Assembly (NCBI RefSeq): GCF_900112315.1
Contig: NZ_FOLL01000003.1
Location: forward strand, 186,001-250,000
DNA: 64,000 nt
Direction of reading: 5' to 3'
Source: Parapedobacter composti
GTDB taxonomy: Bacteria; Bacteroidota; Bacteroidia; Sphingobacteriales; Sphingobacteriaceae
Program-made: the position numbers and the translations under genes
Shown here: positions 1 through 64,000 of the stretch, one piece after another
Numbering within the stretch: position 1 is the stretch's first letter
Layout: every line of letters starts with the position of its first letter
Notes under the pieces: model-generated
Told to the model about the DNA's origin: nothing
Databases searched by the model: none
What the model saw: the letters and a program-made list of their open reading frames with translations, nothing else

Positions 1-2
1 AT

Positions 3-248
3 ATCGCAACGGAAGATCATCAATTCGCTATCATCGGCGACCAAGGCATCAATGCCCGAGTTCCCGGCGATTTTTGGGAAGAAACCAAGGAACTGATGGT
101 GCAGCATTTTAAGCGGGGCGATCTGGTGCAAGGGCTCATAGAAGGGATAAACCATGCCGGAGAACAACTTCATCAGCTTTTCCCGAGGGAAGCGGATGAT
201 GTGAATGAATTACCCAATGATATTGTCTTCGGTAATGATAAAGACTAA
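3..248 (+). CDS. TPM-domain protein, C-terminal part (cut by window edge)
   Basis: An open frame enters from the left edge and ends at TAA 246-248, giving 81 residues. It reads like the end of a TPM-domain protein of the kind that precedes YgcG-like proteins in Bacteroidota: there is an IIGDQGIN segment followed by a W-E-E-T-K helix and an acidic tail. The following gene also encodes a TPM protein and its start overlaps this stop by 14 bp, so the two are probably co-translated. A LemA gene often lies upstream in such clusters but is outside the window. The family call rests on a short fragment and on context. Confidence 0.65.
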   Translation: MATEDHQFAIIGDQGINARVPGDFWEETKELMVQHFKRGDLVQGLIEGINHAGEQLHQLFPREADDVNELPNDIVFGNDKD

Positions 249-1026
249 ATTTTCACTCCTGATAACCTTTTTGTTGCTGTGCGTGTCGTTTGGGCGGGCA
301 CAGGATTTCCCACCTACACCGAACCGATTGGTCAACGACTATACCAACACGCTGACAACCGCGGAGGTGGAACGCCTGGAGCGAAAGCTGGTGGCCTTTG
401 ATGACAGTACCTCCACTCAGATTGCGGTGGTACTGATGCAATCGACCGGCTCCTATGACATTGCGGACTACGGCGTGCGGCTGGCACAGCGATGGGGCAT
501 CGGCGGCAAGGAAAACGACAACGGCATCTTACTGCTCGTGGCGCTGGGCGACAGGGCAGTGACCATCCAAACCGGCTATGGGGTGGAAGGCGCCGTGCCC
601 GACGCTATTGCGTACCGTATCATTGAGAATGAAATAAAACCGCCTTTCCGGCAGGGCGACTACTTTTCCGGCATTGACAGGGCTACGGACGCGCTGATAG
701 CTTATACCAAAGGGGAGTATAAAGCTGCCCCGAGGAGAAAGGGCGAAGGTGGCGGTGGTATTGTGCTGCTCATTATCATCATCTTCATTATTATAGCCCT
801 CTTCAGCCGTGGAGGGGGGCGCGGCGGCGGTAAGGTGCTGGGTGGCCGGGGTGCTTCCGACGTGTTTTGGTGGACGCTTCTCAGCGGTATGGGCCGAGGT
901 GGCCGTGGCGGCGGTTTTGGTGGTGGCTTTGGCGGCGGCAGCGGCGGTTTCGGTGGTGGTTTCGGCGGTTTCGGCGGTTTCGGCGGAGGCGGTTTCGGTG
1001 GCGGGGGTGCCAGCGGCCGGTGGTAA
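235..1026 (+). CDS. TPM-domain (YgcG-like) membrane protein with Gly-rich tail
   Basis: 263 residues from ATG 235, preferred to ATG 205 because it begins directly with a signal sequence (MIKTKFSLLITFLL, cleaved near ...GRAQ). A TPM domain spans about residues 25-145, with the usual GNGILLLVALGDR-type core (here DNGILLLVALGD) and an IQTGYGVEG segment. One transmembrane helix lies at about 174-190. The last 70 residues are almost only Gly, Phe, Arg and Ser. The domain is therefore extracytoplasmic and anchored near its C-terminus. TPM proteins of this type are poorly characterised; roles in photosystem II repair (plants) or phosphatase activity are known only for distant members. It overlaps the upstream TPM gene, indicating an operon. 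Confidence 0.85.
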   Translation: MIKTKFSLLITFLLLCVSFGRAQDFPPTPNRLVNDYTNTLTTAEVERLERKLVAFDDSTSTQIAVVLMQSTGSYDIADYGVRLAQRWGIGGKENDNGILLLVALGDRAVTIQTGYGVEGAVPDAIAYRIIENEIKPPFRQGDYFSGIDRATDALIAYTKGEYKAAPRRKGEGGGGIVLLIIIIFIIIALFSRGGGRGGGKVLGGRGASDVFWWTLLSGMGRGGRGGGFGGGFGGGSGGFGGGFGGFGGFGGGGFGGGGASGRW

Positions 1027-1238
1027 TGGCATAGAAAATTAGACCGTCTGGCTGGCGGGTACGTTGCCCGGGCTGTGTTTACCGCAACGGCGCTGGTCTG
1101 CTGCGACTTCCGTAAAAATGTGTTTATAAATGACCCCGTTCCATAAAAATATGGCATATTTGCGGTTACAGCAAATTTGCACAAACCGGATGTGAACCCG
1201 TCGTAAGTGACGGTTTCATGCCGGCAAATAAATTACAG

Positions 1239-2369
1239 ATGAAGAAAGCGGTTTTGATAGTGATGGCGGCGTTGCCTGTTGTGGGTTTCGGCCAAGAGGA
1301 TTTTACGATTACAGGCAAGGTTGGGGCACTCAATGCGCCGGCCATGGCTTACCTGAGTTATCGCACGGAGGCGGGGGCGGTATTGGACTCTGCAACGGTA
1401 TCCCGCGGGGCGTTTAAGTTTAATGGCAGTGTGGCCACGCCATCCCGCGCGCTGGTACTGCTCGCCCATAAAGGCGAAGACGTGCGGGGGATGGAAGATC
1501 CCGACCGGGTGGAGATTTACCTGGAGAAAGGAGCTATCCGGATTTCGGCGAAGGATTCTTTAGTGAACGCTACCGTAAAGGGAAGAAAGGTGAATAAAGA
1601 CTTTGCCGTTTACCAGAAGCAACGGAGCGCCCCGCTCGCAAAGATGGAACAGCTCATGTCCCGCTATGCCGGTGCTACCGATGAGCAAAAGCAGGATCCG
1701 GATTTTATAGGGGGCCTGCAAACCGAAGCCATGGCAATACAGAGCGAACAGAAAGCTATTGATTTTGCCTTTATCCGAGACAATCCCGGCAGTGTGGTGA
1801 GCCTTGATCTGCTTATGCCTTATGTTGGATCGGAACCCACGGCAGACGTGGTGGAACCTGCGTTTAACCGTTTGTCAGCTGCCCTGAAGAATTCAGAAAA
1901 AGGGAAAGCCATCAGTGCGCAGCTGGAGCAGCTTAAGCGAATCGATATCGGCGCCGTAGCCCCTGATTTTACACAGCCTGACACGGCGGGCAATCCAATA
2001 GCGTTGTCGTCGTTGCGAGGCAAATATGTATTGATCGATTTCTGGGCAAGCTGGTGTGGTCCATGCCGGCAAGAAAACCCTAATGTCGTAGCGGCTTACC
2101 ATACGTTCAAAGACAAGAATTTTACGGTTTTCGGTGTGTCGCTGGACCGTCCGGGGCAGAAAGAGAATTGGTTGAAGGCTATTTACAACGACGGCCTGGA
2201 AGATTGGCCGCATGTGTCCGAACTGAAGTGGTGGCAGTCTGATGTGGTTAAGCTCTACGCCATCCAGGGCATTCCGGCAAATTTCCTGTTGGATCCGGAG
2301 GGGCGCATCATTGCCAAAAACCTCCGTGGCGAGGAACTGCATGCCAAATTAGCCGAAGTACTGGATTAG
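1239..2369 (+). CDS. TlpA-family thiol:disulfide protein with DUF4369 domain
   Basis: 376 residues from ATG 1239. This start is preferred to ATG 1218 because it gives a clean signal peptide (MKKAVLIVMAALPVVGFG). A DUF4369-type beta domain covers about 20-115, a helical linker follows, and a TlpA thioredoxin fold occupies about 230-376 with the redox pair W272-C-G-P-C276 and a cis-Pro region (IQGIPANFLLD). It is expected to be a periplasmic or membrane-facing reductase of protein disulfides. The gene stands alone, and its convergent neighbour is pfkA with a shared terminator between them. The family is very common in Bacteroidota and the individual substrate is unknown. Confidence 0.88.
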   Translation: MKKAVLIVMAALPVVGFGQEDFTITGKVGALNAPAMAYLSYRTEAGAVLDSATVSRGAFKFNGSVATPSRALVLLAHKGEDVRGMEDPDRVEIYLEKGAIRISAKDSLVNATVKGRKVNKDFAVYQKQRSAPLAKMEQLMSRYAGATDEQKQDPDFIGGLQTEAMAIQSEQKAIDFAFIRDNPGSVVSLDLLMPYVGSEPTADVVEPAFNRLSAALKNSEKGKAISAQLEQLKRIDIGAVAPDFTQPDTAGNPIALSSLRGKYVLIDFWASWCGPCRQENPNVVAAYHTFKDKNFTVFGVSLDRPGQKENWLKAIYNDGLEDWPHVSELKWWQSDVVKLYAIQGIPANFLLDPEGRIIAKNLRGEELHAKLAEVLD

Positions 2370-2395
2370 CGCCCACTAAGTGCGCACAAAAAGGC

Positions 2396-2428
2396 AGGAG
2401 CCTACTTGTGACCCAGTAGTAGGCTCCT
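2396..2428. terminator. Bidirectional terminator between tlpA-like gene and pfkA
   Basis: A perfect 11-bp stem (AGGAGCCTACT 2396-2406 pairing with 2418-2428) has an 11-nt loop. It is preceded by an A-run (CACAAAAAGG) and followed by a T-rich stretch (GTTGTATTT). It lies between two convergent genes and can serve both strands. Confidence 0.8.
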
Positions 2429-2443
2429 GTTGTATTTCAGGGA

Positions 2444-3421
2444 TTATAACGATAGGATATCCACTATCCGGAGCAGGTTTTCATTGATGGCACCGATGTG
2501 TTTGATGGCCTTGTTGAAAGGCGTGAATGTCACTTCGCCGTGGATTAAGCCCAGCATTTCGCCGCGACGTCCTTTCAGCAGCGCTTCCACGGCGGCTACG
2601 CCGAGGCGGCTGGCCAGCACCCGATCCATACACGTGGGGCTGCCCCCCCGCTGAATATGGCCCAGAATAGACACACGCATATCATAGTGCGGGAAACGCT
2701 CCTTGATGCGTTCGGCCACGGCGAAGGCGCCTCCTGCATCGTCCCCTTCAGCTACGATGATAACCCGCGACGCTTTGTTTTTACGGGTGCGGTCAAGCCT
2801 GTCCATCATGGCTTCGTAATCTACCTTGATTTCGGGAATGAGCACACACTCTGCGCCCACGCTGATGCCCGAACGCAGGGCAATCAAACCTGAGTCGCGC
2901 CCCATCACTTCCACAACAAATACCCGGTCGTGCGACTCCGCTGTGTCGCGTATCTTATCCACCGCGTCGATAACAGTATTGATGGCAGTATCGTAGCCGA
3001 TGGTAAAGTCGGTTCCCGCCAAGTCGTTGTCGATGGTTCCCGGGAGGCCTACCACGGGAATATTATGTTCTTCGATGAATTTGGCTGCCCCTGTGAACGT
3101 GCCGTCGCCACCGATGGCTACCAGCCCTTCTATGCCATGCTTCCGTAAGTTTTCGAATGCACGCTGCCGGCCTTCTACCGTACGGAACTCTTCGCTGCGT
3201 GCGGTTTTGAGGATAGTGCCACCGCGTTGGATGATGTTGGCTACGGATTTAGCGTCCATAGGGAAGATATCGCCCTGCACCATGCCGTCGTAGCCCCGGC
3301 CTATGCCGAACACGTTCAGGTTGTAGTACAGTCCGGTACGCACTACCGCACGTATAGCTGCATTCATGCCCGGGGCGTCGCCACCGGAAGTAAATACTGC
3401 GATGTTTTTGATGTTGCTCAT
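2444..3421 (-). CDS. pfkA: ATP-dependent 6-phosphofructokinase
   Basis: 325 residues, the normal length for bacterial PfkA. The enzyme phosphorylates fructose 6-phosphate to fructose 1,6-bisphosphate in glycolysis. Visible motifs are the N-terminal ATP-binding G13-G14-D15, the GGDGT phosphate loop (104-108), the catalytic PGTIDND segment with Asp131 as the expected base, the MGRDSG substrate loop and the C-terminal GHIQRGG. The GGDGT glycine favours ATP over pyrophosphate as phosphoryl donor, which is family knowledge. Only about 20 bp separate it from the upstream dsbD-like gene on the same strand, so the two could share a transcript. Confidence 0.96.
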   Translation of the reverse strand: MSNIKNIAVFTSGGDAPGMNAAIRAVVRTGLYYNLNVFGIGRGYDGMVQGDIFPMDAKSVANIIQRGGTILKTARSEEFRTVEGRQRAFENLRKHGIEGLVAIGGDGTFTGAAKFIEEHNIPVVGLPGTIDNDLAGTDFTIGYDTAINTVIDAVDKIRDTAESHDRVFVVEVMGRDSGLIALRSGISVGAECVLIPEIKVDYEAMMDRLDRTRKNKASRVIIVAEGDDAGGAFAVAERIKERFPHYDMRVSILGHIQRGGSPTCMDRVLASRLGVAAVEALLKGRRGEMLGLIHGEVTFTPFNKAIKHIGAINENLLRIVDILSL

Positions 3422-3441
3422 TATATTATAAATGTTTTGCG

Positions 3442-5136
3442 CTAATTTGCTGATTTTTTTCCGTGGAACACGGTCAATCCGCTATCCAGGAAATCGACAT
3501 AGTTTTGGATATCCTCGTTATAGGCTTGCGCCGGAACCAGCTGCCGCCCATCCCCGTCAACAATAACATAGTAGGGCTGTGCATTGACGCCGAACCGTGA
3601 TTGTTGGAGATCAGACCATTTCTGGCCCACCCGGCGGATCTTCTTGCCGCTGAATTCCGAAACGTATTGTTCGTGTGGCTCAAGTGCTGTTCGGTCGTCT
3701 ACATACAAGGATGCCAGGATATAGTCTTCTTTGAGGCGTTTCAGCACCCGGGGGTCCGGCCAAACGGACTCTTCCATTTTTCTGCAATTTACGCAGCTCC
3801 AACCGGTGAAGTCGAGCAGCACCGGCTTGTTTACCTGCCGGGAATAGGCCAAGGCTTGATCATAGTCGTAAAAAGCATCGATGCCATGGGGAGCGTGGAA
3901 CACATCGGCATATTTCTTGACGATATCTGCGCTGGCTTGCGGTACGGCGGTCGAGTAGCTGGCTTGGTGCAAATTGAAATCCTGTGTAGGCGAGGGCGGC
4001 AACCAAGCACTGAGTGCTTTGAGCGGCGCCCCCCACATTCCCGGAACCATGTATACAGTGAAAGACAGCACGGCTATGGCGAAAAACAACCGCGGGATGG
4101 AAAGGTAGGGCACATCGCTGTCGTGCGCGAACCGGAGCTTACCCAACAGATATAAGCCAAATAGCCCGAAAATCACAATCCAGATAGCAAGGAACACCTC
4201 CCGATCAAGAAGGCCCCAATGGTAGGCCAAATCCACGTTAGAGAGGAATTTAAATGCAAGCGCCAGCTCCAGGAAGCCCAGCGATACTTTTACGGTATTC
4301 AGCCATCCGCCTGACTTTGGCATTTCTTTAAGCCACGAAGGGAAAAAGGCAAACAGCATAAAAGGGACGGCAAGTGCCGCTGAAAACCCGAGCATGCCCA
4401 TTGCGGGACCCATAAGCGTTCCTTTGGATACCGCCTCCACCAGCAGGTAGCCGATGATGGGGCCGGTACACGAAAACGACACAAGGGCCAATGTAAATGC
4501 CATGAAAAACAACCCAACCAGTCCGCCCCTATTGGATTTTGCGTCCATTTTGTTGACAAACCGGGAAGGAAGGGTAATTTCGAAGGCACCCAGAAAAGAA
4601 ATGGCAAAGATGACGATAATGGCAAAGAACAACAGGTTGAACCAGGCGCTGCTTGCCGCCTCGTTGAGCGCAGACGCCCCGAAGACGAGCGTAACCAACA
4701 TGCCCAGGGCCACATAAATGACGATGATGAACAAGCCGTATAGGAGTGCGTTGATTATCCCTTTGGTCCGTGTGCCGCTTTGCTTGGTAAAAAAGGAAAC
4801 GGTAAGCGGCACCATCGGATAAATACAGGGCATCAGAAAGGCAGCGAAACCACCGATAAGGCCCGCGATGAAAATTCCCCACAGCGTTCGCTCTTCTTCC
4901 GGCGGCATTGTATCGCCTTCCGAGCGTGTTGCGGAATCTTGCGTTACGGAGGTGTCCTGCCCATCGGTGAACACGACGTCGTCGGGCACTTCTATATATT
5001 CAGCGGTGGATGTATCCTGCCCGTCGGTAAATTCAACATCATCAAAGCTGAACAAGGTGTCTTGTCCAAAGGCGGTCGGTTCCGCGGCCAAGAATATACC
5101 CGTCAATACAAAAACGGCAAGAAAAATGTGCTTCAT
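3442..5136 (-). CDS. dsbD: DsbD-like thiol:disulfide interchange transmembrane protein
   Basis: 564 residues from ATG 5136. A signal peptide (MKHIFLAVFVLTGIFLAA) is followed by an acidic, low-complexity stretch holding two copies of VxFTDGQDTS in place of the usual folded DsbD alpha domain. The eight-helix DsbD core follows, including FLMPCIYPMVPLT and SCTGPIIG with one redox cysteine each, then a C-terminal thioredoxin domain with C448-V-N-C451 (WSCVNCRK). It should move electrons from cytoplasmic thioredoxin across the inner membrane to periplasmic thiol enzymes. The missing alpha domain is encoded by the next gene upstream, so the pair together forms a complete DsbD. Confidence 0.92.
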   Translation of the reverse strand: MKHIFLAVFVLTGIFLAAEPTAFGQDTLFSFDDVEFTDGQDTSTAEYIEVPDDVVFTDGQDTSVTQDSATRSEGDTMPPEEERTLWGIFIAGLIGGFAAFLMPCIYPMVPLTVSFFTKQSGTRTKGIINALLYGLFIIVIYVALGMLVTLVFGASALNEAASSAWFNLLFFAIIVIFAISFLGAFEITLPSRFVNKMDAKSNRGGLVGLFFMAFTLALVSFSCTGPIIGYLLVEAVSKGTLMGPAMGMLGFSAALAVPFMLFAFFPSWLKEMPKSGGWLNTVKVSLGFLELALAFKFLSNVDLAYHWGLLDREVFLAIWIVIFGLFGLYLLGKLRFAHDSDVPYLSIPRLFFAIAVLSFTVYMVPGMWGAPLKALSAWLPPSPTQDFNLHQASYSTAVPQASADIVKKYADVFHAPHGIDAFYDYDQALAYSRQVNKPVLLDFTGWSCVNCRKMEESVWPDPRVLKRLKEDYILASLYVDDRTALEPHEQYVSEFSGKKIRRVGQKWSDLQQSRFGVNAQPYYVIVDGDGRQLVPAQAYNEDIQNYVDFLDSGLTVFHGKKSAN

Positions 5137-5166
5137 TGAATCCAATGAGTTAAGGCGAAGCGGCGG

Positions 5167-5616
5167 TTATTTTATCGCCACCGCAAATGGAACTTCATCC
5201 GGTGGCAAACACTGCGTGGCGTCACAGGCCATGAATTCCACCGCGCCCCTAACGGTGGTTGTCCCTTTTTTCAGCTTCACTTTTTGCTGGAATACCACTT
5301 CTTTGTCGAAATAAGCCACATCCATGTCAAAAACATCTTCGCGCTTGACTTTGGGTTTCGGTTCGGCGGGTTTACCCACCAAGGCATAGTCAGCCGAAGG
5401 GCTGAAGGTAAAGGAGGTCTTTATCGGCCCCCCCTCCTCAACGTGCTGGGAATAAATATGCCAGCCATTGGCAATGGTGGCTTTCATAAATATTACGGCT
5501 TCTTCGTTGTTGATTTTCTTGGCTCCGAACTGCCACGTCACAGGCTTTAGAATCTGCGCTGAAACACCGGTGGCTGCCAGAAACAGCATGATTAATGCTA
5601 AGGTGATTTTCTTCAT
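5167..5616 (-). CDS. DsbD alpha-domain protein (stand-alone periplasmic partner)
   Basis: 149 residues from ATG 5616; ATG 5622 is an alternative. A signal peptide (MKKITLALIMLFLAATGVSA) precedes one DsbD N-terminal (alpha) immunoglobulin-like domain. The redox pair C131-D-A-T-Q-C136 followed by LPP matches the family pattern of two cysteines before a Pro pair. It should accept electrons from the C-terminal thioredoxin domain of the adjacent DsbD and pass them to periplasmic clients. It ends 30 bp before that dsbD gene on the same strand. Its own promoter (5698-5728) fits this start. Confidence 0.87.
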   Translation of the reverse strand: MKKITLALIMLFLAATGVSAQILKPVTWQFGAKKINNEEAVIFMKATIANGWHIYSQHVEEGGPIKTSFTFSPSADYALVGKPAEPKPKVKREDVFDMDVAYFDKEVVFQQKVKLKKGTTTVRGAVEFMACDATQCLPPDEVPFAVAIK

Positions 5617-5697
5617 GATCATTCTATGTGTTAAGATTAAGACTTTCTGTACGGGCGGGGGTTTAATTCCGGCCGTGCTTGCTCGGTGTTTGCGCAG

Positions 5698-5728
5698 CAA
5701 AGGTACGGAAAAGCGGGTTAAATAACAA
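5698..5728 (-). promoter_or_regulatory. Bacteroidota-type promoter for the dsbD alpha-domain gene
   Basis: On the minus strand, TTG (5728-5726) is followed by 20 nt and then TACCTTTG (5705-5698), an exact match to TAnnTTTG. It overlaps the end of the biotin ligase gene and would start transcription about 70 nt before ATG 5616. Confidence 0.65.
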
Positions 5729-6488
5729 ACGCCACTTCCTTGATGTCAAAGTCGGCAACATGCCCGCCGAAGTCGATTTGCAGCCTGCCCGTCTCTGTAA
5801 TATCGAGCAATATGCCGTCTACCTTTACCCCTGATACCAGGAAGGGGTGCCGTTCGCCCAGGCGGTAAAGGCGCTGTTTATAACTTGCCAGCTGCGCCTC
5901 GGTTTGCCCCTGTTTGAGGGCAAGGTACTCGCGCTCGATTGACCGGCAAAGAGCGGTGAGTAACTCGCCGATATCGCTGTCTTCCCGCAGGTAATCTTTT
6001 ATGGAAGTGATACGCCGGCGGATGGCCGCAGGAAAATCCGTTTGGTTAACGTTTATGCCAATGCCCACGATGGCTGATTTCCAAGCCTTTCCCTTTAGGA
6101 TGTTTTCAATAAGTACGCCGCCTATTTTCCGGTCGCCCACGTAAATGTCATTTGGCCATTTTATCTTTACCCCAACGCTGAGCAGTTGTTCCAGCCAGCG
6201 GGCAATGGCCAGACTAATGGCCACCGTGAGCCGGAATTGGTGTTTCGGGTTCAGGAAAGTGGGCATCAGCAACAAACTGAAGGTAAGGTTTCTGCCGGGT
6301 TCGCTAAACCATGTGGCGCCCTGCTGCCCCCTGCCAGCAAACTGATGAACTGCCAATATTACAGTACCTTCTGTCAATGGCCTGGATTTTGACAATTCTT
6401 TTTTAAGGTATTCATTGGTAGAATCTACCTGCTGTAATGTAATAACATTTTGTCCTTCGAATAATCCCGAAAATGTGTTACTTTGCAA
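5718..6488 (-). CDS. birA: Biotin-[acetyl-CoA-carboxylase] ligase, monofunctional
   Basis: 256 residues. It lacks an N-terminal winged helix, so it is a ligase only and not a repressor. Key motifs are the biotinyl-AMP loop G52-R-G-Q-Q-G57, K110-W-P-N-D114 and GGVLIE, followed by the small SH3-like C-terminal domain. It activates biotin with ATP and attaches it to the biotin carboxyl carrier protein. The start is TTG 6488; no ATG is available upstream in frame and the family N-terminus aligns here. It is divergent from rsfS, an order common in Bacteroidota. Confidence 0.92.
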   Translation of the reverse strand: MQSNTFSGLFEGQNVITLQQVDSTNEYLKKELSKSRPLTEGTVILAVHQFAGRGQQGATWFSEPGRNLTFSLLLMPTFLNPKHQFRLTVAISLAIARWLEQLLSVGVKIKWPNDIYVGDRKIGGVLIENILKGKAWKSAIVGIGINVNQTDFPAAIRRRITSIKDYLREDSDIGELLTALCRSIEREYLALKQGQTEAQLASYKQRLYRLGERHPFLVSGVKVDGILLDITETGRLQIDFGGHVADFDIKEVAFVI

Positions 6489-6536
6489 TATGATTAATTT
6501 AAGGGGTAATATTGCCCAAAACTATAACTATTTTTA

Positions 6537-6911
6537 ATGGTAAAAAATAAAAAATCAGGCTTATCTGCTCACTTATCCGAGATTGTGGTGCAGGGAATGA
6601 TAGAGAAAAAAGGGAATGAAATTGTGCGGCTTGATTTAAGGAACATTCACAGTTCAGTATCCGATTATTTCGTAATTTGCCACGCAGACTCTTCCATACA
6701 GGTCAACGCATTGGCCAAAAGCGTGGAAGAAGAGGTTTACAAAGCATTAAAGCAAGAGCCTTGGCGGAAAGAGGGGTTGGAACATGGGGAGTGGGTATTG
6801 CTGGACTTCATAGACGTGGTTGTCCACATATTTAAAACTGATAAACGAAGATTTTACGGCATCGAAGACCTTTGGGGCGATGCCGAGCTAGAATACTATC
6901 AAAGTGCGTAA
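6537..6911 (+). CDS. rsfS: Ribosome silencing factor RsfS
   Basis: 124 residues, the usual length. The protein binds ribosomal protein uL14 on the large subunit and blocks subunit joining when nutrients are short. The motifs VSDYFVICHADSS, WVLLDFIDVVVHIF and YGIEDLWGDAE are characteristic of the family (older name Iojap/YbeB). It overlaps the first possible start of ftsH by a few bases, and translational coupling is likely. The start is ATG 6537. Confidence 0.94.
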   Translation: MVKNKKSGLSAHLSEIVVQGMIEKKGNEIVRLDLRNIHSSVSDYFVICHADSSIQVNALAKSVEEEVYKALKQEPWRKEGLEHGEWVLLDFIDVVVHIFKTDKRRFYGIEDLWGDAELEYYQSA

Positions 6912-6945
6912 TTTAAGAGAAACTAAACAAAAGCATAGTAAAGGT

Positions 6946-9048
6946 ATGCCGAATGGACCCGATAGCATGAAGAGAGTACCCAGTAAGAAAGTGACACCGA
7001 AACCGCCGCGATTTAACATCATGTGGCTTTGGGTGGCCATGATCTTTGGATTTTTTGCGTTGCAATACCTATTCAGCGACAGTCGCCCAAAGCAGATAAC
7101 ATACCAGGAGTTTGAACAGAATATGCTCAAGGCGGGCGATGTTGACCGGCTGGTGGCCTATAAACAGAACGATCTGTTTTTTGTAGAAGTGTTTATCAAG
7201 AAAGACCGGCTGACAGATCCGAAATACAAGAATGTGAGGCCCAACGATAACAGCCTTACGCTTACGCCAGCGGCTGGTCCGCAGTATATGTTTACAGACG
7301 GTTCTTACGATGCACTGGAACGCAAACTGACGGAGGCACAAGCGGAGATGGATCCGAATGATCGCGTATCGCTCCGGTTGGAAGACCGCACCAATGCATG
7401 GACGGGCTGGATCTTTTCCCTCATGTTGCCCTTGGTGTTGATTATCGTGTTCTGGATTTTCATCATGCGGCGTATGGGCGGCGGCGGAGCCGGTCCGGGC
7501 GGGCAGATTTTCAATATCGGAAAGTCGAAGGCTACGTTGTTTGACAAGGAGTCGCAGGTGGCCGTTACGTTCAGCGACGTGGCAGGGTTGGAAGAAGCCA
7601 AGCAGGAAGTGATGGAAATCGTGGATTTTCTGAAGAATCCGAAGAAATATACGAACCTCGGCGGAAAGATTCCGAAGGGAGCCCTTTTGGTGGGGTCACC
7701 CGGAACGGGTAAAACGTTGCTGGCTAAAGCAGTGGCGGGAGAAGCACAGGTGCCCTTCTTCTCGCTTTCCGGTTCTGATTTCGTAGAAATGTTCGTTGGG
7801 GTGGGCGCTTCCCGTGTGCGCGACCTGTTCCGCCAGGCCAAAGATAAGGCACCCTGCATCATCTTTATTGACGAGATTGACGCCATCGGGCGCGCACGCG
7901 GTAAAAACAGTGTCATGGGCGGCAATGACGAACGGGAGAACACATTAAACCAGCTGCTGGTAGAGATGGATGGCTTCGGTACGGATTCGGGCATCATCAT
8001 CATGGCTGCCACCAACCGGCCGGATGTGCTGGATTCCGCCTTGTTGAGGCCGGGCCGGTTCGACAGGCAGATTTCCATAGATAAGCCAGACCTGGTGGGC
8101 CGTGAACAGATTTTCAAGGTGCACCTTAAGCCACTGAAGCTGGCTGCTGAGGTAGACGCCAAAAAGCTTTCGGCACAGACTCCCGGTTTTGCCGGAGCCG
8201 AAATTGCTAACGTCTGTAACGAGGCGGCGCTCATTGCCGCAAGGCGCAATAAATCGTCGATCGATATGCATGACTTCCAGGATGCTATTGATCGGGTAAT
8301 CGGTGGTCTGGAGAAGAAAAATAAAATCATTTCACCCGAAGAGAAACGTATTGTAGCGTACCACGAAGCGGGCCACGCCATTGCAGGGTGGTTCTTGGAG
8401 CATGCCGACCCCTTGGTTAAGGTTTCTATCGTGCCACGCGGCGTAGCGGCGCTGGGCTATGCGCAATACTTGCCTAAAGAGCAGTTTCTGTACACCACGG
8501 AGCAGCTGCTGGATGGCCTGTGTATGACTATGGGTGGGCGTGTGGCAGAAGACATCACATTCGGCAAAATTTCAACAGGCGCGCAGAATGACCTGGAGCG
8601 CATCACGAAACTGGCTTATGCCATGGTGGCGGTGTACGGCATGAACCCGCGTATCGGCAATGTGTCGTTCAACGACAGCCAGGAAAACCAGTTCCATAAG
8701 CCGTACTCTGAAAAGACAGCAGAACTTATCGACGAAGAAGTACGGTCGCTGATTGCTGACATCTACCAGAAGACTAAGCAACTCCTCCTTGAAAAACAGG
8801 AGGGCCTGGTGGCCCTGGCCGAAAAATTGCTCGAAAGGGAAATTTTGTTCCAGGCGGATCTGGAAGAGATATTAGGAAAGCGCCCGTTTGACCACCGCAC
8901 CACGTATGATGAGTTTGTAAACGGTAATCAGGAGGGCGACCAGGGCAAAGCTGCCGAGGGATTGGTGCATGACGGTGTAGGTGATAACTCTGGTACGTTC
9001 GATAATAAGCCCGCAGAAGAAGATACGCGCCGGCGCTCGGAGGACTGA
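6946..9048 (+). CDS. ftsH: ATP-dependent zinc metalloprotease FtsH
   Basis: 700 residues from ATG 6946, which has an AAAGG-like sequence upstream; a GTG at 6904 would add 14 residues. Two membrane helices (about 22-40 and 148-170) flank the periplasmic domain. The AAA module carries Walker A GSPGTGKT (250-257; Ser replaces the usual Pro), Walker [12 protein letters not shown] and the arginine-containing second region of homology. The M41 protease has H473-E-A-G-H477 as zinc site. It degrades membrane and regulatory proteins at the inner membrane. The charged tail after about residue 640 is lineage-typical. It ends in a TGATG overlap with the next gene. Confidence 0.96.
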
Positions 9049-9704
9049 TGCAGAAAAACGTCAAGATGACCACGGCCAAGGAGCGGATGCTGAAGAAGAT
9101 AAGGCATGCCCTGCTGCAGAAGCGTGAACATCCATATCCTGCCTTTGAGGAGACACCGTTATTCGGCGATGAGCACGACCCCTTGGATGTGCTTTTCGCC
9201 CAGCGGCTTACAGCGGTGGCCGGCAAGTTCGTCTACTGTGAGGATGAGGTGGCTTTTGTAGAGGGCCTGCTTGCCTTGGCGGAGCAGGAAAAGTTGCATC
9301 GCATGTATGTATGGGAACCGGCATTACAGCAGCTGCTTGACCATTACGGCTTTCCCTTTTTCCGGACGGATCAGGATTTTGCACAGGCCGATGCGGGTAT
9401 AACCTCTTGTGAGGCGCTTATCGCACGCTCCGGGAGTATTCTGGTAAGCAACGGGAGTGCAGCCGGAAGGAGGCTTAGCATTTATCCGCACACGCATGTG
9501 GTGGTGGCCCGCACTTCACAACTGGTCATGGATATCAAAGACGGGCTTGACCTGATGCGGAAGCGGTACGGTACGGCGCTGCCTTCCTTAATCAGCCTTA
9601 TCACGGGGCCCAGCCGGACGGCGGATATCGAAAAAACCCTTGTGCTGGGGGCTCACGGCCCTAAAGAGGTTTACGTGTTTCTGCTCGAAGACCGGTTGGG
9701 GTAA
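9048..9704 (+). CDS. LUD-domain protein (LutC/YkgG-like)
   Basis: 218 residues starting in the TGATG overlap with ftsH; ATG 9066 is an alternative. A single LUD domain is visible, with the conserved C-terminal TGPSRTADIEKTLVLGAHGP segment and the GITSCEALIARSGSILV stretch. In Bacillus the related LutC takes part in lactate oxidation with LutA and LutB, but no lutAB genes are present here. The coupling to ftsH recurs in Bacteroidota. The biochemical role of these solitary LUD proteins is not established. Confidence 0.88.
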   Translation: MQKNVKMTTAKERMLKKIRHALLQKREHPYPAFEETPLFGDEHDPLDVLFAQRLTAVAGKFVYCEDEVAFVEGLLALAEQEKLHRMYVWEPALQQLLDHYGFPFFRTDQDFAQADAGITSCEALIARSGSILVSNGSAAGRRLSIYPHTHVVVARTSQLVMDIKDGLDLMRKRYGTALPSLISLITGPSRTADIEKTLVLGAHGPKEVYVFLLEDRLG

Positions 9705-9860
9705 TCGTAGCGTTCTCTGGCGTCGGCAAATCCGAATCATACGGTGAAAGTGCATCGCAAACACATCATGGCCAAGTCGGATTGCGCCAACGTGGCTGAA
9801 CTAGCGGCACGGAGTGTCAGCGAAGGATGGGTTTAGTGGATTTTTTACAGTCCGCGCATT

Positions 9861-9887
9861 AAACTTACTAATTATTTTAGTAAGTTT
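9861..9887. promoter_or_regulatory. Perfect 11-bp palindrome over the promoter of the radical SAM gene
   Basis: AAACTTACTAA (9861-9871), a 5-nt spacer TTATT, then the exact inverse at 9877-9887. Its right arm overlaps TAAGTTTG (9881-9888), an exact TAnnTTTG element. This looks like an operator where a dimeric repressor would block transcription. No regulator gene is adjacent. Confidence 0.7.
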
Positions 9888-9892
9888 GTGGT

Positions 9893-10963
9893 GTGGACAC
9901 CATACAGCATAACGAATACTTCAAAGGCCGGGGCGCGCAGGTCAATACCCATAATAAATTCGCCGCACAACGTTATGTGGCGGAACACGTTGAAGGGTTG
10001 GACGAGGAATTCCTGGAAAATTCAGGAACCCAACTCATTGACGAGCATCCCAAAAAGATTATCAGCACCAACGACAGTCCGGATTTATCGATGGGCTATT
10101 CAGCAAACCCTTACCAAGGGTGTGAGCATGGTTGTATTTATTGCTATGCACGCAATGCACATGAATACTGGGGGTACAGCGCCGGGCTTGACTTCGAGCG
10201 TAAAATCATCGTAAAGCGGAATGCTGCTGAACTGCTTGAACGCCAGTTCAACGCCAAGGGATATAAACCGCAGGTGATTATGCTCTCCGGCAATACAGAC
10301 TGCTACCAGCCGGTGGAGCGGAAGCTTAAAATTACACGGGCGATGCTGGAGGTCATGCGTGTTTACCGCCATCCGGTATCGATTATCAGTAAAAACTCCT
10401 TGATACTTCGGGACCTGGACATTCTATCGGAGATGGCACCGTTGGGGCTCGTGCAGGTGGCCATCTCCATCAATTGCCTGAACGAGGAATTGCGGCAGAA
10501 GATGGAGCCGCGCACGGTAACCGCAAAAGGCCGGCTAAAGGTTATCCAGCAGCTTACCGAAGCAGGTATCCCGGTAATGGTGATGTGCGCCCCCATCATT
10601 CCCGGCCTCAACAGCGATGAGGTGCCGGAGGTTATCAAGGCTGCGGCAGCGCACGGTGCCAAAGGGGCTGGCTATACCATCGTCCGCCTGAATGGGGCAA
10701 TAGGCGAGCTGTTTACCGACTGGGTGCATAAGGCATTTCCCGACCGCGCCGAAAAGGTATTGCACAGCATTGCCGCATGCCATGGCGGAAAATTGAACGA
10801 CAGCCGCTGGGGGGTGCGGATGCGGGGCGAGGGTAAGCTGGCCGAAAGTATCCACCAGCTCTTTAAGGTAAGTGTAAAGCGGTATATGGGAGAGCGTAAG
10901 CTCCCCGAGCTGCGGCTGGATCTATTCGCCCCTAAACGGGGAAGGCAGCTGGATTTATTTTGA
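9893..10963 (+). CDS. PA0069-family radical SAM protein
   Basis: 356 residues from GTG 9893. The KGRGAQ(V)N segment that opens this family begins at residue 11, and there is no ATG before it. The [4Fe-4S] site is C77-X3-C81-X2-C84 (GCEHGCIYCYAR). A radical SAM barrel follows, with MLSGNTDCYQPVE and PRTVTAKGRL motifs. It is related to spore photoproduct lyase (SplB-like) but the reaction of the PA0069 group is unknown; it often sits near SOS or DNA-damage genes. The promoter is covered by a palindrome and the start codon lies only 5 nt after the -7 element, suggesting a leaderless mRNA. Confidence 0.9.
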   Translation: MDTIQHNEYFKGRGAQVNTHNKFAAQRYVAEHVEGLDEEFLENSGTQLIDEHPKKIISTNDSPDLSMGYSANPYQGCEHGCIYCYARNAHEYWGYSAGLDFERKIIVKRNAAELLERQFNAKGYKPQVIMLSGNTDCYQPVERKLKITRAMLEVMRVYRHPVSIISKNSLILRDLDILSEMAPLGLVQVAISINCLNEELRQKMEPRTVTAKGRLKVIQQLTEAGIPVMVMCAPIIPGLNSDEVPEVIKAAAAHGAKGAGYTIVRLNGAIGELFTDWVHKAFPDRAEKVLHSIAACHGGKLNDSRWGVRMRGEGKLAESIHQLFKVSVKRYMGERKLPELRLDLFAPKRGRQLDLF

Positions 10964-10988
10964 CAGCAGATAATTTTTCTTACTTTAG
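10960..10988 (+). promoter_or_regulatory. Promoter of the rhomboid gene
   Basis: TTG (10960-10962), 18 nt, TACTTTAG (10981-10988; one mismatch to TAnnTTTG). The -33 element overlaps the stop codon of the radical SAM gene. ATG 11007 follows 18 nt later. Confidence 0.5.
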
Positions 10989-11006
10989 GCCAATTAACCA
11001 CATAAC

Positions 11007-11633
11007 ATGAAAGAATACCTCACCCAAACACCGGTAGCCAGTATCATTTTCGCCTTTACCATCGTGACCAGTATTTATACTTTTTCAAACCACTATCTCT
11101 TCGGCAAGTTCATGCTACACCCCTATAGCGTAAGCCGGGGCCAGCGTCTGCATACACTGCTGACCAGCGGGCTTATCCACCGGGACTGGGGCCACCTGCT
11201 GTTCAACATGCTTACCTTTTACTTTTTTGGTTTTTCGTTAGAAGCATTGCTTGTACAGTTAAGCTCTTGGGGGCATGTGCAGTTCGCCATGATTTATGTG
11301 CTCGGTTTGATATTGAGCGACGTGGGCACTGTGTTTAAGCAGAAGAATAACCTGTCGTATTATAGCTTGGGGGCTTCCGGGGCCATCTGCGCCGTGCTTT
11401 TCAGTTTTATCCTTTTTGATCCGAAGATGATGCTGGGTATTTTCTTCATCATTCCGATGCCTGCATGGTTATTCGGTATGCTTTTCCTGGGCTACTGTGT
11501 CTGGGCTTCCAAAAACGCCCGCGATGGAATCAACCACGATGCCCATTTTTACGGCGCTATTTTGGGCGTCATCCTCACCATCGTATTTTATCCCTGGGTT
11601 ATCCCACATTTTATCCAACAGTTTACAGGTTGA
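11007..11633 (+). CDS. Rhomboid-family intramembrane serine protease
   Basis: 208 residues with six predicted transmembrane segments. The catalytic Ser124 lies in GASGA, the His partner is probably H180 in HDAHFYG, and loop 1 carries the HRDWGHLLFNM motif typical of rhomboids. It would cleave single-pass membrane proteins within the inner membrane. A TACTTTAG-type promoter of its own lies just upstream, so it need not be controlled by the palindrome of the preceding radical SAM gene. Substrates cannot be inferred from context. Confidence 0.92.
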   Translation: MKEYLTQTPVASIIFAFTIVTSIYTFSNHYLFGKFMLHPYSVSRGQRLHTLLTSGLIHRDWGHLLFNMLTFYFFGFSLEALLVQLSSWGHVQFAMIYVLGLILSDVGTVFKQKNNLSYYSLGASGAICAVLFSFILFDPKMMLGIFFIIPMPAWLFGMLFLGYCVWASKNARDGINHDAHFYGAILGVILTIVFYPWVIPHFIQQFTG

Positions 11634-11728
11634 TGCTTAGTGTTTTTTGAACACTATTTTAACACGCTTATTGCCATGCAGATAAGCTTTGTTTTGCGTT
11701 GTTCAGCCGTAAATGTAATTGCCGGGTA

Positions 11729-11758
11729 TTGATATGTTACGATTAATTTTTACTTTAG
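11729..11758 (+). promoter_or_regulatory. Promoter of the SSS symporter gene
   Basis: TTG (11729-11731), 19 nt, TACTTTAG (11751-11758), the same -7 variant as in the rhomboid promoter. ATG 11800 follows after about 40 nt. Confidence 0.55.
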
Positions 11759-11799
11759 CTGCATTATAAACTTAATCGTATACAGGCAACAAACAAAGC

Positions 11800-13476
11800 A
11801 TGGAGTTCGCATTACTTGATAAACTGATTTTCATTGGGTATGGCCTACTGATCATCGGTATTGGGCTGTGGGTGTCAAGAGGAAAAGGGAAGTCTTCTGA
11901 AGATTATTTCTTGGCGAGCAAGTCGTTGCCTTGGTGGGCTATCGGCGCATCGCTGATTGCGGCTAACATTTCTGCCGAGCAGTTCATCGGGATGTCCGGA
12001 TCAGGGTTTGCCATCGGGCTGGCTATCGCATCGTATGAATGGATGGCGGCGCTTACCCTATTGATCGTGGGTAAATTCTTCCTCCCTATTTTTATCGAGA
12101 AAAAGCTGTATACGATTCCCCAATTTATCGAAGTCCGGTATGGAACGAATTTAAAAACCATTTTAGCGGTATTTTGGGTTTGCTTGTTTGTGTTCGTAAA
12201 CCTGACCTCGGTTTTATACTTGGGGGCTACCGCGCTTGACACCATCCTCGGCACCGGCGATGGTTCGATCTTTATGTATGCCATATTTGGGCTGGCCTTG
12301 TTTGCGGCCGCTTATTCCTTATACGGCGGCTTGTCAGCCGTGGCGTGGACAGACGTGGTGCAGGTGGTGCTGCTTGTGGTGGGCGGGCTTATCACTACGT
12401 TCATGGCGTTGTCCCATATTTCGGACGATGGCGGAGTCATTTCGGGCATGGTGAAGGTATATGAGGCGGTGCCCGAAAAATTTTCGATGATCCTTGAAAA
12501 AGGCGAAGTGATTTCGCCGGGGGGGCGTGATGCGTGGTGGGATTTGCCGGGTTTGGCCGTGATTGTCGGAGGGATGTGGGTGGCTAACCTGTACTATTGG
12601 GGCTTTAACCAATACATTATCCAGCGCACCTTGGCCGCCAAGAGCCTGAAGGAATCGCAGAAAGGAATTATCCTGGCCGGATTTATAAAGTTGCTGATGC
12701 CTTTGTTGGTGGTGGTGCCGGGTATCGTGGCGTATGTAATGAACATGGATCCCAATGGGCAGATCACGGCTGGGCATGCCGATCCTTCCTTTTTTTCGCG
12801 GGCGGGCAATGTCATCAATGACAACGCTTCGCCGTGGCTTATCAAAGAATTTGTGCCTACCGGGGCAAAGGGCCTGGTGGTGTCGGCACTGGCGGCGGCC
12901 ATTGTGTCATCATTGGCGTCAATGCTGAATTCCACTGCCACCATTTTTACGATGGATATCTATAAGCCCTATTTCCAGAAAAAGGCATCTGAGCGGGGCT
13001 TGGTGCGTGTGGGCCGTGTTTCCGCATCCCTTGCGCTGGTAGTGGCTATTCTGCTGGCTCCGCAGCTGGCTAATCTTGGCCAGGTGTTCCAGTATATACA
13101 GGAATACACGGGCGTGGTGAGCCCGGGTATCCTCGCGGTATTCATGCTGGGATTGTTCTGGAAGAAAACGACGAACAACGCTGCGATATGGGGAATACTG
13201 GCCTCTATTCCCATTGCTTTTTACTTTAAAGTGGCCCCTAACGGCTGGTCTACCAGTCCCATGTTCTTAAACCTGCCGTTCATGCACCAAATGATGATCA
13301 CCTGGATCCTGGTCATGCTCGTTATGGTAGTCATCAGCTACGTAGAAGGCAAAGGCAGGGATTACGATAAAGGAATCGTGCTGGAAAAATCCATGTTCCG
13401 GACATCTCCGGCATTCAACATCGGCGGCTTTCTCATCTGCTTAATTCTGGTGGCCCTCTACGCCATATTTTGGTAG
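11800..13476 (+). CDS. Sodium/solute symporter (SSS family, SGLT-like)
   Basis: 558 residues with about 14 hydrophobic segments. The GIGLWVSRGKGKSSEDYFLASKSLPWW-type N-terminus (here split around residues 20-45), NISAEQFIGMSGSGFA and the ALAAAIVSSLASMLNSTATIFTMD region (split near residues 365-388) are hallmarks of the sugar-transporting branch that includes vSGLT. It should bring a sugar or similar solute across the inner membrane with Na+. The next gene is a peptidase and the previous one a rhomboid, so the substrate is not shown by context. Confidence 0.9.
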   Translation: MEFALLDKLIFIGYGLLIIGIGLWVSRGKGKSSEDYFLASKSLPWWAIGASLIAANISAEQFIGMSGSGFAIGLAIASYEWMAALTLLIVGKFFLPIFIEKKLYTIPQFIEVRYGTNLKTILAVFWVCLFVFVNLTSVLYLGATALDTILGTGDGSIFMYAIFGLALFAAAYSLYGGLSAVAWTDVVQVVLLVVGGLITTFMALSHISDDGGVISGMVKVYEAVPEKFSMILEKGEVISPGGRDAWWDLPGLAVIVGGMWVANLYYWGFNQYIIQRTLAAKSLKESQKGIILAGFIKLLMPLLVVVPGIVAYVMNMDPNGQITAGHADPSFFSRAGNVINDNASPWLIKEFVPTGAKGLVVSALAAAIVSSLASMLNSTATIFTMDIYKPYFQKKASERGLVRVGRVSASLALVVAILLAPQLANLGQVFQYIQEYTGVVSPGILAVFMLGLFWKKTTNNAAIWGILASIPIAFYFKVAPNGWSTSPMFLNLPFMHQMMITWILVMLVMVVISYVEGKGRDYDKGIVLEKSMFRTSPAFNIGGFLICLILVALYAIFW

Positions 13477-13559
13477 AAAAACCGGTATTTACTTCAGTAG
13501 CTGCCGGAAAGATAGTAGATTAGCCGTCGGTTTGACAGCCACATGTAAACAGCAAGCCG

Positions 13560-15923
13560 ATGCATAAGATATTGTTTACCCTCGCTTTTATTGGCGTTCA
13601 CCTGCTCTATGCGCAGCAACCTGTACTGACAGTTGAACAAATCATGCGCGATCCCAAGTGGATGGGTACACCGCCTGATGGAATCCGCTGGGGCGCCGAC
13701 GGCAACCTCTATTTCTCCTGGAACCCTGATGCGCAGCCGAGTGCATCGCTGTACCGTATCACTACATCAGACTATACCCCGCAAAAGGTAGACGAGGCGG
13801 ATGAAGAGACCGTTGTGAGCCACTATGTATTTGATAGCGCGCGGCGCCGTATTGTCTTTGAACGGCAGGGAGATATTTACGTGCGCGAATGGAGATCGGG
13901 CAAAGAAACACGGCTTACCCATACGGCGGCGCAGGAGCGCAATCCACGGTTCAGCCGCGATGGGCAGAGCGTTATTTTCCAACAAGGCGATGATTTGTTC
14001 AAATTATCGCTGTTGGGGCATGAGTGGGTACAGCTCACCCACTTCAGCCGAGAAGGGGGGCGTAGCGAAAAACGGCAAGGGACCACGGCAGCACAGGAAC
14101 GTTGGCTGGAAAACGATCAGCTGCAACTCTTTCAGGTATTGCGGGAGCGTAAGCAGCAAGACTCGCTCCGCAAGGTACGGCAGGATAAAGCGGGGCCGTC
14201 TTCCCTCAAAACCATCGCTATTGGCGATGCGATATTGTCCATGCAGCAGCTGAGCCCTGATGAACGTTTCGTCACCTACCGGCTTACCCGGCGCGTTAAC
14301 GGCAATAGAAACACCGCCGTACCCAACTACGTGACGGAATCGGGTTACACGGAGCATATTCCAGCCCGCACAAAGGTCGGCAACCCGTTGCCGGTATCGC
14401 ATACGTACATTTACGACCGCCACCGCGATACGGTGTACGAGGTGGTTACGGCCAACATTCCCGGAATCAAAGACCTCCCTGATTTCTGGGATGATTATCC
14501 CGAAGAGAGGGCCAAGCGGCTGGAAGCGGACGCCGATAGGCAAGTGCAGGTAGGGCAGGTGGCTTGGAATGATGCCGGTACTGCGGCCTGCGTGGTGGTT
14601 ACCGCCACGGATAATAAAGATCGCTGGATTATGCGGCTTGACGCCGAAACAGGTGGACTCCATTTGATCAATCGCCAGCGTGACGAAGCGTGGATTGCGG
14701 GCCCGGGTATTGGCGGGTCATGGGGTGGAGGCAGCTTGGGCTGGGTAGACCAGAAGACCGTGTACTTCCAGAGCGAAGCTTCGGGGTATTCGCATATTTA
14801 TGTGGCCGATGTCTACAGCGGCGAAACGAGGCAGCTTACCACCGGGCGCTGGGAGGTGAGCAATCTGCAGCTGGCTGCCGACGGGCGGCATTTTTACTTC
14901 ACGGCAAACAAGGTTCATCCCGGCATCACGCATTTCTACGGAATGCCGGTTACCGGCGGCGATCCGGTGCAGCTTACCCAGCTGGATGGGGGCAATGAGG
15001 TGGCGCTGTCGCCTGACGAGCAATGGCTGGCCATCCGTTACGCTTATTCCAACAAACCTTGGGAACTGTACATGCAGCCCAACAAACCAGGAGCAAAGGC
15101 CATACAGGTTACCGAGTCGGTTACGGCTGCGTTCAAAGCGTATCCATGGCGCGAACCGGAAGTGATTTCATTCAGCAATCGGTCCGGCGACGAGGTATAC
15201 GCTCGGTTGTACCGGCCAACTGCCCCAAAGGCCGGCAGGCCGGCGGTCATCTTTGTGCATGGAGCCGGTTACCTGCAGAACGCGCATTACTGGTGGAGCC
15301 AGTATTTCCGCGAATATTTTTTCCATAACCTGCTGGCTGACCTCGGCTATACGGTGCTGGATATCGACTATACCGGAAGCGCCGGCTATGGACGTGATCA
15401 CCGGACGGGTATTTACCGCCACATGGGGGGCAAAGATTTGAGCGATCAGGTAGACGGGGCCCGGTTGCTGGTGGAGCAATATGGCGTGAATCCCAAGAAT
15501 ATCGGTATCTATGGCGGATCCTATGGCGGCTTCATCACGCTCATGGCCATGTTTAACGAACCAGATGTTTTTTCTGCGGGGGCGGCGTTGCGGTCGGTTA
15601 CCGACTGGGCGCACTATAATCACGGCTACACTTCCAATATCCTTAACGAACCGTTTACGGATCCGATAGCATATAAGCGTTCTTCACCGATTTACTTTGC
15701 CGAGGGGTTGCGGGGCCACTTGCTCATGTGCCACGGTATGGTTGATGTAAACGTGCATTTCCAGGATATTGTGCGCCTGAGCCAGCGGCTTATTGAGCTG
15801 GGCAAAGAAAACTGGGAGCTGGCCGTATACCCCGTGGAAGATCACGGTTTCGTGGAGCCGAGCAGCTGGACGGATGAATATAAGCGTATTCTGAAATTGT
15901 TTGAGCAACATCTCGACAACTGA
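13560..15923 (+). CDS. S9-family prolyl-oligopeptidase-like serine peptidase
   Basis: 787 residues with a signal peptide ending near YAQQ. A beta-propeller region (TolB/DPP IV-like repeats) covers about 25-520. The alpha/beta-hydrolase domain holds the triad S654 (GGSYGGF), D729 (MVDVNVHF) and H762 (EDHGF). It is probably a periplasmic dipeptidyl- or oligopeptidase. Its stop lies 5 bp from the end of the convergent comM-like gene, with no terminator visible between them. It may feed peptides from the nearby nutrient loci into the cell, but that is inference. Confidence 0.92.
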   Translation: MHKILFTLAFIGVHLLYAQQPVLTVEQIMRDPKWMGTPPDGIRWGADGNLYFSWNPDAQPSASLYRITTSDYTPQKVDEADEETVVSHYVFDSARRRIVFERQGDIYVREWRSGKETRLTHTAAQERNPRFSRDGQSVIFQQGDDLFKLSLLGHEWVQLTHFSREGGRSEKRQGTTAAQERWLENDQLQLFQVLRERKQQDSLRKVRQDKAGPSSLKTIAIGDAILSMQQLSPDERFVTYRLTRRVNGNRNTAVPNYVTESGYTEHIPARTKVGNPLPVSHTYIYDRHRDTVYEVVTANIPGIKDLPDFWDDYPEERAKRLEADADRQVQVGQVAWNDAGTAACVVVTATDNKDRWIMRLDAETGGLHLINRQRDEAWIAGPGIGGSWGGGSLGWVDQKTVYFQSEASGYSHIYVADVYSGETRQLTTGRWEVSNLQLAADGRHFYFTANKVHPGITHFYGMPVTGGDPVQLTQLDGGNEVALSPDEQWLAIRYAYSNKPWELYMQPNKPGAKAIQVTESVTAAFKAYPWREPEVISFSNRSGDEVYARLYRPTAPKAGRPAVIFVHGAGYLQNAHYWWSQYFREYFFHNLLADLGYTVLDIDYTGSAGYGRDHRTGIYRHMGGKDLSDQVDGARLLVEQYGVNPKNIGIYGGSYGGFITLMAMFNEPDVFSAGAALRSVTDWAHYNHGYTSNILNEPFTDPIAYKRSSPIYFAEGLRGHLLMCHGMVDVNVHFQDIVRLSQRLIELGKENWELAVYPVEDHGFVEPSSWTDEYKRILKLFEQHLDN

Positions 15924-15928
15924 CGCGT

Positions 15929-17467
15929 TTATCCCGCCCAGTTGCTGCGGTCAAGGCTACGGAACTGGATGGCCTCGGCCAGGTGTTCGGTCCGGATAGT
16001 GGCGCTGCCATCCAGATCAGCGATGGTCCTGGAGACCTTGAGGATGCGGTCATACGCCCTTGCCGAAAGCCCAAGGCGGGCCATGGCAGCTTTGAGCAGC
16101 GCCCGGCCGGTCTCATCTGTGGTGCAAATCTCACGCAGTCCGCGGGTGTTCATCTGTGCGTTGCAATGGATGCCGGTGTGTTTGCTGAACCGTTGTGCCT
16201 GCATGTTCCGGGCAGCGGCCACGCGCCTCCGGATGTCGGCGCTCCGCTCGGTAGCCCGTACTGCGGTCAGCTCGTCTGAGGTAACAGGGGTAACCTCCAC
16301 GTGCAGATCAATGCGGTCCAGCAGCGGTCCGGATATTTTGCTCAGGTATTTTTGCACTTTCCCGGGGTTACACTGGCACTCCTGCTGCGGGTGGTTATAA
16401 AATCCACACGGGCAAGGGTTCATGGCTGCCACTAAAATGAAACTGGCCGGATATTGTACCGAAAAACGGGCACGCGCTATCATGATGTGGCGCGACTCCA
16501 ACGGTTGCCGCATCACTTCCAGCACTGATCGTTTAAACTCCGGCAGTTCATCCAAAAACAACACCCCGTTGTGCGCCAGCGAAATTTCGCCGGGCTGCGG
16601 GTAGCTGCCACCGCCCACGAGGGCTACATCGCTGATGGTATGATGCGGAGCCCGGAATGGGCGAGACGTGATAAGCGATGCCGTTACCCCCAGCTTACCC
16701 GCTACAGAGTGTATTTTGGTTGTTTCCAACGATTCTTCGAGCGTTAACGGTGGCAGTATGGTGGGCAGCCGTTTGGCCAGCATCGTCTTGCCCGCCCCCG
16801 GAGGGCCTATCAACAACACGTTGTGCCCCCCAGCAGCGGCAATTTCCATCGCCCGTTTAATGTTTTCCTGGCCATGCACATCGGCAAAGTCCAAGACTTC
16901 GTCCGGACCCGCCTCTTTTAATTCTGTTTCTACAGACACCTGTGTCCTATCGAGCCGTACAGTACCGTTCAGAAAACTTGTCACCTCGCCCAGATGTTTC
17001 ACGCCGTACACTTGTATATCAGACACCACGGCTGCTTCCCTGGCGTTCGCTTGCGGTAGAATCATCCCTTTAAATCCATCGCGCGCAGCCTGCACGGCGA
17101 TGGGCAATGCGCCTTTGATGGGCTGTATACTCCCATCGAGCGAAAGCTCGCCCAGAATTAGGAAATCGTTCAATGACTGTTCGCTGATTTGCTTTGACGA
17201 AGCCAGGATGCCCACGGCGATGGCCAGGTCATATGCCGACCCTTCTTTGCGGATATCTGCCGGGGCCAGGTTTACTACAATTTTTTGACGTGGCATACGG
17301 AATCCTGATGCCGTAAGCGCGCTTTCAATGCGCCGGAGGCTTTCCTTTACCGCGTTGTCCGGCAGGCCGACGATATAGTATTTCGTTCCGCCGGAAATAT
17401 TGACTTCAATGGTGATCGTGGTTGCGTCAATGCCGTAAACGGCACTTCCGTAGGTTTTGACCAGCAT
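15929..17467 (-). CDS. comM: YifB/ComM-family Mg-chelatase-like AAA+ ATPase
   Basis: 512 residues, full length. An N-terminal Lon-protease-like fold (ChlI domain, about 20-145) is followed by a Mg-chelatase AAA+ module with Walker A GPPGAGKT, Walker B LFLDELPEF, and a C-terminal Mg_chelatase_C domain with a CPCGF(Y)NHP-type cysteine cluster. In naturally competent bacteria ComM is a hexameric helicase for branch migration during integration of transforming DNA. The start is ATG 17467. It lies 47 bp downstream of the transferase gene that follows in coordinates. Confidence 0.93.
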   Translation of the reverse strand: MLVKTYGSAVYGIDATTITIEVNISGGTKYYIVGLPDNAVKESLRRIESALTASGFRMPRQKIVVNLAPADIRKEGSAYDLAIAVGILASSKQISEQSLNDFLILGELSLDGSIQPIKGALPIAVQAARDGFKGMILPQANAREAAVVSDIQVYGVKHLGEVTSFLNGTVRLDRTQVSVETELKEAGPDEVLDFADVHGQENIKRAMEIAAAGGHNVLLIGPPGAGKTMLAKRLPTILPPLTLEESLETTKIHSVAGKLGVTASLITSRPFRAPHHTISDVALVGGGSYPQPGEISLAHNGVLFLDELPEFKRSVLEVMRQPLESRHIMIARARFSVQYPASFILVAAMNPCPCGFYNHPQQECQCNPGKVQKYLSKISGPLLDRIDLHVEVTPVTSDELTAVRATERSADIRRRVAAARNMQAQRFSKHTGIHCNAQMNTRGLREICTTDETGRALLKAAMARLGLSARAYDRILKVSRTIADLDGSATIRTEHLAEAIQFRSLDRSNWAG

Positions 17468-17514
17468 AAGGCAGTATATTTCCGTTAAAGATAGGAAATA
17501 TCCGGGAGGGCAGG

Positions 17515-18693
17515 TTAATTTTGGTGTTGTTTTTCTTCGTATTGCGGTAGCGCTTCTGCCGTTTCCGGGGTGTGGTCGCGCAGCTGGTATATCCGGTCAT
17601 CGTCCTCGGCCGGGACCGGCTGCTGCGGAATTTCCGGCCGTACATCATATAACCACAGCATGGTGTTCATCAGCAACACAATCAAAGCCATCAAGATAAG
17701 AAGTTCCACGGTGCCGATATGCTGGAAAGACAGCGCCGTGCCAATCATCAGCATGTTGAAACCGGAGAGCGACAGCGTTGCCTGGGTATGCGTCATGCCG
17801 GTCTCCAAGAGCCTATGATGCAGGTGGTTGCGGTCGGCAGTGAAAGGCGATCGGCCCTGCGTTAAGCGTATCACAATAACCCGCAGGGTATCGAATATCG
17901 GGATAATCAGTATGGCAATTGCTACGGCAGGTACCGACTGGATGGCGAAACCGGTTACCGGATACGGCCCCGCGTTTTTACTGAGTTCTATAAATTGGAT
18001 GGTAAATATCGATACGATGAAGCCGATGGTATACGCCCCCGCGTCGCCCATGAAGATCTGGGCATTGCCGGCATTGAAGCGGAGAAACCCGAGCACCGAT
18101 CCGGCCATGCTGATGGCCAGTATGGCTAACCCGTATTCTTGCATTTGGAAGAAGATATAACCGAAGGTCAGGCCCACGATAAGACTTACGCTGCCAAGCA
18201 GCCCGTTGATGCCGTCAATCAGGTTGAAGGCGTTAATGATAAACACGATAAACAGGCAGGTAAACAAGTAACCCACCACGGGGTTGATCTCATAAATGCC
18301 GAAAATCCCGTAAAAACTGGTCAACCGGATATCGGCAAAGTGCACCATAATCAATGCGGAGACAGACTGTGCAAAAAACTTTTTGTAAGGATTCAGTGCT
18401 GCTAAGTCGTCCTTCAGGCCTACCAAGAAGATAAGCAGTCCGGAGGCTAAGATATAGTTTCCGTACGGCAATGTGCTGCTGGAAATGCACAGACAGGCCG
18501 TAAAAACCAAAGCGGTTAACACGGCTATACCACCGAGATTCGGCGTACGATGTTTGTGAATCTTCCGTTCCTCCAGCGTCGGGTCATCAAATAATGCTTT
18601 GTGGTAGGCCAGCTTAATAAGGGAAGGGACGGCATACGAGGCGATGACGCACGAGAACAAAAATGAAAAAAACGCCAAGTAAATGTCTGTCAT
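17515..18693 (-). CDS. Undecaprenyl-phosphate sugar-1-phosphate transferase (WecA/MraY family)
   Basis: 392 residues from ATG 18693; ATG 18711 adds six. About eleven membrane helices are visible. The cytoplasmic catalytic motifs are GLKDDLAALNPYKKF, NAFNLIDGINGLLG, FMGDAGAY and the HLHHRLLETG loop, the last being typical of the WecA (GlcNAc-1-P) branch rather than MraY. It should start lipid-linked polysaccharide synthesis by moving a HexNAc-1-phosphate from a UDP-sugar to undecaprenyl phosphate. It is not next to other polysaccharide genes except the GDP-fucose synthase 2 kb away. Confidence 0.9.
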   Translation of the reverse strand: MTDIYLAFFSFLFSCVIASYAVPSLIKLAYHKALFDDPTLEERKIHKHRTPNLGGIAVLTALVFTACLCISSSTLPYGNYILASGLLIFLVGLKDDLAALNPYKKFFAQSVSALIMVHFADIRLTSFYGIFGIYEINPVVGYLFTCLFIVFIINAFNLIDGINGLLGSVSLIVGLTFGYIFFQMQEYGLAILAISMAGSVLGFLRFNAGNAQIFMGDAGAYTIGFIVSIFTIQFIELSKNAGPYPVTGFAIQSVPAVAIAILIIPIFDTLRVIVIRLTQGRSPFTADRNHLHHRLLETGMTHTQATLSLSGFNMLMIGTALSFQHIGTVELLILMALIVLLMNTMLWLYDVRPEIPQQPVPAEDDDRIYQLRDHTPETAEALPQYEEKQHQN

Positions 18694-18933
18694 AAGTAGC
18701 GTGTTTAACACGGCTTAAAGCAAAGAGGCGGTAGCTGACGGCACGCACGTCGTTGACACAGTTTGTTCCTCTGCTCTAATCACTTAACGAAGCGCAATTT
18801 CTGTGCCACGTGTACTGCGTGGTAGCATTTGCTTTTTTCCGCTGTTTTTTGCCTTTTTGGCAAACGATTTGCAGGAATGTTTGTATCTTTAAGAAGAACG
18901 TAGGTAGTTTTTAATTAAATAATCATAACTATT

Positions 18934-19203
18934 ATGGACAGTAACGCGAAAGTTGTAGCAGCATTATTGGCGGGGTTGGCAGCAGGCGCTGCATTGGGAA
19001 TCTTATTTGCACCGGAAAAAGGAACCGAAACCCGTGAAAAACTGAATGACTCATTGAGGGATTTAGGTGAGGCGCTTAAAGAGCGTACCGCTGAGCAGAT
19101 GGAGCACCTGAATGACTTCAAAGATAAAGTGCTGGCTGCCGTGAAGACGAAAGTCAACAAAGGCGAGCGCATGGTAGAAGAAGGACTGGAAGAGCACGCC
19201 TGA
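18934..19203 (+). CDS. YtxH-domain protein
   Basis: 89 residues. A Gly/Ala-rich membrane helix (about 5-24, GLAAGAALGILFAPEKG) is followed by an amphipathic helix rich in Glu and Lys, the standard YtxH layout. It is likely an inner-membrane anchored stress or envelope protein. It is the first of three small genes in a row (YtxH, holin-like, coiled-coil protein), a set that recurs in Bacteroidota. The function of YtxH is unknown beyond stress induction in Bacillus. Confidence 0.85.
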   Translation: MDSNAKVVAALLAGLAAGAALGILFAPEKGTETREKLNDSLRDLGEALKERTAEQMEHLNDFKDKVLAAVKTKVNKGERMVEEGLEEHA

Positions 19204-19330
19204 ATATAGGAAAGGGCCGTGGCCCTTGGCCATGACATGGCATCGCACCTGATTAGCGACATCCATTCACCGAAGTGGATAAGGTTTCTTATTATCATAA
19301 ACGCGCACTATTATACCTTTGGCTGAACCC

Positions 19331-19714
19331 ATGGAGGAACAAAAGTTTTCATTTAAAGGGGTATTCCAGAAGAGCAAAGAGTACATCGATACCCGCTTTA
19401 AGCTGTTTAAGCTCAAGCTTGTCGAACGGTCGTCGCGGCTGATTGCGAGCCTTATCGTAGACGTCGTCAGGGCTGTCTTTGCCGTCTTTGTGGTGTTTTT
19501 CCTCAGTTTAGCCTTGGGGTTTTACCTGAGCGAGCTGCTGGGCAGTTCTTCACTGGGTTTTTTGGCAACGGGAGGAATATTCGTGTTGTTGATAGTGTTG
19601 GTATCGCTCTGTGAGAATCCATTGGAGCGCTTATTCATGAACCTTTCCATTAAGCGGTTTCTGCAAAAGTGGAACGACGAAATAGACGACGATGAGGAAG
19701 GAAAGCAAGATTAA
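19331..19714 (+). CDS. Holin-X-like phage-holin-family membrane protein
   Basis: 127 residues from ATG 19331; a TTG at 19319 would add four. Two closely spaced transmembrane helices (about 45-68 and 76-98) follow an amphipathic N-terminal segment. This matches the small Holin-X/DUF1469-like family that accompanies YtxH proteins. The holin name reflects topology and not lytic function. It overlaps the next gene by 23 bp, so the two are likely translated together. Confidence 0.75.
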   Translation: MEEQKFSFKGVFQKSKEYIDTRFKLFKLKLVERSSRLIASLIVDVVRAVFAVFVVFFLSLALGFYLSELLGSSSLGFLATGGIFVLLIVLVSLCENPLERLFMNLSIKRFLQKWNDEIDDDEEGKQD

Positions 19715-20156
19715 AAATCTACATGATCTACGGGCCGAAATTACCCGTTTAAAGGCACTTGCCCGGGAGCAGGAGCGTTACCTCGACGATCAATATCTCC
19801 TCCTACAGGCTAAAATCGAAGCCCCTTATCGTTTTTTGAAGTCTGCCCTTTCATGGGTTCCCGGTGCCAATACTGCGAAGGGGCTGTTTGCTAAGCGCCG
19901 TGAAGGCGAAGATTGGCTGAGCCGGGCACTGCGCATCGGGTTGCCCGTGGTATTGAACCGGCTGTTTCTCCGTAAGGCCGGGTTTTTCAAACGTGCGTTG
20001 GTGACCCTGCTGTCGCAGCAGGCTGCCGGCGCGCTGAATAAAGACCGGCTGAGTGCCTTCATCAACAAAGTGACCGATTTGATCAGGCCATCCGGCAAAA
20101 AGCGCAGGCCAAGGCACGTAGACTACGGCATTCCGCCCGACAGTGAGACCTACTGA
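19692..20156 (+). CDS. Hypothetical protein of the YtxH/holin-like cluster
   Basis: 154 residues, very basic. An N-terminal coiled-coil region (about 5-40, rich in Leu, Arg and Glu) precedes a hydrophobic, amphipathic middle (about 70-110). I do not recognise a named domain. Overlap with the holin-like gene and the shared orientation with YtxH suggest an envelope-associated role as the third member of that cluster. The start ATG 19692 lies inside the previous gene. It ends 7 bp after the end of the convergent fcl gene, so the two 3' ends overlap. Confidence 0.75.
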
Positions 20157-21085
20157 GCCGCGTGCTGTGCCAAAAAATCGTCATAAGCCATTTTAATGCC
20201 CGCTTCCAGCGCTGTAGTATGGTGCCAGCCTAAGGCATGAAGCTTACTCACGTCCATCAGTTTACGCGGAGTGCCGTCGGGTTTAGTCGTGTCAAACCGC
20301 ACGGTTCCCTGATAATCTACAATCGTCTTGATGAGGTGGGCAAGGTCTGCGATGCTTAAATCCGTTCCTGTACCGATGTTGATCAACTGTGGGTTATCAT
20401 AGGTCTCCATAAGAAATACACAGGCGTCCGCCAAATCATCTGCGAAGAGGAATTCGCGTTTCGGTGTGCCCGTTCCCCAGATGGTTACTTCCGGCAGCCC
20501 CGCGGTTTTCGCCTCATGGAAGCGGCGTATGAGCGCGGGCAGTACATGGGAATGCTCGGGGTGATAATTGTCGTTATACCCATATAAATTCGTGGGCATT
20601 ACCGATATGAAGTTGCAGCCATATTGGTCATGATAGGCCTGGCAAAGCTTAATGCCAGCGATTTTCGCTATGGCGTACGGCTCGTTTGTCGGCTCCAGCA
20701 ATCCGGTAAGCAGGTATTCCTCTTTGATGGGTTGCGGGGCGTGTTTCGGATAGATGCAGCTCGAACCCAAAAACAGCAGCTTTTTTACACCATGCTGGTA
20801 GGCTTGGTGGATCACATTATTTTGTATCGCCAGGTTTTCGTAGAGAAAATCCGCCCGGAAGGTGTTGTTCGCTAATATTCCCCCAACCTTTGCGGCGGCG
20901 AGGAATACATAGTCAGGCCGCTCTGCCGCAAAGAAATCGGCTACGGCCTGTTGGTCGCGCAGGTCCAGCTCGGCAGAGGTGCGCAGCAGCAGTCTGTCAT
21001 ACCCCAAGGCCCTTAGTTTGCGGTATATGGCCGAACCCACCATCCCCCGGTGGCCGGCAACGTATATCTTGGCATCTTTATTCAC
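20150..21085 (-). CDS. fcl: GDP-L-fucose synthase
   Basis: 311 residues from GTG 21085, which gives the family's usual length. A longer open frame upstream has no homology-like content and lies beyond the promoter. The NADP-binding loop G11-H-R-G-M-V-G-S18, S108/C110 and Y137-X3-K141 (YAIAKIAG) mark an extended SDR epimerase/reductase. It makes GDP-L-fucose from GDP-4-keto-6-deoxymannose. The partner gmd is not in the window. TATCTTTG on the minus strand (21112-21105), 20 nt before the GTG, supports this start. Confidence 0.93.
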
Positions 21086-21104
21086 GGTCAGAAAAGCTAT
21101 TGTA

Positions 21105-21112
21105 CAAAGATA
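21105..21112 (-). promoter_or_regulatory. -7 element of the fcl promoter
   Basis: TATCTTTG on the minus strand matches TAnnTTTG exactly and lies 20 nt before GTG 21085. No good TTG is seen 18-20 nt upstream, so the -33 part is weak. Confidence 0.45.
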
Positions 21113-21163
21113 ACTATTTTCGGCTATCCGCACCGGCATGCCGTGCGGCGCAATGGTCATTAC

Positions 21164-21194
21164 TTGCCTTTTGTTCGTAAGATGCCTATGTTTG
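21164..21194 (+). promoter_or_regulatory. Promoter of trmB
   Basis: TTG (21164-21166), 20 nt, TATGTTTG (21187-21194). ATG 21213 follows after 18 nt, giving a short leader and supporting this start over ATG 21138. Confidence 0.6.
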
Positions 21195-21212
21195 CAGCCA
21201 CATAAATACCAT

Positions 21213-21866
21213 ATGGGAAAAGACAAGCTACGGAAGTTTGCCGAGATTGAAACATTTGCCAACGTGCTGCAGCTCGATGAGGGAAAAGTCATGAAAGGGC
21301 AATGGGCGGCTGCGCATTTCGGCAACCGGCAGCCCGTCGTGCTGGAGCTGGCCTGCGGCAAGGGCGAATACACCGTCAATATGGCCAGGATGTTCCCGGG
21401 CAGAAACTTCATCGGCATCGACTATAAAGGCAACCGTCTCTGGCGGGGTGCTAAAACCGCGTTGGAAGACGGCATTGCCAATGTAGCGTTCCTGCGCATC
21501 CAGATAGAAGACATTCTGGAGTATTTCGCACCCGGCGAGGTAGCCGAAATCTGGATTACCTTTCCCGACCCGCAGCCGCAGAAAAGCCGTGAAAAGAAGC
21601 GGCTTACAAATCCGGTTTTTCTGGAGAAATATGCCCGTATTATGGCGTCCGGAGGGCTTATACACCTCAAGACCGACAACGACGGACTGTATGCCTACAC
21701 GATGGAAAAGCTCGCTGAGGCCGGTTTAGCCGTTGAAGCCAACACGGCAGACCTGTACCATTCGGCGTTGGTGGACGATGTGCTGGCCATTAAGACCTAT
21801 TACGAGCGCAAATACCTGGCGCACGGCAAAAACATCAATTACGTGAAGTGGCGCTGGCCACAGTGA
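21213..21866 (+). CDS. trmB: tRNA (guanine-N7-)-methyltransferase
   Basis: 217 residues from ATG 21213, chosen because the family N-terminus and the promoter both fit. The SAM-binding motif [10 protein letters not shown] and the signature [15 protein letters not shown] near the active site define TrmB, which makes m7G46 in the tRNA variable loop. It is divergent from fcl and its 3' end overlaps the convergent trhO by 32 bp. Confidence 0.95.
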
Positions 21867-22824
21867 GCTGCTTGTGCTTCCGTTTGCTGATTTTTTCTGC
21901 ATTTACCGGCTGCGGCACCTTTACATAATAACCCGTGCCATCGTAGGGGCGCCTGCGCGGGTGCTGCATGCAGGTGTCCGAGCAGCAGCCTTCCATCTTC
22001 CAGCCGCAAGCCTCACATTGCGTAAAGTGCTCATTGCATTCGGGGTTGGCACAGTTAATCATCCGGCTCGTGGTGGTGCCGCAGTTAAAACACGTAGACA
22101 CTACCGTCGGATTTATTGAATTCACGTCTACGGTAACCCGGTTGTCAAACACGTAGCATTTGCCTTCAAAATCTTTGCCGCCCACCGCTTTGCCATATTT
22201 GATGATACCGCCGTGTAACTGGTAAACCTCCTTGAATCCTTCTTTGAGCAGCAGGGCGGAAGCCTTTTCGCATTTGATGCCACCGGTGCAGTAGGTGAGT
22301 ATCTTTTTGTCTTTATACTGGGCCAGCTCGTTTATCTTTTCCGGAAATTCCCTGAAGTTCTCAATATTCAGCGTTACGGCATTTTTGAAACGGCCCACGC
22401 TGTGCTCATAGGTGGAGCGCACGTCCAGTATCACCACATCGTCACGGTCTTTCATTTCGAGGAACTCCTGGGGTTCCAGGTGTTTTCCCGTTTCGCGGGT
22501 GGGGTCAATCACCTTGGGGTCGCGCAGTCCGGAATGCACGATTTCGGGCTTATAGCGGCAGTGCATTTTGATGAACGAGGGCTGGTCTACCTCATCGATT
22601 TTAAAGTCGGTTTTGGCAAACCGCGGGTCGGCATGCACGGCATCCATATACGCTTTGCAGGCTTCAGGTGTGCCCGATACGGTACCGTTGAGGCCCTCAT
22701 CGGCCACGATGATGCGGCCTACCAGGCCAAGCGATTTACAGAAAGCAAGATGATCGGCGGCAAACTGTTCCGCATTGTCGATGTGGCTGTAGCAATAGTA
22801 CAGCAGGGTGTGGTATGTCTTCAT
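21835..22824 (-). CDS. trhO: tRNA uridine-34 hydroxylase TrhO (rhodanese-related)
   Basis: 329 residues from ATG 22824. An N-terminal acylphosphatase-like domain is followed by a rhodanese domain with the active loop CTGGIKCEKA, and then a Cys-rich C-terminal tail (CFNCG, CANPECNEH, CEACGW, CCSDTC) that looks metal-binding. Family members hydroxylate U34 of certain tRNAs using prephenate-derived chemistry or oxygen. The upstream part of the longer open frame (to 22902) has no family support. The 3' end overlaps trmB, so two tRNA-modification genes are arranged tail to tail. Confidence 0.92.
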   Translation of the reverse strand: MKTYHTLLYYCYSHIDNAEQFAADHLAFCKSLGLVGRIIVADEGLNGTVSGTPEACKAYMDAVHADPRFAKTDFKIDEVDQPSFIKMHCRYKPEIVHSGLRDPKVIDPTRETGKHLEPQEFLEMKDRDDVVILDVRSTYEHSVGRFKNAVTLNIENFREFPEKINELAQYKDKKILTYCTGGIKCEKASALLLKEGFKEVYQLHGGIIKYGKAVGGKDFEGKCYVFDNRVTVDVNSINPTVVSTCFNCGTTTSRMINCANPECNEHFTQCEACGWKMEGCCSDTCMQHPRRRPYDGTGYYVKVPQPVNAEKISKRKHKQLTVASATSRN

Positions 22825-22886
22825 ATGTCCATTGATACCGCTGCAAACGGCGTTTAATGATTTAGCTGCAAAGATAACAAAAAAAA

Positions 22887-22916
22887 TCGGGCGTAAACCC
22901 ATAGGGATACGCCCGA
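22887..22916 (-). terminator. Terminator of locus 1 (after the metalloprotease gene)
   Basis: A perfect 9-bp stem TCGGGCGTA/TACGCCCGA (22887-22895 with 22908-22916). On the minus strand it is followed by a run of eight T. It lies 22 bp after the stop of the protease gene and closes the susC-susD-protease operon. Confidence 0.85.
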
Positions 22917-22937
22917 CTTGCTCTTGTCTCGCTTCGG

Positions 22938-25571
22938 CTATTGGGCCGACAGGAAGAATGAAATCCGCTTCAGCAGGTAGTCATAGTGGTCGCGGTCGGT
23001 GCCCTTGGCTTTGCGCCGTAGCTGTTCCACCTGGGCCTGTACGCTGCGCAGTTCTGCAAGGGTGAGCCGCTCAATGAGGAACCACTTATCGCCCATTTGC
23101 ATGTCCTTATACTGGAAATAGAGCTCATCGTGCCCCATGAGTGAAAAAGCACCGTCATCACCGGCCTGGAGGCAGCACTGTTCGTGCCGTGCACCATGAG
23201 GAATGAGCATTTCACCGTTCACCCCATCCGCAAGCGCCTTGCTGCCGGCATCGAGGTCTTTCCGTATGCCAGACATGGCGATGAGCCGGTCCACATACTG
23301 CGCCTGCAGCACTTGCCGGTAGTAAGCCGTGGCGTCATCGGCGCTTGTAAAGAGGCCGCTGCGCAGATCGTTCAGCAGGTCTTCCGGGCCATAGGCATCC
23401 GGGCCGTTGCGCAGCTGATTGTCCCATAAATAGGCGAGCTTGCCGTTATTCAGTATTTCGCTTTGCAGCATTTTTTTATACAGGCGTTCAAAATACGAAG
23501 CCACCGGTACAATGCGCTTTACCCCATTGGTTTGCACGGTTAGCTGCAGGTTCCCCTGCACGGCCTCGCCGAGCCACACCGGGGCTTCCAGCAATTGCTC
23601 CAGCAAAAAAGCTACAGCCCGTTGCTGTGTTTCACGGTCGGCATACCGGTACATGGGCTGCTCCTGCCCCTGCACGGGGTAGTATTGTTCTACGCCCGCT
23701 ATTGCCGTGCTCACATGCAGCAGGTAACGTTCGTATTGTTTAAGCAAGGCCAGCAGTGCCTCCTCTTGTTTTTGGTAGTCTTCTCCCGGCTTAGCAAACC
23801 ATTCCGGCAGGTGGGCAAGGATGTATCTGATGTTTGCAGCACCGTATTCGCTGGCTTTCACCACATCGTCACCGAGGCTTTCCCGCTGCGAGGTGGGGTC
23901 CGTACCGTTTACATCGCCTTCCCCGAAACGGAAGCGCGGGTCATCGGCATGCTTGGCTATCCATTGGTTCAGCGTTTTGGCTTCATCTTCCGGGCGCTGG
24001 GCGCCGGGTATGGGCCGGTAGCCCCAATGGATAGCGTACGTATCATACATGCCCAGCCGGGGCGGGGTCAGTTTTACGCCCTTATCGCCGGGTTGGGCCA
24101 CGTAGTTGAACCGCGCATAATCCATAATGGATGGGGTGGTGCCGTATTTTTGGGTAAACGTAGCGGAACGGAGCGAATCAACCGGAAAAGCCGCAGAAGC
24201 AGCCATGTTGTGGCGCAAGCCCAGCGAGTGCCCGATTTCGTGCGCCGTTACGTACCGCAATGCATCGCCGAGCATTTCATCGGCGATATCGGTTGTCCGC
24301 GCAGCCGGGTCCACCGCCGCCGTCTGGCTGAAACGCCATTCGGCCAGTAGCTTCAACACGTTGTGGTAGAGGATAACGTCTGACTCGAGGATTTCACCTG
24401 AGCGTGGATCAAATACAGACGGTCCTTTGGCATTTGCGATGGGCGACGCGGTGTACCGGATTACCGAGTAGCGCACATCCTCCGGATTGAACGCCGGATC
24501 ATCCACCGGTGCGTCTTTGGCTTGGATGGCATTTTTGAAACCTGCGGCTTCAAAAGCCGGAATCCAGTCTTCCACACCTTTACGGATGTATTCGCGCCAT
24601 TTGGCTGGCGTGGAGGCATCAATGTAAAAGACGATGGGTTGCTGCGGTTCCACCAGTTCGCCGCGTTCCATCTTGGTCCGGTCTTCCGGCTTTGGCTCCA
24701 GCCGCCAGCGATTGATGAAAAACCGTTGTTTTACGGGCTGGCTTTCGTCGAACGAATGGAACGAGCGGACGAAGTAGCCCACCCGGTTATCGGCATACCG
24801 TGGCATCATGGGCTGCTCGGGGAGAAGCACCAGCGACCGGTTTACCGAAATCGTGTACAGGTTGGTGCCTTCCGTTACGGTGAGCAAGCTGCGCACTTCA
24901 ATATTCTTTTCAAAACTTTGGGTGGAGGTGATGTAGGATCGGTTTTCTTCAACTTTGTACTTACGCGTTTTTCCGGTAAGCAGTTCCATTAAGCTTTTTC
25001 CGAAGAAGCCGAGCTCTTCGATATAAGGGACATACAGGCTATGGATGTCTATAATGGCGTTGCCGCTTTCCGCAGTGGCTTTGATGGGAAAGGCCAGCAA
25101 GATAGGGTCTACCGTCTGTAATGCCACGGCGTTGCGGAACGCGGTGTCGGTGCCGGTAAACCGCAGCACGTTGCGGGAGGTTACCTTGCGGAGCAGGATC
25201 TGCTTGTCGTCGGGCGACTTCTCCCAGCGCAACATCAACCCCGGTTCGGTGCGTTCACCCGCCACGGTCTGGTCAAAATCGCTGCTGCTCATGGCCATGC
25301 GCGTAGAAACCATCAGCATGTCCCGGTGCAGCATGCTGTCGGGTATCTCAAAATAGTAGCGGTGATCGGCTTGGTGGACGATGAACATGCCCGAGTCTGA
25401 CACGACCGGCTTGTCTTTGAAGAAGGCATCGAACGCTTTAATGGGCGACGCCTTGGCCGCATCGCTCTTAGCCGTGTCGGTCTGCGCAGCAACCGTAACG
25501 GCAAACATAACGGTGAGCGCGGCGGCGAGTATCGGCTTTAAAAAGAACGTATGGATATGTTGAATATACAT
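22938..25571 (-). CDS. Exported zinc-dependent metalloprotease (DUF5117/DUF5118 type)
   Basis: 877 residues with a signal peptide ending near VAAQ. DUF5118- and DUF5117-like regions fill about 40-430. The zinc site H444-E-I-G-H448-X5-H454 (HEIGHSLGLRHN) is of the metzincin type, and a helical C-terminal domain follows. It should cut proteins or peptides outside the cell membrane. It starts 21 bp after susD and is the last gene of the operon, so it is likely the degradative enzyme of this uptake locus. The family is common in Bacteroidota but its targets are not well defined. Confidence 0.92.
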   Translation of the reverse strand: MYIQHIHTFFLKPILAAALTVMFAVTVAAQTDTAKSDAAKASPIKAFDAFFKDKPVVSDSGMFIVHQADHRYYFEIPDSMLHRDMLMVSTRMAMSSSDFDQTVAGERTEPGLMLRWEKSPDDKQILLRKVTSRNVLRFTGTDTAFRNAVALQTVDPILLAFPIKATAESGNAIIDIHSLYVPYIEELGFFGKSLMELLTGKTRKYKVEENRSYITSTQSFEKNIEVRSLLTVTEGTNLYTISVNRSLVLLPEQPMMPRYADNRVGYFVRSFHSFDESQPVKQRFFINRWRLEPKPEDRTKMERGELVEPQQPIVFYIDASTPAKWREYIRKGVEDWIPAFEAAGFKNAIQAKDAPVDDPAFNPEDVRYSVIRYTASPIANAKGPSVFDPRSGEILESDVILYHNVLKLLAEWRFSQTAAVDPAARTTDIADEMLGDALRYVTAHEIGHSLGLRHNMAASAAFPVDSLRSATFTQKYGTTPSIMDYARFNYVAQPGDKGVKLTPPRLGMYDTYAIHWGYRPIPGAQRPEDEAKTLNQWIAKHADDPRFRFGEGDVNGTDPTSQRESLGDDVVKASEYGAANIRYILAHLPEWFAKPGEDYQKQEEALLALLKQYERYLLHVSTAIAGVEQYYPVQGQEQPMYRYADRETQQRAVAFLLEQLLEAPVWLGEAVQGNLQLTVQTNGVKRIVPVASYFERLYKKMLQSEILNNGKLAYLWDNQLRNGPDAYGPEDLLNDLRSGLFTSADDATAYYRQVLQAQYVDRLIAMSGIRKDLDAGSKALADGVNGEMLIPHGARHEQCCLQAGDDGAFSLMGHDELYFQYKDMQMGDKWFLIERLTLAELRSVQAQVEQLRRKAKGTDRDHYDYLLKRISFFLSAQ

Positions 25572-25592
25572 GATAGTGATGAAATAAAACGG

Positions 25593-26936
25593 TTAATAAT
25601 CTGGGTTTTGGCGGCCAAACAAGATATTGTTGTGCACTTCGCTCTCGGGTACGGGCAGGATGTACTGCGATTCACTGATAACCGTAGGCTTCACTTCGCG
25701 GATTTTTCCAAACCGCAGCGAGGCAAACCAGTCGCTACCGTTTTCAAAGCAGAGTTCGCGGATGATTTCTTCATAGATTTCATCCAGCAATGCGCCGGCG
25801 TCGGCAGCGGGCGAAGTATACGGCGTTCCAAGGGCTCGTGACACCAGCGTTTCAAGCGGAGCCTTTGCCTCTTCCAGGGGTGCGCCGCTGCGTGCCAGTC
25901 CTTCGGCTTGGATGAGGTACATTTCCGCCAGGCGTATGAAGTACGTGGGGCGGTGAAATGTTTGGTTATCCACCTTGAGGATTTGGTTATTGGCTTGGTT
26001 GTAGGTAACTGCCTGCCTTGGGTCGCCTTCCAGCAGGTCTTTTGATAAGTCACCCGCAATGGCTGCCAGGTTGGTATACGTAAACCGTTTGCGGTCGGTT
26101 GTCGCCGCAGCGGTTACCGCGTCTGTGGCCCGCATCAAGATCATTTCTGTCGAATTGAACCCCGTGCTGAATACTTCGGCAAACGTAGGACTCAGCGACC
26201 GCGTTTCCTCGCGGATCACCTCACCGGCAAGGGCAGCAGCCCCGGCATATTCTCCGCGATACAACAGCACTCGTGCTTTCAGCGCTTTGGCGGCGGTCTT
26301 GGAAAACAGCACGGGTTTTTCAAAATCCGGGCCGTTCAGGATTGCCTCATCCAGATCATCCAAAATCAATCGGTAAACTTCCGCTACTGTACCGCGTCTT
26401 TTGAAGCGGTTGGTGTAGTCAGACGGTTCGTCGCGCACCACCACGCCATAGGTGCTGTTCAGGTCATAGAACTGGCCGAAGAAACGCAGCGCATCGAAAT
26501 GGGCCATGGCTCTCAGGCCGTGTGCTTGGGCAATGAGTTCCGCCTTTTCCGTGCCAGGCAGTTCGCTGTCGGGCAGCTCTCCCACCAATTTGATAGCCCA
26601 GTTGGCATGGTTGGCCAGGCTGTAAAATGCGGTCCACATGTTTGCGACGTCAGTCAGCGTTGGCGACACTTCATTCGTTATGAATTGCAGGTTTACGGCA
26701 GCCGTGCCCCGGTCCATGGTCCCCGTTAACAGGGCGGGCACCATTTCGGTATGCATGTGGTAATACTGGTTGTGAAACTGCGCGTACACACCGTTGACCA
26801 ACGCCCGCGCGCCCGCGGCGTCTTTTACCACGTTATCCTGGTCAAGGTTATTGGGTGGTTCCACATGGAGTACATCGGTCAGCTTCGAGCAGCTGGCCAG
26901 GCATAAAATGCATATAATCGCTAATGAATATTTCAT
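25593..26936 (-). CDS. SusD/RagB-family nutrient-binding lipoprotein (locus 1)
   Basis: 447 residues. A lipoprotein signal with LASC (Cys16) precedes a SusD_RagB fold built on TPR-like helices, seen in segments such as KAELIAQAHGLRAMAHFDAL and YLIQAEGLARSG. It should sit on the cell surface as a lid over the SusC channel and bind substrate. It is 13 bp downstream of susC and 21 bp upstream of the metalloprotease gene, so the three genes form an operon. The ligand is unknown; the protease neighbour points to peptides. Confidence 0.93.
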   Translation of the reverse strand: MKYSLAIICILCLASCSKLTDVLHVEPPNNLDQDNVVKDAAGARALVNGVYAQFHNQYYHMHTEMVPALLTGTMDRGTAAVNLQFITNEVSPTLTDVANMWTAFYSLANHANWAIKLVGELPDSELPGTEKAELIAQAHGLRAMAHFDALRFFGQFYDLNSTYGVVVRDEPSDYTNRFKRRGTVAEVYRLILDDLDEAILNGPDFEKPVLFSKTAAKALKARVLLYRGEYAGAAALAGEVIREETRSLSPTFAEVFSTGFNSTEMILMRATDAVTAAATTDRKRFTYTNLAAIAGDLSKDLLEGDPRQAVTYNQANNQILKVDNQTFHRPTYFIRLAEMYLIQAEGLARSGAPLEEAKAPLETLVSRALGTPYTSPAADAGALLDEIYEEIIRELCFENGSDWFASLRFGKIREVKPTVISESQYILPVPESEVHNNILFGRQNPDY

Positions 26937-26949
26937 GGTGTTATTTTCG

Positions 26950-29900
26950 TTAAAATCCGGCCCTGATGCCGAAGGTAAATGTTTTAGCCACCGGGAAGTA
27001 GCCCAAATCCCGGCCAGCGTTAAGGTCGTTGTTAAACATATGGCTCACTTCGGGGTCTGCGCCCGGATATTTGGTAATGGTAAGCAGGTTACGCGCACTG
27101 CCGAACAGTTGTATATTGTTGAAGAAATTGGTTCTGCTCAGCAGATTTTGGGGCAGGTTGTATTCGAGATACAGGTTGTTCAGCCGAAGGAATGATCCGT
27201 CATGCACATAATAAGAAGACGTCAGGTAATTACGGTTGGGGTCGCCATATACGGCGCGGGGCTGATCGGTTGGCCGTTCCGGTGTCCATCGGTCCATAAC
27301 CATGGCGAGCTTGTTTTCACCATAGGAAGGGAGGGTTGTGCCTACGAAGTTGATAGATTGGCTTTGGCTTACCCACAAAATGTCGTTGCCTACGGTATAA
27401 TTGAACATCGCGGTGAGCCGTAATCCTTTGTATCGGAAGGTGCTGGAAAATCCGCCCCAGATATTCGGCATCGGGTTGCCGATAACGGTTTGGTCAAGCG
27501 ACGTAATCTTGCCATCCGGCACCCCGTTTGGACCGGTGATATCCCGGAATAAGATGTCGCCCGGCGCTGTGCCGGGTTGGTGATAGATGCCATCGTGCGC
27601 TTGTGCGTTTAGCTGGTCGAGTTGTTCCTGCGATTGGATAATGCCATCGGCTACATAGCCGAAGTGCAGGCCGAGGGGCTGGTTCAGCCGCAGTGACCCT
27701 CCGCCGGGAGGCGATATGATACCAGTTGTGGAGTTCAGGAAATCTTCGTTGAGCGTTTCCAAGCGGTTCCTGTTGCGCGATGCATTTACCATCATGCTCC
27801 AGGTGAAGTCGCCCCTGCGGATAAGGTCTCCTTCAATGGTCAGCTCGATGCCCCGGTTGCGCACGGAGCCGAGGTTGGCAATCGTTGTGGTAAAGCCAGT
27901 GCTGAGCGGGGTTTGCATGTGAAACAGGGCATCACGTGTTAGCCGGTCGTAGTAGTCAACCGCGCCGCTCAGGCGACCGTTAAATAGAGAGAAGTCCAGG
28001 CCGATGTCGGTTTGCGGGGTTACCTCCCAGCGCAATCCGGCATTGCCCAGCTGCAGCTGGCTGTAGCCCGGCCGGCCATCGTAGTTGTTCGCCTCGTAGA
28101 GGGCCCGCCATTGATAGGGCCCGAAGTTCTGCTGGCCCGTCAGGCCCCAGCTGGCCCGCAGCTTCAGTTCCTGCACAAATCCGGCCCACTGCATAAACGG
28201 TTCCTCAGAGATACGCCAGCCCGCGGCAAAGGTTGGGAAAAAAGCCCACTGGTTGTTGGTGCCGAATTTAGATGACCCGTCTGTCCGGGCCGAAGCGGTA
28301 AACAGATACCTGTCCAGCAGGGTGTAGTTGGCCCTGCCGAAAAATGATATCAAGCCCCATTGGGTCTCGTGAGAACCTATCCACAGGTCGCGTGTTGCGC
28401 TGGAGAGGTTGGTTAAGATTTCATCTTGTGCAAACCCTCTTCCGGATGCCTTTAGGTAGCTGTTGCTATCGCCCTGCCAAGACGCTCCCACAACGCCATC
28501 CACGTGGTGGATGTCTGAAAAACGCTGGTTGTAATTCAGGGTATTTTCCCATAGCCGTGATATCCCACGGCTGCTACTTTCCTGAGCGTAGCCATCCCCC
28601 GGGCCATTGGTCATGTGATAACCGCCCAGGTTGGTATAACCGGGGTAATAACTGCGCTGGTTGCCATTGTTGTAATTGATGGACAGGGCAGACCGTAGCA
28701 CGAAGTAGCGCGCGAAGTTTGCCTCGGCGAAGATCGAGCCCACCAACAGGTTGGTTTGGTTGGTGTTCAATATATTGGTTCTCGCCACGGGGTTTTCCTG
28801 TGAAGAGAAAGGCGAGTAAGTAAAGCTGCCATCCGGGTTATATACCGGAATGTCCGGCCGGTAGGTATAAATGTTAGACAGGCTGGCACCCGGTGTGCTC
28901 AGCTGGTCGCTCGTAGACAGGTTGATGTTAGCCCCTATCTTCAGGAAATCGGTCGCTGAAATTTCAATCTTCGAAAGTAAGTTATACCGGTCAAAAGCCG
29001 AATTGCGGATAACGCCGTCGTTCCCGGTATAACCCAGGCTTGTAAAATAGCGCAAGCGCTCATTACCCCCGCTCGCAGAAAAATTGACCTGCCGGGTCAC
29101 CGCGTTGTTTACCCCCGCTTCTTTTGCCCAGTCGGTGTTGGCCGTGCCGAAATAGCTGCCGTCGCGGACGGAATTAATAAACGGGTTGTTCAGCGTGCTG
29201 TTGTTGGCCGCTTCGGTCCAGATATCCCGGAACTGGTTGGCGTTCAGCGCATCCGCCACCTGGGCCTGTTGGATGGCCAGCGATGAATTGAACTGGAAAA
29301 CCGGTTTGCCGGCCGCCGAGCCCGACTTGGTGGTGATGATCACCACACCTCCCGCCGCCCGGGAGCCATAGATGGCCGTGGCCGACGCATCTTTCAGCAC
29401 GCTGATTGATTCGATATCTGCGGGGTTGAGGTTGTTCAGCGGGCTGTTGAGCCCCAGGTTAAGCATTTCCGTATTGCGGGCGCTGCCATCGTCCGGTATA
29501 TTGCTTTCTGCAAGCACGGGCACGCCGTCAACCACATACAGCGGTTGGTTTGAGCCCAGCAGAGACGCCGAGCCCCGTATACGCACACGGGTGGCCGCAC
29601 CGGGCTGCCCGTTTTCCTGCTGCACCATCACGCCCGCAGCGAATCCTTTCAACGATTCTTCCAGGTTCACCACCGGCGGCAAGTCCTGCAACTGGTCGGC
29701 AGAAATGGTGGCTACGGAGCCCGTGATGTTTTTGCGGCGTTGGCTGCCATAGGCAATCACCACGGTTTCATCCAGCTCGTTGGAACGCTCTTGCAGGCTG
29801 ATGTTAATCTGTGCGCGCCCGTTTATTGGCACTTCCGCGGTGGTAAAGGCCAGGTGCGAAAACACAAGGATGGCGTTTTCGGCGGGCACCCGGATGCTAT

Positions 29901-30423
29901 AGCTGCCGTTTTCAGCGGTAAACGCCTGTTGCTGCACGCCGATGGTTTTGCCGCCTGTTTTCACGGCTATCGATACCCCGTTTATCGGATTTCCGGCGGC
30001 GTCAGTTACTTGGCCGGTTACGGTCGTTTGCAACCGTACCGTGGTTTTGCTGATTTCGCGTGCCTTGATGACAACGGTATTGTCGTGTATGGTATACGTC
30101 AAGGGCTGGTCGCTCAGCAGCTTATCCAGTGCTTCTGTTACGGTAACGTCAACCAAATGTACATCTACCGGGTGCCCCTTCCGCAGCAGTTGACCGTCCA
30201 CAATAAAATCATAGCCACTTTGTTTGCGCATTTCCGCAAAAACTTCCTCCAGCGAGGCATTCTTTTTCGATAAGGTGAACCGCTGTGCGAATCCGGGTAG
30301 CGCAATAGCCTGCGATACCACCAATAGAAAACCAATTATGGTTAATTGCAGCCGCATAAATAATGGAAAATAATGTCCTCCGGCAGAAGCCCGGAGCCTT
30401 TTCATAACATAATTAAAATACAT
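26950..30423 (-). CDS. SusC/RagA TonB-dependent transporter with STN domain (locus 1)
   Basis: 1157 residues from ATG 30423. A signal region precedes an STN domain (about 45-110), the sensor used in FecR/sigma signalling, then a carboxypeptidase-like beta domain (about 120-205), a plug with the RagA-type YGSQRRKNITGSVATI motif, and a 22-stranded barrel ending in FGIRAGF. It imports a substrate with energy from TonB and signals its presence to the FecR encoded just upstream. A GC-rich hairpin separates it from fecR. Confidence 0.94.
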   Translation of the reverse strand: MYFNYVMKRLRASAGGHYFPLFMRLQLTIIGFLLVVSQAIALPGFAQRFTLSKKNASLEEVFAEMRKQSGYDFIVDGQLLRKGHPVDVHLVDVTVTEALDKLLSDQPLTYTIHDNTVVIKAREISKTTVRLQTTVTGQVTDAAGNPINGVSIAVKTGGKTIGVQQQAFTAENGSYSIRVPAENAILVFSHLAFTTAEVPINGRAQINISLQERSNELDETVVIAYGSQRRKNITGSVATISADQLQDLPPVVNLEESLKGFAAGVMVQQENGQPGAATRVRIRGSASLLGSNQPLYVVDGVPVLAESNIPDDGSARNTEMLNLGLNSPLNNLNPADIESISVLKDASATAIYGSRAAGGVVIITTKSGSAAGKPVFQFNSSLAIQQAQVADALNANQFRDIWTEAANNSTLNNPFINSVRDGSYFGTANTDWAKEAGVNNAVTRQVNFSASGGNERLRYFTSLGYTGNDGVIRNSAFDRYNLLSKIEISATDFLKIGANINLSTSDQLSTPGASLSNIYTYRPDIPVYNPDGSFTYSPFSSQENPVARTNILNTNQTNLLVGSIFAEANFARYFVLRSALSINYNNGNQRSYYPGYTNLGGYHMTNGPGDGYAQESSSRGISRLWENTLNYNQRFSDIHHVDGVVGASWQGDSNSYLKASGRGFAQDEILTNLSSATRDLWIGSHETQWGLISFFGRANYTLLDRYLFTASARTDGSSKFGTNNQWAFFPTFAAGWRISEEPFMQWAGFVQELKLRASWGLTGQQNFGPYQWRALYEANNYDGRPGYSQLQLGNAGLRWEVTPQTDIGLDFSLFNGRLSGAVDYYDRLTRDALFHMQTPLSTGFTTTIANLGSVRNRGIELTIEGDLIRRGDFTWSMMVNASRNRNRLETLNEDFLNSTTGIISPPGGGSLRLNQPLGLHFGYVADGIIQSQEQLDQLNAQAHDGIYHQPGTAPGDILFRDITGPNGVPDGKITSLDQTVIGNPMPNIWGGFSSTFRYKGLRLTAMFNYTVGNDILWVSQSQSINFVGTTLPSYGENKLAMVMDRWTPERPTDQPRAVYGDPNRNYLTSSYYVHDGSFLRLNNLYLEYNLPQNLLSRTNFFNNIQLFGSARNLLTITKYPGADPEVSHMFNNDLNAGRDLGYFPVAKTFTFGIRAGF

Positions 30424-30515
30424 AAATTTGAACCTCAAGGTTACCTGTTTTGTTTGGTTATAACTTCAATTAACCTGCTCCTGACGCAGGTGTCGATGGG
30501 TAGCTACTTTTTTTG

Positions 30516-30541
30516 GCCGGGCGTGTTGGCGCACGCCCGGC
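30516..30541 (-). repeat. GC-rich hairpin between fecR and susC (locus 1)
   Basis: A perfect 10-bp stem GCCGGGCGTG/CACGCCCGGC with a 6-nt loop. In the direction of transcription (minus) it is followed by A-runs rather than T, so it is not a standard terminator. A similar CCGGGCG hairpin occupies the same place in locus 2. Confidence 0.7.
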
Positions 30542-30568
30542 TTTGTTGTTTACCCGCGTTCGGTAAGT

Positions 30569-31780
30569 CTATATGATCACCACAACCCTCCTTTCATCGC
30601 GGTTAGCACCCTCCTCAATTCTGAATTTAACGTTGCCGGTCATTTCCATGACGCGCAGCACAGACCGGATGTTTTTATTGCGTGACACCATGCCGTAAAA
30701 CGTGATGCCGGTGGGGTCACCCTCGTATACGACCTCCACATCATACCAGCGTTCGAGCTTTTTCATGATGGTCTCCAGGGGTTCATTTTCGAAAACGAAA
30801 TCCCCCGCTTTCCAACTTGTTGCGGCGGCAACAGCGGCTTTGGCTACGGTAGTGGTGGCACCTGCTACCGTGCTCTGCTCCCCGGGCGAGAGCGTGTTCA
30901 CGCTGTTGGATTGCAGGTTAACGATTTGCAAGGCCCCTTCGGTCAAGGTTGTCCGGGTCTCATGTTCGTCCGGGTAGGCGGCTATATTGAACGAGGTGCC
31001 CAGCACCTGCGCACGCTGCGCTGCGCTCTTGACGATAAACGGCCTTTCAGGGTCGCTGGCTACCTCAAAATAAGCTTCTCCGGTGACATGGACGATGCGC
31101 TGCTGTCTGCCGAATGTGCTGGGGTATTGCAGTGTCGACGCCGCATTCAGCCAAACGGTCGTTCCATCAGACAGCGCTATGCGGAACGTCTGACCGTTGG
31201 CAGTAGCCAGTGTGTGGATGCGGTTCGGATCGCCCGTTTGCCGTGGGGCGTCGTAGAACAGCCTTCCGTCCGGTGCTTTACTGACGACTATACCTCCCTC
31301 ATCGGCTATCGTTCCCGTTGCCGCATCAGCCAGCACAATTTTCCTGCCGTCTGCCAGCGTCAGTGTCGCGCCCGTCTGCCCGGGGGGCACATCCATCGCC
31401 TGGGCCATCGGCGCTGCCGCTTGCCGCTGCTGCCGCATGAAAAACCCGAACCCCAATAACAGAATCGCCGCCGCGCCCAGCCAGGCCGCTAAGCGTTGTT
31501 GCCGGGCATATCTACGGATAGGGCGCACGTTCACCGGATGGGCTTGCCGGATTTGTCCCAGCATATCGTCCCATTCGGTTTCGTCATATCTGTCCAACGG
31601 TTCGGCAGCCGCCATACGGTCGGCCAGCAGGTTACTAATCGCCTCATCATGGGTGCCAGCAGCAAGCAGGGCATAAAGTTCGGCCGTCTCTGCCGGAGTG
31701 GCGGTTTTATCGGCATACCGGTCCAATAGTATCGCCAAGCGGTTGCTTTGGCCGTCATTTCCGTTGTTGTTCGTCTCCAC
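30569..31780 (-). CDS. FecR-family anti-sigma/regulator protein (locus 1)
   Basis: 403 residues from GTG 31780, taken because the FecR N-terminal cytoplasmic part starts here and no ATG is near. One membrane helix (about 92-110, AAWLGAAAILLLGFGFF) separates the cytoplasmic anti-sigma region from the periplasmic FecR domain (AYFEVASDPERPFIV, VLGTSFNIAAY). A DUF4974-like STN-interacting domain lies at the C-terminus. It should hold the sigma factor of 31848-32444 inactive until the STN domain of SusC signals substrate. The gene lies between sigma and susC. Confidence 0.92.
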   Translation of the reverse strand: METNNNGNDGQSNRLAILLDRYADKTATPAETAELYALLAAGTHDEAISNLLADRMAAAEPLDRYDETEWDDMLGQIRQAHPVNVRPIRRYARQQRLAAWLGAAAILLLGFGFFMRQQRQAAAPMAQAMDVPPGQTGATLTLADGRKIVLADAATGTIADEGGIVVSKAPDGRLFYDAPRQTGDPNRIHTLATANGQTFRIALSDGTTVWLNAASTLQYPSTFGRQQRIVHVTGEAYFEVASDPERPFIVKSAAQRAQVLGTSFNIAAYPDEHETRTTLTEGALQIVNLQSNSVNTLSPGEQSTVAGATTTVAKAAVAAATSWKAGDFVFENEPLETIMKKLERWYDVEVVYEGDPTGITFYGMVSRNKNIRSVLRVMEMTGNVKFRIEEGANRDERRVVVII

Positions 31781-31847
31781 GTGGGTTGTTTTTATGGGAT
31801 GTGACACCCCTCCGCAGCCAAAGGGGTATCCGGCATGAAAAAAATTA

Positions 31848-32444
31848 TTATGACATTGCCATGAACACCGCCAGCGACAGCATGCTGCCCCGGTCGGCAA
31901 GGAAGCGGCGGATGTACCGCTTAGCGTGGGTGATTTGTTTTTTAACCGTCTCCCGCGAGATGCCCAGCCGTTTGGCAATCTCCTCGTGCGACAACCCTTC
32001 TTGGCGGCTTAGCTCCCAGATGCGTTTCCGTTGGGTAGGCAGTTGGTCCACGGCAGTGTCAATCAATGCGGCGGTTTCCCGGAAGGCCAGGCGTTCTTCC
32101 GTGGGGTACGACAGCTCGGTGGCCCCTGCAGCAAGCTGCGCCATCAATTGAGCGTTGCGGCTCACCTGCTTCATGAAATTCAGTGTGCGGTTCGAAGCAA
32201 CGTGAAAGAGATAAGACGTGGGGTGTTCAATATCGGCGAGCAGTTCGCGTTTGAGCCATAAGTGCACGAAAATATCCTGTACGAGTTCCCTGGCGGCCTC
32301 TTCGGCGCGAACCATCTTCAGTATAAAGGGGTAAAGCCGCCGGTTATAATGGTGGAAGATAATTTCAAACGCACGCTCATCGCCCCGGGCCAATCGCGCA
32401 AAGAGTTCCGAGTCGTCAATCAAGTTGTGTATCCGTTTTGCCAT
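31848..32444 (-). CDS. ECF RNA polymerase sigma factor (locus 1)
   Basis: 198 residues from ATG 32444. Region 2 (about 20-90, with FHHYNRRLYPFILKM and ELVQDIFVHLWLKR) and region 4 (about 125-180, LPTQRKRIWELSRQEGLSHEEIA plus the helix SRETVKKQ) are clear (long motifs given only in part here). It belongs to the Bacteroidota ECF group paired with FecR. It should drive susC, susD and the protease when released. A -7-like TAAATTTG lies at 32480-32473 on the minus strand. Confidence 0.93.
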   Translation of the reverse strand: MAKRIHNLIDDSELFARLARGDERAFEIIFHHYNRRLYPFILKMVRAEEAARELVQDIFVHLWLKRELLADIEHPTSYLFHVASNRTLNFMKQVSRNAQLMAQLAAGATELSYPTEERLAFRETAALIDTAVDQLPTQRKRIWELSRQEGLSHEEIAKRLGISRETVKKQITHAKRYIRRFLADRGSMLSLAVFMAMS

Positions 32445-32507
32445 CCACCACACTCCATCCAGCGTATCGCGGCAAATTTACGGATTTTACGTCATTTTCA
32501 GGTGTTG

Positions 32508-33017
32508 TCACAGGGTATTTACGGTTTTTTGCAGTTCCGGGTCATCCGCCTTCACGGCATAATATTTGGCAATCCGGCCGTCGGGCGCGATAATGAGGTA
32601 CCGCGGTATCCAGTTCAGGTCAATGGCGTTGGTGAAGGCATTTTTCCAGCCCGTCTTAAACCAGTAGTGTTCGCCCTTCAAATTAAATTTCTGGATGCCG
32701 TCTCGCCATTGCTGCTCCTCGCGGTCAAGCGAAAAATATACCGTGCGCACATCGGGGTTGGCCTGTTGGAAGGCGTAAAGTTCGGGAAATCCTTTCAGGC
32801 AGTCGGGGCACCACGTGGCCCAGATGTACAGCAACACGGTTTGGCCCTTATTCGCTTCCAATACTGAGCCCGCCGTTGTTTCCTGCCCGTCCAGCGCAAA
32901 CAGCGGCTGTAGCAGTGCACTATCCGGAAATGCCGTTTTGGAAACCGCCGGGGGTTGTTGTGCCACAGCGGCTTGCGCCATTAAGACGCCGAATATGATG
33001 GTGTGGATAAATTTCAT
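32508..33017 (-). CDS. TlpA-family thioredoxin-like protein
   Basis: 169 residues from ATG 33017. A signal peptide (MKFIHTIIFGVLMAQAAVA) precedes a single thioredoxin domain with W-C-P-D-C in YIWATWCPDC and the cis-Pro segment LNWIPRYLI. It is predicted to be a periplasmic disulfide reductase or redox sensor. It is 54 bp upstream of the sigma gene on the same strand and might be transcribed with it. A TACCTTTG element ends only 4 nt before the ATG, so the mRNA could lack a leader. Confidence 0.88.
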   Translation of the reverse strand: MKFIHTIIFGVLMAQAAVAQQPPAVSKTAFPDSALLQPLFALDGQETTAGSVLEANKGQTVLLYIWATWCPDCLKGFPELYAFQQANPDVRTVYFSLDREEQQWRDGIQKFNLKGEHYWFKTGWKNAFTNAIDLNWIPRYLIIAPDGRIAKYYAVKADDPELQKTVNTL

Positions 33018-33089
33018 GCCCCAAAGGTACGGTTTTCCGAAGTTGCAGGGAAATTTCAGCATGCGGCCGGCCAATGTATCATGTGCATT

Positions 33090-33119
33090 TTGCGCAGCTT
33101 TCCTTTTTGCCTATGTTTG
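33090..33119 (+). promoter_or_regulatory. Promoter of the CE15 esterase gene
   Basis: TTG (33090-33092), exactly 19 nt, TATGTTTG (33112-33119): a close match to the Bacteroidota primary-sigma consensus. ATG 33176 follows after 56 nt. Confidence 0.7.
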
Positions 33120-33175
33120 CGAACCAGTTTTAGCCTTTGTTGTTGGAGTTAGCGTAAAAGCCTTAATTTAAAGCC

Positions 33176-34450
33176 ATGAAGAAAACGATATATGTTACCG
33201 CTGCGGCCTTTGTCCTTTCTACGGGAGCATTAGCGCAGCGAAGAGACGTCAATTACGATGAGTCAAAAGTGCCGGCCTATACCTTGCCGGATCTGTTGGT
33301 TACCCAGCGTGGCCAGCGGGTTACCACTGCCGAACAATGGGAGCGGCAACGGCGACCCGAGATTTTGGAACTTTTCGCCGCCCAGATGTACGGCCGTACG
33401 CCTACGCATGCTATTCCGGTACGCTATGAAGTGCTTACCGAGAATCCCCAGGCCCTGGGGGGCAAGGCTACCAGCCGGCAGGTTAAGTTTATTTTCAGCA
33501 ACGGGAAGAAGACGCTGGAAGCCCTCCTGCTGCTGTATTTGCCAAACCAGGTGACAGGTAAGGTGCCGGTGTTTGTAGGTTACAATTTCAAGGGCAATCA
33601 CAGCACCACGTTAGACACCACCATCCTTTATTCAAAAAACTTTGCCCTGGTGAAAGAACCCGGCCACCCCGATTGGGAGCGGGGCTGTCAGACCAACCGG
33701 TGGCCGTTTGACGATATTATTGCCCGCGGTTACGGCGTGGCCACCATGTGTTACCACGATATCTTCCCCGATAAACCGGGCTTGAAAGACCACAGCGCCG
33801 TGTCGCTCTTTCCCGGCTATGGCGAGGGCGAGGAAGCCCCAGATGAGTGGCAGGCTATCGGCGCATGGGCGTGGGGTTCCAGCCGTATTTTGGATTACCT
33901 GGCTACAGAACCCCGCATAGCGATGGAGCGCATTGCCATCATGGGCCACTCCCGGCAGGGCAAAGCTGCGCTGTGGGCAGGGGCGCAAGATACCCGCTTC
34001 AAAATCGTTATATCCAACGATTCCGGTGCGGGCGGCGCGGCCCTATCCCGGCGTAAGTATGGAGAAACCATTGCCATCGTGAGCGGCATTAAGCCCGCCT
34101 GGTTCTGTCCTGCACTTAACCAATACCACGGCCGCGAAGAGGCCATGCCGTTTGACCAGCACCAGCTCATCGCGCTGATGGCGCCACGGCCCGTATACGT
34201 GGCCAGTGCCGAGGAAGATCGCTGGGCAGACCCTAAGGGCGAGTACCTGTCTGCTTACCATGCCGGCCCGGCGTATGCGCTATACGGATTGAAAGGCTTG
34301 CCCTCGGCTACGCCGCTCCCTGTTCATCAGCCCATCCACAACCACATTGGCTATCATATACGTGCGGGCAAGCACGATGTTACTGACTATGATTGGCAGG
34401 CCTTCCTTGATTTCGCCGATAGGCATTTCGGGAAGCCGAACGCCCGATAG
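33176..34450 (+). CDS. CE15 glucuronoyl esterase
   Basis: 424 residues with a signal peptide ending near ALAQ. The alpha/beta hydrolase nucleophile is S259 in GHSRQGK, the CE15 signature (GxSRxGK); H400 in GKHD and an acidic residue near E345 would complete the triad. CE15 enzymes cut ester bonds between 4-O-methylglucuronic acid of xylan and lignin alcohols. It has its own strong promoter and precedes the sigma/fecR/susCD genes of locus 2, so glucuronoxylan-derived material is a possible substrate for that locus. Assignment to CE15 is firm; its link to the locus is inference. Confidence 0.88.
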   Translation: MKKTIYVTAAAFVLSTGALAQRRDVNYDESKVPAYTLPDLLVTQRGQRVTTAEQWERQRRPEILELFAAQMYGRTPTHAIPVRYEVLTENPQALGGKATSRQVKFIFSNGKKTLEALLLLYLPNQVTGKVPVFVGYNFKGNHSTTLDTTILYSKNFALVKEPGHPDWERGCQTNRWPFDDIIARGYGVATMCYHDIFPDKPGLKDHSAVSLFPGYGEGEEAPDEWQAIGAWAWGSSRILDYLATEPRIAMERIAIMGHSRQGKAALWAGAQDTRFKIVISNDSGAGGAALSRRKYGETIAIVSGIKPAWFCPALNQYHGREEAMPFDQHQLIALMAPRPVYVASAEEDRWADPKGEYLSAYHAGPAYALYGLKGLPSATPLPVHQPIHNHIGYHIRAGKHDVTDYDWQAFLDFADRHFGKPNAR

Positions 34451-34512
34451 GCCCGCATGTTGTGCTGTTACCAGCGCTTTCTCGCGAGGGAGCTGGTAAC
34501 GGCCTTTCGGGC
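34451..34512 (+). repeat. Nested hairpin after the CE15 gene
   Basis: GTTACCAGC (34467-34475) pairs perfectly with GCTGGTAAC (34492-34500), and GCCCG (34451-34455) with CGGGC (34508-34512) closes an outer stem. No T-run follows, so factor-independent termination is uncertain. Confidence 0.55.
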
Positions 34513-34584
34513 AGTAAACTTCACAATAAGCTAATCTTAGGTCAATGCCGGCTTGATGTTGCTGCTGTATCCTTGCCCGGTGTA

Positions 34585-35211
34585 ATGGAGCGACATACAG
34601 ACGCCGATTTGCTGGCGTTGATTCGGCAAGACGATCATCAGGCATTCAGCCGGCTGATGGGAAAATACCGCGCAGCGCTGGTAGGCTATATACGCAAGCG
34701 GGTGGGGAGCGGTCAGGAGGCCGAAGACCACGTGCAGGACATTTTTCTCTCCTTATGGCAAAACAGGCATCAGGTCGGCCCCGACCCTTCGGGCAGCCTG
34801 GCGGGTTACCTTTATACCGCTGCCAAATATACCGTCATTGACTGCTATGCCAAGCGCAGGGCTGAAGTTCCCTATGGCGATATGCTCGGCGAGATTCTCG
34901 ATATTGCGGCGCATGAGCGGGTCGATACGGATTACCTGGTCGCCGAGTTGCAGGCCATCATCGGCCATGAAGTTGCACAGATGCCCGGTCGGCTCCGGCA
35001 AGTCTATCAGCTGAGCCGTGAAGAAAACCTTTCCATCAAAGAAATCGCCCTTCAGCTCATGCTGTCCGAGCAGACGATAAAGAACAACATTTCGGCCGCG
35101 CTGTACCAGCTGCGCAGCGCCATCCGCCGGTATAAGGAGGGCGTTTTGGCCGCCGTGATCCTCCTCCGGTTTGCCATCCAGTTATTTAACGATTGTTTAA
35201 CCTTGCTTTAA
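34585..35211 (+). CDS. ECF RNA polymerase sigma factor (locus 2)
   Basis: 208 residues from ATG 34585; the open frame upstream to 34462 is not sigma-like. Region 2 (LMGKYRAALVGYIRKRV, EDHVQDIFLSLWQNR) and region 4 (LPGRL-like, LSREENLSIKEIALQLMLS, EQTIKNNIS) are present. A C-terminal hydrophobic stretch (about 185-205, VLAAVILLRFAIQLF) follows, as in many sigma factors of this Bacteroidota group. It is paired with the FecR 35 bp downstream and should control susC, susD and the HD gene. Confidence 0.93.
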   Translation: MERHTDADLLALIRQDDHQAFSRLMGKYRAALVGYIRKRVGSGQEAEDHVQDIFLSLWQNRHQVGPDPSGSLAGYLYTAAKYTVIDCYAKRRAEVPYGDMLGEILDIAAHERVDTDYLVAELQAIIGHEVAQMPGRLRQVYQLSREENLSIKEIALQLMLSEQTIKNNISAALYQLRSAIRRYKEGVLAAVILLRFAIQLFNDCLTLL

Positions 35212-35246
35212 AGTACTTCCTGCCCACTTGCGAGATATAGAGGGCA

Positions 35247-36221
35247 ATGGAAGACAACAAACCAAACGACCAGCAGATCCGGGATCTGCTGCGGCGCTAC
35301 GTAGCCGGCGAGGCCAGCGATGCCGAGCGCCGGGCAGTAGATGCCTGGTACCGCCTTTTTGTCGATCAGGCCCCGGCGCCGCAGGCAGAAGAGGCGGAGG
35401 GGCCGCGCGCCACGGGGGCCGCAACGGCTACGCCTCCAGCCCGGCCGGGTGTTTTCCGGCGCTACCGCTGGTGGGCGGTGGCCGCATCGCTGCTGGTTGC
35501 CGTATGGTGGGGCGGCACGCTGCTGTTGCGGAGTGGCCACGAGCCGCAGGGCAACGATAGCGCCACCGTGCGCCTTTTCAGCAGCGCCGAACACCGCAAA
35601 CGGATCGAGCTGCCGGACGGCACCGTGGTGATGCTCAATGTACACAGCCAGCTCGAAGTGCCCGAAGACTTTAACGCCGGCCATCGGCATGTGGCGCTTA
35701 CCGGCGAGGCATTCTTCGATGTCGCCAGGATGCCGGAAAGCCCCTTTTCTGTGCGGTCCGGCCTGCTTACCACGCGGGTGCTGGGCACGTCCTTCAATGT
35801 AGAGGGGTATGCCGAAGATAAAACGGTGAAGGTCGCCGTGGTAAGCGGGCTTGTCGAGGTGTCGAAAGCCACGGCCGGCAAACCCGATTCGCTGTTGTCC
35901 GGGGGCATCGCCAGAAACCAGACCCTTACCTTCCGGAAAGACGACGGTTCGGTAGCCATCCGGACCGAAGACAGCCGCCTCATCAGCGCCTGGCAAACGG
36001 GCGAGCTGGATATTAACAGGCTCACCCTGCCCGAGCTGGGCCACAAGCTGGCCCGCCATTTCAACCGCACGCTCGTCATCGACCCGCGGTTGACCGATGA
36101 TACACGGTATACGATACATTTCGCCAACGAAAATCTACGGGAAATCATGGACGTGCTTGCCGAAATGACCCATGCAAATTTTGAAGAGAAAGGAGGTAAA
36201 TTGTTGATACAGCCCAACTAA
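35247..36221 (+). CDS. FecR-family anti-sigma/regulator protein (locus 2)
   Basis: 324 residues. The cytoplasmic part (1-75) is followed by one helix (about 78-94), a FecR domain (GEAFFDVARMPESPFSV, VLGTSFNVEGY) and a C-terminal DUF4974-like domain (LRRIMD-like, here ENLREIMDVLAEM). It receives the signal from the STN domain of the adjacent SusC and controls the sigma factor upstream. GC is notably high. It is followed by a GC-rich hairpin before susC. Confidence 0.93.
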   Translation: MEDNKPNDQQIRDLLRRYVAGEASDAERRAVDAWYRLFVDQAPAPQAEEAEGPRATGAATATPPARPGVFRRYRWWAVAASLLVAVWWGGTLLLRSGHEPQGNDSATVRLFSSAEHRKRIELPDGTVVMLNVHSQLEVPEDFNAGHRHVALTGEAFFDVARMPESPFSVRSGLLTTRVLGTSFNVEGYAEDKTVKVAVVSGLVEVSKATAGKPDSLLSGGIARNQTLTFRKDDGSVAIRTEDSRLISAWQTGELDINRLTLPELGHKLARHFNRTLVIDPRLTDDTRYTIHFANENLREIMDVLAEMTHANFEEKGGKLLIQPN

Positions 36222-36227
36222 AAAAAA

Positions 36228-36251
36228 CCGGGCGAAGTGCCGCTCGCCCGG
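36228..36251 (+). repeat. GC-rich hairpin between fecR and susC (locus 2)
   Basis: CCGGGCGA/TCGCCCGG, a perfect 8-bp stem with an 8-nt loop, preceded by a run of eight A right after the fecR stop and followed by a weak AATCTTTC. It corresponds in place and sequence to the hairpin of locus 1. Confidence 0.7.
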
Positions 36252-36306
36252 AATCTTTCAAAGATGTACTTTAATGAAATTGCGAATCCACTAAAGACAA
36301 TCAAAA

Positions 36307-39300
36307 ATGCAAAAAACTTTAAGTTATACCAATATTTTATTCAGGATGAAACTTACACTTGCCATGGTGTTGGTGTCCTCCGCGGTGCTGCTGGCCAACC
36401 CACTTACGGGGCAGACGCTCAACGAGGTGACCTTGTCCATCCATGTAAAGCAAAAGGCTTTAAACGAAGTCATATCGCTTATCGAACAGAAAACGCCCTT
36501 CATCATCGGCTACAGCAGCGACGTGCTGGACGGCGACGAAAAAATCTCCGTGCAGGCAAACAACCTCAGCGTGGCCGACGTGCTGGCGATGATTACCGGG
36601 CCGCGCAACGTATCGTTCCGGCAGGTGTCTGAAAGGTATGTGCTTATCGAGCCGGCCGCAGGCCCCGGCGGTGAAGCCCAGCAGCCGGGGCCCGTACGGG
36701 GGCAGGTCACCGACAAGCACACCGGGCGCACCCTTCCCGGCATTACGGTGAAAGCGAAGGGCAGCTCCGCGGCCGCGCAGACCGATGCCAACGGCGTGTT
36801 TTCCATTGCCTTGCCCGCGGGCGAGCGGCAGCCGGTGCTGCTGTTTAGCCATGTGGGGTACCGCAGCCAAGAAGTGCCCGTCGAAGGCGATCGCCAGCAG
36901 CCGCTGCACGTACAGCTGGAGGCCGACCTGCTTGGGTTGGAAGAGGTCGTCGTCACCGGGCAGGGACTGAGCGTCTCCAAGCGGCGCCTTTCTACCAATG
37001 CCGCCGTGGTCAGCGAACGCCAGATCCGGGATGTGCCCGCCACCCGTATCGACCAGCTGCTGCAAAGCCAGCTGCCCAATGCGATGATCAAGCTGTCGGG
37101 CGGGCAGAGCGGCGCTACATCCATCATCCAGACCCGGGGGTTCAACTCGGCATTTGCCAACTCCACGCCCATCATCTACGTGGATGGCGTACGTGTAGAC
37201 AACCTCAATACCGCCCCCACGCTGGGCATGAACCTCTCCGGCGGTATCTCGCAGGGAGCTTCTACCAGCGCACTGTCCGACCTGCCGGTGGAAAACATCG
37301 AGCGTATCGAATTTATCAACGGCGGTGCCGCCACCACACTGTACGGTTCTGACGCTGCAAACGGCGTACTGCAGATTTTCACCAAGAAAAACGGCACCGG
37401 CAGGGCTTCCTTCTCCGTTGGGGCGGATATGGGCGTGGAGACCCCCACGGCCGATTTCCATTATTTCGATCGCACCAAAGACGTACTCTACCAAAACGGC
37501 TTTTACAACCGCTATACCCTCGGGCTCAACGGTAGCACGGCGGGCTTCGGATACAGCCTGACCGGTTCATTCAGCGACGCCAACGGGGTGCTCATCCACG
37601 ATCAGAACCGCCAGCGTAAATTCAATTTCCGCCTGGGCATGAATGCCCAGTTGCTGGAGGGGCTTACCTACGAGAGTTCGTTTTCTTACAGCAACCAGGG
37701 GCTGTCGCGCGTGCGCAACGGCAACTCGGGCGGGTACTCGGGGCTTTGGTTTGTAGAAGACGGTGCTTCAAAAATCATCGGGCCGGGTTTCAATCCCGTG
37801 CTGGACGAGCTGTCCGATGCCGATTTTGCAGTGTATAAGTCATTCGTCGACTCGGCCGAGCGGCTGCAAGACAACCGCTCCATGGTCAATCGTTTCCAGA
37901 CCTCGCAGTCGGTCAGCTACCGCTCGCCATCGGGCATCGTGCTCAAGGGCACGGCCGGCGTAGACTTCCGCCAGCAGCGCGAGCGATCTGCCGTGACCAT
38001 GGCCTACAACCGGCACATCCGCTCGAACAACACGGGGTCGCTGTCCAACTTCATGCGCAGCTTCCTGGGGCTCACCTTTGACCTCAATGCCCAGTATGAC
38101 TGGCAGGTAGGCGACTTTTCGTTGCTCACCACGGTGGGTGGCCAGCTCTTCCGCACCGAAGACCGCCAGGTGGCCTACATCGGCCAGGATATCCGTGATG
38201 GCGCCCAGACCATCGGCCAGGCGGCCACCCGTACCAGCAACGAGTTTTATGCCGAGGTGGCCAACTACGGGGTGTTCGTGCAGGAAAACATCGGCTACCG
38301 CAACCGCTATTTCATTGATTTCGGTGTGCGGGGCGATGGCAACTCCGCGTTCGGTTCGTCCGTGGGCATCCAGTATTACCCCAAGGTGGGGCTGTCTTAC
38401 ATCCTGAGTGCCGAACCGTTTTTCGCCGCCATGGGCCAACAGGTGCTCAACACGGTGAAGATACGGGCCAACTACGGCGTTTCCGGCAATTTCCCCACGC
38501 CCTTTGCGCATGAGCGCACCATCGCCTTCTCCGGTTTCGGCGGCGGCCAGTCGGCCACGTTTGGCCATCCCGGCAATCCCGACCTGCGGCCGGAGAAAAC
38601 CTACGCCCTGGAGATTGGCCTGGATATGGGCTTCTTCCGCGACCGGCTTTCGCTCTCGGCAAACTATTTCAACAACGAAACGCGCGACGCACTCTTCAAC
38701 GTACCACCCGCCGCCTCGTCAGGCGTAGGCAGCTCGCTGCGCAACATCGGCCGCATCGAAAACAAAGGGTTTGAAATTGCGGCCAACGCGCAGGTGGTCG
38801 ACAGCGAAAAGTGGGGGCTCAATGTCCGTGCGTCGGCCAATACGGTAGACAACATCGTTGCCAGCACGGGCGGTGCCCCGGCGTTCAACATCAACGGACT
38901 CACCTCGCGTACGGTGCAGATTGTCGTGCGCGAAGGCTATCCGGTGGGGTACATCTCCGGCAACTACGGGGTGTTTGACGAAAGCGGGTTGATGGTCGAG
39001 ACCATACCGCTGTCTTTCCTCGGGTCTACGATACCCACCCTCACGGGAAGTTTCGGTTTCAACCTCCGCTACCGGCAGCTTTCGCTGTTTGCCAACGCCG
39101 ACTACCAGCATGGCGGGTACCTCCACAACTGGGATAAGCAGTTCCGCATCAACTACGGCGCTTCCACCGCAGGCGTTCCGGCGGCCGAAATCGAGCAGAA
39201 CGGGTCCATGAATTGGCTGAATTACTCGCAGCTCTTCGTGGAGCGCAGCGATTTCATCAAGGTGCGGACCATCGGGCTGGTGTATAACCTCAAGGCCGGA

Positions 39301-39501
39301 GCACTTCTCCGCCGCATAAACAATGCAAGTATTGGTTTTACGGCCGTAAATCCGCTGAATTTCACCGCATCGGCCTCCGATCCCGAAGCCGTAATGCCCG
39401 GCGGGGCGCAGGGGCAAGGCTCAGCAACCACCGGCGGCATCAACTATGCCGCACATTCGGCGGCGCGCCAGTTTCTCCTTTCGCTCAAGTTCAGTTTGTA
39501 A
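36307..39501 (+). CDS. SusC/RagA TonB-dependent transporter with STN domain (locus 2)
   Basis: 1064 residues. A signal region (MKLTLAMVLVSSAVLLA inside the first 35 residues; ATG 36346 is an alternative start) is followed by an STN domain (about 45-115), a carboxypeptidase-like domain (about 128-205) and a plug with a divergent RagA motif (EEVVVTGQGLSVSKRRLSTN). A barrel follows, ending in FLLSLKFSL. It should import the locus substrate and signal to FecR. It forms an operon with susD (18 bp) and the exported HD protein. Confidence 0.93.
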   Translation: MQKTLSYTNILFRMKLTLAMVLVSSAVLLANPLTGQTLNEVTLSIHVKQKALNEVISLIEQKTPFIIGYSSDVLDGDEKISVQANNLSVADVLAMITGPRNVSFRQVSERYVLIEPAAGPGGEAQQPGPVRGQVTDKHTGRTLPGITVKAKGSSAAAQTDANGVFSIALPAGERQPVLLFSHVGYRSQEVPVEGDRQQPLHVQLEADLLGLEEVVVTGQGLSVSKRRLSTNAAVVSERQIRDVPATRIDQLLQSQLPNAMIKLSGGQSGATSIIQTRGFNSAFANSTPIIYVDGVRVDNLNTAPTLGMNLSGGISQGASTSALSDLPVENIERIEFINGGAATTLYGSDAANGVLQIFTKKNGTGRASFSVGADMGVETPTADFHYFDRTKDVLYQNGFYNRYTLGLNGSTAGFGYSLTGSFSDANGVLIHDQNRQRKFNFRLGMNAQLLEGLTYESSFSYSNQGLSRVRNGNSGGYSGLWFVEDGASKIIGPGFNPVLDELSDADFAVYKSFVDSAERLQDNRSMVNRFQTSQSVSYRSPSGIVLKGTAGVDFRQQRERSAVTMAYNRHIRSNNTGSLSNFMRSFLGLTFDLNAQYDWQVGDFSLLTTVGGQLFRTEDRQVAYIGQDIRDGAQTIGQAATRTSNEFYAEVANYGVFVQENIGYRNRYFIDFGVRGDGNSAFGSSVGIQYYPKVGLSYILSAEPFFAAMGQQVLNTVKIRANYGVSGNFPTPFAHERTIAFSGFGGGQSATFGHPGNPDLRPEKTYALEIGLDMGFFRDRLSLSANYFNNETRDALFNVPPAASSGVGSSLRNIGRIENKGFEIAANAQVVDSEKWGLNVRASANTVDNIVASTGGAPAFNINGLTSRTVQIVVREGYPVGYISGNYGVFDESGLMVETIPLSFLGSTIPTLTGSFGFNLRYRQLSLFANADYQHGGYLHNWDKQFRINYGASTAGVPAAEIEQNGSMNWLNYSQLFVERSDFIKVRTIGLVYNLKAGALLRRINNASIGFTAVNPLNFTASASDPEAVMPGGAQGQGSATTGGINYAAHSAARQFLLSLKFSL

Positions 39502-39519
39502 CCACCTCAAAAAAATACG

Positions 39520-40950
39520 ATGAAAACGACCCTCACATGGATAACACTAGCACTTGCCGCGACGGTTTCGTCGTGCTCGCTGGTGGAAGTCGAAAACCCC
39601 AATATTACCGACGAGACATTCCTCGGCACGCCCGAGTCGGCCGAAGTATGGTTGAACGGCTTGCAGAAGCAGCTTGCCCAGACGCTCAACCAGACCGTGG
39701 TGTTTGCCGAGATGGTGTCTGACAATTATTACAACAACAGCTCGTTGTCCAACCAAGTGTTTGACATCCCCACGTTGCTGCCCGAAGACCTGGATATAGA
39801 CAACGTGCAGCGCGAGCTTGCCCGGCTGCGCGCCATGGCCGTGTACGGCGTGGAAAGGGTGGTACCCGCCGCCGCGGACGGCACCCGCGAACAGCTGGCC
39901 GAGATGTACTTCTATGCGGCCTATGCCAGCCTGCTGAGCGGTGAGCTGTTTGCCTCGCTGCCGGCCGTAGAAGCGGGCCCCGTGTTGCCGGCTACGGCCC
40001 ACCTTGAAAACGCGGTCGGCTACCTGCAGCAGGGCCTGTCGCTGACCGCCGATGCAGGCCGGCGTACGGTCTATACGCTCGCGCTGGCGCGGGCCTACCA
40101 TGGGCTGGGCGACCGGCAGCGCGCGGCACAGCTGGCACAGGAGGTCATTGCGGCCGATCCGCTGGTGCTGCGCAACGCCGTCTTTGACGGGCTCAACGGT
40201 GCATCGAACCTGATGCAGACCTATACCTTCAGCAGCTCCACGAATACGCTGGCGCCCCTGCCGAGGCTTGATTTTCTTGATCCCAAGTACTTCCACGTCG
40301 GCAACGCCAGTGCCGACCAGAAGCCGATAGCTTTGCTGAAAGGCGAGGAAGCCTTCCTCATCGCCGCGGAGGCCGCCATCGGCAACGGCGACCTGCCCGG
40401 AGCGAAGGCGCTGCTGACCCGGTTAGTCGGCGAGGTCGTGTCGGCGCGGCCGGTGGCGTCTGTCGATGGCCGCCATGCCGAGCGCAAGGGTACGCGCAGC
40501 GACTACCCCCTGTCGGCCGCCACCAAGGTGCGGTTTGCGCCGGGCGGCCCGTTGCGGGAAGGGCTGGTGCTGGGCCGGGGCGATGGCAACATTACCGTGC
40601 ACCGCGTATCGGGCACCTCCGTGACGGAAGCGGAGATTGCCGCTGCCGGCGATGCCGATGCGCTGCTGTACCTGCTGTGCCTGCTCCGGCAGGAGATCTT
40701 CATGTCCGAGGGGCGGCGCATGACCGATCTGGGCATCCGGTTTCCGATATCAACCATCGAGCAGCAGAACAATCCCAACGTCAGCGCCCAGGACACGCGG
40801 GCCACGATACCGCCCTTTATCCCCGGCCAGTTGGGCATGGACGACTTTGAGCACGACGAGGCTGCGGGCGTTGTGACCATCCTGCACGATATAAACCGGG
40901 TGTTGGTAGCAAATAAGGCCAGTGCCGGCATACTGCCGCTGGTAAAATAA
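39520..40950 (+). CDS. SusD-like nutrient-binding lipoprotein (locus 2)
   Basis: 476 residues with lipobox VSSC (Cys19). It belongs to the SusD-like branch with a short N-terminal VENPNITDETFLGTPESAE motif and helical repeats (ALARAYHGLGDRQRAAQLAQ). The sequence is more divergent from classical SusD than the other two in the window. It should form the surface lid for the SusC encoded 18 bp upstream. The next gene starts 20 bp later, with no terminator until 41669. Confidence 0.87.
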   Translation: MKTTLTWITLALAATVSSCSLVEVENPNITDETFLGTPESAEVWLNGLQKQLAQTLNQTVVFAEMVSDNYYNNSSLSNQVFDIPTLLPEDLDIDNVQRELARLRAMAVYGVERVVPAAADGTREQLAEMYFYAAYASLLSGELFASLPAVEAGPVLPATAHLENAVGYLQQGLSLTADAGRRTVYTLALARAYHGLGDRQRAAQLAQEVIAADPLVLRNAVFDGLNGASNLMQTYTFSSSTNTLAPLPRLDFLDPKYFHVGNASADQKPIALLKGEEAFLIAAEAAIGNGDLPGAKALLTRLVGEVVSARPVASVDGRHAERKGTRSDYPLSAATKVRFAPGGPLREGLVLGRGDGNITVHRVSGTSVTEAEIAAAGDADALLYLLCLLRQEIFMSEGRRMTDLGIRFPISTIEQQNNPNVSAQDTRATIPPFIPGQLGMDDFEHDEAAGVVTILHDINRVLVANKASAGILPLVK

Positions 40951-40970
40951 TCCACCTGAAGAAGACGAAG

Positions 40971-41660
40971 ATGAAACATGCATTCCTATTTTTGCTGGTG
41001 ATGGCTACCACATTGGCAAATGCCGTGGCAGACGATGGCGCCCGGCTCAAAGCGACTTATTTGGAGATATTAAAGCCTTACGGGGCCGATGAGGCGCTGC
41101 TGGATCGGTGCTGGGAGGAAGTGGTGGAGGCCTATACCGGCCCCCGGCGGCATTACCACAACCTGGAGCACCTGGCCAACTTTGAGCGGCATCTGCACAG
41201 CTGCAAGGACAGCCTCGAAGATTTCGAAACGGCCTACCTGGCGATGATCTACCACGATGTGGTATACTTCACCACCGACGGCACGAACGAAGACCAAAGC
41301 GCGGCCTTTGCCGACCGCCACCTGGCGCTGTTGGGCTATCCCGCAGATAAGGTAGCGCGCTGCCACGCCTTGATTATGGCTACCAAGACCCATGCCGGCA
41401 GCACCGATAGCGACACGAATTACTTCGTGGATGCGGATATGGCCATTCTTGGCGCGGATCCCGCCGCATACCAGCGGTACGTAGCCAATATCCGGCAAGA
41501 ATACGGGGCGTCGCCCCAGTTTGACCGGGGCAGGCAGCGTGTGCTGCAGCACTTCCTTGATATGGACCGGCTCTTTAAGACCGATTTGTTTTTTGATCGG
41601 TTTGAAAAGCAAGCCCGCAAAAACATTGCGGCAGAGCTCCGGTCATTGCAAGCAAACTAA
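40971..41660 (+). CDS. Exported HD-superfamily metal-dependent hydrolase (COG4339-like)
   Basis: 229 residues. The body matches predicted HD phosphohydrolases of the COG4339 type: RRHYHNLEHL (H61, H63, H67), Y-H95-D96 (AMIYHDVVY), THAGS (H141) and DADMAILG (D154, D156) supply candidate metal ligands. These proteins are normally cytoplasmic, but this one opens with MKHAFLFLLVMATTLANAVA, a good signal peptide with cleavage near A20-D21. It is the last gene of the susC-susD operon, before a strong terminator, so it likely acts in the periplasm or at the surface on the imported compound. The substrate is unknown. Confidence 0.82.
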   Translation: MKHAFLFLLVMATTLANAVADDGARLKATYLEILKPYGADEALLDRCWEEVVEAYTGPRRHYHNLEHLANFERHLHSCKDSLEDFETAYLAMIYHDVVYFTTDGTNEDQSAAFADRHLALLGYPADKVARCHALIMATKTHAGSTDSDTNYFVDADMAILGADPAAYQRYVANIRQEYGASPQFDRGRQRVLQHFLDMDRLFKTDLFFDRFEKQARKNIAAELRSLQAN

Positions 41661-41668
41661 TCACCATA

Positions 41669-41702
41669 CAGCAGCGGGCCATTACGGCCCGCTGCTGTTT
41701 TT
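41669..41702 (+). terminator. Terminator closing the locus 2 operon
   Basis: A perfect 12-bp stem CAGCAGCGGGCC/GGCCCGCTGCTG (41669-41680 with 41686-41697), loop ATTAC, followed by TTTTT. It separates the HD gene from the GH95 gene. Confidence 0.9.
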
Positions 41703-41749
41703 AGTCCATAACAGCAGTTTTCCGATTCATCAGGACAACTGGATAAATT

Positions 41750-41778
41750 TTGCCTTTTCGGGCTGAATTTTATCTTTG
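41750..41778 (+). promoter_or_regulatory. Promoter of the GH95 gene
   Basis: TTG (41750-41752), 18 nt, TATCTTTG (41771-41778), an exact TAnnTTTG. ATG 41803 follows 24 nt later, so GH95 is transcribed independently of locus 2. Confidence 0.65.
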
Positions 41779-41802
41779 TAACCCCAAGAACGGATTTACG
41801 CC

Positions 41803-44283
41803 ATGAGAAAACCGATTGTAGTCTTAATAGCCGTTGCAGGTTTGGTGCTGTTTGCCATTGCGCCGCTGATAGCCCAAGAAAAGCTGAAACTTTTTTATGA
41901 TAAACCGGCGTCGGAGTGGAATGAGGCGTTGCCCATTGGAAACGGCAGGCTGGGCGGCATGGTCTTTGGCGGGCCGTTAAAAGAGCAAATCCAGCTCAAT
42001 GAAGAAACCATATGGGCCGGCGAACCGGGAAACAATGTACCTAAAAACGTTGCGCATAAAATCCAAGAGATCCGGGAGCTGCTTGCTGCGGGTAAACCGG
42101 CGGAAGCCCAGCGGTTAGCTAATGAGGTGTTCCCACGCACTGCACCTGAAGGGCTGGACTACGGAATGCCTTATCAGACGCTTGGGAGCCTCTGGCTGGA
42201 TTTCCCGGGGCATGACCAGTATACGGACTTTTATCGCGAACTGGATATCGAAAATGCCGTGGCGCGCACCTCGTATACGGTGGGCGGAACCCGATTTAGC
42301 AGGGAGATGTTTGCTTCGTTTACGGACGACGTGATTATCCTTCGCCTCACGGCTTCGAAAAAAAAGAGCTTATCGTTTCGTATCACCATGACAAGCCCGC
42401 ATAAAACCCACCGGGTAGCCGTGGAAAACGGACAGCTGGCCTTGGCCGGAACCAGCGGCGATTTTGAGGGCAAAGTGGGTAAAGTAGGCTTCAAAGGCAT
42501 CGTGCGGCCGGTCGTGAAAGGCGGGCGCCTGATGGCAGGTGAGGATGCCATAACCGTGGAAGGTGCCGATGAGGTGGTGCTCTATATTTCCATCGGAACC
42601 AATTTTAAAAAGTATAACGACCTTACCGGCCATCCCGAACAGCGGGCAGAAAGCATCCTGAACAAAGCGGTAACGGTCAGGTACAAAAAGGCCCTTGCCG
42701 CCCATAGCAAGAAATATAAAGAGCAATTCGGCCGGGTAAAGCTAACTCTGGGCCGCTCTGCGCAGGCCGACAAGACAACGGATGTGCGTGTACAGGAGTT
42801 TGCCCATTCGCATGATCCCCATCTGGTGGCGTTGTATTTCCAGTTCGGGAGGTATTTGCTCATCAGTGCTTCACAGCCCGGGGGGCAACCGGCCAATCTA
42901 CAGGGCATTTGGAACGACAAGCTGGCACCGCCCTGGGATAGCAAGTATACCGTTAATATCAATACGGAGATGAATTATTGGCCTGCGGAAGTGACCAACC
43001 TCAGTGAAACCCATGAGCCGCTTTTCGCGATGCTGGAAGATCTGGCCATTACCGGCCAGGAAAGCGCCAGTGAAATGTACAAGGCACGGGGCTGGGTGAT
43101 GCATCATAATACCGATCTGTGGCGTATTACCGGTATCGTGGATGGGGGCTTCTACGGGATGTGGCCCATGGGAGGCGCCTGGCTGTCGCAACACATCTGG
43201 CAGCATTACCTGTACAACGGGGATGCGAATTTCCTGGAAAAACACTACCCTATCCTCAAAGGCAAAGCGCTGTATTACCTGGATGTGCTACACAAAGATC
43301 GTTCCGGCAGGTGGCTGGTGGTCAGTCCCTCGATATCGCCAGAGAATTCCTATATGGACGGAGGGGTGGGCGTCTCGGCCGGGACGACCATGGACAACCA
43401 GTTGATTTTTGACGTATTTAATAATTTCATTGATGCGGCAAAACGGCTCGGTGTCGATAGCCCGTTGGCTGATTCGGTCAAAACAGCGCTCAGCCAGCTG
43501 CCGCCGATGCAGATTGGGCAGCACAGTCAGCTGCAGGAATGGCTGGATGATTTAGACCGGACCACAGACAAGCATCGCCATATCTCGCATTTGTATGGCT
43601 TGTACCCTTCGGGGCAAATTTCGCCTTTCCGGCATCCGGATCTAACGGAAGCTGCCCTTAACTCGTTGATATACCGGGGCGATAAATCCACCGGCTGGTC
43701 TATGGGCTGGAAGGTAAATTGGTGGGCGAGATTGTTAAACGGTAACCAGGCTTACAAACTGATTCAGGAGCAGCTGAGCCCGCCTATCGGAGAATCCGGT
43801 CAGGGCGGGGGCACCTACCCCAACCTACTGGATGCACATCCGCCGTTTCAGATAGACGGCAACTTTGGCTGCACGGCGGGTATAGCCGAAATGCTCGTGC
43901 AGTGTTACGACGGCAATATCTTTATCTTGCCGGCATTGCCGGATGCGCTGCCGTCAGGAAGCGTGAGCGGGTTAAAGGTGCGCGGTGGTTTTGTGGTAGA
44001 TTTGGCGTGGGATGGAGGCCGGCTAACCCGGTTGACCATCAAATCGAACCTTGGCGGCAATTGCCGGCTGCGTATTGCCGAAGGGATTAATTTAACGGGT
44101 AAAAGCGGGCTTTCCATAGCGGAGGGCGAAAATTCAAACCCTTTTTACAAGGTGCATGATATCAAGGCGCCATTGAAATCGGCAAAAGCTAACCTGAAAG
44201 GTTTTGATGTGCCTGCTACGAAATTGGTTGAGTTTGAAACCAAAGCAGGTAAAACATACCGCTTCCGCGCTAATACCATGTAA
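41803..44283 (+). CDS. Glycoside hydrolase family 95 (alpha-L-fucosidase or alpha-L-galactosidase)
   Basis: 826 residues with a signal peptide ending near APLIAQ. The N-terminal GH95 beta domain (WNEALPIGNGRLGGMVFGG, IQLNEETIWAGEPG) leads to an (alpha/alpha)6 barrel. Expected catalytic residues by comparison with the Bifidobacterium enzyme are N385 and N387 (VNINTEMNYW), acid E514 (SPSISPEN) and D685 (IDGNFG). GH95 removes terminal alpha-1,2-fucose or L-galactose from xyloglucan, mucin or other glycans. It has its own promoter; nearness to CE15 suggests plant cell-wall use, but host glycans are not excluded. Confidence 0.93.
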   Translation: MRKPIVVLIAVAGLVLFAIAPLIAQEKLKLFYDKPASEWNEALPIGNGRLGGMVFGGPLKEQIQLNEETIWAGEPGNNVPKNVAHKIQEIRELLAAGKPAEAQRLANEVFPRTAPEGLDYGMPYQTLGSLWLDFPGHDQYTDFYRELDIENAVARTSYTVGGTRFSREMFASFTDDVIILRLTASKKKSLSFRITMTSPHKTHRVAVENGQLALAGTSGDFEGKVGKVGFKGIVRPVVKGGRLMAGEDAITVEGADEVVLYISIGTNFKKYNDLTGHPEQRAESILNKAVTVRYKKALAAHSKKYKEQFGRVKLTLGRSAQADKTTDVRVQEFAHSHDPHLVALYFQFGRYLLISASQPGGQPANLQGIWNDKLAPPWDSKYTVNINTEMNYWPAEVTNLSETHEPLFAMLEDLAITGQESASEMYKARGWVMHHNTDLWRITGIVDGGFYGMWPMGGAWLSQHIWQHYLYNGDANFLEKHYPILKGKALYYLDVLHKDRSGRWLVVSPSISPENSYMDGGVGVSAGTTMDNQLIFDVFNNFIDAAKRLGVDSPLADSVKTALSQLPPMQIGQHSQLQEWLDDLDRTTDKHRHISHLYGLYPSGQISPFRHPDLTEAALNSLIYRGDKSTGWSMGWKVNWWARLLNGNQAYKLIQEQLSPPIGESGQGGGTYPNLLDAHPPFQIDGNFGCTAGIAEMLVQCYDGNIFILPALPDALPSGSVSGLKVRGGFVVDLAWDGGRLTRLTIKSNLGGNCRLRIAEGINLTGKSGLSIAEGENSNPFYKVHDIKAPLKSAKANLKGFDVPATKLVEFETKAGKTYRFRANTM

Positions 44284-44541
44284 TGGCTGTTGTTGCGCCC
44301 ATATGGAGTACGGTGCTCATGCCCTCCCTATAGTTTCCCTTTACGGTCGCCCCTGTTAAAACAGGTTAGTAGGATAAAGCCCGTGATATATAGCAATTGT
44401 ACCCACGTCGCGATGCGTGTGCTCGGCGATATACACGAGGAGACTACGCCCCCCGGCTTGGCCGCCTTAATCAGCGACAACCGGCAAAAGAGGCTGTTCG
44501 TCCCAGAAACGGCCATCCGTCCCAGCGGATTTGGCTTTTGT
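44284..44541. other. Intergenic region with a copy of the AraC-type direct repeat
   Basis: No gene is seen between GH95 and the DUF4143 remnant. The right end (44496-44537) carries a diverged copy of the repeat found upstream of the araC-like gene (45390-45432): two CGTCCCA units 19 bp apart. Confidence 0.5.
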
Positions 44542-45339
44542 TTAGATCAGGTATTCGTGCGCAGGTAACACCGTGATTCGTTTACCAGCCTTTTCGAATT
44601 CATCCCGCTGCGCGTGGGTAACCAGCAACCCCTCCGCACAATTGAAAAAATCAAGCGCCTCTACCATCCCGTTCAGCTCCCGGTCGAGGTTATCTGCATT
44701 TAGGTGATAGCATACCTGTATGGCCACCTGCATATTGCCTTTATGGAAAGCAACAAAGTCACATTCACCTTTACCGGAGAAATAAAAAATATCCTTGTAT
44801 TGCCTGCGCAGATGGAGGTAAACCATGTTTTCGAGCAATCGCCCACTATCATCCGTAAAAGACGCCGAATTTACATTGACCAGCCCGGTATCGATGGCAT
44901 AAACCTTCCTTGGGTTTACCAATTGTTTCCTTTGCGAATAGTCAAACTTCGGGACGAAGTGCAGCAAATGGCTATCTTCCAAATACGATAGGTATTCCAT
45001 AATGGTCAAACAGCAGCATGTCCGTCCCTGCATCAGTGATGATCCGGTCCAGCCGGGCGAAATCTTTCAGGTCAAACCCGTATAGCCTTGGGTCTTCAAA
45101 ATTAAGGTATACGCATCGGGGTATCGCTGCTGGAGTAATTGGTAAAGCAGCGTACTTTTTCCACACCTTCTCACCCCTGATACAATCAATGCCAGCGCAG
45201 AAAGGTCTGGCAAAGTATCTCGCGCCGCCCTTTTCAACCCCATTCCCTTGGCTAGTAAATTGCTTTTTTGGGCCGTAATAACCCGATTGAGCGTTTCCTG
45301 TGTTATCATTGATGAATCTTGTGCATTATAAATGTACAA
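44542..45339 (-). pseudogene. Decayed AAA ATPase with DUF4143 domain
   Basis: Three frames must be joined. The N-terminus (ATG 45339) has Walker A SGVRRCGKST and about 90 residues. After a frameshift near 45110, CVYLNFEDPRLYGF-type sequence continues to about 45035. A further break then leads to a C-terminal DUF4143 region (SYLEDSHLLHFVPKFD, KVYAIDTGL, LENMVYLHLRR, SGKGECDFVA) ending at 44542. The stretch that should hold Walker B and the central ATPase part, over 100 residues, is absent. The intact family has about 380-400 residues. The gene is therefore dead, with at least two frameshifts and an internal deletion. Confidence 0.87.
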
Positions 45340-45389
45340 AATTATGCATTAGTAATATAAACTTTTAAACAACGGCAGTGTATAGGATT

Positions 45390-45432
45390 GCTCGTCCCAG
45401 AAAACGGCCGCTCGTCCCAACGGATTGGCTTA
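45390..45432 (+). repeat. AraC-type direct repeat upstream of the regulator gene
   Basis: TCGTCCCA occurs at 45392-45399 and 45412-45419, 20 bp apart, the spacing expected for direct-repeat half-sites of AraC-family proteins. A related copy lies at 44496-44537. The site is about 30 bp upstream of ATG 45461 and may be an autoregulatory operator. Confidence 0.5.
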
Positions 45433-45460
45433 AGGGCATGCCATTGACTAGTTTCGAGGC

Positions 45461-46453
45461 ATGCGGCTATCCCTCCATATCGACCGGCCCGATGCCCGCG
45501 TGCACAGCGAGGCCGCCATACGCGCGGCCGTGGCGCGCAGCGCCTATCCGCTGGCCGGTGCCGAGGCGCGGTATTGGGCAGCGCCGGGATGGCAGGTGCT
45601 GGAGCAGGGGTATGACCTGCCTGATGTGTATGTATGCAGTGTAGAGGTGGAGGCCAGCGGCGATACCGTCATCCCCATCCGTTGCCCCCTGCACGATTTG
45701 TATGGGTTTTACATGGTAGCCGGCGGCATCCGCATCGGCACCACGGATGCGCGCGCCGTTGTGCTGCATACCAACGCGGGGCACTACCGGCTCAGCTACC
45801 TCCCTGCAGCCACCTATACCTGCTCCTTTGCCGCCGGTATACACCATATTTTTTACTTCGTAGCCAAAGACAGCGTGCTGTTCCGCGAACCCAGCCCCGA
45901 GCTGGCCGACAGCATAGCGCCGGTGGAGGCCCTGCGGGCCAGGCTGGCCACACCAGCGGTGAGTGCAAACCTCTCCATGGCCGGTGTGGCGGGCGATAGC
46001 ATCCAGCGGTTTCTGCGCCATCCCGGCAGCACCTACCTGCGGCGCTACCTCGCCATCCAGACCCTCGTTATCACGCTGTTATTGCAGGCCTGCGAGGCGT
46101 TGCGTGTGCAGTTTGCTGCCGGGCAGGTAGGGGCGGCACTCGCCACGCGCATGCGCGCATACATTGATGAGCAGGTGGTTGACGGGCAGGATGTAGGCGT
46201 GGCATCCGTAGCCCGGCGGTTTGCCGTATCCTACGCCTATGCCAAGGTGATTTTCCGCAGGCATGTAGGCCGGCCCATCGGCGGCTACATCCGCGGGTGC
46301 AAACTGGAGCAGGCCCGCCGCATGCTCGAAGCGGGGGATAGCCCCGCGCAGGTGGCGCGGTATGTCTGCTGGACGCCCGCTTATTTTAGCCGGGCTTTCC
46401 GGGCAAAATACGGACATCCGCCAGGGCAGCATGGAAACTTTATTTCTTCTTAA
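45461..46453 (+). CDS. AraC-family transcriptional regulator
   Basis: 330 residues. An N-terminal beta-rich sensing region (about 10-130, no clear family) precedes a C-terminal double HTH (about 240-325): VASVARRFAVSYAYAKVIFR is the first reading unit and PAQVARYVCWTPAYFSRAFR the second, followed by the KYGHPPGQ ending typical of AraC. The gene overlaps the convergent lipoprotein gene by 14 bp. Its direct target is unknown; the CGTCCCA repeats on its upstream side suggest autoregulation. Confidence 0.9.
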   Translation: MRLSLHIDRPDARVHSEAAIRAAVARSAYPLAGAEARYWAAPGWQVLEQGYDLPDVYVCSVEVEASGDTVIPIRCPLHDLYGFYMVAGGIRIGTTDARAVVLHTNAGHYRLSYLPAATYTCSFAAGIHHIFYFVAKDSVLFREPSPELADSIAPVEALRARLATPAVSANLSMAGVAGDSIQRFLRHPGSTYLRRYLAIQTLVITLLLQACEALRVQFAAGQVGAALATRMRAYIDEQVVDGQDVGVASVARRFAVSYAYAKVIFRRHVGRPIGGYIRGCKLEQARRMLEAGDSPAQVARYVCWTPAYFSRAFRAKYGHPPGQHGNFISS

Positions 46454-46943
46454 ACAGAAAGATGATATGCTTCAATCCGCTGGTCGTACTCAACGCGACG
46501 CCAAGTTTTAACCGGGTTTCGTTCAGCTCATATACCTGCACGGTTGCGCTGTCATCCCCGGTGCCTATGGTCAATTTCTTTGACGCTTCATCATAAACAT
46601 ACGGCTGGTTTGCCAGCCCCAGGATGAGGTCCATCCCGTCCGGACACACCGTTTTGTTGTCATCCACGTTAAACCGCCCGTTTTTGAACGTAAATGTGTC
46701 ATCCATATGGCAGTCCTGCCAAAGGTAATATTGGTGGTGCTTCAGGTTATTATAGTCAACATCATTGACGTCGCCGAACTCGCCGGGCGGGTTTGTCGCC
46801 GGGTTCTCATCCGTAAGTGTGGCCCGCCAGTGTGTACTTGCCAATATGTGGGCAGGGTCGTTGTTATCACCGCTACTGCTTTTTTCACATGAAATGGCAG
46901 CGCAGCCGCAAAGCGCCAGTAGTAGAAAGCGAATCGATTTCAT
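46440..46943 (-). CDS. Small lipoprotein, lipocalin-like
   Basis: 167 residues. The lipoprotein signal ends in AISC (Cys19). The remainder is beta-rich with the pattern of Bacteroidota lipocalin-like proteins (STHWRATL, DDTFTFKNGRF, LKHIIFLFKK) and two further Cys (about 78 and 99) that could pair. It is likely anchored in the outer membrane; its role is unknown. An open frame continues upstream in another frame to 47139, but it is probably not coding. Confidence 0.75.
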   Translation of the reverse strand: MKSIRFLLLALCGCAAISCEKSSSGDNNDPAHILASTHWRATLTDENPATNPPGEFGDVNDVDYNNLKHHQYYLWQDCHMDDTFTFKNGRFNVDDNKTVCPDGMDLILGLANQPYVYDEASKKLTIGTGDDSATVQVYELNETRLKLGVALSTTSGLKHIIFLFKKK

Positions 46944-47277
46944 CTTTTAGTGAGCTTATAGTACGCTTCGTTAAGCATGCTAAAATAGTCATTTTCAGTA
47001 TTCTATCAAATAAATCAATAAACTTCGTGTCGGATAAGTCAATACCTGCCTTCACGTCAGCTATAATTTTGAATGCGGAGTTTACGAGTGGTTCTATGTT
47101 GAACCACCATACGATAATCACTGCCGGAAGAAACAGCATTTCTAACGGCTAAACAGAAAGGGGGTAAGAATATGGGGCCTTGAAAATACGATGTCTGAAC
47201 ATTGCCGAGGGTAATGTGAGGGAAACTTATGCAGCATCATATGAAATATTCAGTTCTTAACTTAAGTAAAAAATAAC
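46944..47277. other. Intergenic region, 334 bp
   Basis: A minus-strand open frame (47139-46885, 84 codons, hydrophobic start) covers half of it but overlaps the start of the lipoprotein gene and resembles nothing I know. No convincing promoter or terminator was seen. Confidence 0.4.
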
Positions 47278-47640
47278 ATGAAAAAGATAATTTCTATCAG
47301 CGGAATAGCTGCGGTTATGATCACGTTAGGTGTGATAAGCTATCAAGTACTCGCAGGTGAAAAGGGGTCGGATGAAACTACTATGCTTCAACCCACTTGG
47401 TGGGTATTCAATATGCCTGCCGAGGGGAATTATGCCGAGGAGGCATTGAAGGCCGAAAACTACAGCCCATATACGGGAGCCGGTGATCCTGAATGTCTGA
47501 TTGGCAATCGCGTTTGTGCGGTGAAGCTTATTGAGGGCGATGTGGAGGGACAACCGGATCAGGATGCACTGGATGCATTGGCGGCGGATATTGCCAATAA
47601 CACTCACGATGAGGATTTGCTCAGGTTCGAACAAATCTAA
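47278..47640 (+). CDS. Small exported protein, possibly DUF6520-like
   Basis: 120 residues. A signal peptide (about 1-26, MKKIISISGIAAVMITLGVI) precedes a short acidic body with a Cys pair in PECLIGNRVCAVKL. The length and the late Cys-X6-Cys pair recall DUF6520-type secreted proteins of Bacteroidota, but I cannot confirm that. The gene stands alone, with a strong terminator nine bases after its stop, and faces the susD gene of locus 3. Function unknown. Confidence 0.72.
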   Translation: MKKIISISGIAAVMITLGVISYQVLAGEKGSDETTMLQPTWWVFNMPAEGNYAEEALKAENYSPYTGAGDPECLIGNRVCAVKLIEGDVEGQPDQDALDALAADIANNTHDEDLLRFEQI

Positions 47641-47648
47641 CAGAGGTT

Positions 47649-47692
47649 GCAACAACCAGCTATGCCAAAGCATGGCCGGTTGTTGCTTTTTT
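47649..47692 (+). terminator. Terminator after the small exported protein gene
   Basis: GCAACAACC (47649-47657) pairs perfectly with GGTTGTTGC (47678-47686) and is followed by TTTTTT. Confidence 0.85.
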
Positions 47693-47693
47693 G

Positions 47694-49076
47694 TTATTTA
47701 TTTTGGTCTATACCGCTCCTTTCGATTACCTGCATCGGGATTAGATAGGCAAATGCACCAATTTCTTCCGGTGAGAGCGTGTATAAATCCTTGTCGATTC
47801 GGCGGGTCAGTGTTACTGCAATGCTTCCTTCATGAGTTAGTCGCCTCAAATCCGACCATCGTATTCCTCGAAACACCAATTCCTTTCTCCGTTCGTTAAG
47901 GACCAGTGCCATGATCTCGGCCTGTTCCATATTGAAAATTTCATCCGATCGGTCAGTCGAATACCGAGCCTTCATCAACTTACTTAAATCATTCTTGGCT
48001 GATTCCAATGAACCCTTTCTGGCATGTACTTCTGCCCTAATTAACAACACTTCAGCGGTAGTCAGCCCGTTGAATTTTTCCATGTTTGTTTTTTGACTAA
48101 AGTCTCCGGTGAATGCCTGATAGCCATCGGGCATCTGCTTGAAGTATGCAAGTTTCCGTAGGTCGTCTGCCGCATACGACGCAAAAAGCGCGGTGTCTAT
48201 ACGCGCCGTATTTTCCGATAGCATCCCTCCGGAACCTCCTTGCTGCGAATAGAATATCACCTCTCTATTGAACCGCTCAAAAGGATAGGACTGTTGAACG
48301 TCTATTTCATTGAAATCCATCAATTCGTTTTGCAGTGCCAGGCAGGAATCGGCATATGCCAACGCCCGGTCATACGCTCCGATAGAAAGAAAGCACCTCG
48401 CCAACGCCGCATATGCCGACGCCTTGTATGGTCTTGTCGGATAGCGGGGTTTTGTGGCGGGAAGCAACCGGGCGGATTCGGATAAATCAGCTATGATTTG
48501 GTCATACGTTTCCCGCAACGTTGAGCGCACAGATGGGATATTGATATCCGAACTCAGCCTCAAAACGATACCCAGTTTGTCATCGGCCGAACTGTCGTCG
48601 TAGAACGCACAGAAAACCTGGGTGAGTTCATAGAAGACATATCCCCTGAAGAATTTTGCCATCCCGGTTATTTCCGATATTTGGCTGGTATTGTCGAAAT
48701 GAACGTCTTCGATTAAATCCAAAACGGTGTTTGCCACGGCTATTTTCATGTATGGCCAGTTCCAGTAGACATTTTCAACCGGGATTTTACCCCATACATA
48801 GGTCGAGCGGTTTTCTTCGGATGTAATCGAATTCCACGCTGGACCGGGGATGAACAGGTTGTCCGATCCAACTTCGGAGAGTGCCGCAGCGGAGAAATTA
48901 TAATTCATTACCGGAACGTAGTCGAGCATCGCATACAGATCGTCTGCATGAGCGGGCACGGCCAGTTTCTTATCCGGTTTGATAGAGAGGTATTTCTCGC
49001 AAGAGACGCCTGTAAACACGGAGAGAAGGCAGATCAGGCAAGTTTTCTTTATGTTGTATCTATTGCTGTGATTCAT
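47694..49076 (-). CDS. SusD/RagB-family nutrient-binding lipoprotein (locus 3)
   Basis: 460 residues with lipobox GVSC (Cys26). The usual N-terminal SusD-like region (EKYLSIKPDKKLAVP) is followed by helical repeats with AYAALARCFLSIGAYDRALAYADS-type TPR sequence (split around residues 215-240). It is the last gene of locus 3, 18 bp after susC. No carbohydrate-active enzyme is linked, so the ligand may be a peptide or another non-sugar compound. Confidence 0.92.
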   Translation of the reverse strand: MNHSNRYNIKKTCLICLLSVFTGVSCEKYLSIKPDKKLAVPAHADDLYAMLDYVPVMNYNFSAAALSEVGSDNLFIPGPAWNSITSEENRSTYVWGKIPVENVYWNWPYMKIAVANTVLDLIEDVHFDNTSQISEITGMAKFFRGYVFYELTQVFCAFYDDSSADDKLGIVLRLSSDINIPSVRSTLRETYDQIIADLSESARLLPATKPRYPTRPYKASAYAALARCFLSIGAYDRALAYADSCLALQNELMDFNEIDVQQSYPFERFNREVIFYSQQGGSGGMLSENTARIDTALFASYAADDLRKLAYFKQMPDGYQAFTGDFSQKTNMEKFNGLTTAEVLLIRAEVHARKGSLESAKNDLSKLMKARYSTDRSDEIFNMEQAEIMALVLNERRKELVFRGIRWSDLRRLTHEGSIAVTLTRRIDKDLYTLSPEEIGAFAYLIPMQVIERSGIDQNK

Positions 49077-49094
49077 GATGGTTATGATTGCATT

Positions 49095-52000
49095 TTAGAA
49101 ATTAAGGTTCACTCCCATTGCGAAGTTGGCAGGCATCGGGATGTTCCCGTTCACTTGTGGATCTAGCCGCAATTTGTTGGCCCTCCAGATAATGCCGAGG
49201 TTATTGGCATAGAGGTAGACCTGTCCGCTCTTAAGCCAGCTTCCCATGGATGGCAATGTGTAGGCGAAGCGGCAGTCTTGAAGCCGTATGTGGTCTCCTT
49301 TTTCCACCAATGGCTCGGTATTCTGATAGAACGAATTGCCAGCACTAATGGGGTATTGGAAAGCCGGTACGTGTGTTGTTTTTTCGTCTCCCGGCTTCTG
49401 CCACCGCGCGTAGTAATCGATGTGGCCATCGCCGTTGTTAATCAACTGCGCATAGTCCATTCCCCGCCGCCGGAAGTAGTAGCCGAAATATCCGCTGATA
49501 TTGACCGAAAGGGAGAAGCCCCTGAAGCTAAAATCATTTCGCAGTGAACCAAAATAAAGGGGCCTTGTCGACCCGTGGAAGACGAGGTCTTCCAGTTTCG
49601 TATTGGCAGAAGTGATGCTCCGGTAGTCCTGGCTCACGTCGCCACCCAGGTAGCCCATCGGCTCGCCGGTTTCTGGATTCAGGCCTGCCCACCTGTAGCT
49701 GTATATGGGGAAAGCAAGCGTACCGGGAATCTGCGACATCCCCCTGCCCCTGACATAGGTGGTCGGCCCGGTGTACTCGACAAATGAATGCGTTATCCAA
49801 TTGTTGTTGTAGGAGAAAAGCCAATGCGTAGCCCACGCCAGTTTCCCCGACAGGTTTTGCGTGTTGATGTTTACATTGAGTCCCCTACTCTTAGTGTTTG
49901 CTACATTCATCGTCATGGACGTGACCCCCACGGTTGGGTCTATCGGATAGAAGTGCAGGAGGTCTTCGGTATGTTTCCAGTAGTAATCGACGCTGCCCCG
50001 CATCCGATTGCCTGAAATGGCGAAATCCACACCGAGGTTGGTGTTCCTGACCTTTTCCCACCGCAGGGAAGGATTTGGAGGGTTCCGCAGCCCCGCGCCG
50101 GGCAGGTCTACACCTGTGGACGATTGGTTGCTGTAGTTGATTGTGGTAAGCGCGCTCATGCTGTTATCCACGTTTCCGCTGTAGCCGTACGTTGCCCTTA
50201 TTTTCAACCTTGGCAACCATTGGGCGGTGAAGAACGGTTCGCGATGCACTGACCAGCTTAATCCGGCTGACCAAAGCGGCGTCCACTTGTCGTTGGTATT
50301 GACGCCGAAAAGGTTTGAAGCATCGCGCCGTGCACTGAAAGAAGCCGTATACCGATCGCGATAGCTATATGAGGCATTGGAGAAGAAGGAGACAAACCTG
50401 TTCGTGGTTTCGGTGAAATCCATCACGGCGAAAGGCATCGATTCGGAGGATGCCAGATTTCCATAAACCGGATACCAATAGGTAAAGTCAATCTGTCCGG
50501 CGTAGGTAAGCAGTTCGTCGTTATATCCATAAGCAATGAACCCATCGCCCCGGTTGTTGCTCTCCTGCACTTCCGCGCCAAGGATAGCGTGCAGTTGATG
50601 CGACGCGTCTAACCATTGTTTGTTGAGGTTGAACTGCCCACGGAATCGATGGCCGCTGGAGGTCTGCCGCGATGTATTAAGTATTCCGCCGAACGGAAAA
50701 TGGTATTTGACACCTGCTTCGCTGATTGCCGACCCTCTATTGATGCGGTTTCTTGCGTAGTAGCTGTCTATATTATGGTGTGTTTCGTTTTTCGTGCCAA
50801 ATTGGCTGAACTGGTATTTAACGTCCAGGTCTAGCCATGGGAGCAGCTTATAGTTAAGCCCCAAGTTGAGCAGCAATTCCTCGCTGGAAACCAAGGTAGG
50901 TGGATTCTTTATTTCGTCGAGTGGCCTATAATGCCAATCAAGCAACCGACCATTTCCCGCGGTGTCCAGGAAGCCCATGCGGTAGTCTTTGGGTACCGGA
51001 ATTGGTCGGCCATTTTCATCGGCCAATGCAATATAGGGAAACGGATAACCTGAGTTTTGGTAGGTCTCCGCCGCCGATGCCTCTTGATACCGATTTGCCG
51101 CCCATCTTACTCCCAAAGCCAGTTCAAGGTTACGTGTCGGTTTGAGGTTATTTTCTGCCCGCAGTGTGATGCGGCTGTTTTGGCTGCCGACTCGTGAAGG
51201 CAGCGATTGGTCGTATCCTCCTCCGATAATCAGCTTTTGCCTGTTTGTTCCGCTGCTTATCTGCAATGAGTGCTGCTGTTGCAGCCCTTCGCGGTACATA
51301 TACCGCAGCATGTCATTTCGCACATCATTTTGCCGGTACGCATCGATGGCTTGTTGGGCCTCGGTTGCCGAAAGCAGGCCGTCACGCTGTTTGATTAGAA
51401 TTTCCACCACAGGAGATAGTGCTGGTTTGGCCCGGCTGTTTTCCTTGTTGTTGTAAAAACCCTGTTGGAAGAGCAGCTGCTCAACGTCAATGTAATCGGA
51501 GGTGCTTATGATGCGGTGCTGGTAGAGGTCGGGCTTTTCGATGACATTGATGTTGGATGTGACGCTCACGCGTACCGGCTGTTCGTAGGTTGCTTTTTTG
51601 CTCGTTAAGACGATGACACCGTTTCCGGCCTTTGCCCCCCAGATGGAAGCCGCTGCCGCATCCTTCAATACGGTGACGCTTTCGATATCATTAGGGTTGA
51701 TGCTGTTGATATCCCCTTCGTACGGGAAGTTGTCTAACACGATCAACGGCGCATTTCCTCCAAGGGTGCCAGCGTTAAGCGTGCTGATGCCGTGGATATA
51801 GATATCGTGGTTTGGACGGCGGCCAGCAGTGTTGAAATTGGCATCGCCTTTTTCGAAGTGTATTCCGGTTGCGAGGTTTTCTATCCGGCTCAGCACATCC
51901 ATGCTCACGCTCCTGTTGAGCAAGGCGTTGTCTATCTTTTCAAAAGAACCGGTTGCCCTTTCCTTGGATAGCGTCTCATATCCGGTAGATACGACCGCTT

Positions 52001-52313
52001 CATCGAGTTGATGCATGGCAACGGGCAGGGTAATCACCAATGGTTGTTGCTGCGGAAACGTGACGGAGACCTCTCGCGACAGGTGACCGATATGCGATAC
52101 TTTCAGGGTTGCCCCTTTCCCTTGCAACCGCAGCTGGAAGCTGCCCGAAGCATCCGTGCGTACGGAGGTCTCTTGCTGCGCGGCATAGACGCTCGCGTTC
52201 GGTATGGGCGTGCTGTCTTGCTCTGCCACGACCCGGCCGGCGACCGTGTATGTTTGGCTGAAGGCCGCTTGGAGGGCCGTAAAACAAAAAATCAAGCTGA
52301 TGTAGGTTTTCAT
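49095..52313 (-). CDS. SusC/RagA TonB-dependent transporter (locus 3)
   Basis: 1072 residues with a signal peptide ending near AAFSQ. A carboxypeptidase-like domain (about 22-100) leads to the plug (STGYETLSKERATGSFEKI) and barrel, ending in NFAMGVNLNF. There is no STN domain, and no sigma or FecR gene is adjacent, so control must differ from loci 1 and 2. It pairs with the susD gene 18 bp downstream and follows the TlpA-like gene. Confidence 0.94.
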   Translation of the reverse strand: MKTYISLIFCFTALQAAFSQTYTVAGRVVAEQDSTPIPNASVYAAQQETSVRTDASGSFQLRLQGKGATLKVSHIGHLSREVSVTFPQQQPLVITLPVAMHQLDEAVVSTGYETLSKERATGSFEKIDNALLNRSVSMDVLSRIENLATGIHFEKGDANFNTAGRRPNHDIYIHGISTLNAGTLGGNAPLIVLDNFPYEGDINSINPNDIESVTVLKDAAAASIWGAKAGNGVIVLTSKKATYEQPVRVSVTSNINVIEKPDLYQHRIISTSDYIDVEQLLFQQGFYNNKENSRAKPALSPVVEILIKQRDGLLSATEAQQAIDAYRQNDVRNDMLRYMYREGLQQQHSLQISSGTNRQKLIIGGGYDQSLPSRVGSQNSRITLRAENNLKPTRNLELALGVRWAANRYQEASAAETYQNSGYPFPYIALADENGRPIPVPKDYRMGFLDTAGNGRLLDWHYRPLDEIKNPPTLVSSEELLLNLGLNYKLLPWLDLDVKYQFSQFGTKNETHHNIDSYYARNRINRGSAISEAGVKYHFPFGGILNTSRQTSSGHRFRGQFNLNKQWLDASHQLHAILGAEVQESNNRGDGFIAYGYNDELLTYAGQIDFTYWYPVYGNLASSESMPFAVMDFTETTNRFVSFFSNASYSYRDRYTASFSARRDASNLFGVNTNDKWTPLWSAGLSWSVHREPFFTAQWLPRLKIRATYGYSGNVDNSMSALTTINYSNQSSTGVDLPGAGLRNPPNPSLRWEKVRNTNLGVDFAISGNRMRGSVDYYWKHTEDLLHFYPIDPTVGVTSMTMNVANTKSRGLNVNINTQNLSGKLAWATHWLFSYNNNWITHSFVEYTGPTTYVRGRGMSQIPGTLAFPIYSYRWAGLNPETGEPMGYLGGDVSQDYRSITSANTKLEDLVFHGSTRPLYFGSLRNDFSFRGFSLSVNISGYFGYYFRRRGMDYAQLINNGDGHIDYYARWQKPGDEKTTHVPAFQYPISAGNSFYQNTEPLVEKGDHIRLQDCRFAYTLPSMGSWLKSGQVYLYANNLGIIWRANKLRLDPQVNGNIPMPANFAMGVNLNF

Positions 52314-52354
52314 TTTCGTGTTTTATGTGACGTTTAAGTTGTGGTTTCCGGTTA

Positions 52355-53773
52355 TTACCGTTCGGTTATTACTAAGAACGTTTCTTCCCGCTGCTGCTCC
52401 ACGAGGTCAAGTCCATAGGGAGAGAGCGCCTTTTTAAGCGATCGGAGGTCGGTTATGTCGTTCAATCTTAAGGTTAGAGAAACCTTTTCACTATAACCGG
52501 TCCCATCCACAACCAGCTTATCCCGATATGCCGTGTTGAGTACATGCACCAGGCTCGACAATGTAGCGCCCCTCAGTATTTTTACGGGGTTTGAAGTTGT
52601 GAGCGTACTCGTCCGCTCCCCATGTTCTTCCCGATACGCGATGTCCGGCGCATTTTCAACTTGGGTTAGTACCAGGCATGTGGTGTCGCGTGTTTCAATC
52701 CTGCCGTTGAGGCTAAGGAAGTGATTGAGGTCAGCCAGCATACGGGCTTTCCAGTTTTCCGTTTTCCCTAATGGAAATGTAGCTTCGTAGCACTTGCCAT
52801 ATTGCTGATACCAGCTATCCATTGCAATGTGCTGATTGGAAGCGGTAGGAGCCGTGTATGCCGCTGGGTCTGCAACCTCCAATATCACATGCGTTGGTGC
52901 GATCCTGTTGTTCGTGGCTATTCGGTACAAATCCAATATTGCCTTGTTTCGAAAAGAAACCCGCTCAATGCCCATCAAGCTATCCGATTCAGTCGCAACG
53001 TATGGGCCAACGCCCTCTGTGTAACCGATAACGGCGGAATAGTAAAGCGACCGCTTGGCATTATTGGGCAAAACGTTGGCCTCCGCATCCAAGGTAATCA
53101 GGGGAGCATTGAAAAAACGGGTGTTTTCTGTTTTAATGGGCCAGTCAAGCGGGCCACCATGTTGAAATTCGCGGATCGTGCGGGAAGTGATCTGCCCCGT
53201 GCTGGTGGCTGCCCGAACGATGCCATATGCATCTATCCATACCACATGCGAGATATATGTATGCGGGAAGTGCTGTTTCAAAACACTGTCCGCCACAATG
53301 AACGGCAGTTTGGTGTCATTGATAAAATTATTCTTAGGGATGAAAGCAGCTACCCTGCTCCGTTTTTCGGCGGTAACGGGTATGACGACGATATCGCCAC
53401 CGGCACTGCGGGTAACTGATTCTATTTTCGGCAACGCTTTTATACATCCGCCGCATCCGGTGGATAGGAAGTCAAGGAGAATGGGCTTTCCTCTGTATTC
53501 GCCAAGCGTAATCATCTCCTTCCCTTCCGGATGGTTGGCCACCTGCAATGGCAGGTGCCATAGGTATTCGGGGATTGTATCGCCTATCTGCAGGGGGGCG
53601 ATGGAGTCTGGTAAAAAACCCGGCATCGCAGCCCCGAGTTTTTGCGGGGACTGCGCGCGGGTATACAAACACATGAAACCTAAAATGGCCAATAGGCCAT
53701 ATCTTATCCTTGGGCATCTAAAGGTACTAAAAAATTGATAAAAGTAAACCCATAAGCAAAAAAATTTCTTCAT
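52355..53773 (-). CDS. TlpA-like redoxin with C-terminal DUF3738-like domain (locus 3)
   Basis: 472 residues from ATG 53773; ATG 53815 adds 14. A membrane or signal segment (about 25-42) is followed by a thioredoxin-like domain in which the active site reads S-T-G-C-G-G-C rather than WCxxC. A C-terminal part of about 230 residues has features of DUF3738 (RMLADLNHFLSLNGRIETRDT, ILRGATLSSLVHVLN). Such proteins often accompany SusCD pairs of this type. It may keep a surface partner reduced, or the C-terminal domain may bind substrate; neither is shown. Confidence 0.82.
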   Translation of the reverse strand: MKKFFCLWVYFYQFFSTFRCPRIRYGLLAILGFMCLYTRAQSPQKLGAAMPGFLPDSIAPLQIGDTIPEYLWHLPLQVANHPEGKEMITLGEYRGKPILLDFLSTGCGGCIKALPKIESVTRSAGGDIVVIPVTAEKRSRVAAFIPKNNFINDTKLPFIVADSVLKQHFPHTYISHVVWIDAYGIVRAATSTGQITSRTIREFQHGGPLDWPIKTENTRFFNAPLITLDAEANVLPNNAKRSLYYSAVIGYTEGVGPYVATESDSLMGIERVSFRNKAILDLYRIATNNRIAPTHVILEVADPAAYTAPTASNQHIAMDSWYQQYGKCYEATFPLGKTENWKARMLADLNHFLSLNGRIETRDTTCLVLTQVENAPDIAYREEHGERTSTLTTSNPVKILRGATLSSLVHVLNTAYRDKLVVDGTGYSEKVSLTLRLNDITDLRSLKKALSPYGLDLVEQQREETFLVITER

Positions 53774-53863
53774 TTTGTTGCTGGCTATAAGTGATTTAAG
53801 AAATTTTTGTTTCAAAAACCGACCGCTGGGCCAACAAAAACGAGTACAAAAATTTGCAAAAGT

Positions 53864-53880
53864 GGGGTTAAGCGCTTACC
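53864..53880. promoter_or_regulatory. LacI-type palindrome upstream of locus 3
   Basis: A perfect 10-bp palindrome TAAGCGCTTA (53869-53878) with a central CG, as in operators of LacI/GalR-family repressors (cre-like). It lies about 95 bp before the TlpA-like start. Confidence 0.4.
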
Positions 53881-54056
53881 TTTAGGGTGCAAGTTATTAA
53901 CCGAAGGCAAACAACCGATCCCACCTAAGCAAACCATGCAGTTTCCTTATGGCACAGGGTCGGTACTACCGGGCAGCGGCCAGTGGCTTTTTGTGCCGTT
54001 GGCAAGCATGGCTTAGTGCCTTGCTTTTAGCTATCCGATGTTTCTTTCGGTTGCCC

Positions 54057-54197
54057 CTATTCGGGGGCACATATGATATTTTTTGTACGTGCCTTGAAAG
54101 TGACAATGCTCAGCCGTGAGGTGGAGCGCAGTCGTGTAGCTTCGGCAACAGTGCTGCTGAGGAATGTGGTTAGTTGGTTTGGTGTTTTCGTTTTCAT
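54057..54197 (-). CDS. Possible 46-residue peptide in the leader of locus 3
   Basis: ATG 54197 is preceded by an A-rich stretch (AAAAAACAAACAAATT), as is usual for Bacteroidota translation starts. The product begins MKTKTPNQLTTFLSSTVAEA and ends in CAPE with a single Cys. It is basic, has no signal peptide and no family I recognise. It lies between the promoter at 54506-54536 and the TlpA-like gene on the same strand. It could be a real small protein, a leader peptide or chance. Confidence 0.35.
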   Translation of the reverse strand: MKTKTPNQLTTFLSSTVAEATRLRSTSRLSIVTFKARTKNIICAPE

Positions 54198-54505
54198 AAT
54201 TTGTTTGTTTTTTATGAAAACGATGCCTAGAGAGTGTTCAAGCTGAAAACCAGCAGGAACGGCCTTGCTCCTTCTAATTCGGAGGAAAATCCGCCTGGAA
54301 ACCTCTCAACAGAGAACTGTTGGCCCTTAGAAGTACGAACGCAAATGCCGCCCTTACTGGTGTATATGCAAAGATATAACTTCCAGTAATAGATGGGCGA
54401 CTTTACGGTACTCTCTCGGGCAAATTTGGCGGATTTTTCCGAAAAGAGAGACATCGTTACGGATGTACCAAAGGCACATACGTTGTTGTCGCTTACAATA
54501 TAAGA

Positions 54506-54536
54506 CAAAGGTAAACAATAATTTCGATATATACAA
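54506..54536 (-). promoter_or_regulatory. Strong minus-strand promoter, 730 bp upstream of locus 3
   Basis: TTG (54536-54534), 20 nt, TACCTTTG (54513-54506), matching the consensus. No full-size gene follows until the TlpA-like start at 53773, so it would produce a leader of about 720 nt. A second exact TAnnTTTG (TATCTTTG, 54376-54369) lies inside the leader. Confidence 0.6.
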
Positions 54537-54554
54537 ATTTTATTAATCGACTAA

Positions 54555-55145
54555 ATGAATAAAATCGAGGATATAGACGAAGCGAAATTATTTGTTCAAA
54601 ATTTGACCAACATAATTGAAAGGCTTCATTTAAGTAAAGCCAAATTAAACAGCAAGTTAAAATGGCCAACAAACAAATTGAGAAACATTTTAGGCTATAA
54701 CCAAGCACCCCTTATTGACGACGCTAAAAGTGTGAGAAAATTATTGGGGTTACAAATAGCCGATCTGTTAACTAAAATTCTCGATAATGCGGAAATAGAC
54801 GATTTATCTGAAAGATTGGCTGATGTAAAATTGACAAAAAATACGGATACAAGTGTCGGGAGCCCAAAGCATAACCCGGTATCGTATATTACAGTTTTGC
54901 TTTACCGAAAATACACATTAGAGGATGAGTTCACTAAAAAAGATATTATCAAATCAATCCCCGCCGAATTTGCCAACTACTCGATTGAATGGAATAAAAA
55001 TAGATTGAGGAAGTACGTTAAAAAGGTCAAAGAAGTAACCAATTCAGAGAACAAATCAGAACACGTTTTTAAACTAACTCAGGACATACCATCAGGAATA
55101 GCAGGAAAGGCGATATCGGAAGTTGGCGAAGATTGGTTAGAATAG
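54555..55145 (+). CDS. Hypothetical protein with HTH-like N-terminus and winged-helix-like C-terminus
   Basis: 196 residues, Lys- and Asn-rich, and clearly AT-rich compared with the DNA to its left. Residues 20-75 (IIERLHLSKAKLNSKLKW, ILGYNQAPLIDDAKSVRKLL) have the helix pattern of an XRE-type HTH. Residues 105-180 (YTLEDEFTKKDIIKSIP, KNRLRKYVKKVKEVTN) look like a winged helix. The XRE protein at 55515 has the same two-part layout, so both may be regulators of one system. No database family is claimed. Confidence 0.7.
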   Translation: MNKIEDIDEAKLFVQNLTNIIERLHLSKAKLNSKLKWPTNKLRNILGYNQAPLIDDAKSVRKLLGLQIADLLTKILDNAEIDDLSERLADVKLTKNTDTSVGSPKHNPVSYITVLLYRKYTLEDEFTKKDIIKSIPAEFANYSIEWNKNRLRKYVKKVKEVTNSENKSEHVFKLTQDIPSGIAGKAISEVGEDWLE

Positions 55146-55277
55146 GATTGATAAAAATTTACTACAGAATGAGTCTTAAAGCTGAATACAACACCTATCT
55201 CCAGACTGCATGAGGAGGCTCATTTGACGATGTCGTTAGTGAGGTGCGCAAGGTCATAATGCAGCTGCAAAGTAGGG

Positions 55278-55475
55278 GTGATGAGCAAGGTGCCTTTTTG
55301 GGCAGGTATGGCAGAAGATGAAGAGTTTGTATTGGAATGTGATAAAGATTTGAAGGCAGTCGTAGTGCTTCCGGGAATTTCACCAACGGAGATTAGCTAT
55401 TACGCGAAGTCATGGGCGGAACTGGATGAACTGTACAAGATGTTTATAGCTGATAGGTTTGAGAAGCAAAGGTAA
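55278..55475 (+). CDS. Small hypothetical protein, possibly a remnant
   Basis: 65 residues, acidic. I recognise no family. Just upstream (55169-55277) another frame opens with ATG 55169 and reads MSLKAEYNTYLQTA, then a TGA (55211), then continues in the same frame as GGSFDDVVSEVRKVIMQLQ before ending at 55318. This suggests that a longer gene has been broken by a stop and a frameshift. It ends 39 bp before the XRE gene. Confidence 0.4.
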   Translation: MMSKVPFWAGMAEDEEFVLECDKDLKAVVVLPGISPTEISYYAKSWAELDELYKMFIADRFEKQR

Positions 55476-55514
55476 GCAGTTTTATTGAATATTACAAATT
55501 TGTAATAAATCTTT

Positions 55515-56054
55515 ATGTCATTAGAGAAAGCAAGCCCTAAACAATACATAGATCCGGTAGCGTTATCTGCATTCAGAGAGATATTTTGGAGAAAATGTAA
55601 GGAAAAGGATATAACGTTAGAAGATTTAGCGGATAGAACAGGGTTAAGCTACATTCAGATCTATCGTATAGTCCGAGGCAAAAAGAATACCTCGTTTAGT
55701 AATGTGATTGCAGTGATTAGAGCAGCCGAGTTTCAACCAGTTGAAATCTTGGACTTCGAAATAGAAATTCCAGTATATCCTCCTTTGAGAGGTAAAAAAG
55801 TGAATGAGGATGGGAAGAAGTTGCGTAAATCTCCAGGTCCAAGTTTTTTTATTAATGAATATATTGAAAACGGAATTTTTGATGATAATGGGCTAACTGC
55901 AGCAGAGTTGACAAAATTAGTTAACGATGATTTGGGAAAGGGATTTGATGAGTCTGATTTTTCTACGGAGATGGGTAGATTTTGTGATAAAGGTGCATTA
56001 ACAAGAGAAAAGGAAGGGAGTGCGTATCGTTATTTTGTGCCGAGTGCAAAATGA
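55515..56054 (+). CDS. XRE-family HTH protein with C-terminal winged-helix-like domain
   Basis: 179 residues. Residues 20-75 form a clear XRE helix-turn-helix (ITLEDLADRTGLSYIQIYRIVRGKKNTS split at about 35-60). A basic linker with PGPSFFINEYIENGIF follows, then a wing-like domain (LTAAELTKLVNDDLGKGF, MGRFCDKGALTREKEGSAYR). It is probably a DNA-binding regulator of the neighbouring genes; three TCACA-N3-TGTGA-like palindromes lie between it and the nuclease gene. AT-rich. Confidence 0.82.
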   Translation: MSLEKASPKQYIDPVALSAFREIFWRKCKEKDITLEDLADRTGLSYIQIYRIVRGKKNTSFSNVIAVIRAAEFQPVEILDFEIEIPVYPPLRGKKVNEDGKKLRKSPGPSFFINEYIENGIFDDNGLTAAELTKLVNDDLGKGFDESDFSTEMGRFCDKGALTREKEGSAYRYFVPSAK

Positions 56055-56097
56055 ATGTTGAGCAGTTCTGAGGACAAATGAAAGAGGGGTGATCGTG

Positions 56098-56204
56098 GGT
56101 TATCACAGATTGTGATAACCTGTCAACAACTTTTGAGGTCGCAATTTGTGACTCAAAAGACGCAAAGAAGGAAAAGAACGTCACTGGACATCACAGTGTG
56201 TGAT
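56098..56204. promoter_or_regulatory. Cluster of three operator-like palindromes
   Basis: Site 1: GGTTATCACA-GAT-TGTGATAACC, perfect 10-bp arms (56098-56120). Site 2: GTCGCA-ATT-TGTGAC (56138-56152). Site 3: ATCACA-GTG-TGTGAT, perfect (56190-56204). All share 6-bp arms around a 3-nt spacer. They fill the gap between the XRE gene and the DUF1016 gene. A fourth, weaker copy lies at 57340-57354. Confidence 0.65.
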
Positions 56205-56305
56205 CTCCAATGACTATTAGTGGCTGAATATTTAAAGATTTATTTGAGCCGAACGGTGTGGGGAAGGTTTAGTGACGAATTGAGGCAACAATAAAGAGTA
56301 ACATA

Positions 56306-57328
56306 ATGCAGGAGTTTGTCGAAGAAATCAAACAGCTATTAGATCAAGCGAGAAGAAAAGCGTACACCGCTACGGCTCAGGCTATGATTGAATGCTACTG
56401 GCAAATAGGAAAGCGTATCGTAGAAAGGGAACAATTAGGACAGAATAGAGCTGCTTATGGTAAAGAAATCCTGCAAAATTTGTCCATTGGTCTCGGCAGG
56501 GGATATAGCCCAAGAACATTACGGGATTTTAGAAAGTGTTACTTGACTTTCCCCGATTGGGAAGATTTGGCACACGCGTGTGCCAAATTGGAATGGTCTC
56601 ATATACGGGCGGTTACACGTGTTTCTGATCCAAAAGCAAGGCAATATTATCTCAAAGAAGCAGCAGACCAGAATTGGGGTACCCGACAGTTAGAAAGAAA
56701 CATCAACACCTTGTATTACCAGCGCCTCCTTTCTTCACAGGACGAACAACCAGTAGAGGAAGAAATGGTAGAGAAAACAAAAGAATACCAGATGGGCACG
56801 CGCGATTTCATCCGAAATCCAGCTGTACTTGAGTTTTTGAATATACCAGCTAATTACGGATATACTGAAAAGCAACTCGAACAATCGCTGATCGATAACC
56901 TCCAGCAGTTTTTGCTTGAGCTGGGCAAGGGGTTCGCTTTCGTTGCTCGACAGAAATACATCCGTACCGAGACGGCTGATTTTTTCATTGACTTGGTGTT
57001 TTACAACTACATCCTGAAATGTTTCGTGATCGTAGAGCTGAAAACGGATAAAATCACGCATCAAGATATCGGGCAGCTGGACATGTATGTCAGAATGTTT
57101 GATGATTTGGAGCGGAAAGAAGGCGACAATCCTACAATTGGAATACTGCTTTGCACTGAAACAGACAGGACTATTGCAAAGTATTCCGTGTTGAATGAGA
57201 GCAAGCAATTATTCGCCAGTAAGTATTTGCCCTATCTTCCTACCGAAGAAGAGTTGGTAGCGGAAATAGAACGGGAGAAGCAGGTTTTCAGGGAACAGGC
57301 TGCGGTTTATGGTCAAGAGGATGAATAG
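56306..57328 (+). CDS. DUF1016 (YhcG) PDDEXK nuclease-domain protein
   Basis: 340 residues, full length. The N-terminal DUF1016_N domain (about 5-140: ECYWQIGKRIVEREQLG, YSPRTLRDFRKCYLTFP, WSHIRAVTRVSD) is followed by a C-terminal PDDEXK nuclease domain (about 155-325) with DFFIDLVFYN and the IVELK motif. Family members are often found with restriction-modification systems or as solitary defence-linked genes; their cellular role is poorly known. Here it is alone, flanked by palindromes and an XRE regulator, in an AT-rich island. Confidence 0.92.
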   Translation: MQEFVEEIKQLLDQARRKAYTATAQAMIECYWQIGKRIVEREQLGQNRAAYGKEILQNLSIGLGRGYSPRTLRDFRKCYLTFPDWEDLAHACAKLEWSHIRAVTRVSDPKARQYYLKEAADQNWGTRQLERNINTLYYQRLLSSQDEQPVEEEMVEKTKEYQMGTRDFIRNPAVLEFLNIPANYGYTEKQLEQSLIDNLQQFLLELGKGFAFVARQKYIRTETADFFIDLVFYNYILKCFVIVELKTDKITHQDIGQLDMYVRMFDDLERKEGDNPTIGILLCTETDRTIAKYSVLNESKQLFASKYLPYLPTEEELVAEIEREKQVFREQAAVYGQEDE

Positions 57329-57339
57329 TGTATATAGGT

Positions 57340-57354
57340 GTCATAATTTGTGAT
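57340..57354. promoter_or_regulatory. Fourth TCAnA-N3-TGTGA-like site, downstream of DUF1016
   Basis: GTCATA-ATT-TGTGAT, with the right arm identical to sites 1 and 3 upstream of the nuclease gene and the left arm matching 4 of 6. Confidence 0.4.
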
Positions 57355-57376
57355 ACGATTGGGGCAGGAATTTTCA

Positions 57377-57453
57377 TTGTGCAAGGGATGCTTGCATAAT
57401 TTTGGGGGCTATAAAAACGGGGAGTTGAATTTGTGCAACCAGCGGTTGCATAA
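57377..57453. repeat. Pair of TTGTGCAA-N7-TTGCATAA palindromes
   Basis: Two near-identical palindromic elements at 57377-57399 and 57431-57453, 54 bp apart: the outer 8 bases on each side are the same and only the 7 inner bases differ (GGGATGC and CCAGCGG). Each can form a hairpin (TGCAAG/CTTGCA and TGCAACC/GGTTGCA). They lie upstream of the first PLDc_N gene. Confidence 0.65.
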
Positions 57454-57497
57454 ATAGTAAGCACTGATAAAAACTGAATGAGTATGATGACACTTTT

Positions 57498-57710
57498 TTG
57501 AATTTGGGTATAGCGGAACTAATAATCGTGCTGCCCGGACTTGCCTTTATTTTATATACGTTGTTTCATACACTGACTAATAATGGCCTTCCCGGTTTGC
57601 ATCGATTAGTTTGGTTCTTGATTGTGATGAGCTTTCCAGTGCTTGGCGGGGTAGCGTACTGGGTAGTCAGGAGGAAGTGGGGTGATGAAGTGATTAGGAA
57701 GGAATTTTAG
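57498..57710 (+). CDS. PLDc_N-domain small membrane protein, frame-shifted at its start
   Basis: 70 residues from TTG 57498. Two membrane helices and the PLDc_N pattern (NLGIAELIIVLPGLAFILY, HRLVWFLIVMSFPVLGGVAY) are clear; this domain is the N-terminus of cardiolipin synthases but often occurs alone. The paralogue at 59747 starts MSLLFLNLG. Here the matching ATG (57484 or 57487) is out of frame because a T-tract has six T instead of seven. Either TTG is used as start, or the gene needs slippage to be translated from ATG, or it is a pseudogene. Confidence 0.75.
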   Translation: MNLGIAELIIVLPGLAFILYTLFHTLTNNGLPGLHRLVWFLIVMSFPVLGGVAYWVVRRKWGDEVIRKEF

Positions 57711-57732
57711 AATTTTAAAAAATCAAACGATT

Positions 57733-57996
57733 ATGGCCTGTAGTAAAAATCACAGTAAAACAGATAATATAGTCAAAAACTTGCCTATTGGACAGGAAGG
57801 AGTAGGTAGACATAAATGTGCATCTTGTGCTTATGAAATTGGTTATCAGCACGGATTACAAAAAGCTGAAAATATAAATTTAGGAAATATTTTAGAGGGC
57901 TTAGAGGAAAGTCAAAAAGGAGAAAGAAGACACCGAAGCCCACACGCTGCATATTCTCTGGGATACTTTAATGGTGTTAAAGATAGTTATAAGTGA
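57733..57996 (+). CDS. Small Cys/His protein with an internal duplication
   Basis: 87 residues, 22 bp after the PLDc_N gene. Two related units are visible: QEGVGRHKCASCAYEIGYQHG (near 20-42, two Cys) and QKGERRHRSPHAAYSLGYFNG (near 60-82). The shared pattern is Q-x-G-x-x-R-H-x4-A-Y-x2-G-Y-x2-G. The second unit lacks the Cys pair. The pattern suggests a repeated small fold that may bind metal or nucleic acid. No signal peptide. I do not recognise the family. Confidence 0.7.
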   Translation: MACSKNHSKTDNIVKNLPIGQEGVGRHKCASCAYEIGYQHGLQKAENINLGNILEGLEESQKGERRHRSPHAAYSLGYFNGVKDSYK

Positions 57997-58116
57997 TTAG
58001 TACTTTTTCAATATGTGTAAGGCAACTATGATGTAGAGCGGTTGCTGTATTTACAATTCTTTGACGGCTAAAACTCACCAAGACTGGGACAGTAGCTTGC
58101 TAATTCACGGAAATAA

Positions 58117-58296
58117 TCAAGATTGAAAACTTTCTTAATCTGGGGTAAACGGTTGTTGAATGTGGTTGATTATGGCGACGAAATTCAGCTGATGAGTATC
58201 CTTAAACCTTGTCTCAATCTTAAGGCCAGCCACAAAGACGAATATGGAGTGGTATACTATCCTTCCCCAGATAAAAAAGCCGCCTCAAATAAATGA
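58117..58296 (+). pseudogene. Possible C-terminal gene fragment
   Basis: A 59-codon open frame without a start codon reads like protein (LIWGKRLLNVVDYGDEIQL, KDEYGVVYYPSPDKK). It ends at TGA 58294-58296 inside the minus-strand terminator. It could be the end of a lost gene. No family recognised. Confidence 0.3.
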
Positions 58297-58302
58297 AGCG
58301 GC
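58273..58302 (-). terminator. Terminator, minus strand
   Basis: Stem 58296-58302 with 58279-58285 (GCCGCTT/AGGCGGC including one G-T wobble), 10-nt loop, six T on the minus strand. It would end the candidate small RNA and any read-through from the HNH remnant. Confidence 0.75.
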
Positions 58303-58351
58303 CAATATCTTATAAACCACCAGCTACGACCCATTCGGGTTTTCACTGGTT
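58273..58351 (-). ncRNA. Candidate small RNA, about 79 nt
   Basis: On the minus strand a complete promoter (58387-58357) is followed within 80 nt by a factor-independent terminator (58302-58273). The predicted RNA begins near 58351 (TSS inferred, not measured). Its first part can fold as ACCAG...CTGGT enclosing ACCC-GAAT-GGGT. The second part is the GCCGCTT/AGGCGGC terminator stem followed by six T. No protein-coding frame fits. It lies directly downstream of the HNH remnant. Confidence 0.5.
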
Positions 58352-58356
58352 CGATA

Positions 58357-58387
58357 CAAATGTACAATATTTGTTATACAAATGCAA
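58357..58387 (-). promoter_or_regulatory. Promoter of the candidate small RNA
   Basis: TTG (58387-58385), 20 nt, TACATTTG (58364-58357), an exact TAnnTTTG match. The only downstream feature is the small RNA and its terminator. Confidence 0.6.
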
Positions 58388-58389
58388 TG

Positions 58390-58826
58390 CTAAGTCTTGA
58401 AAATGTGCTTTCGATGCCAAGTCAACTTATCAGATTGAGGAAAGTATTTGGCAGACTGCGGCCCATTGATTCTCTTTCCCTGTAATTTTCGTAGACTGTA
58501 ATCGTGAGTTTCATCCTCCATAAAATGCGGTGACACAATAATCCGGTAGTCTTCATCCACGCTAAGTAACCCGCAGTCAAATGCCCTATGCATATTGGGA
58601 CATAAAGCAATGCCGTTGCCAATGCGGTCATCATGGCTTACGCTGAACGGCACAATATGGCCCACGTCAACGAAACTATGGCCATGCCGTGATACCAAAC
58701 GCATACCGTGAACGCGCAGGTGCTTTGGTAGAAGTAGGCTTTTTGCTCGGGATAGTAAGTATCGAGTATGGCTGTTTGCAGGAGGGTGCGGGGTACCGGG
58801 GCTTGGAAATTGAATATAAAAACGTA
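58390..58826 (-). pseudogene. HNH endonuclease, truncated and frameshifted
   Basis: The C-terminal 104 residues (58704-58390) carry an intact HNH core: DVGHIVPFSVSHDDRIGNGI, then ALCPNMHRAFD. Upstream, in another frame (58826-58706), the family sequence continues as LLQTAILDTYYPEQKAYFYQ and STCAFT, which should read directly into GMRLVSRHGHSF. Loss of one G at about 58705 explains the break. No further N-terminal part is found, although full-length members have close to 300 residues. It is therefore a frameshifted fragment. Confidence 0.8.
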
Positions 58827-58949
58827 CTAGCGTTGGTCACAAAATTAACCGTAGTTACGATTGTTCAATTTCCTCGTAGCACTACGGAAAACACCGAGTG
58901 CTGTGTGGTACGGAGAAATGCGCACTAACCGCACGCTGCCTTTGTGGCG

Positions 58950-59498
58950 ATGAAAACACTGCTATTACTTTATGCCGCTTTGCTGACAAGCGGAAAAACA
59001 ACTCCTGAAGTGACCTTGCCGACCGCTGACACCTATTTTTACGGTACGCTCAACGGAAAAAAATTCACCGGCAGGCCCGGCGAATTCCACTACTGGTTTG
59101 CAGGCGAAGATTTGTTTCTGTCTTGCAATTTTTCGGAAAGCGAAATGTTTTACGCATGGATAAACGGCATGGGACCCACCGCCCGGACGGGTACTTTTGC
59201 ATGGCACGACGGATCTTCCTATACAGGGCAGAAAGGTAAAGCCATCCTGCAGCAAATTATTCATGGCAATTCTTATTCTCGCCCAGATACGTGGCGGAAA
59301 GTATGTGAACCCGGCGGGCACACTAGATAGCAGGCATCGAAAGGAGGCATCACGATCTCCAAGATTGAGACGGCCAACGGTGAGACCTTCCTCGAAGGCA
59401 CGATGACAGCGACTTTGTGGGATAACCGGACTCGGTGCAATGCCGCGAAGACTGCTGATGTATCGATTGCCTTCCGCATCGCTGAATCCAAATTATAG
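58950..59498 (+). pseudogene. Small exported protein gene interrupted by an in-frame TAG
   Basis: ATG 58950 (GTG 58944 is an alternative) opens a frame with a signal-like start (MKTLLLLYAALLTSG), then TYFYGTLNGKKFTG and beta-rich sequence. TAG at 59328-59330 stops it after 126 residues. The same frame then stays open for 55 more codons with good protein character (GGITISKIETANGETFLEG, TMTATLWDN, ADVSIAFRIAESKL) to TAG 59496-59498. The full product would have about 182 residues. This is a nonsense mutation in a recent pseudogene, a read-through gene or a sequencing error. Family not recognised. Confidence 0.7.
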
Positions 59499-59746
59499 CG
59501 TCGCGGGCTTCGAGTAGGAGCCCGTTCATGTCGCTAAATTACCTACAGACAGCTTCGTTTGCGTGATACGCCCGCTGGCCATGCCCTTATCTTTGTTTGA
59601 AGATAGCTGTGTACCACGTCACCGTTTACTTTCGAGTTTCTTGGGTTAAGTGTTACTTTTGTTCGGATTCGTTAAGGTATATAATAAACGCTTACTTTAG
59701 AGGCGATAACAAAATGTATTAATATGCAACACAAGAATTAAGAAAT

Positions 59747-59986
59747 ATGAGCTTACTTTTTTTAAACTTGGGAACCACGGAACTGGTCATCGTATTGCCG
59801 CTTTTGGCATTCATGTTTTACAGCCTTTTCCATGCGGCTACAAATACAAATATCCCCGGCTTGCACCGCTTGATTTGGGGGCTGGTAATCTTGGCTATTC
59901 CTGTGCTTGGCAGCGTGGCGTATTTGGTAATGGGCAGGAAGGCGGCGAAAAACTCGGTACGGATAACAATGTGTCTGCATAATTAG
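59747..59986 (+). CDS. PLDc_N-domain small membrane protein
   Basis: 79 residues with two transmembrane helices (LVIVLPLLAFMFYSLFHA and LIWGLVILAIPVLGSVAYLV). It is a clear paralogue of the protein at 57498-57710, with identical layout and a GLHRL(I/V)W loop. The start ATG is followed by a T7 tract that keeps the frame. PLDc_N alone is thought to be a membrane anchor; no function is established. It is not in an operon with recognisable genes. Confidence 0.82.
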   Translation: MSLLFLNLGTTELVIVLPLLAFMFYSLFHAATNTNIPGLHRLIWGLVILAIPVLGSVAYLVMGRKAAKNSVRITMCLHN

Positions 59987-60100
59987 AAAGAAATACGGGC
60001 GAGATTTTTAGGTGTGCGGAGCATGATTTAAACCCGTCAGATGTGGAAATCAGTCCGGTTTTTCATCCTATTGATAGATACAAGTATAAACCTTAATATC

Positions 60101-60589
60101 ATGGCGGAACTGAACACCGGACGGAGGCTGCAACCCAGGGTTGACCTCACGGCAATGGTAGACCTGGCATTTTTGTTGATTACCTTCTTTATGCTTACCA
60201 CGACCCTCAACAAAGAGCAAGCGCTCGATGTAGCCATGCCAGACATCTCAGACTCCACGGACTTCGCTCCGCTGGCAGACAACCGCACCGTAACACTTTT
60301 GCTGGGAGAGGATGGCCGTGTAGACTGGTATTGGGGTGTGTTGACGGAACCGCTGGCTGGCCCGCACTCGACGGTAATGGGCAAAGATGGTATCCGGGAG
60401 GTGCTACTGCAGAAAAAAGACGAGGTGCCGAAACTGACCGAAGACGGTAAGGGGCTCATCGTAGTGATACGGCCAAGTGCACGTGCGGCTTACGCCAGCT
60501 TGGTGGACGCGTTGGACGAAATGCGTATCTGCGGCATCAACCAGTACATGATCGGCGAGATTAGCCCGGAAGAGGAGGCCCTGCTTTGA
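60101..60589 (+). CDS. ExbD/TolR-family proton-channel subunit, solitary
   Basis: 162 residues from ATG 60101; the open frame upstream to 60041 lacks family support. One N-terminal membrane helix carries the essential Asp in LTAMVDLAFLLITFFMLTT. A periplasmic domain (about 45-160) follows with DEVPKLTEDGKG and ARAAYASLVDALDEMRI. ExbD works with ExbB and TonB to energise outer-membrane transporters such as the three SusC proteins here, but no exbB or tonB gene is adjacent. Confidence 0.9.
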   Translation: MAELNTGRRLQPRVDLTAMVDLAFLLITFFMLTTTLNKEQALDVAMPDISDSTDFAPLADNRTVTLLLGEDGRVDWYWGVLTEPLAGPHSTVMGKDGIREVLLQKKDEVPKLTEDGKGLIVVIRPSARAAYASLVDALDEMRICGINQYMIGEISPEEEALL

Positions 60590-60817
60590 AATGCGCTGCT
60601 CGGCACGGGATAACCCGGGGGGCGTCACAGGCCACGAACCAATACACAGTTCATGATCTGTAAATCCCAAAAAACGACTACAACAATCTTAGATTTGGCT
60701 ACACCTATTTGGTGAAGTTGCCTGAACTTTGTTTTGACAAAAACAACGTTATGAAAGCACACGCTGTAACCGTAAGCGCGATGGCGTCTTTAGATTCACA
60801 AGTAAAAGTCTAGCATC

Positions 60818-61582
60818 ATGAACACAGAAAACAAAGTAGCAGTAATAACGGGCGGAAGCCGCGGGCTTGGAAAGAACATGGCCATCGCTGTTGCCAAAAA
60901 AGGAATAGACGTGGTGATAACGTACAACAGCAGCAAAGAAAAGGCTGACGAGGTGGTTAGCGAAATCGGGTCGTTGGGGCAAAAGGCTTTTGCCTTTCAG
61001 CTTGACACGAGAAATGTAAGCGCCTTTGATGCATTTATCAACGAGGTGACCGGCCAACTGCAAGAAAAAACAGGTAGTCCGAATTTCGATTTTCTTATCA
61101 ACAACGCCGGAACGGCGCTGTATGCGCCCATTGCTGAGGTTAGCGAGAGCCAAGTGGATGAGATATTCGATATACACTATAAGGGGGTGTTTTTCTTGAC
61201 GCAGAAAGCGCTGCCCTTTATCAATAACGGCGGGGGAATTATCAACGTTTCGTCAGGATTGACCCGGATGACCTTACCGGGTTCGTCAGTTTATGCTTCT
61301 GCCAAAACTGCCGTGGAAACCTTTACGCGCTATCTGGCGAAAGAATTGGGCGAACGGAAAATCCGAGCCAACGTGGTTGCTCCGGGGGCAATTGAGACGG
61401 ACTTTGGCGGTGGAAGAACGCGTGATAATAAAGAAATTAATGCGATGATTGCGGGGTATACAGCCCTCGGCCGGGTGGGTCTGCCCGATGACATCGGTGG
61501 CGTGGTGGCCTTTCTCTGTACCGAAGAGGCGTATTGGATAAATGCACAGCGCATTGAAGTTTCGGGCGGGCAATCGCTGTGA
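60818..61582 (+). CDS. SDR-family NAD(P)-dependent oxidoreductase
   Basis: 254 residues, classical SDR. The cofactor motif TGGSRGLGK is near residue 11, NNAG near 92, and the active site comprises S (VSSG), Y-A-S-A-K near 155-159 and the PGAIETDF loop. It ends with the standard IEVSGGQSL tail. Substrate unknown. An araC-like gene starts 18 bp downstream on the same strand, so the two are probably cotranscribed and functionally linked. Confidence 0.92.
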   Translation: MNTENKVAVITGGSRGLGKNMAIAVAKKGIDVVITYNSSKEKADEVVSEIGSLGQKAFAFQLDTRNVSAFDAFINEVTGQLQEKTGSPNFDFLINNAGTALYAPIAEVSESQVDEIFDIHYKGVFFLTQKALPFINNGGGIINVSSGLTRMTLPGSSVYASAKTAVETFTRYLAKELGERKIRANVVAPGAIETDFGGGRTRDNKEINAMIAGYTALGRVGLPDDIGGVVAFLCTEEAYWINAQRIEVSGGQSL

Positions 61583-61600
61583 TTTTTTTACTTTAGTGAG

Positions 61601-62515
61601 ATGAAGCCGTTAACGATTAAAACCATCAGCGAATTTCATCAGCTGCACCGGCTGGCGCCACCCGAGCATCCGCTCATCAGCGTTGTGGATTATGCGGAGG
61701 TGGCGTTGGCTAAAAGAAATAACGCGATGCCTCCCACGGTTGCGGAGTACTATTCTATTTCGGTAAAACGGGGGTTGAGCGGAAAAATGCGTTATGGCCA
61801 GCAAGCATATGATTTCGATGAAGGGGTGATGTATTTTTTGGCGCCTAAGCAGGTATTACAGGCTTCTCCGGCTCCTGATGAAAACGCCCATCCTTCTGGT
61901 TGGATTCTGCTGGTTCATCCTGATTTTTTGTGGGGAACATCACTTGCGAAAAGCATGAAGCAATACGAGTTTTTCGATTATTCGGTAAGTGAGGCTTTAT
62001 TTCTTTCGGAAAGGGAAGAAGCAACCGTCAACGGGATAATTGCCAACATCAAGCAGGAATATCAGGCCATTATTGATAAATTCAGCCAGCGTATTATTAT
62101 TTCGCAGATTGAAACCTTATTGAATTATGCTGAGCGTTTTTACGAACGGCAATTCATTACGCGGAAAATAACCAATCACCAAATGTTAAATCGGTTGGAG
62201 GATTTGCTGGATGATTATTTTAACAGCCGTGATCTCATGCAGAAAGGGGCGCCGACGGTTCAATCGGTGGCGGATGAACTGCATGTGTCGCCGAATTACC
62301 TTAGTGGTCTGTTAAAAGTGCTAACGGGGCAAAGTACCCAACAGCACATTCACGAAAAACTGATTGAAAAAGCGAAAGAGAAATTATCAACGACCAATTT
62401 ATCGGTCAGCGAAATTGCTTATGAACTCGGGTTTGAACACTCGCAATCATTCAGCAAACTGTTTAAAGCAAAAACAAACCAATCGCCTTTGGAGTTCAGG
62501 CAGGCGTTTAATTAG
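61601..62515 (+). CDS. AraC-family transcriptional regulator
   Basis: 304 residues. An N-terminal cupin-like sensing domain (about 35-130) is followed by a helical linker and a C-terminal AraC double HTH (about 205-302) with VQSVADELHVSPNYLSGLLK and VSEIAYELGFEHSQSFSKLF, ending NQSPLEFRQAFN. It likely regulates the SDR gene 18 bp upstream or itself. It belongs to the large Bacteroidota group of AraC regulators paired with oxidoreductases. Confidence 0.92.
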   Translation: MKPLTIKTISEFHQLHRLAPPEHPLISVVDYAEVALAKRNNAMPPTVAEYYSISVKRGLSGKMRYGQQAYDFDEGVMYFLAPKQVLQASPAPDENAHPSGWILLVHPDFLWGTSLAKSMKQYEFFDYSVSEALFLSEREEATVNGIIANIKQEYQAIIDKFSQRIIISQIETLLNYAERFYERQFITRKITNHQMLNRLEDLLDDYFNSRDLMQKGAPTVQSVADELHVSPNYLSGLLKVLTGQSTQQHIHEKLIEKAKEKLSTTNLSVSEIAYELGFEHSQSFSKLFKAKTNQSPLEFRQAFN

Positions 62516-62527
62516 GCTCCTCACTTG

Positions 62528-62720
62528 ATGAAACATGCAACTGCCATAAGCCTGAATGGTATCGAACGGGATTTTGTGATCGAGAGAAGAGACTTCGAAA
62601 GCAACGCCTTGTAAAGGCCAGCTTTATGGTCGTCATTTGATTGTCTTTGGCGATGAGCTTTCAAAAGATTTTAATCGGTTTTTGGAGATGCAATTTGCGA
62701 TCTTTGAGAAATATGGTTAA
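62528..62720 (+). pseudogene. Short gene remnant
   Basis: ATG 62528 opens a 28-codon frame, and a frame change near 62613 leads to LYGRHLIVFGDELSKDFNR and FLEMQFAIFEKYG before TAA 62718-62720. The pieces look like the ends of one small protein with internal loss. Family not recognised. Confidence 0.3.
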
Positions 62721-62776
62721 AATAGCGGAAATTATTGAACTGACTTAACCAAGGTAACTTCCATGTTCTAAAAATT

Positions 62777-63451
62777 ATGCATTTTTCAAAAAAGGATTTT
62801 TTCCGTTTATTTCTTGCCATCGCTGCGTTTGCGCTGGGTTCTCCCGCTTTTGCCCAGGAACTGGGCTATGGTTTTCGTGCAGGCGTTAATTTTCCGAGTT
62901 ATTCACTTTCCAATAATTTTTCCGCTGGTTCCACGGTCAACTTCCAGGTAGGAGCATTCGTAGACGTTCCGTTGGTCGGCGATTTCCTGTCGCTCCAGCC
63001 GGGCTTATCACTGCAGGGTAAAGGAGCTGCGGGAGGCGAGTGGTTTTTCAATGCAGGGGAACCAAATGATCCGGCGCTTGATGATTTCAAGCAAAATACC
63101 ATGTGGCTGGATATTCCGGTTAATGTTGTCGGGAAGCTGCAAATACCCGCAGGGGGCTTTGTGTTTGCAGGGCTTGGACCTTATCTTGGTTTTGGCCTCA
63201 GTGGCAAAAATACGATTGACGGCGAGGAAATAACCGAACAGGGATCGGGCTTCAAGTTCGGGAGGGACGACTCGCTCCGTGGACTGGATTATGGCGTTAA
63301 CTTCTCGTTGGGCTATCAGTTGCCGCTTGGTGTTCACCTCGTTGGCGGTTACGGCTTAGGGTTGGCCAACCTCGCGCCGCGCAACGAATTCAATTACAAC
63401 CATACGCAAAAGAATAGCGTTTGGTCAATCAGCTTGGGGTATTCGCTGTAA
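62777..63451 (+). CDS. Outer-membrane beta-barrel protein (PorT-like)
   Basis: 224 residues with a signal peptide ending near AFAQ. The alternating hydrophobic strands (GYGFRAGVNFPSY, LSLQPGLSLQGKG, FVFAGLGPYLGFGLSG, VHLVGGYGLGLANL) and the final aromatic-rich strand SVWSISLGYSL are typical of small eight-stranded OMP_b-brl_2 barrels. It is exported to the outer membrane; transport activity is not implied. No operon partners. Confidence 0.85.
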   Translation: MHFSKKDFFRLFLAIAAFALGSPAFAQELGYGFRAGVNFPSYSLSNNFSAGSTVNFQVGAFVDVPLVGDFLSLQPGLSLQGKGAAGGEWFFNAGEPNDPALDDFKQNTMWLDIPVNVVGKLQIPAGGFVFAGLGPYLGFGLSGKNTIDGEEITEQGSGFKFGRDDSLRGLDYGVNFSLGYQLPLGVHLVGGYGLGLANLAPRNEFNYNHTQKNSVWSISLGYSL

Positions 63452-64000
63452 TGCGTATTTATGTTTCCAACGGATAGAAGACAGTTATACGGTAGTCACC
63501 TATACAGCGTCGGACTACCTTGGAGAAACACAACCGCCAAAGAAGGATAAGCCGACGAAAGAAAATCTCAGGAAATTGATCGAGCGGTGCCGGGCGAATA
63601 TGGCAGCGTGTGACATGGCCGTTTTATCCAATCGGCCATATATATACCAATATTTTAAGGCAAGTGCAGCCAACAGATAAGGCAATATTGGTGATTTATG
63701 GGCAGGGGCATATTCCCTTGCTCAAGCATTTTTTTGAATCGAATCCTGATTTTGAAGTGATTGATATAAAATCCGTCTTAGAATAGGTGTCGATACCGAA
63801 AAACCGAAATCCATTCATTTAGCCGTACCCCGCCTCGTTGAACGGCATCACTGCAACGACAATGCTTGGCTATATACGCGCAGAGCTCTTTCGCGGGCAA
63901 ATCGATGCTCGACAAACGTATTGCAGTGATTTATCCAATTTCGGCGCCTGAACGGTGGGATCGTTAATAGCCGCTCAGGGCAAGGAACTTATGGGGGCTG
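63452..64000. other. Region of gene remnants at the right edge
   Basis: No intact gene is seen. An open frame of about 50 codons ending at TAG 63784-63786 reads TDKAILVIYGQGHIPLLKHF and resembles the C-terminus of DUF5694-type proteins (GxGH followed by a short tail). Another fragment (about 63490-63660, other frame) reads PTKENLRKLIERCRANM. Both lack starts. The last 200 bp show no recognisable feature. Confidence 0.4.

Follow-up and report, generated by a model that had tools for sequence, protein, structure and literature searches.

In Flavobacterium, Pus loci combine a SusC/SusD pair with an ECF sigma factor and periplasmic phosphodiesterases, and they are induced by phosphate depletion (PMC8115612). 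These phosphate utilisation systems, the PusCD loci of Flavobacterium johnsoniae, are predicted to take up organic phosphorus (PMC8115612). The operon described here lies in a 64,000-nucleotide stretch of Parapedobacter composti DNA, referred to as the window. It resembles the Pus loci in its SusC/SusD pair, its ECF sigma factor, its putative exported phosphodiesterase, and its predicted role in uptake of organic phosphorus. It differs from them in that its SusD falls outside the Pfam SusD models and its hydrolase is an HD protein, and the comparison is one of locus content, not of orthology to PusCD1-6. An initial annotation of the window had proposed an undescribed system. This proposal is retained for the HD variant, which is new, but not for the type of locus, because SusCD loci that are regulated by phosphate and include periplasmic phosphodiesterases (Pus) have already been described (PMC8115612). 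The literature searched contained nothing on COG4339 and nothing on an HD protein accompanying SusD, and it yielded no description of the exported HD enzyme, of this SusD branch, or of the three-way exchange of hydrolases reported below. We favor the explanation, with a probability of roughly 60%, that the operon is a Pus-like phosphorus-acquisition unit under sigma/FecR control that imports phosphodiesters and cleaves them with a periplasmic HD phosphodiesterase.

The window operon and its relatives

The features of the operon are collected in Table 1. All genes are on the same strand, with gaps of 35, 85, and 18 nt between the sigma factor, FecR, SusC, and SusD genes, followed by 20 nt between the susD stop at 40950 and the start of the HD gene. 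The HD open reading frame begins with MKHAFLFLLVMATTLANAVA, after which the predicted mature protein starts with DD. The initial annotation had placed an HD hydrolase gene with a signal peptide 20 bp after susD and directly before a strong terminator, beside an ECF/FecR pair and a divergent SusC/SusD. The reading frame, leader, and terminator were all confirmed, as were the upstream genes, by Pfam and TIGR04056 for all except SusD, whose assignment is discussed below. An orthologue of the sigma factor is found at the matching position at four other loci (L033, L036, L037, and L097). Between fecR and susC, positions 36228-36251 contain a GC-rich inverted repeat with a T-run on the minus strand.

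Table 1. Features of the five-gene unit in the window.
Feature	Position	Strand	Basis or remark
ECF sigma factor	34462..35211	+	Pfam Sigma70_r2 and Sigma70_r4_2; true start possibly further in
FecR-type anti-sigma factor	35247..36221	+	Pfam FecR and FecR_C
SusC-like TonB-dependent transporter with STN signalling domain	36307..39501	+	TIGR04056 above cut-off; STN, Plug, barrel
Divergent SusD-like surface lipoprotein	39520..40950	+	Lipobox, position, C-terminal motif, 35 orthologues
Exported HD-superfamily protein, class I PDE-like fold, 229 aa	40971..41660	+	Leader, HD profile match, fold model
Export signal, ~20 residues	40971..41030	+	Likely cut between AVA and DD; best 12-residue hydropathy 2.4; -3/-1 rule
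Intrinsic terminator closing the unit	41668..41698	+	13-pair stem, 10 GC pairs, T-run

The five-gene unit (sigma factor, FecR, SusC, SusD, and HD protein) also occurs in Parapedobacter luteus, where the HD protein is 99% identical, as well as in three genomes from a second genus of this family (G178, G119, and G822), where it is 46-50% identical. Found in five genomes and two genera, the unit is more than a chance arrangement. All five HD proteins linked to this SusD carry a hydrophobic leader. The best 12-residue hydropathy is 2.4-3.0 for the four leaders measured, and the leader of G822 (MKLNRLNIQILVIILLFTISTNVFAQ) is equally clear by eye. By contrast, such a leader is absent from all of about 43 HD homologues in the family and class that do not adjoin this SusD, their maximum hydropathy being 1.3; leaders were called by hydropathy and the -3/-1 rule rather than by a trained predictor. 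No leader-bearing HD protein was seen outside the two genera among 295 class-level genomes, in which the start was unreadable at a few loci. Apart from P. luteus, a scan of genome contigs with the HD protein returned just one distant homologue, in Capsulimonas.

The initial annotation regarded homologues lacking a signal peptide or a link to susCD as evidence against its proposal. Leader and linkage in fact coincide, but the leaderless, unlinked homologue is the commonest form, so the term exported is true of one branch only. The leaderless COG4339-type proteins belong to the same sequence family, at no more than 57% identity, and share its invariant residues; they differ in lacking the leader and in being unlinked to this SusCD. 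The cleavage site is not clear-cut in the sequences of the G178 and G119 proteins, which could be membrane-anchored.

A leader that is untranslated or non-functional would leave the HD protein in the cytoplasm, made from an internal start codon. Potential starts of this kind are present in the window gene (GTG and ATG at codons 10 and 11), in G178 (ATG at codon 27), and in G119 (ATG at codon 25), and the nearest relatives, L034 and L035, have no leader. However, every linked gene has kept a hydrophobic leader despite differing sequence, and the upstream starts lie only 8-20 nt past susD. The G822 leader contains no internal ATG and must therefore be translated, unless a GTG at codon 31 is used. 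Given these observations, a cytoplasmic protein is very improbable.

A tree of the HD proteins, with the leader left out, groups the five exported proteins with the leaderless L034 and L035 in one clade (100/99), within which the window protein lies nearer to L034 and L035. A single exported clade was rejected (p-AU 0.022), which implies either two gains of the leader or one gain and one loss. HD proteins of the same family are also encoded on about 20 viral contigs (L142-L160), many of them longer than 100 kb.

Exchange of the gene behind susD

None of the Pfam SusD models passes for the SusD of the operon. Its assignment is based on position, the lipobox, the C-terminal motif RQEIFMSEGRRMTDLG, and weak profile matches to solved SusD/RagB chains (E 0.014-0.07). 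A predicted structure built from two near-identical sequences only is of poor quality (pLDDT 40). Pfam SusD_RagB matches 73 times in the window genome but misses this SusD. Searches with it recovered orthologues in 35 genomes. At one locus (L081, G617:C30:76873-78268), a stop or frameshift divides the susD of an NPP-type unit into two frames.

In 32 of these 35 genomes, comprising every SusD orthologue at about 43% identity or above, susD is immediately followed by a gene for an exported member of a phosphoesterase family. The other three genomes form a divergent flavobacterial branch with no such gene after susD. The third gene is an HD protein in 5 genomes, a PF01663 phosphodiesterase/nucleotide pyrophosphatase (NPP) in 14 (the unit with the split susD included), and a MetallophosN/C calcineurin-like protein in 11, while 2 genomes have both of the latter types in tandem; these assignments were made by Pfam on representatives and by blastp or tblastn identity for the rest. 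In the SusD tree, the HD units are one clade (100/98). The units with calcineurin-like and NPP-type genes in tandem after susD (L108 and L109) lie beside the calcineurin-like ones. The PF01663 and MetallophosN/C enzymes of the sister operons thus share with the HD protein their slot, an orthologous operon, and export, but not their folds, which are unrelated. As in Pus loci, a SusC/SusD pair is clustered with an exported phosphodi- or phosphomonoesterase family in these 32 units, the activity of the HD protein being predicted.

As a control, the best 30 of the 73 PF07980 SusD genes in the window genome were examined, and none is followed by an HD, PF01663, or MetallophosN/C gene. At one control locus (L179), the next gene resembles the endonuclease/exonuclease/phosphatase type by eye. 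Operons near the sister loci encode PI-PLC-C1, GDPD, PF04185 phospholipase C, phytase, and GDPD/alkaline phosphatase (five loci, without a background count). That unrelated folds replace one another in a single slot points to a shared reaction, which would be phosphoester cleavage and, most simply, phosphodiester cleavage. Because unrelated exported phosphodiesterases fill the slot in sister operons, the operon is likely to capture molecules containing phosphorus and to cleave them. The initial annotation had suggested that the exported HD hydrolase serves the uptake of a phosphorylated or nucleotide-like compound, and this interpretation is largely supported, mainly by the NPP-type and calcineurin-like enzymes in the slot, evidence that is independent of the HD protein.

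The immediate neighborhood of the window unit is less suggestive of phosphorus. A CE15 gene precedes the unit and a GH95 gene follows it past the terminator; neither is a phosphorus gene, which counts against the favored explanation. SusCD pairs import mostly glycans, and the unit might take up a glycan or another carbon source that bears a phosphodiester or phosphate, such as teichoic-acid-like or phosphoglycan polymers, from which the third gene product would strip the phosphate part; removal of a phosphate group is possible for all three third-gene families. However, the unit itself contains no glycosidase, and neither CE15 nor GH95 accompanies the unit in P. luteus or in the remaining genomes, so that the unit recurs without them, a point raised in the initial annotation. 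We consider import of such a glycan quite unlikely, and uptake of a phosphodiester as a source of phosphorus is preferred.

Family, motif, and fold of the HD protein

The HD protein itself passes no curated model of Pfam or NCBIfam, and a single-sequence PDB search with it gave no match. A profile of 38 relatives matches the HD protein yedJ (3gw7, E=2.4e-4), and a weak Pfam HD match is present in 6 of 20 relatives. The protein displays the H...HD...D motif in a helical domain that characterizes the HD superfamily, with invariant H63/H67, H95-D96, and D154/D156 and an all-helical model. Residues invariant in the 38 relatives include H63, H67, H95, D96, Y99, E107, S110, I135, T138, D154, D156, and E177, whereas H141 is lost in the most distant relatives and H61 is not conserved. 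The metal ligands first proposed (H61/H63/H95/D96/H141/D154) are revised accordingly: H63, H95, and D96 are retained, H67 replaces H61, H141 is not part of the core, and the last Asp is either D154 or D156. The same pattern bears on whether the protein could be a diiron oxygenase of the MIOX/PhnZ type with an imported phosphonate or inositol compound as its substrate. Such oxygenases occur among HD folds (PMC8177086), and phosphonate-degrading enzymes are present in some Pus loci (PMC8115612). Their H...HD...H...H...D set is absent, however, as no invariant histidine lies between H95-D96 and the last Asp, which makes an oxygenase extremely improbable.

The AF2 model of the HD protein has a pLDDT of 92 and was built from 17 sequences, namely the window protein, proteins of related loci, and viral-contig homologues. 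Its best fold matches are class I phosphodiesterase (PDE) catalytic domains (PDE5, PDE2, and PDE9), with Z scores of 16-17; the best match, at Z 17.1, covers 210 of 229 residues with an rmsd of 3.9. Foldseek E-values are modest to weak (best 7.6e-3). Because these values are weak and the fold is all-helical, the likeness to PDEs rests on the long match at Z 17 together with the motifs. The alignment to PDE9 starts at model residue 15 and chain residue 204, and counting along the aligned ranges, which is not a residue-level superposition, places H63 and H67 on H252 and H256. The zinc ligands of PDE9 are H256, H292, D293, and D402 (PMC7828511). With H67 on the zinc ligand H256, the HD dyad at 95-96 would match H292-D293, as judged from the same ranges.

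The protein thus resembles class I cyclic-nucleotide PDEs (PDE5, PDE9, and others) in its near-full-length fold match (Z ~17) and in its [YF]-H-N-x-x-H and HD motifs. In contrast to them, it is shorter and exported, is only 10-16% identical, and has no Pfam PDEase_I (PF00233) match. None of 20 relatives matches PF00233 at E<=10; the family may therefore work like class I PDEs but is not a member of them, and our claim is one of likeness in fold and site. Across 247 Bacteroidota genomes, PF00233 gave a single sub-threshold match, at L192, an HD protein with C-terminal membrane segments.

HD phosphatases share the H...HD...D site (PMC8177086), and YpgQ (5dqw) is the second Foldseek match. The protein might thus be a phosphomonoesterase or a nucleotide (pyro)phosphohydrolase like YfbR or YpgQ instead of a diesterase, in which case a phosphorylated compound would still be imported. 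This alternative is unlikely, given that the longest fold coverage is with class I PDEs and that one of the alternative third genes is typed as a phosphodiesterase/nucleotide pyrophosphatase.

Proposed role and implications

Under the favored explanation of phosphodiester uptake, SusC and SusD would capture a phosphodiester at the cell surface and deliver it to the periplasm. There, the exported HD protein, a putative metal hydrolase with a class I phosphodiesterase fold, would cleave it, and the products could then be used by the cell. The periplasmic location of the HD enzyme, its use of a metal, its hydrolysis of diesters, and its role in scavenging phosphorus are each predicted from sequence. 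A broader proposal, for which our confidence falls slightly short of even, is that a normally leaderless HD family has been recruited to the Bacteroidota periplasm as a class I PDE-like phosphodiesterase, within a modular uptake operon in which any of three unrelated folds can fill the hydrolase slot.

These findings provide a functional handle on a widespread HD family, as its exported branch occupies a slot taken in related operons by members of recognised phosphoesterase families. Testable candidate substrates can therefore be named, namely lipid head groups or glycerophosphodiesters on the one hand and cyclic nucleotides or further nucleotide diesters on the other. The findings also widen the range of phosphorus-type SusCD loci to include a SusD branch that current Pfam models miss, and they indicate that such a locus can exchange its hydrolase for an unrelated fold while retaining the transporter.
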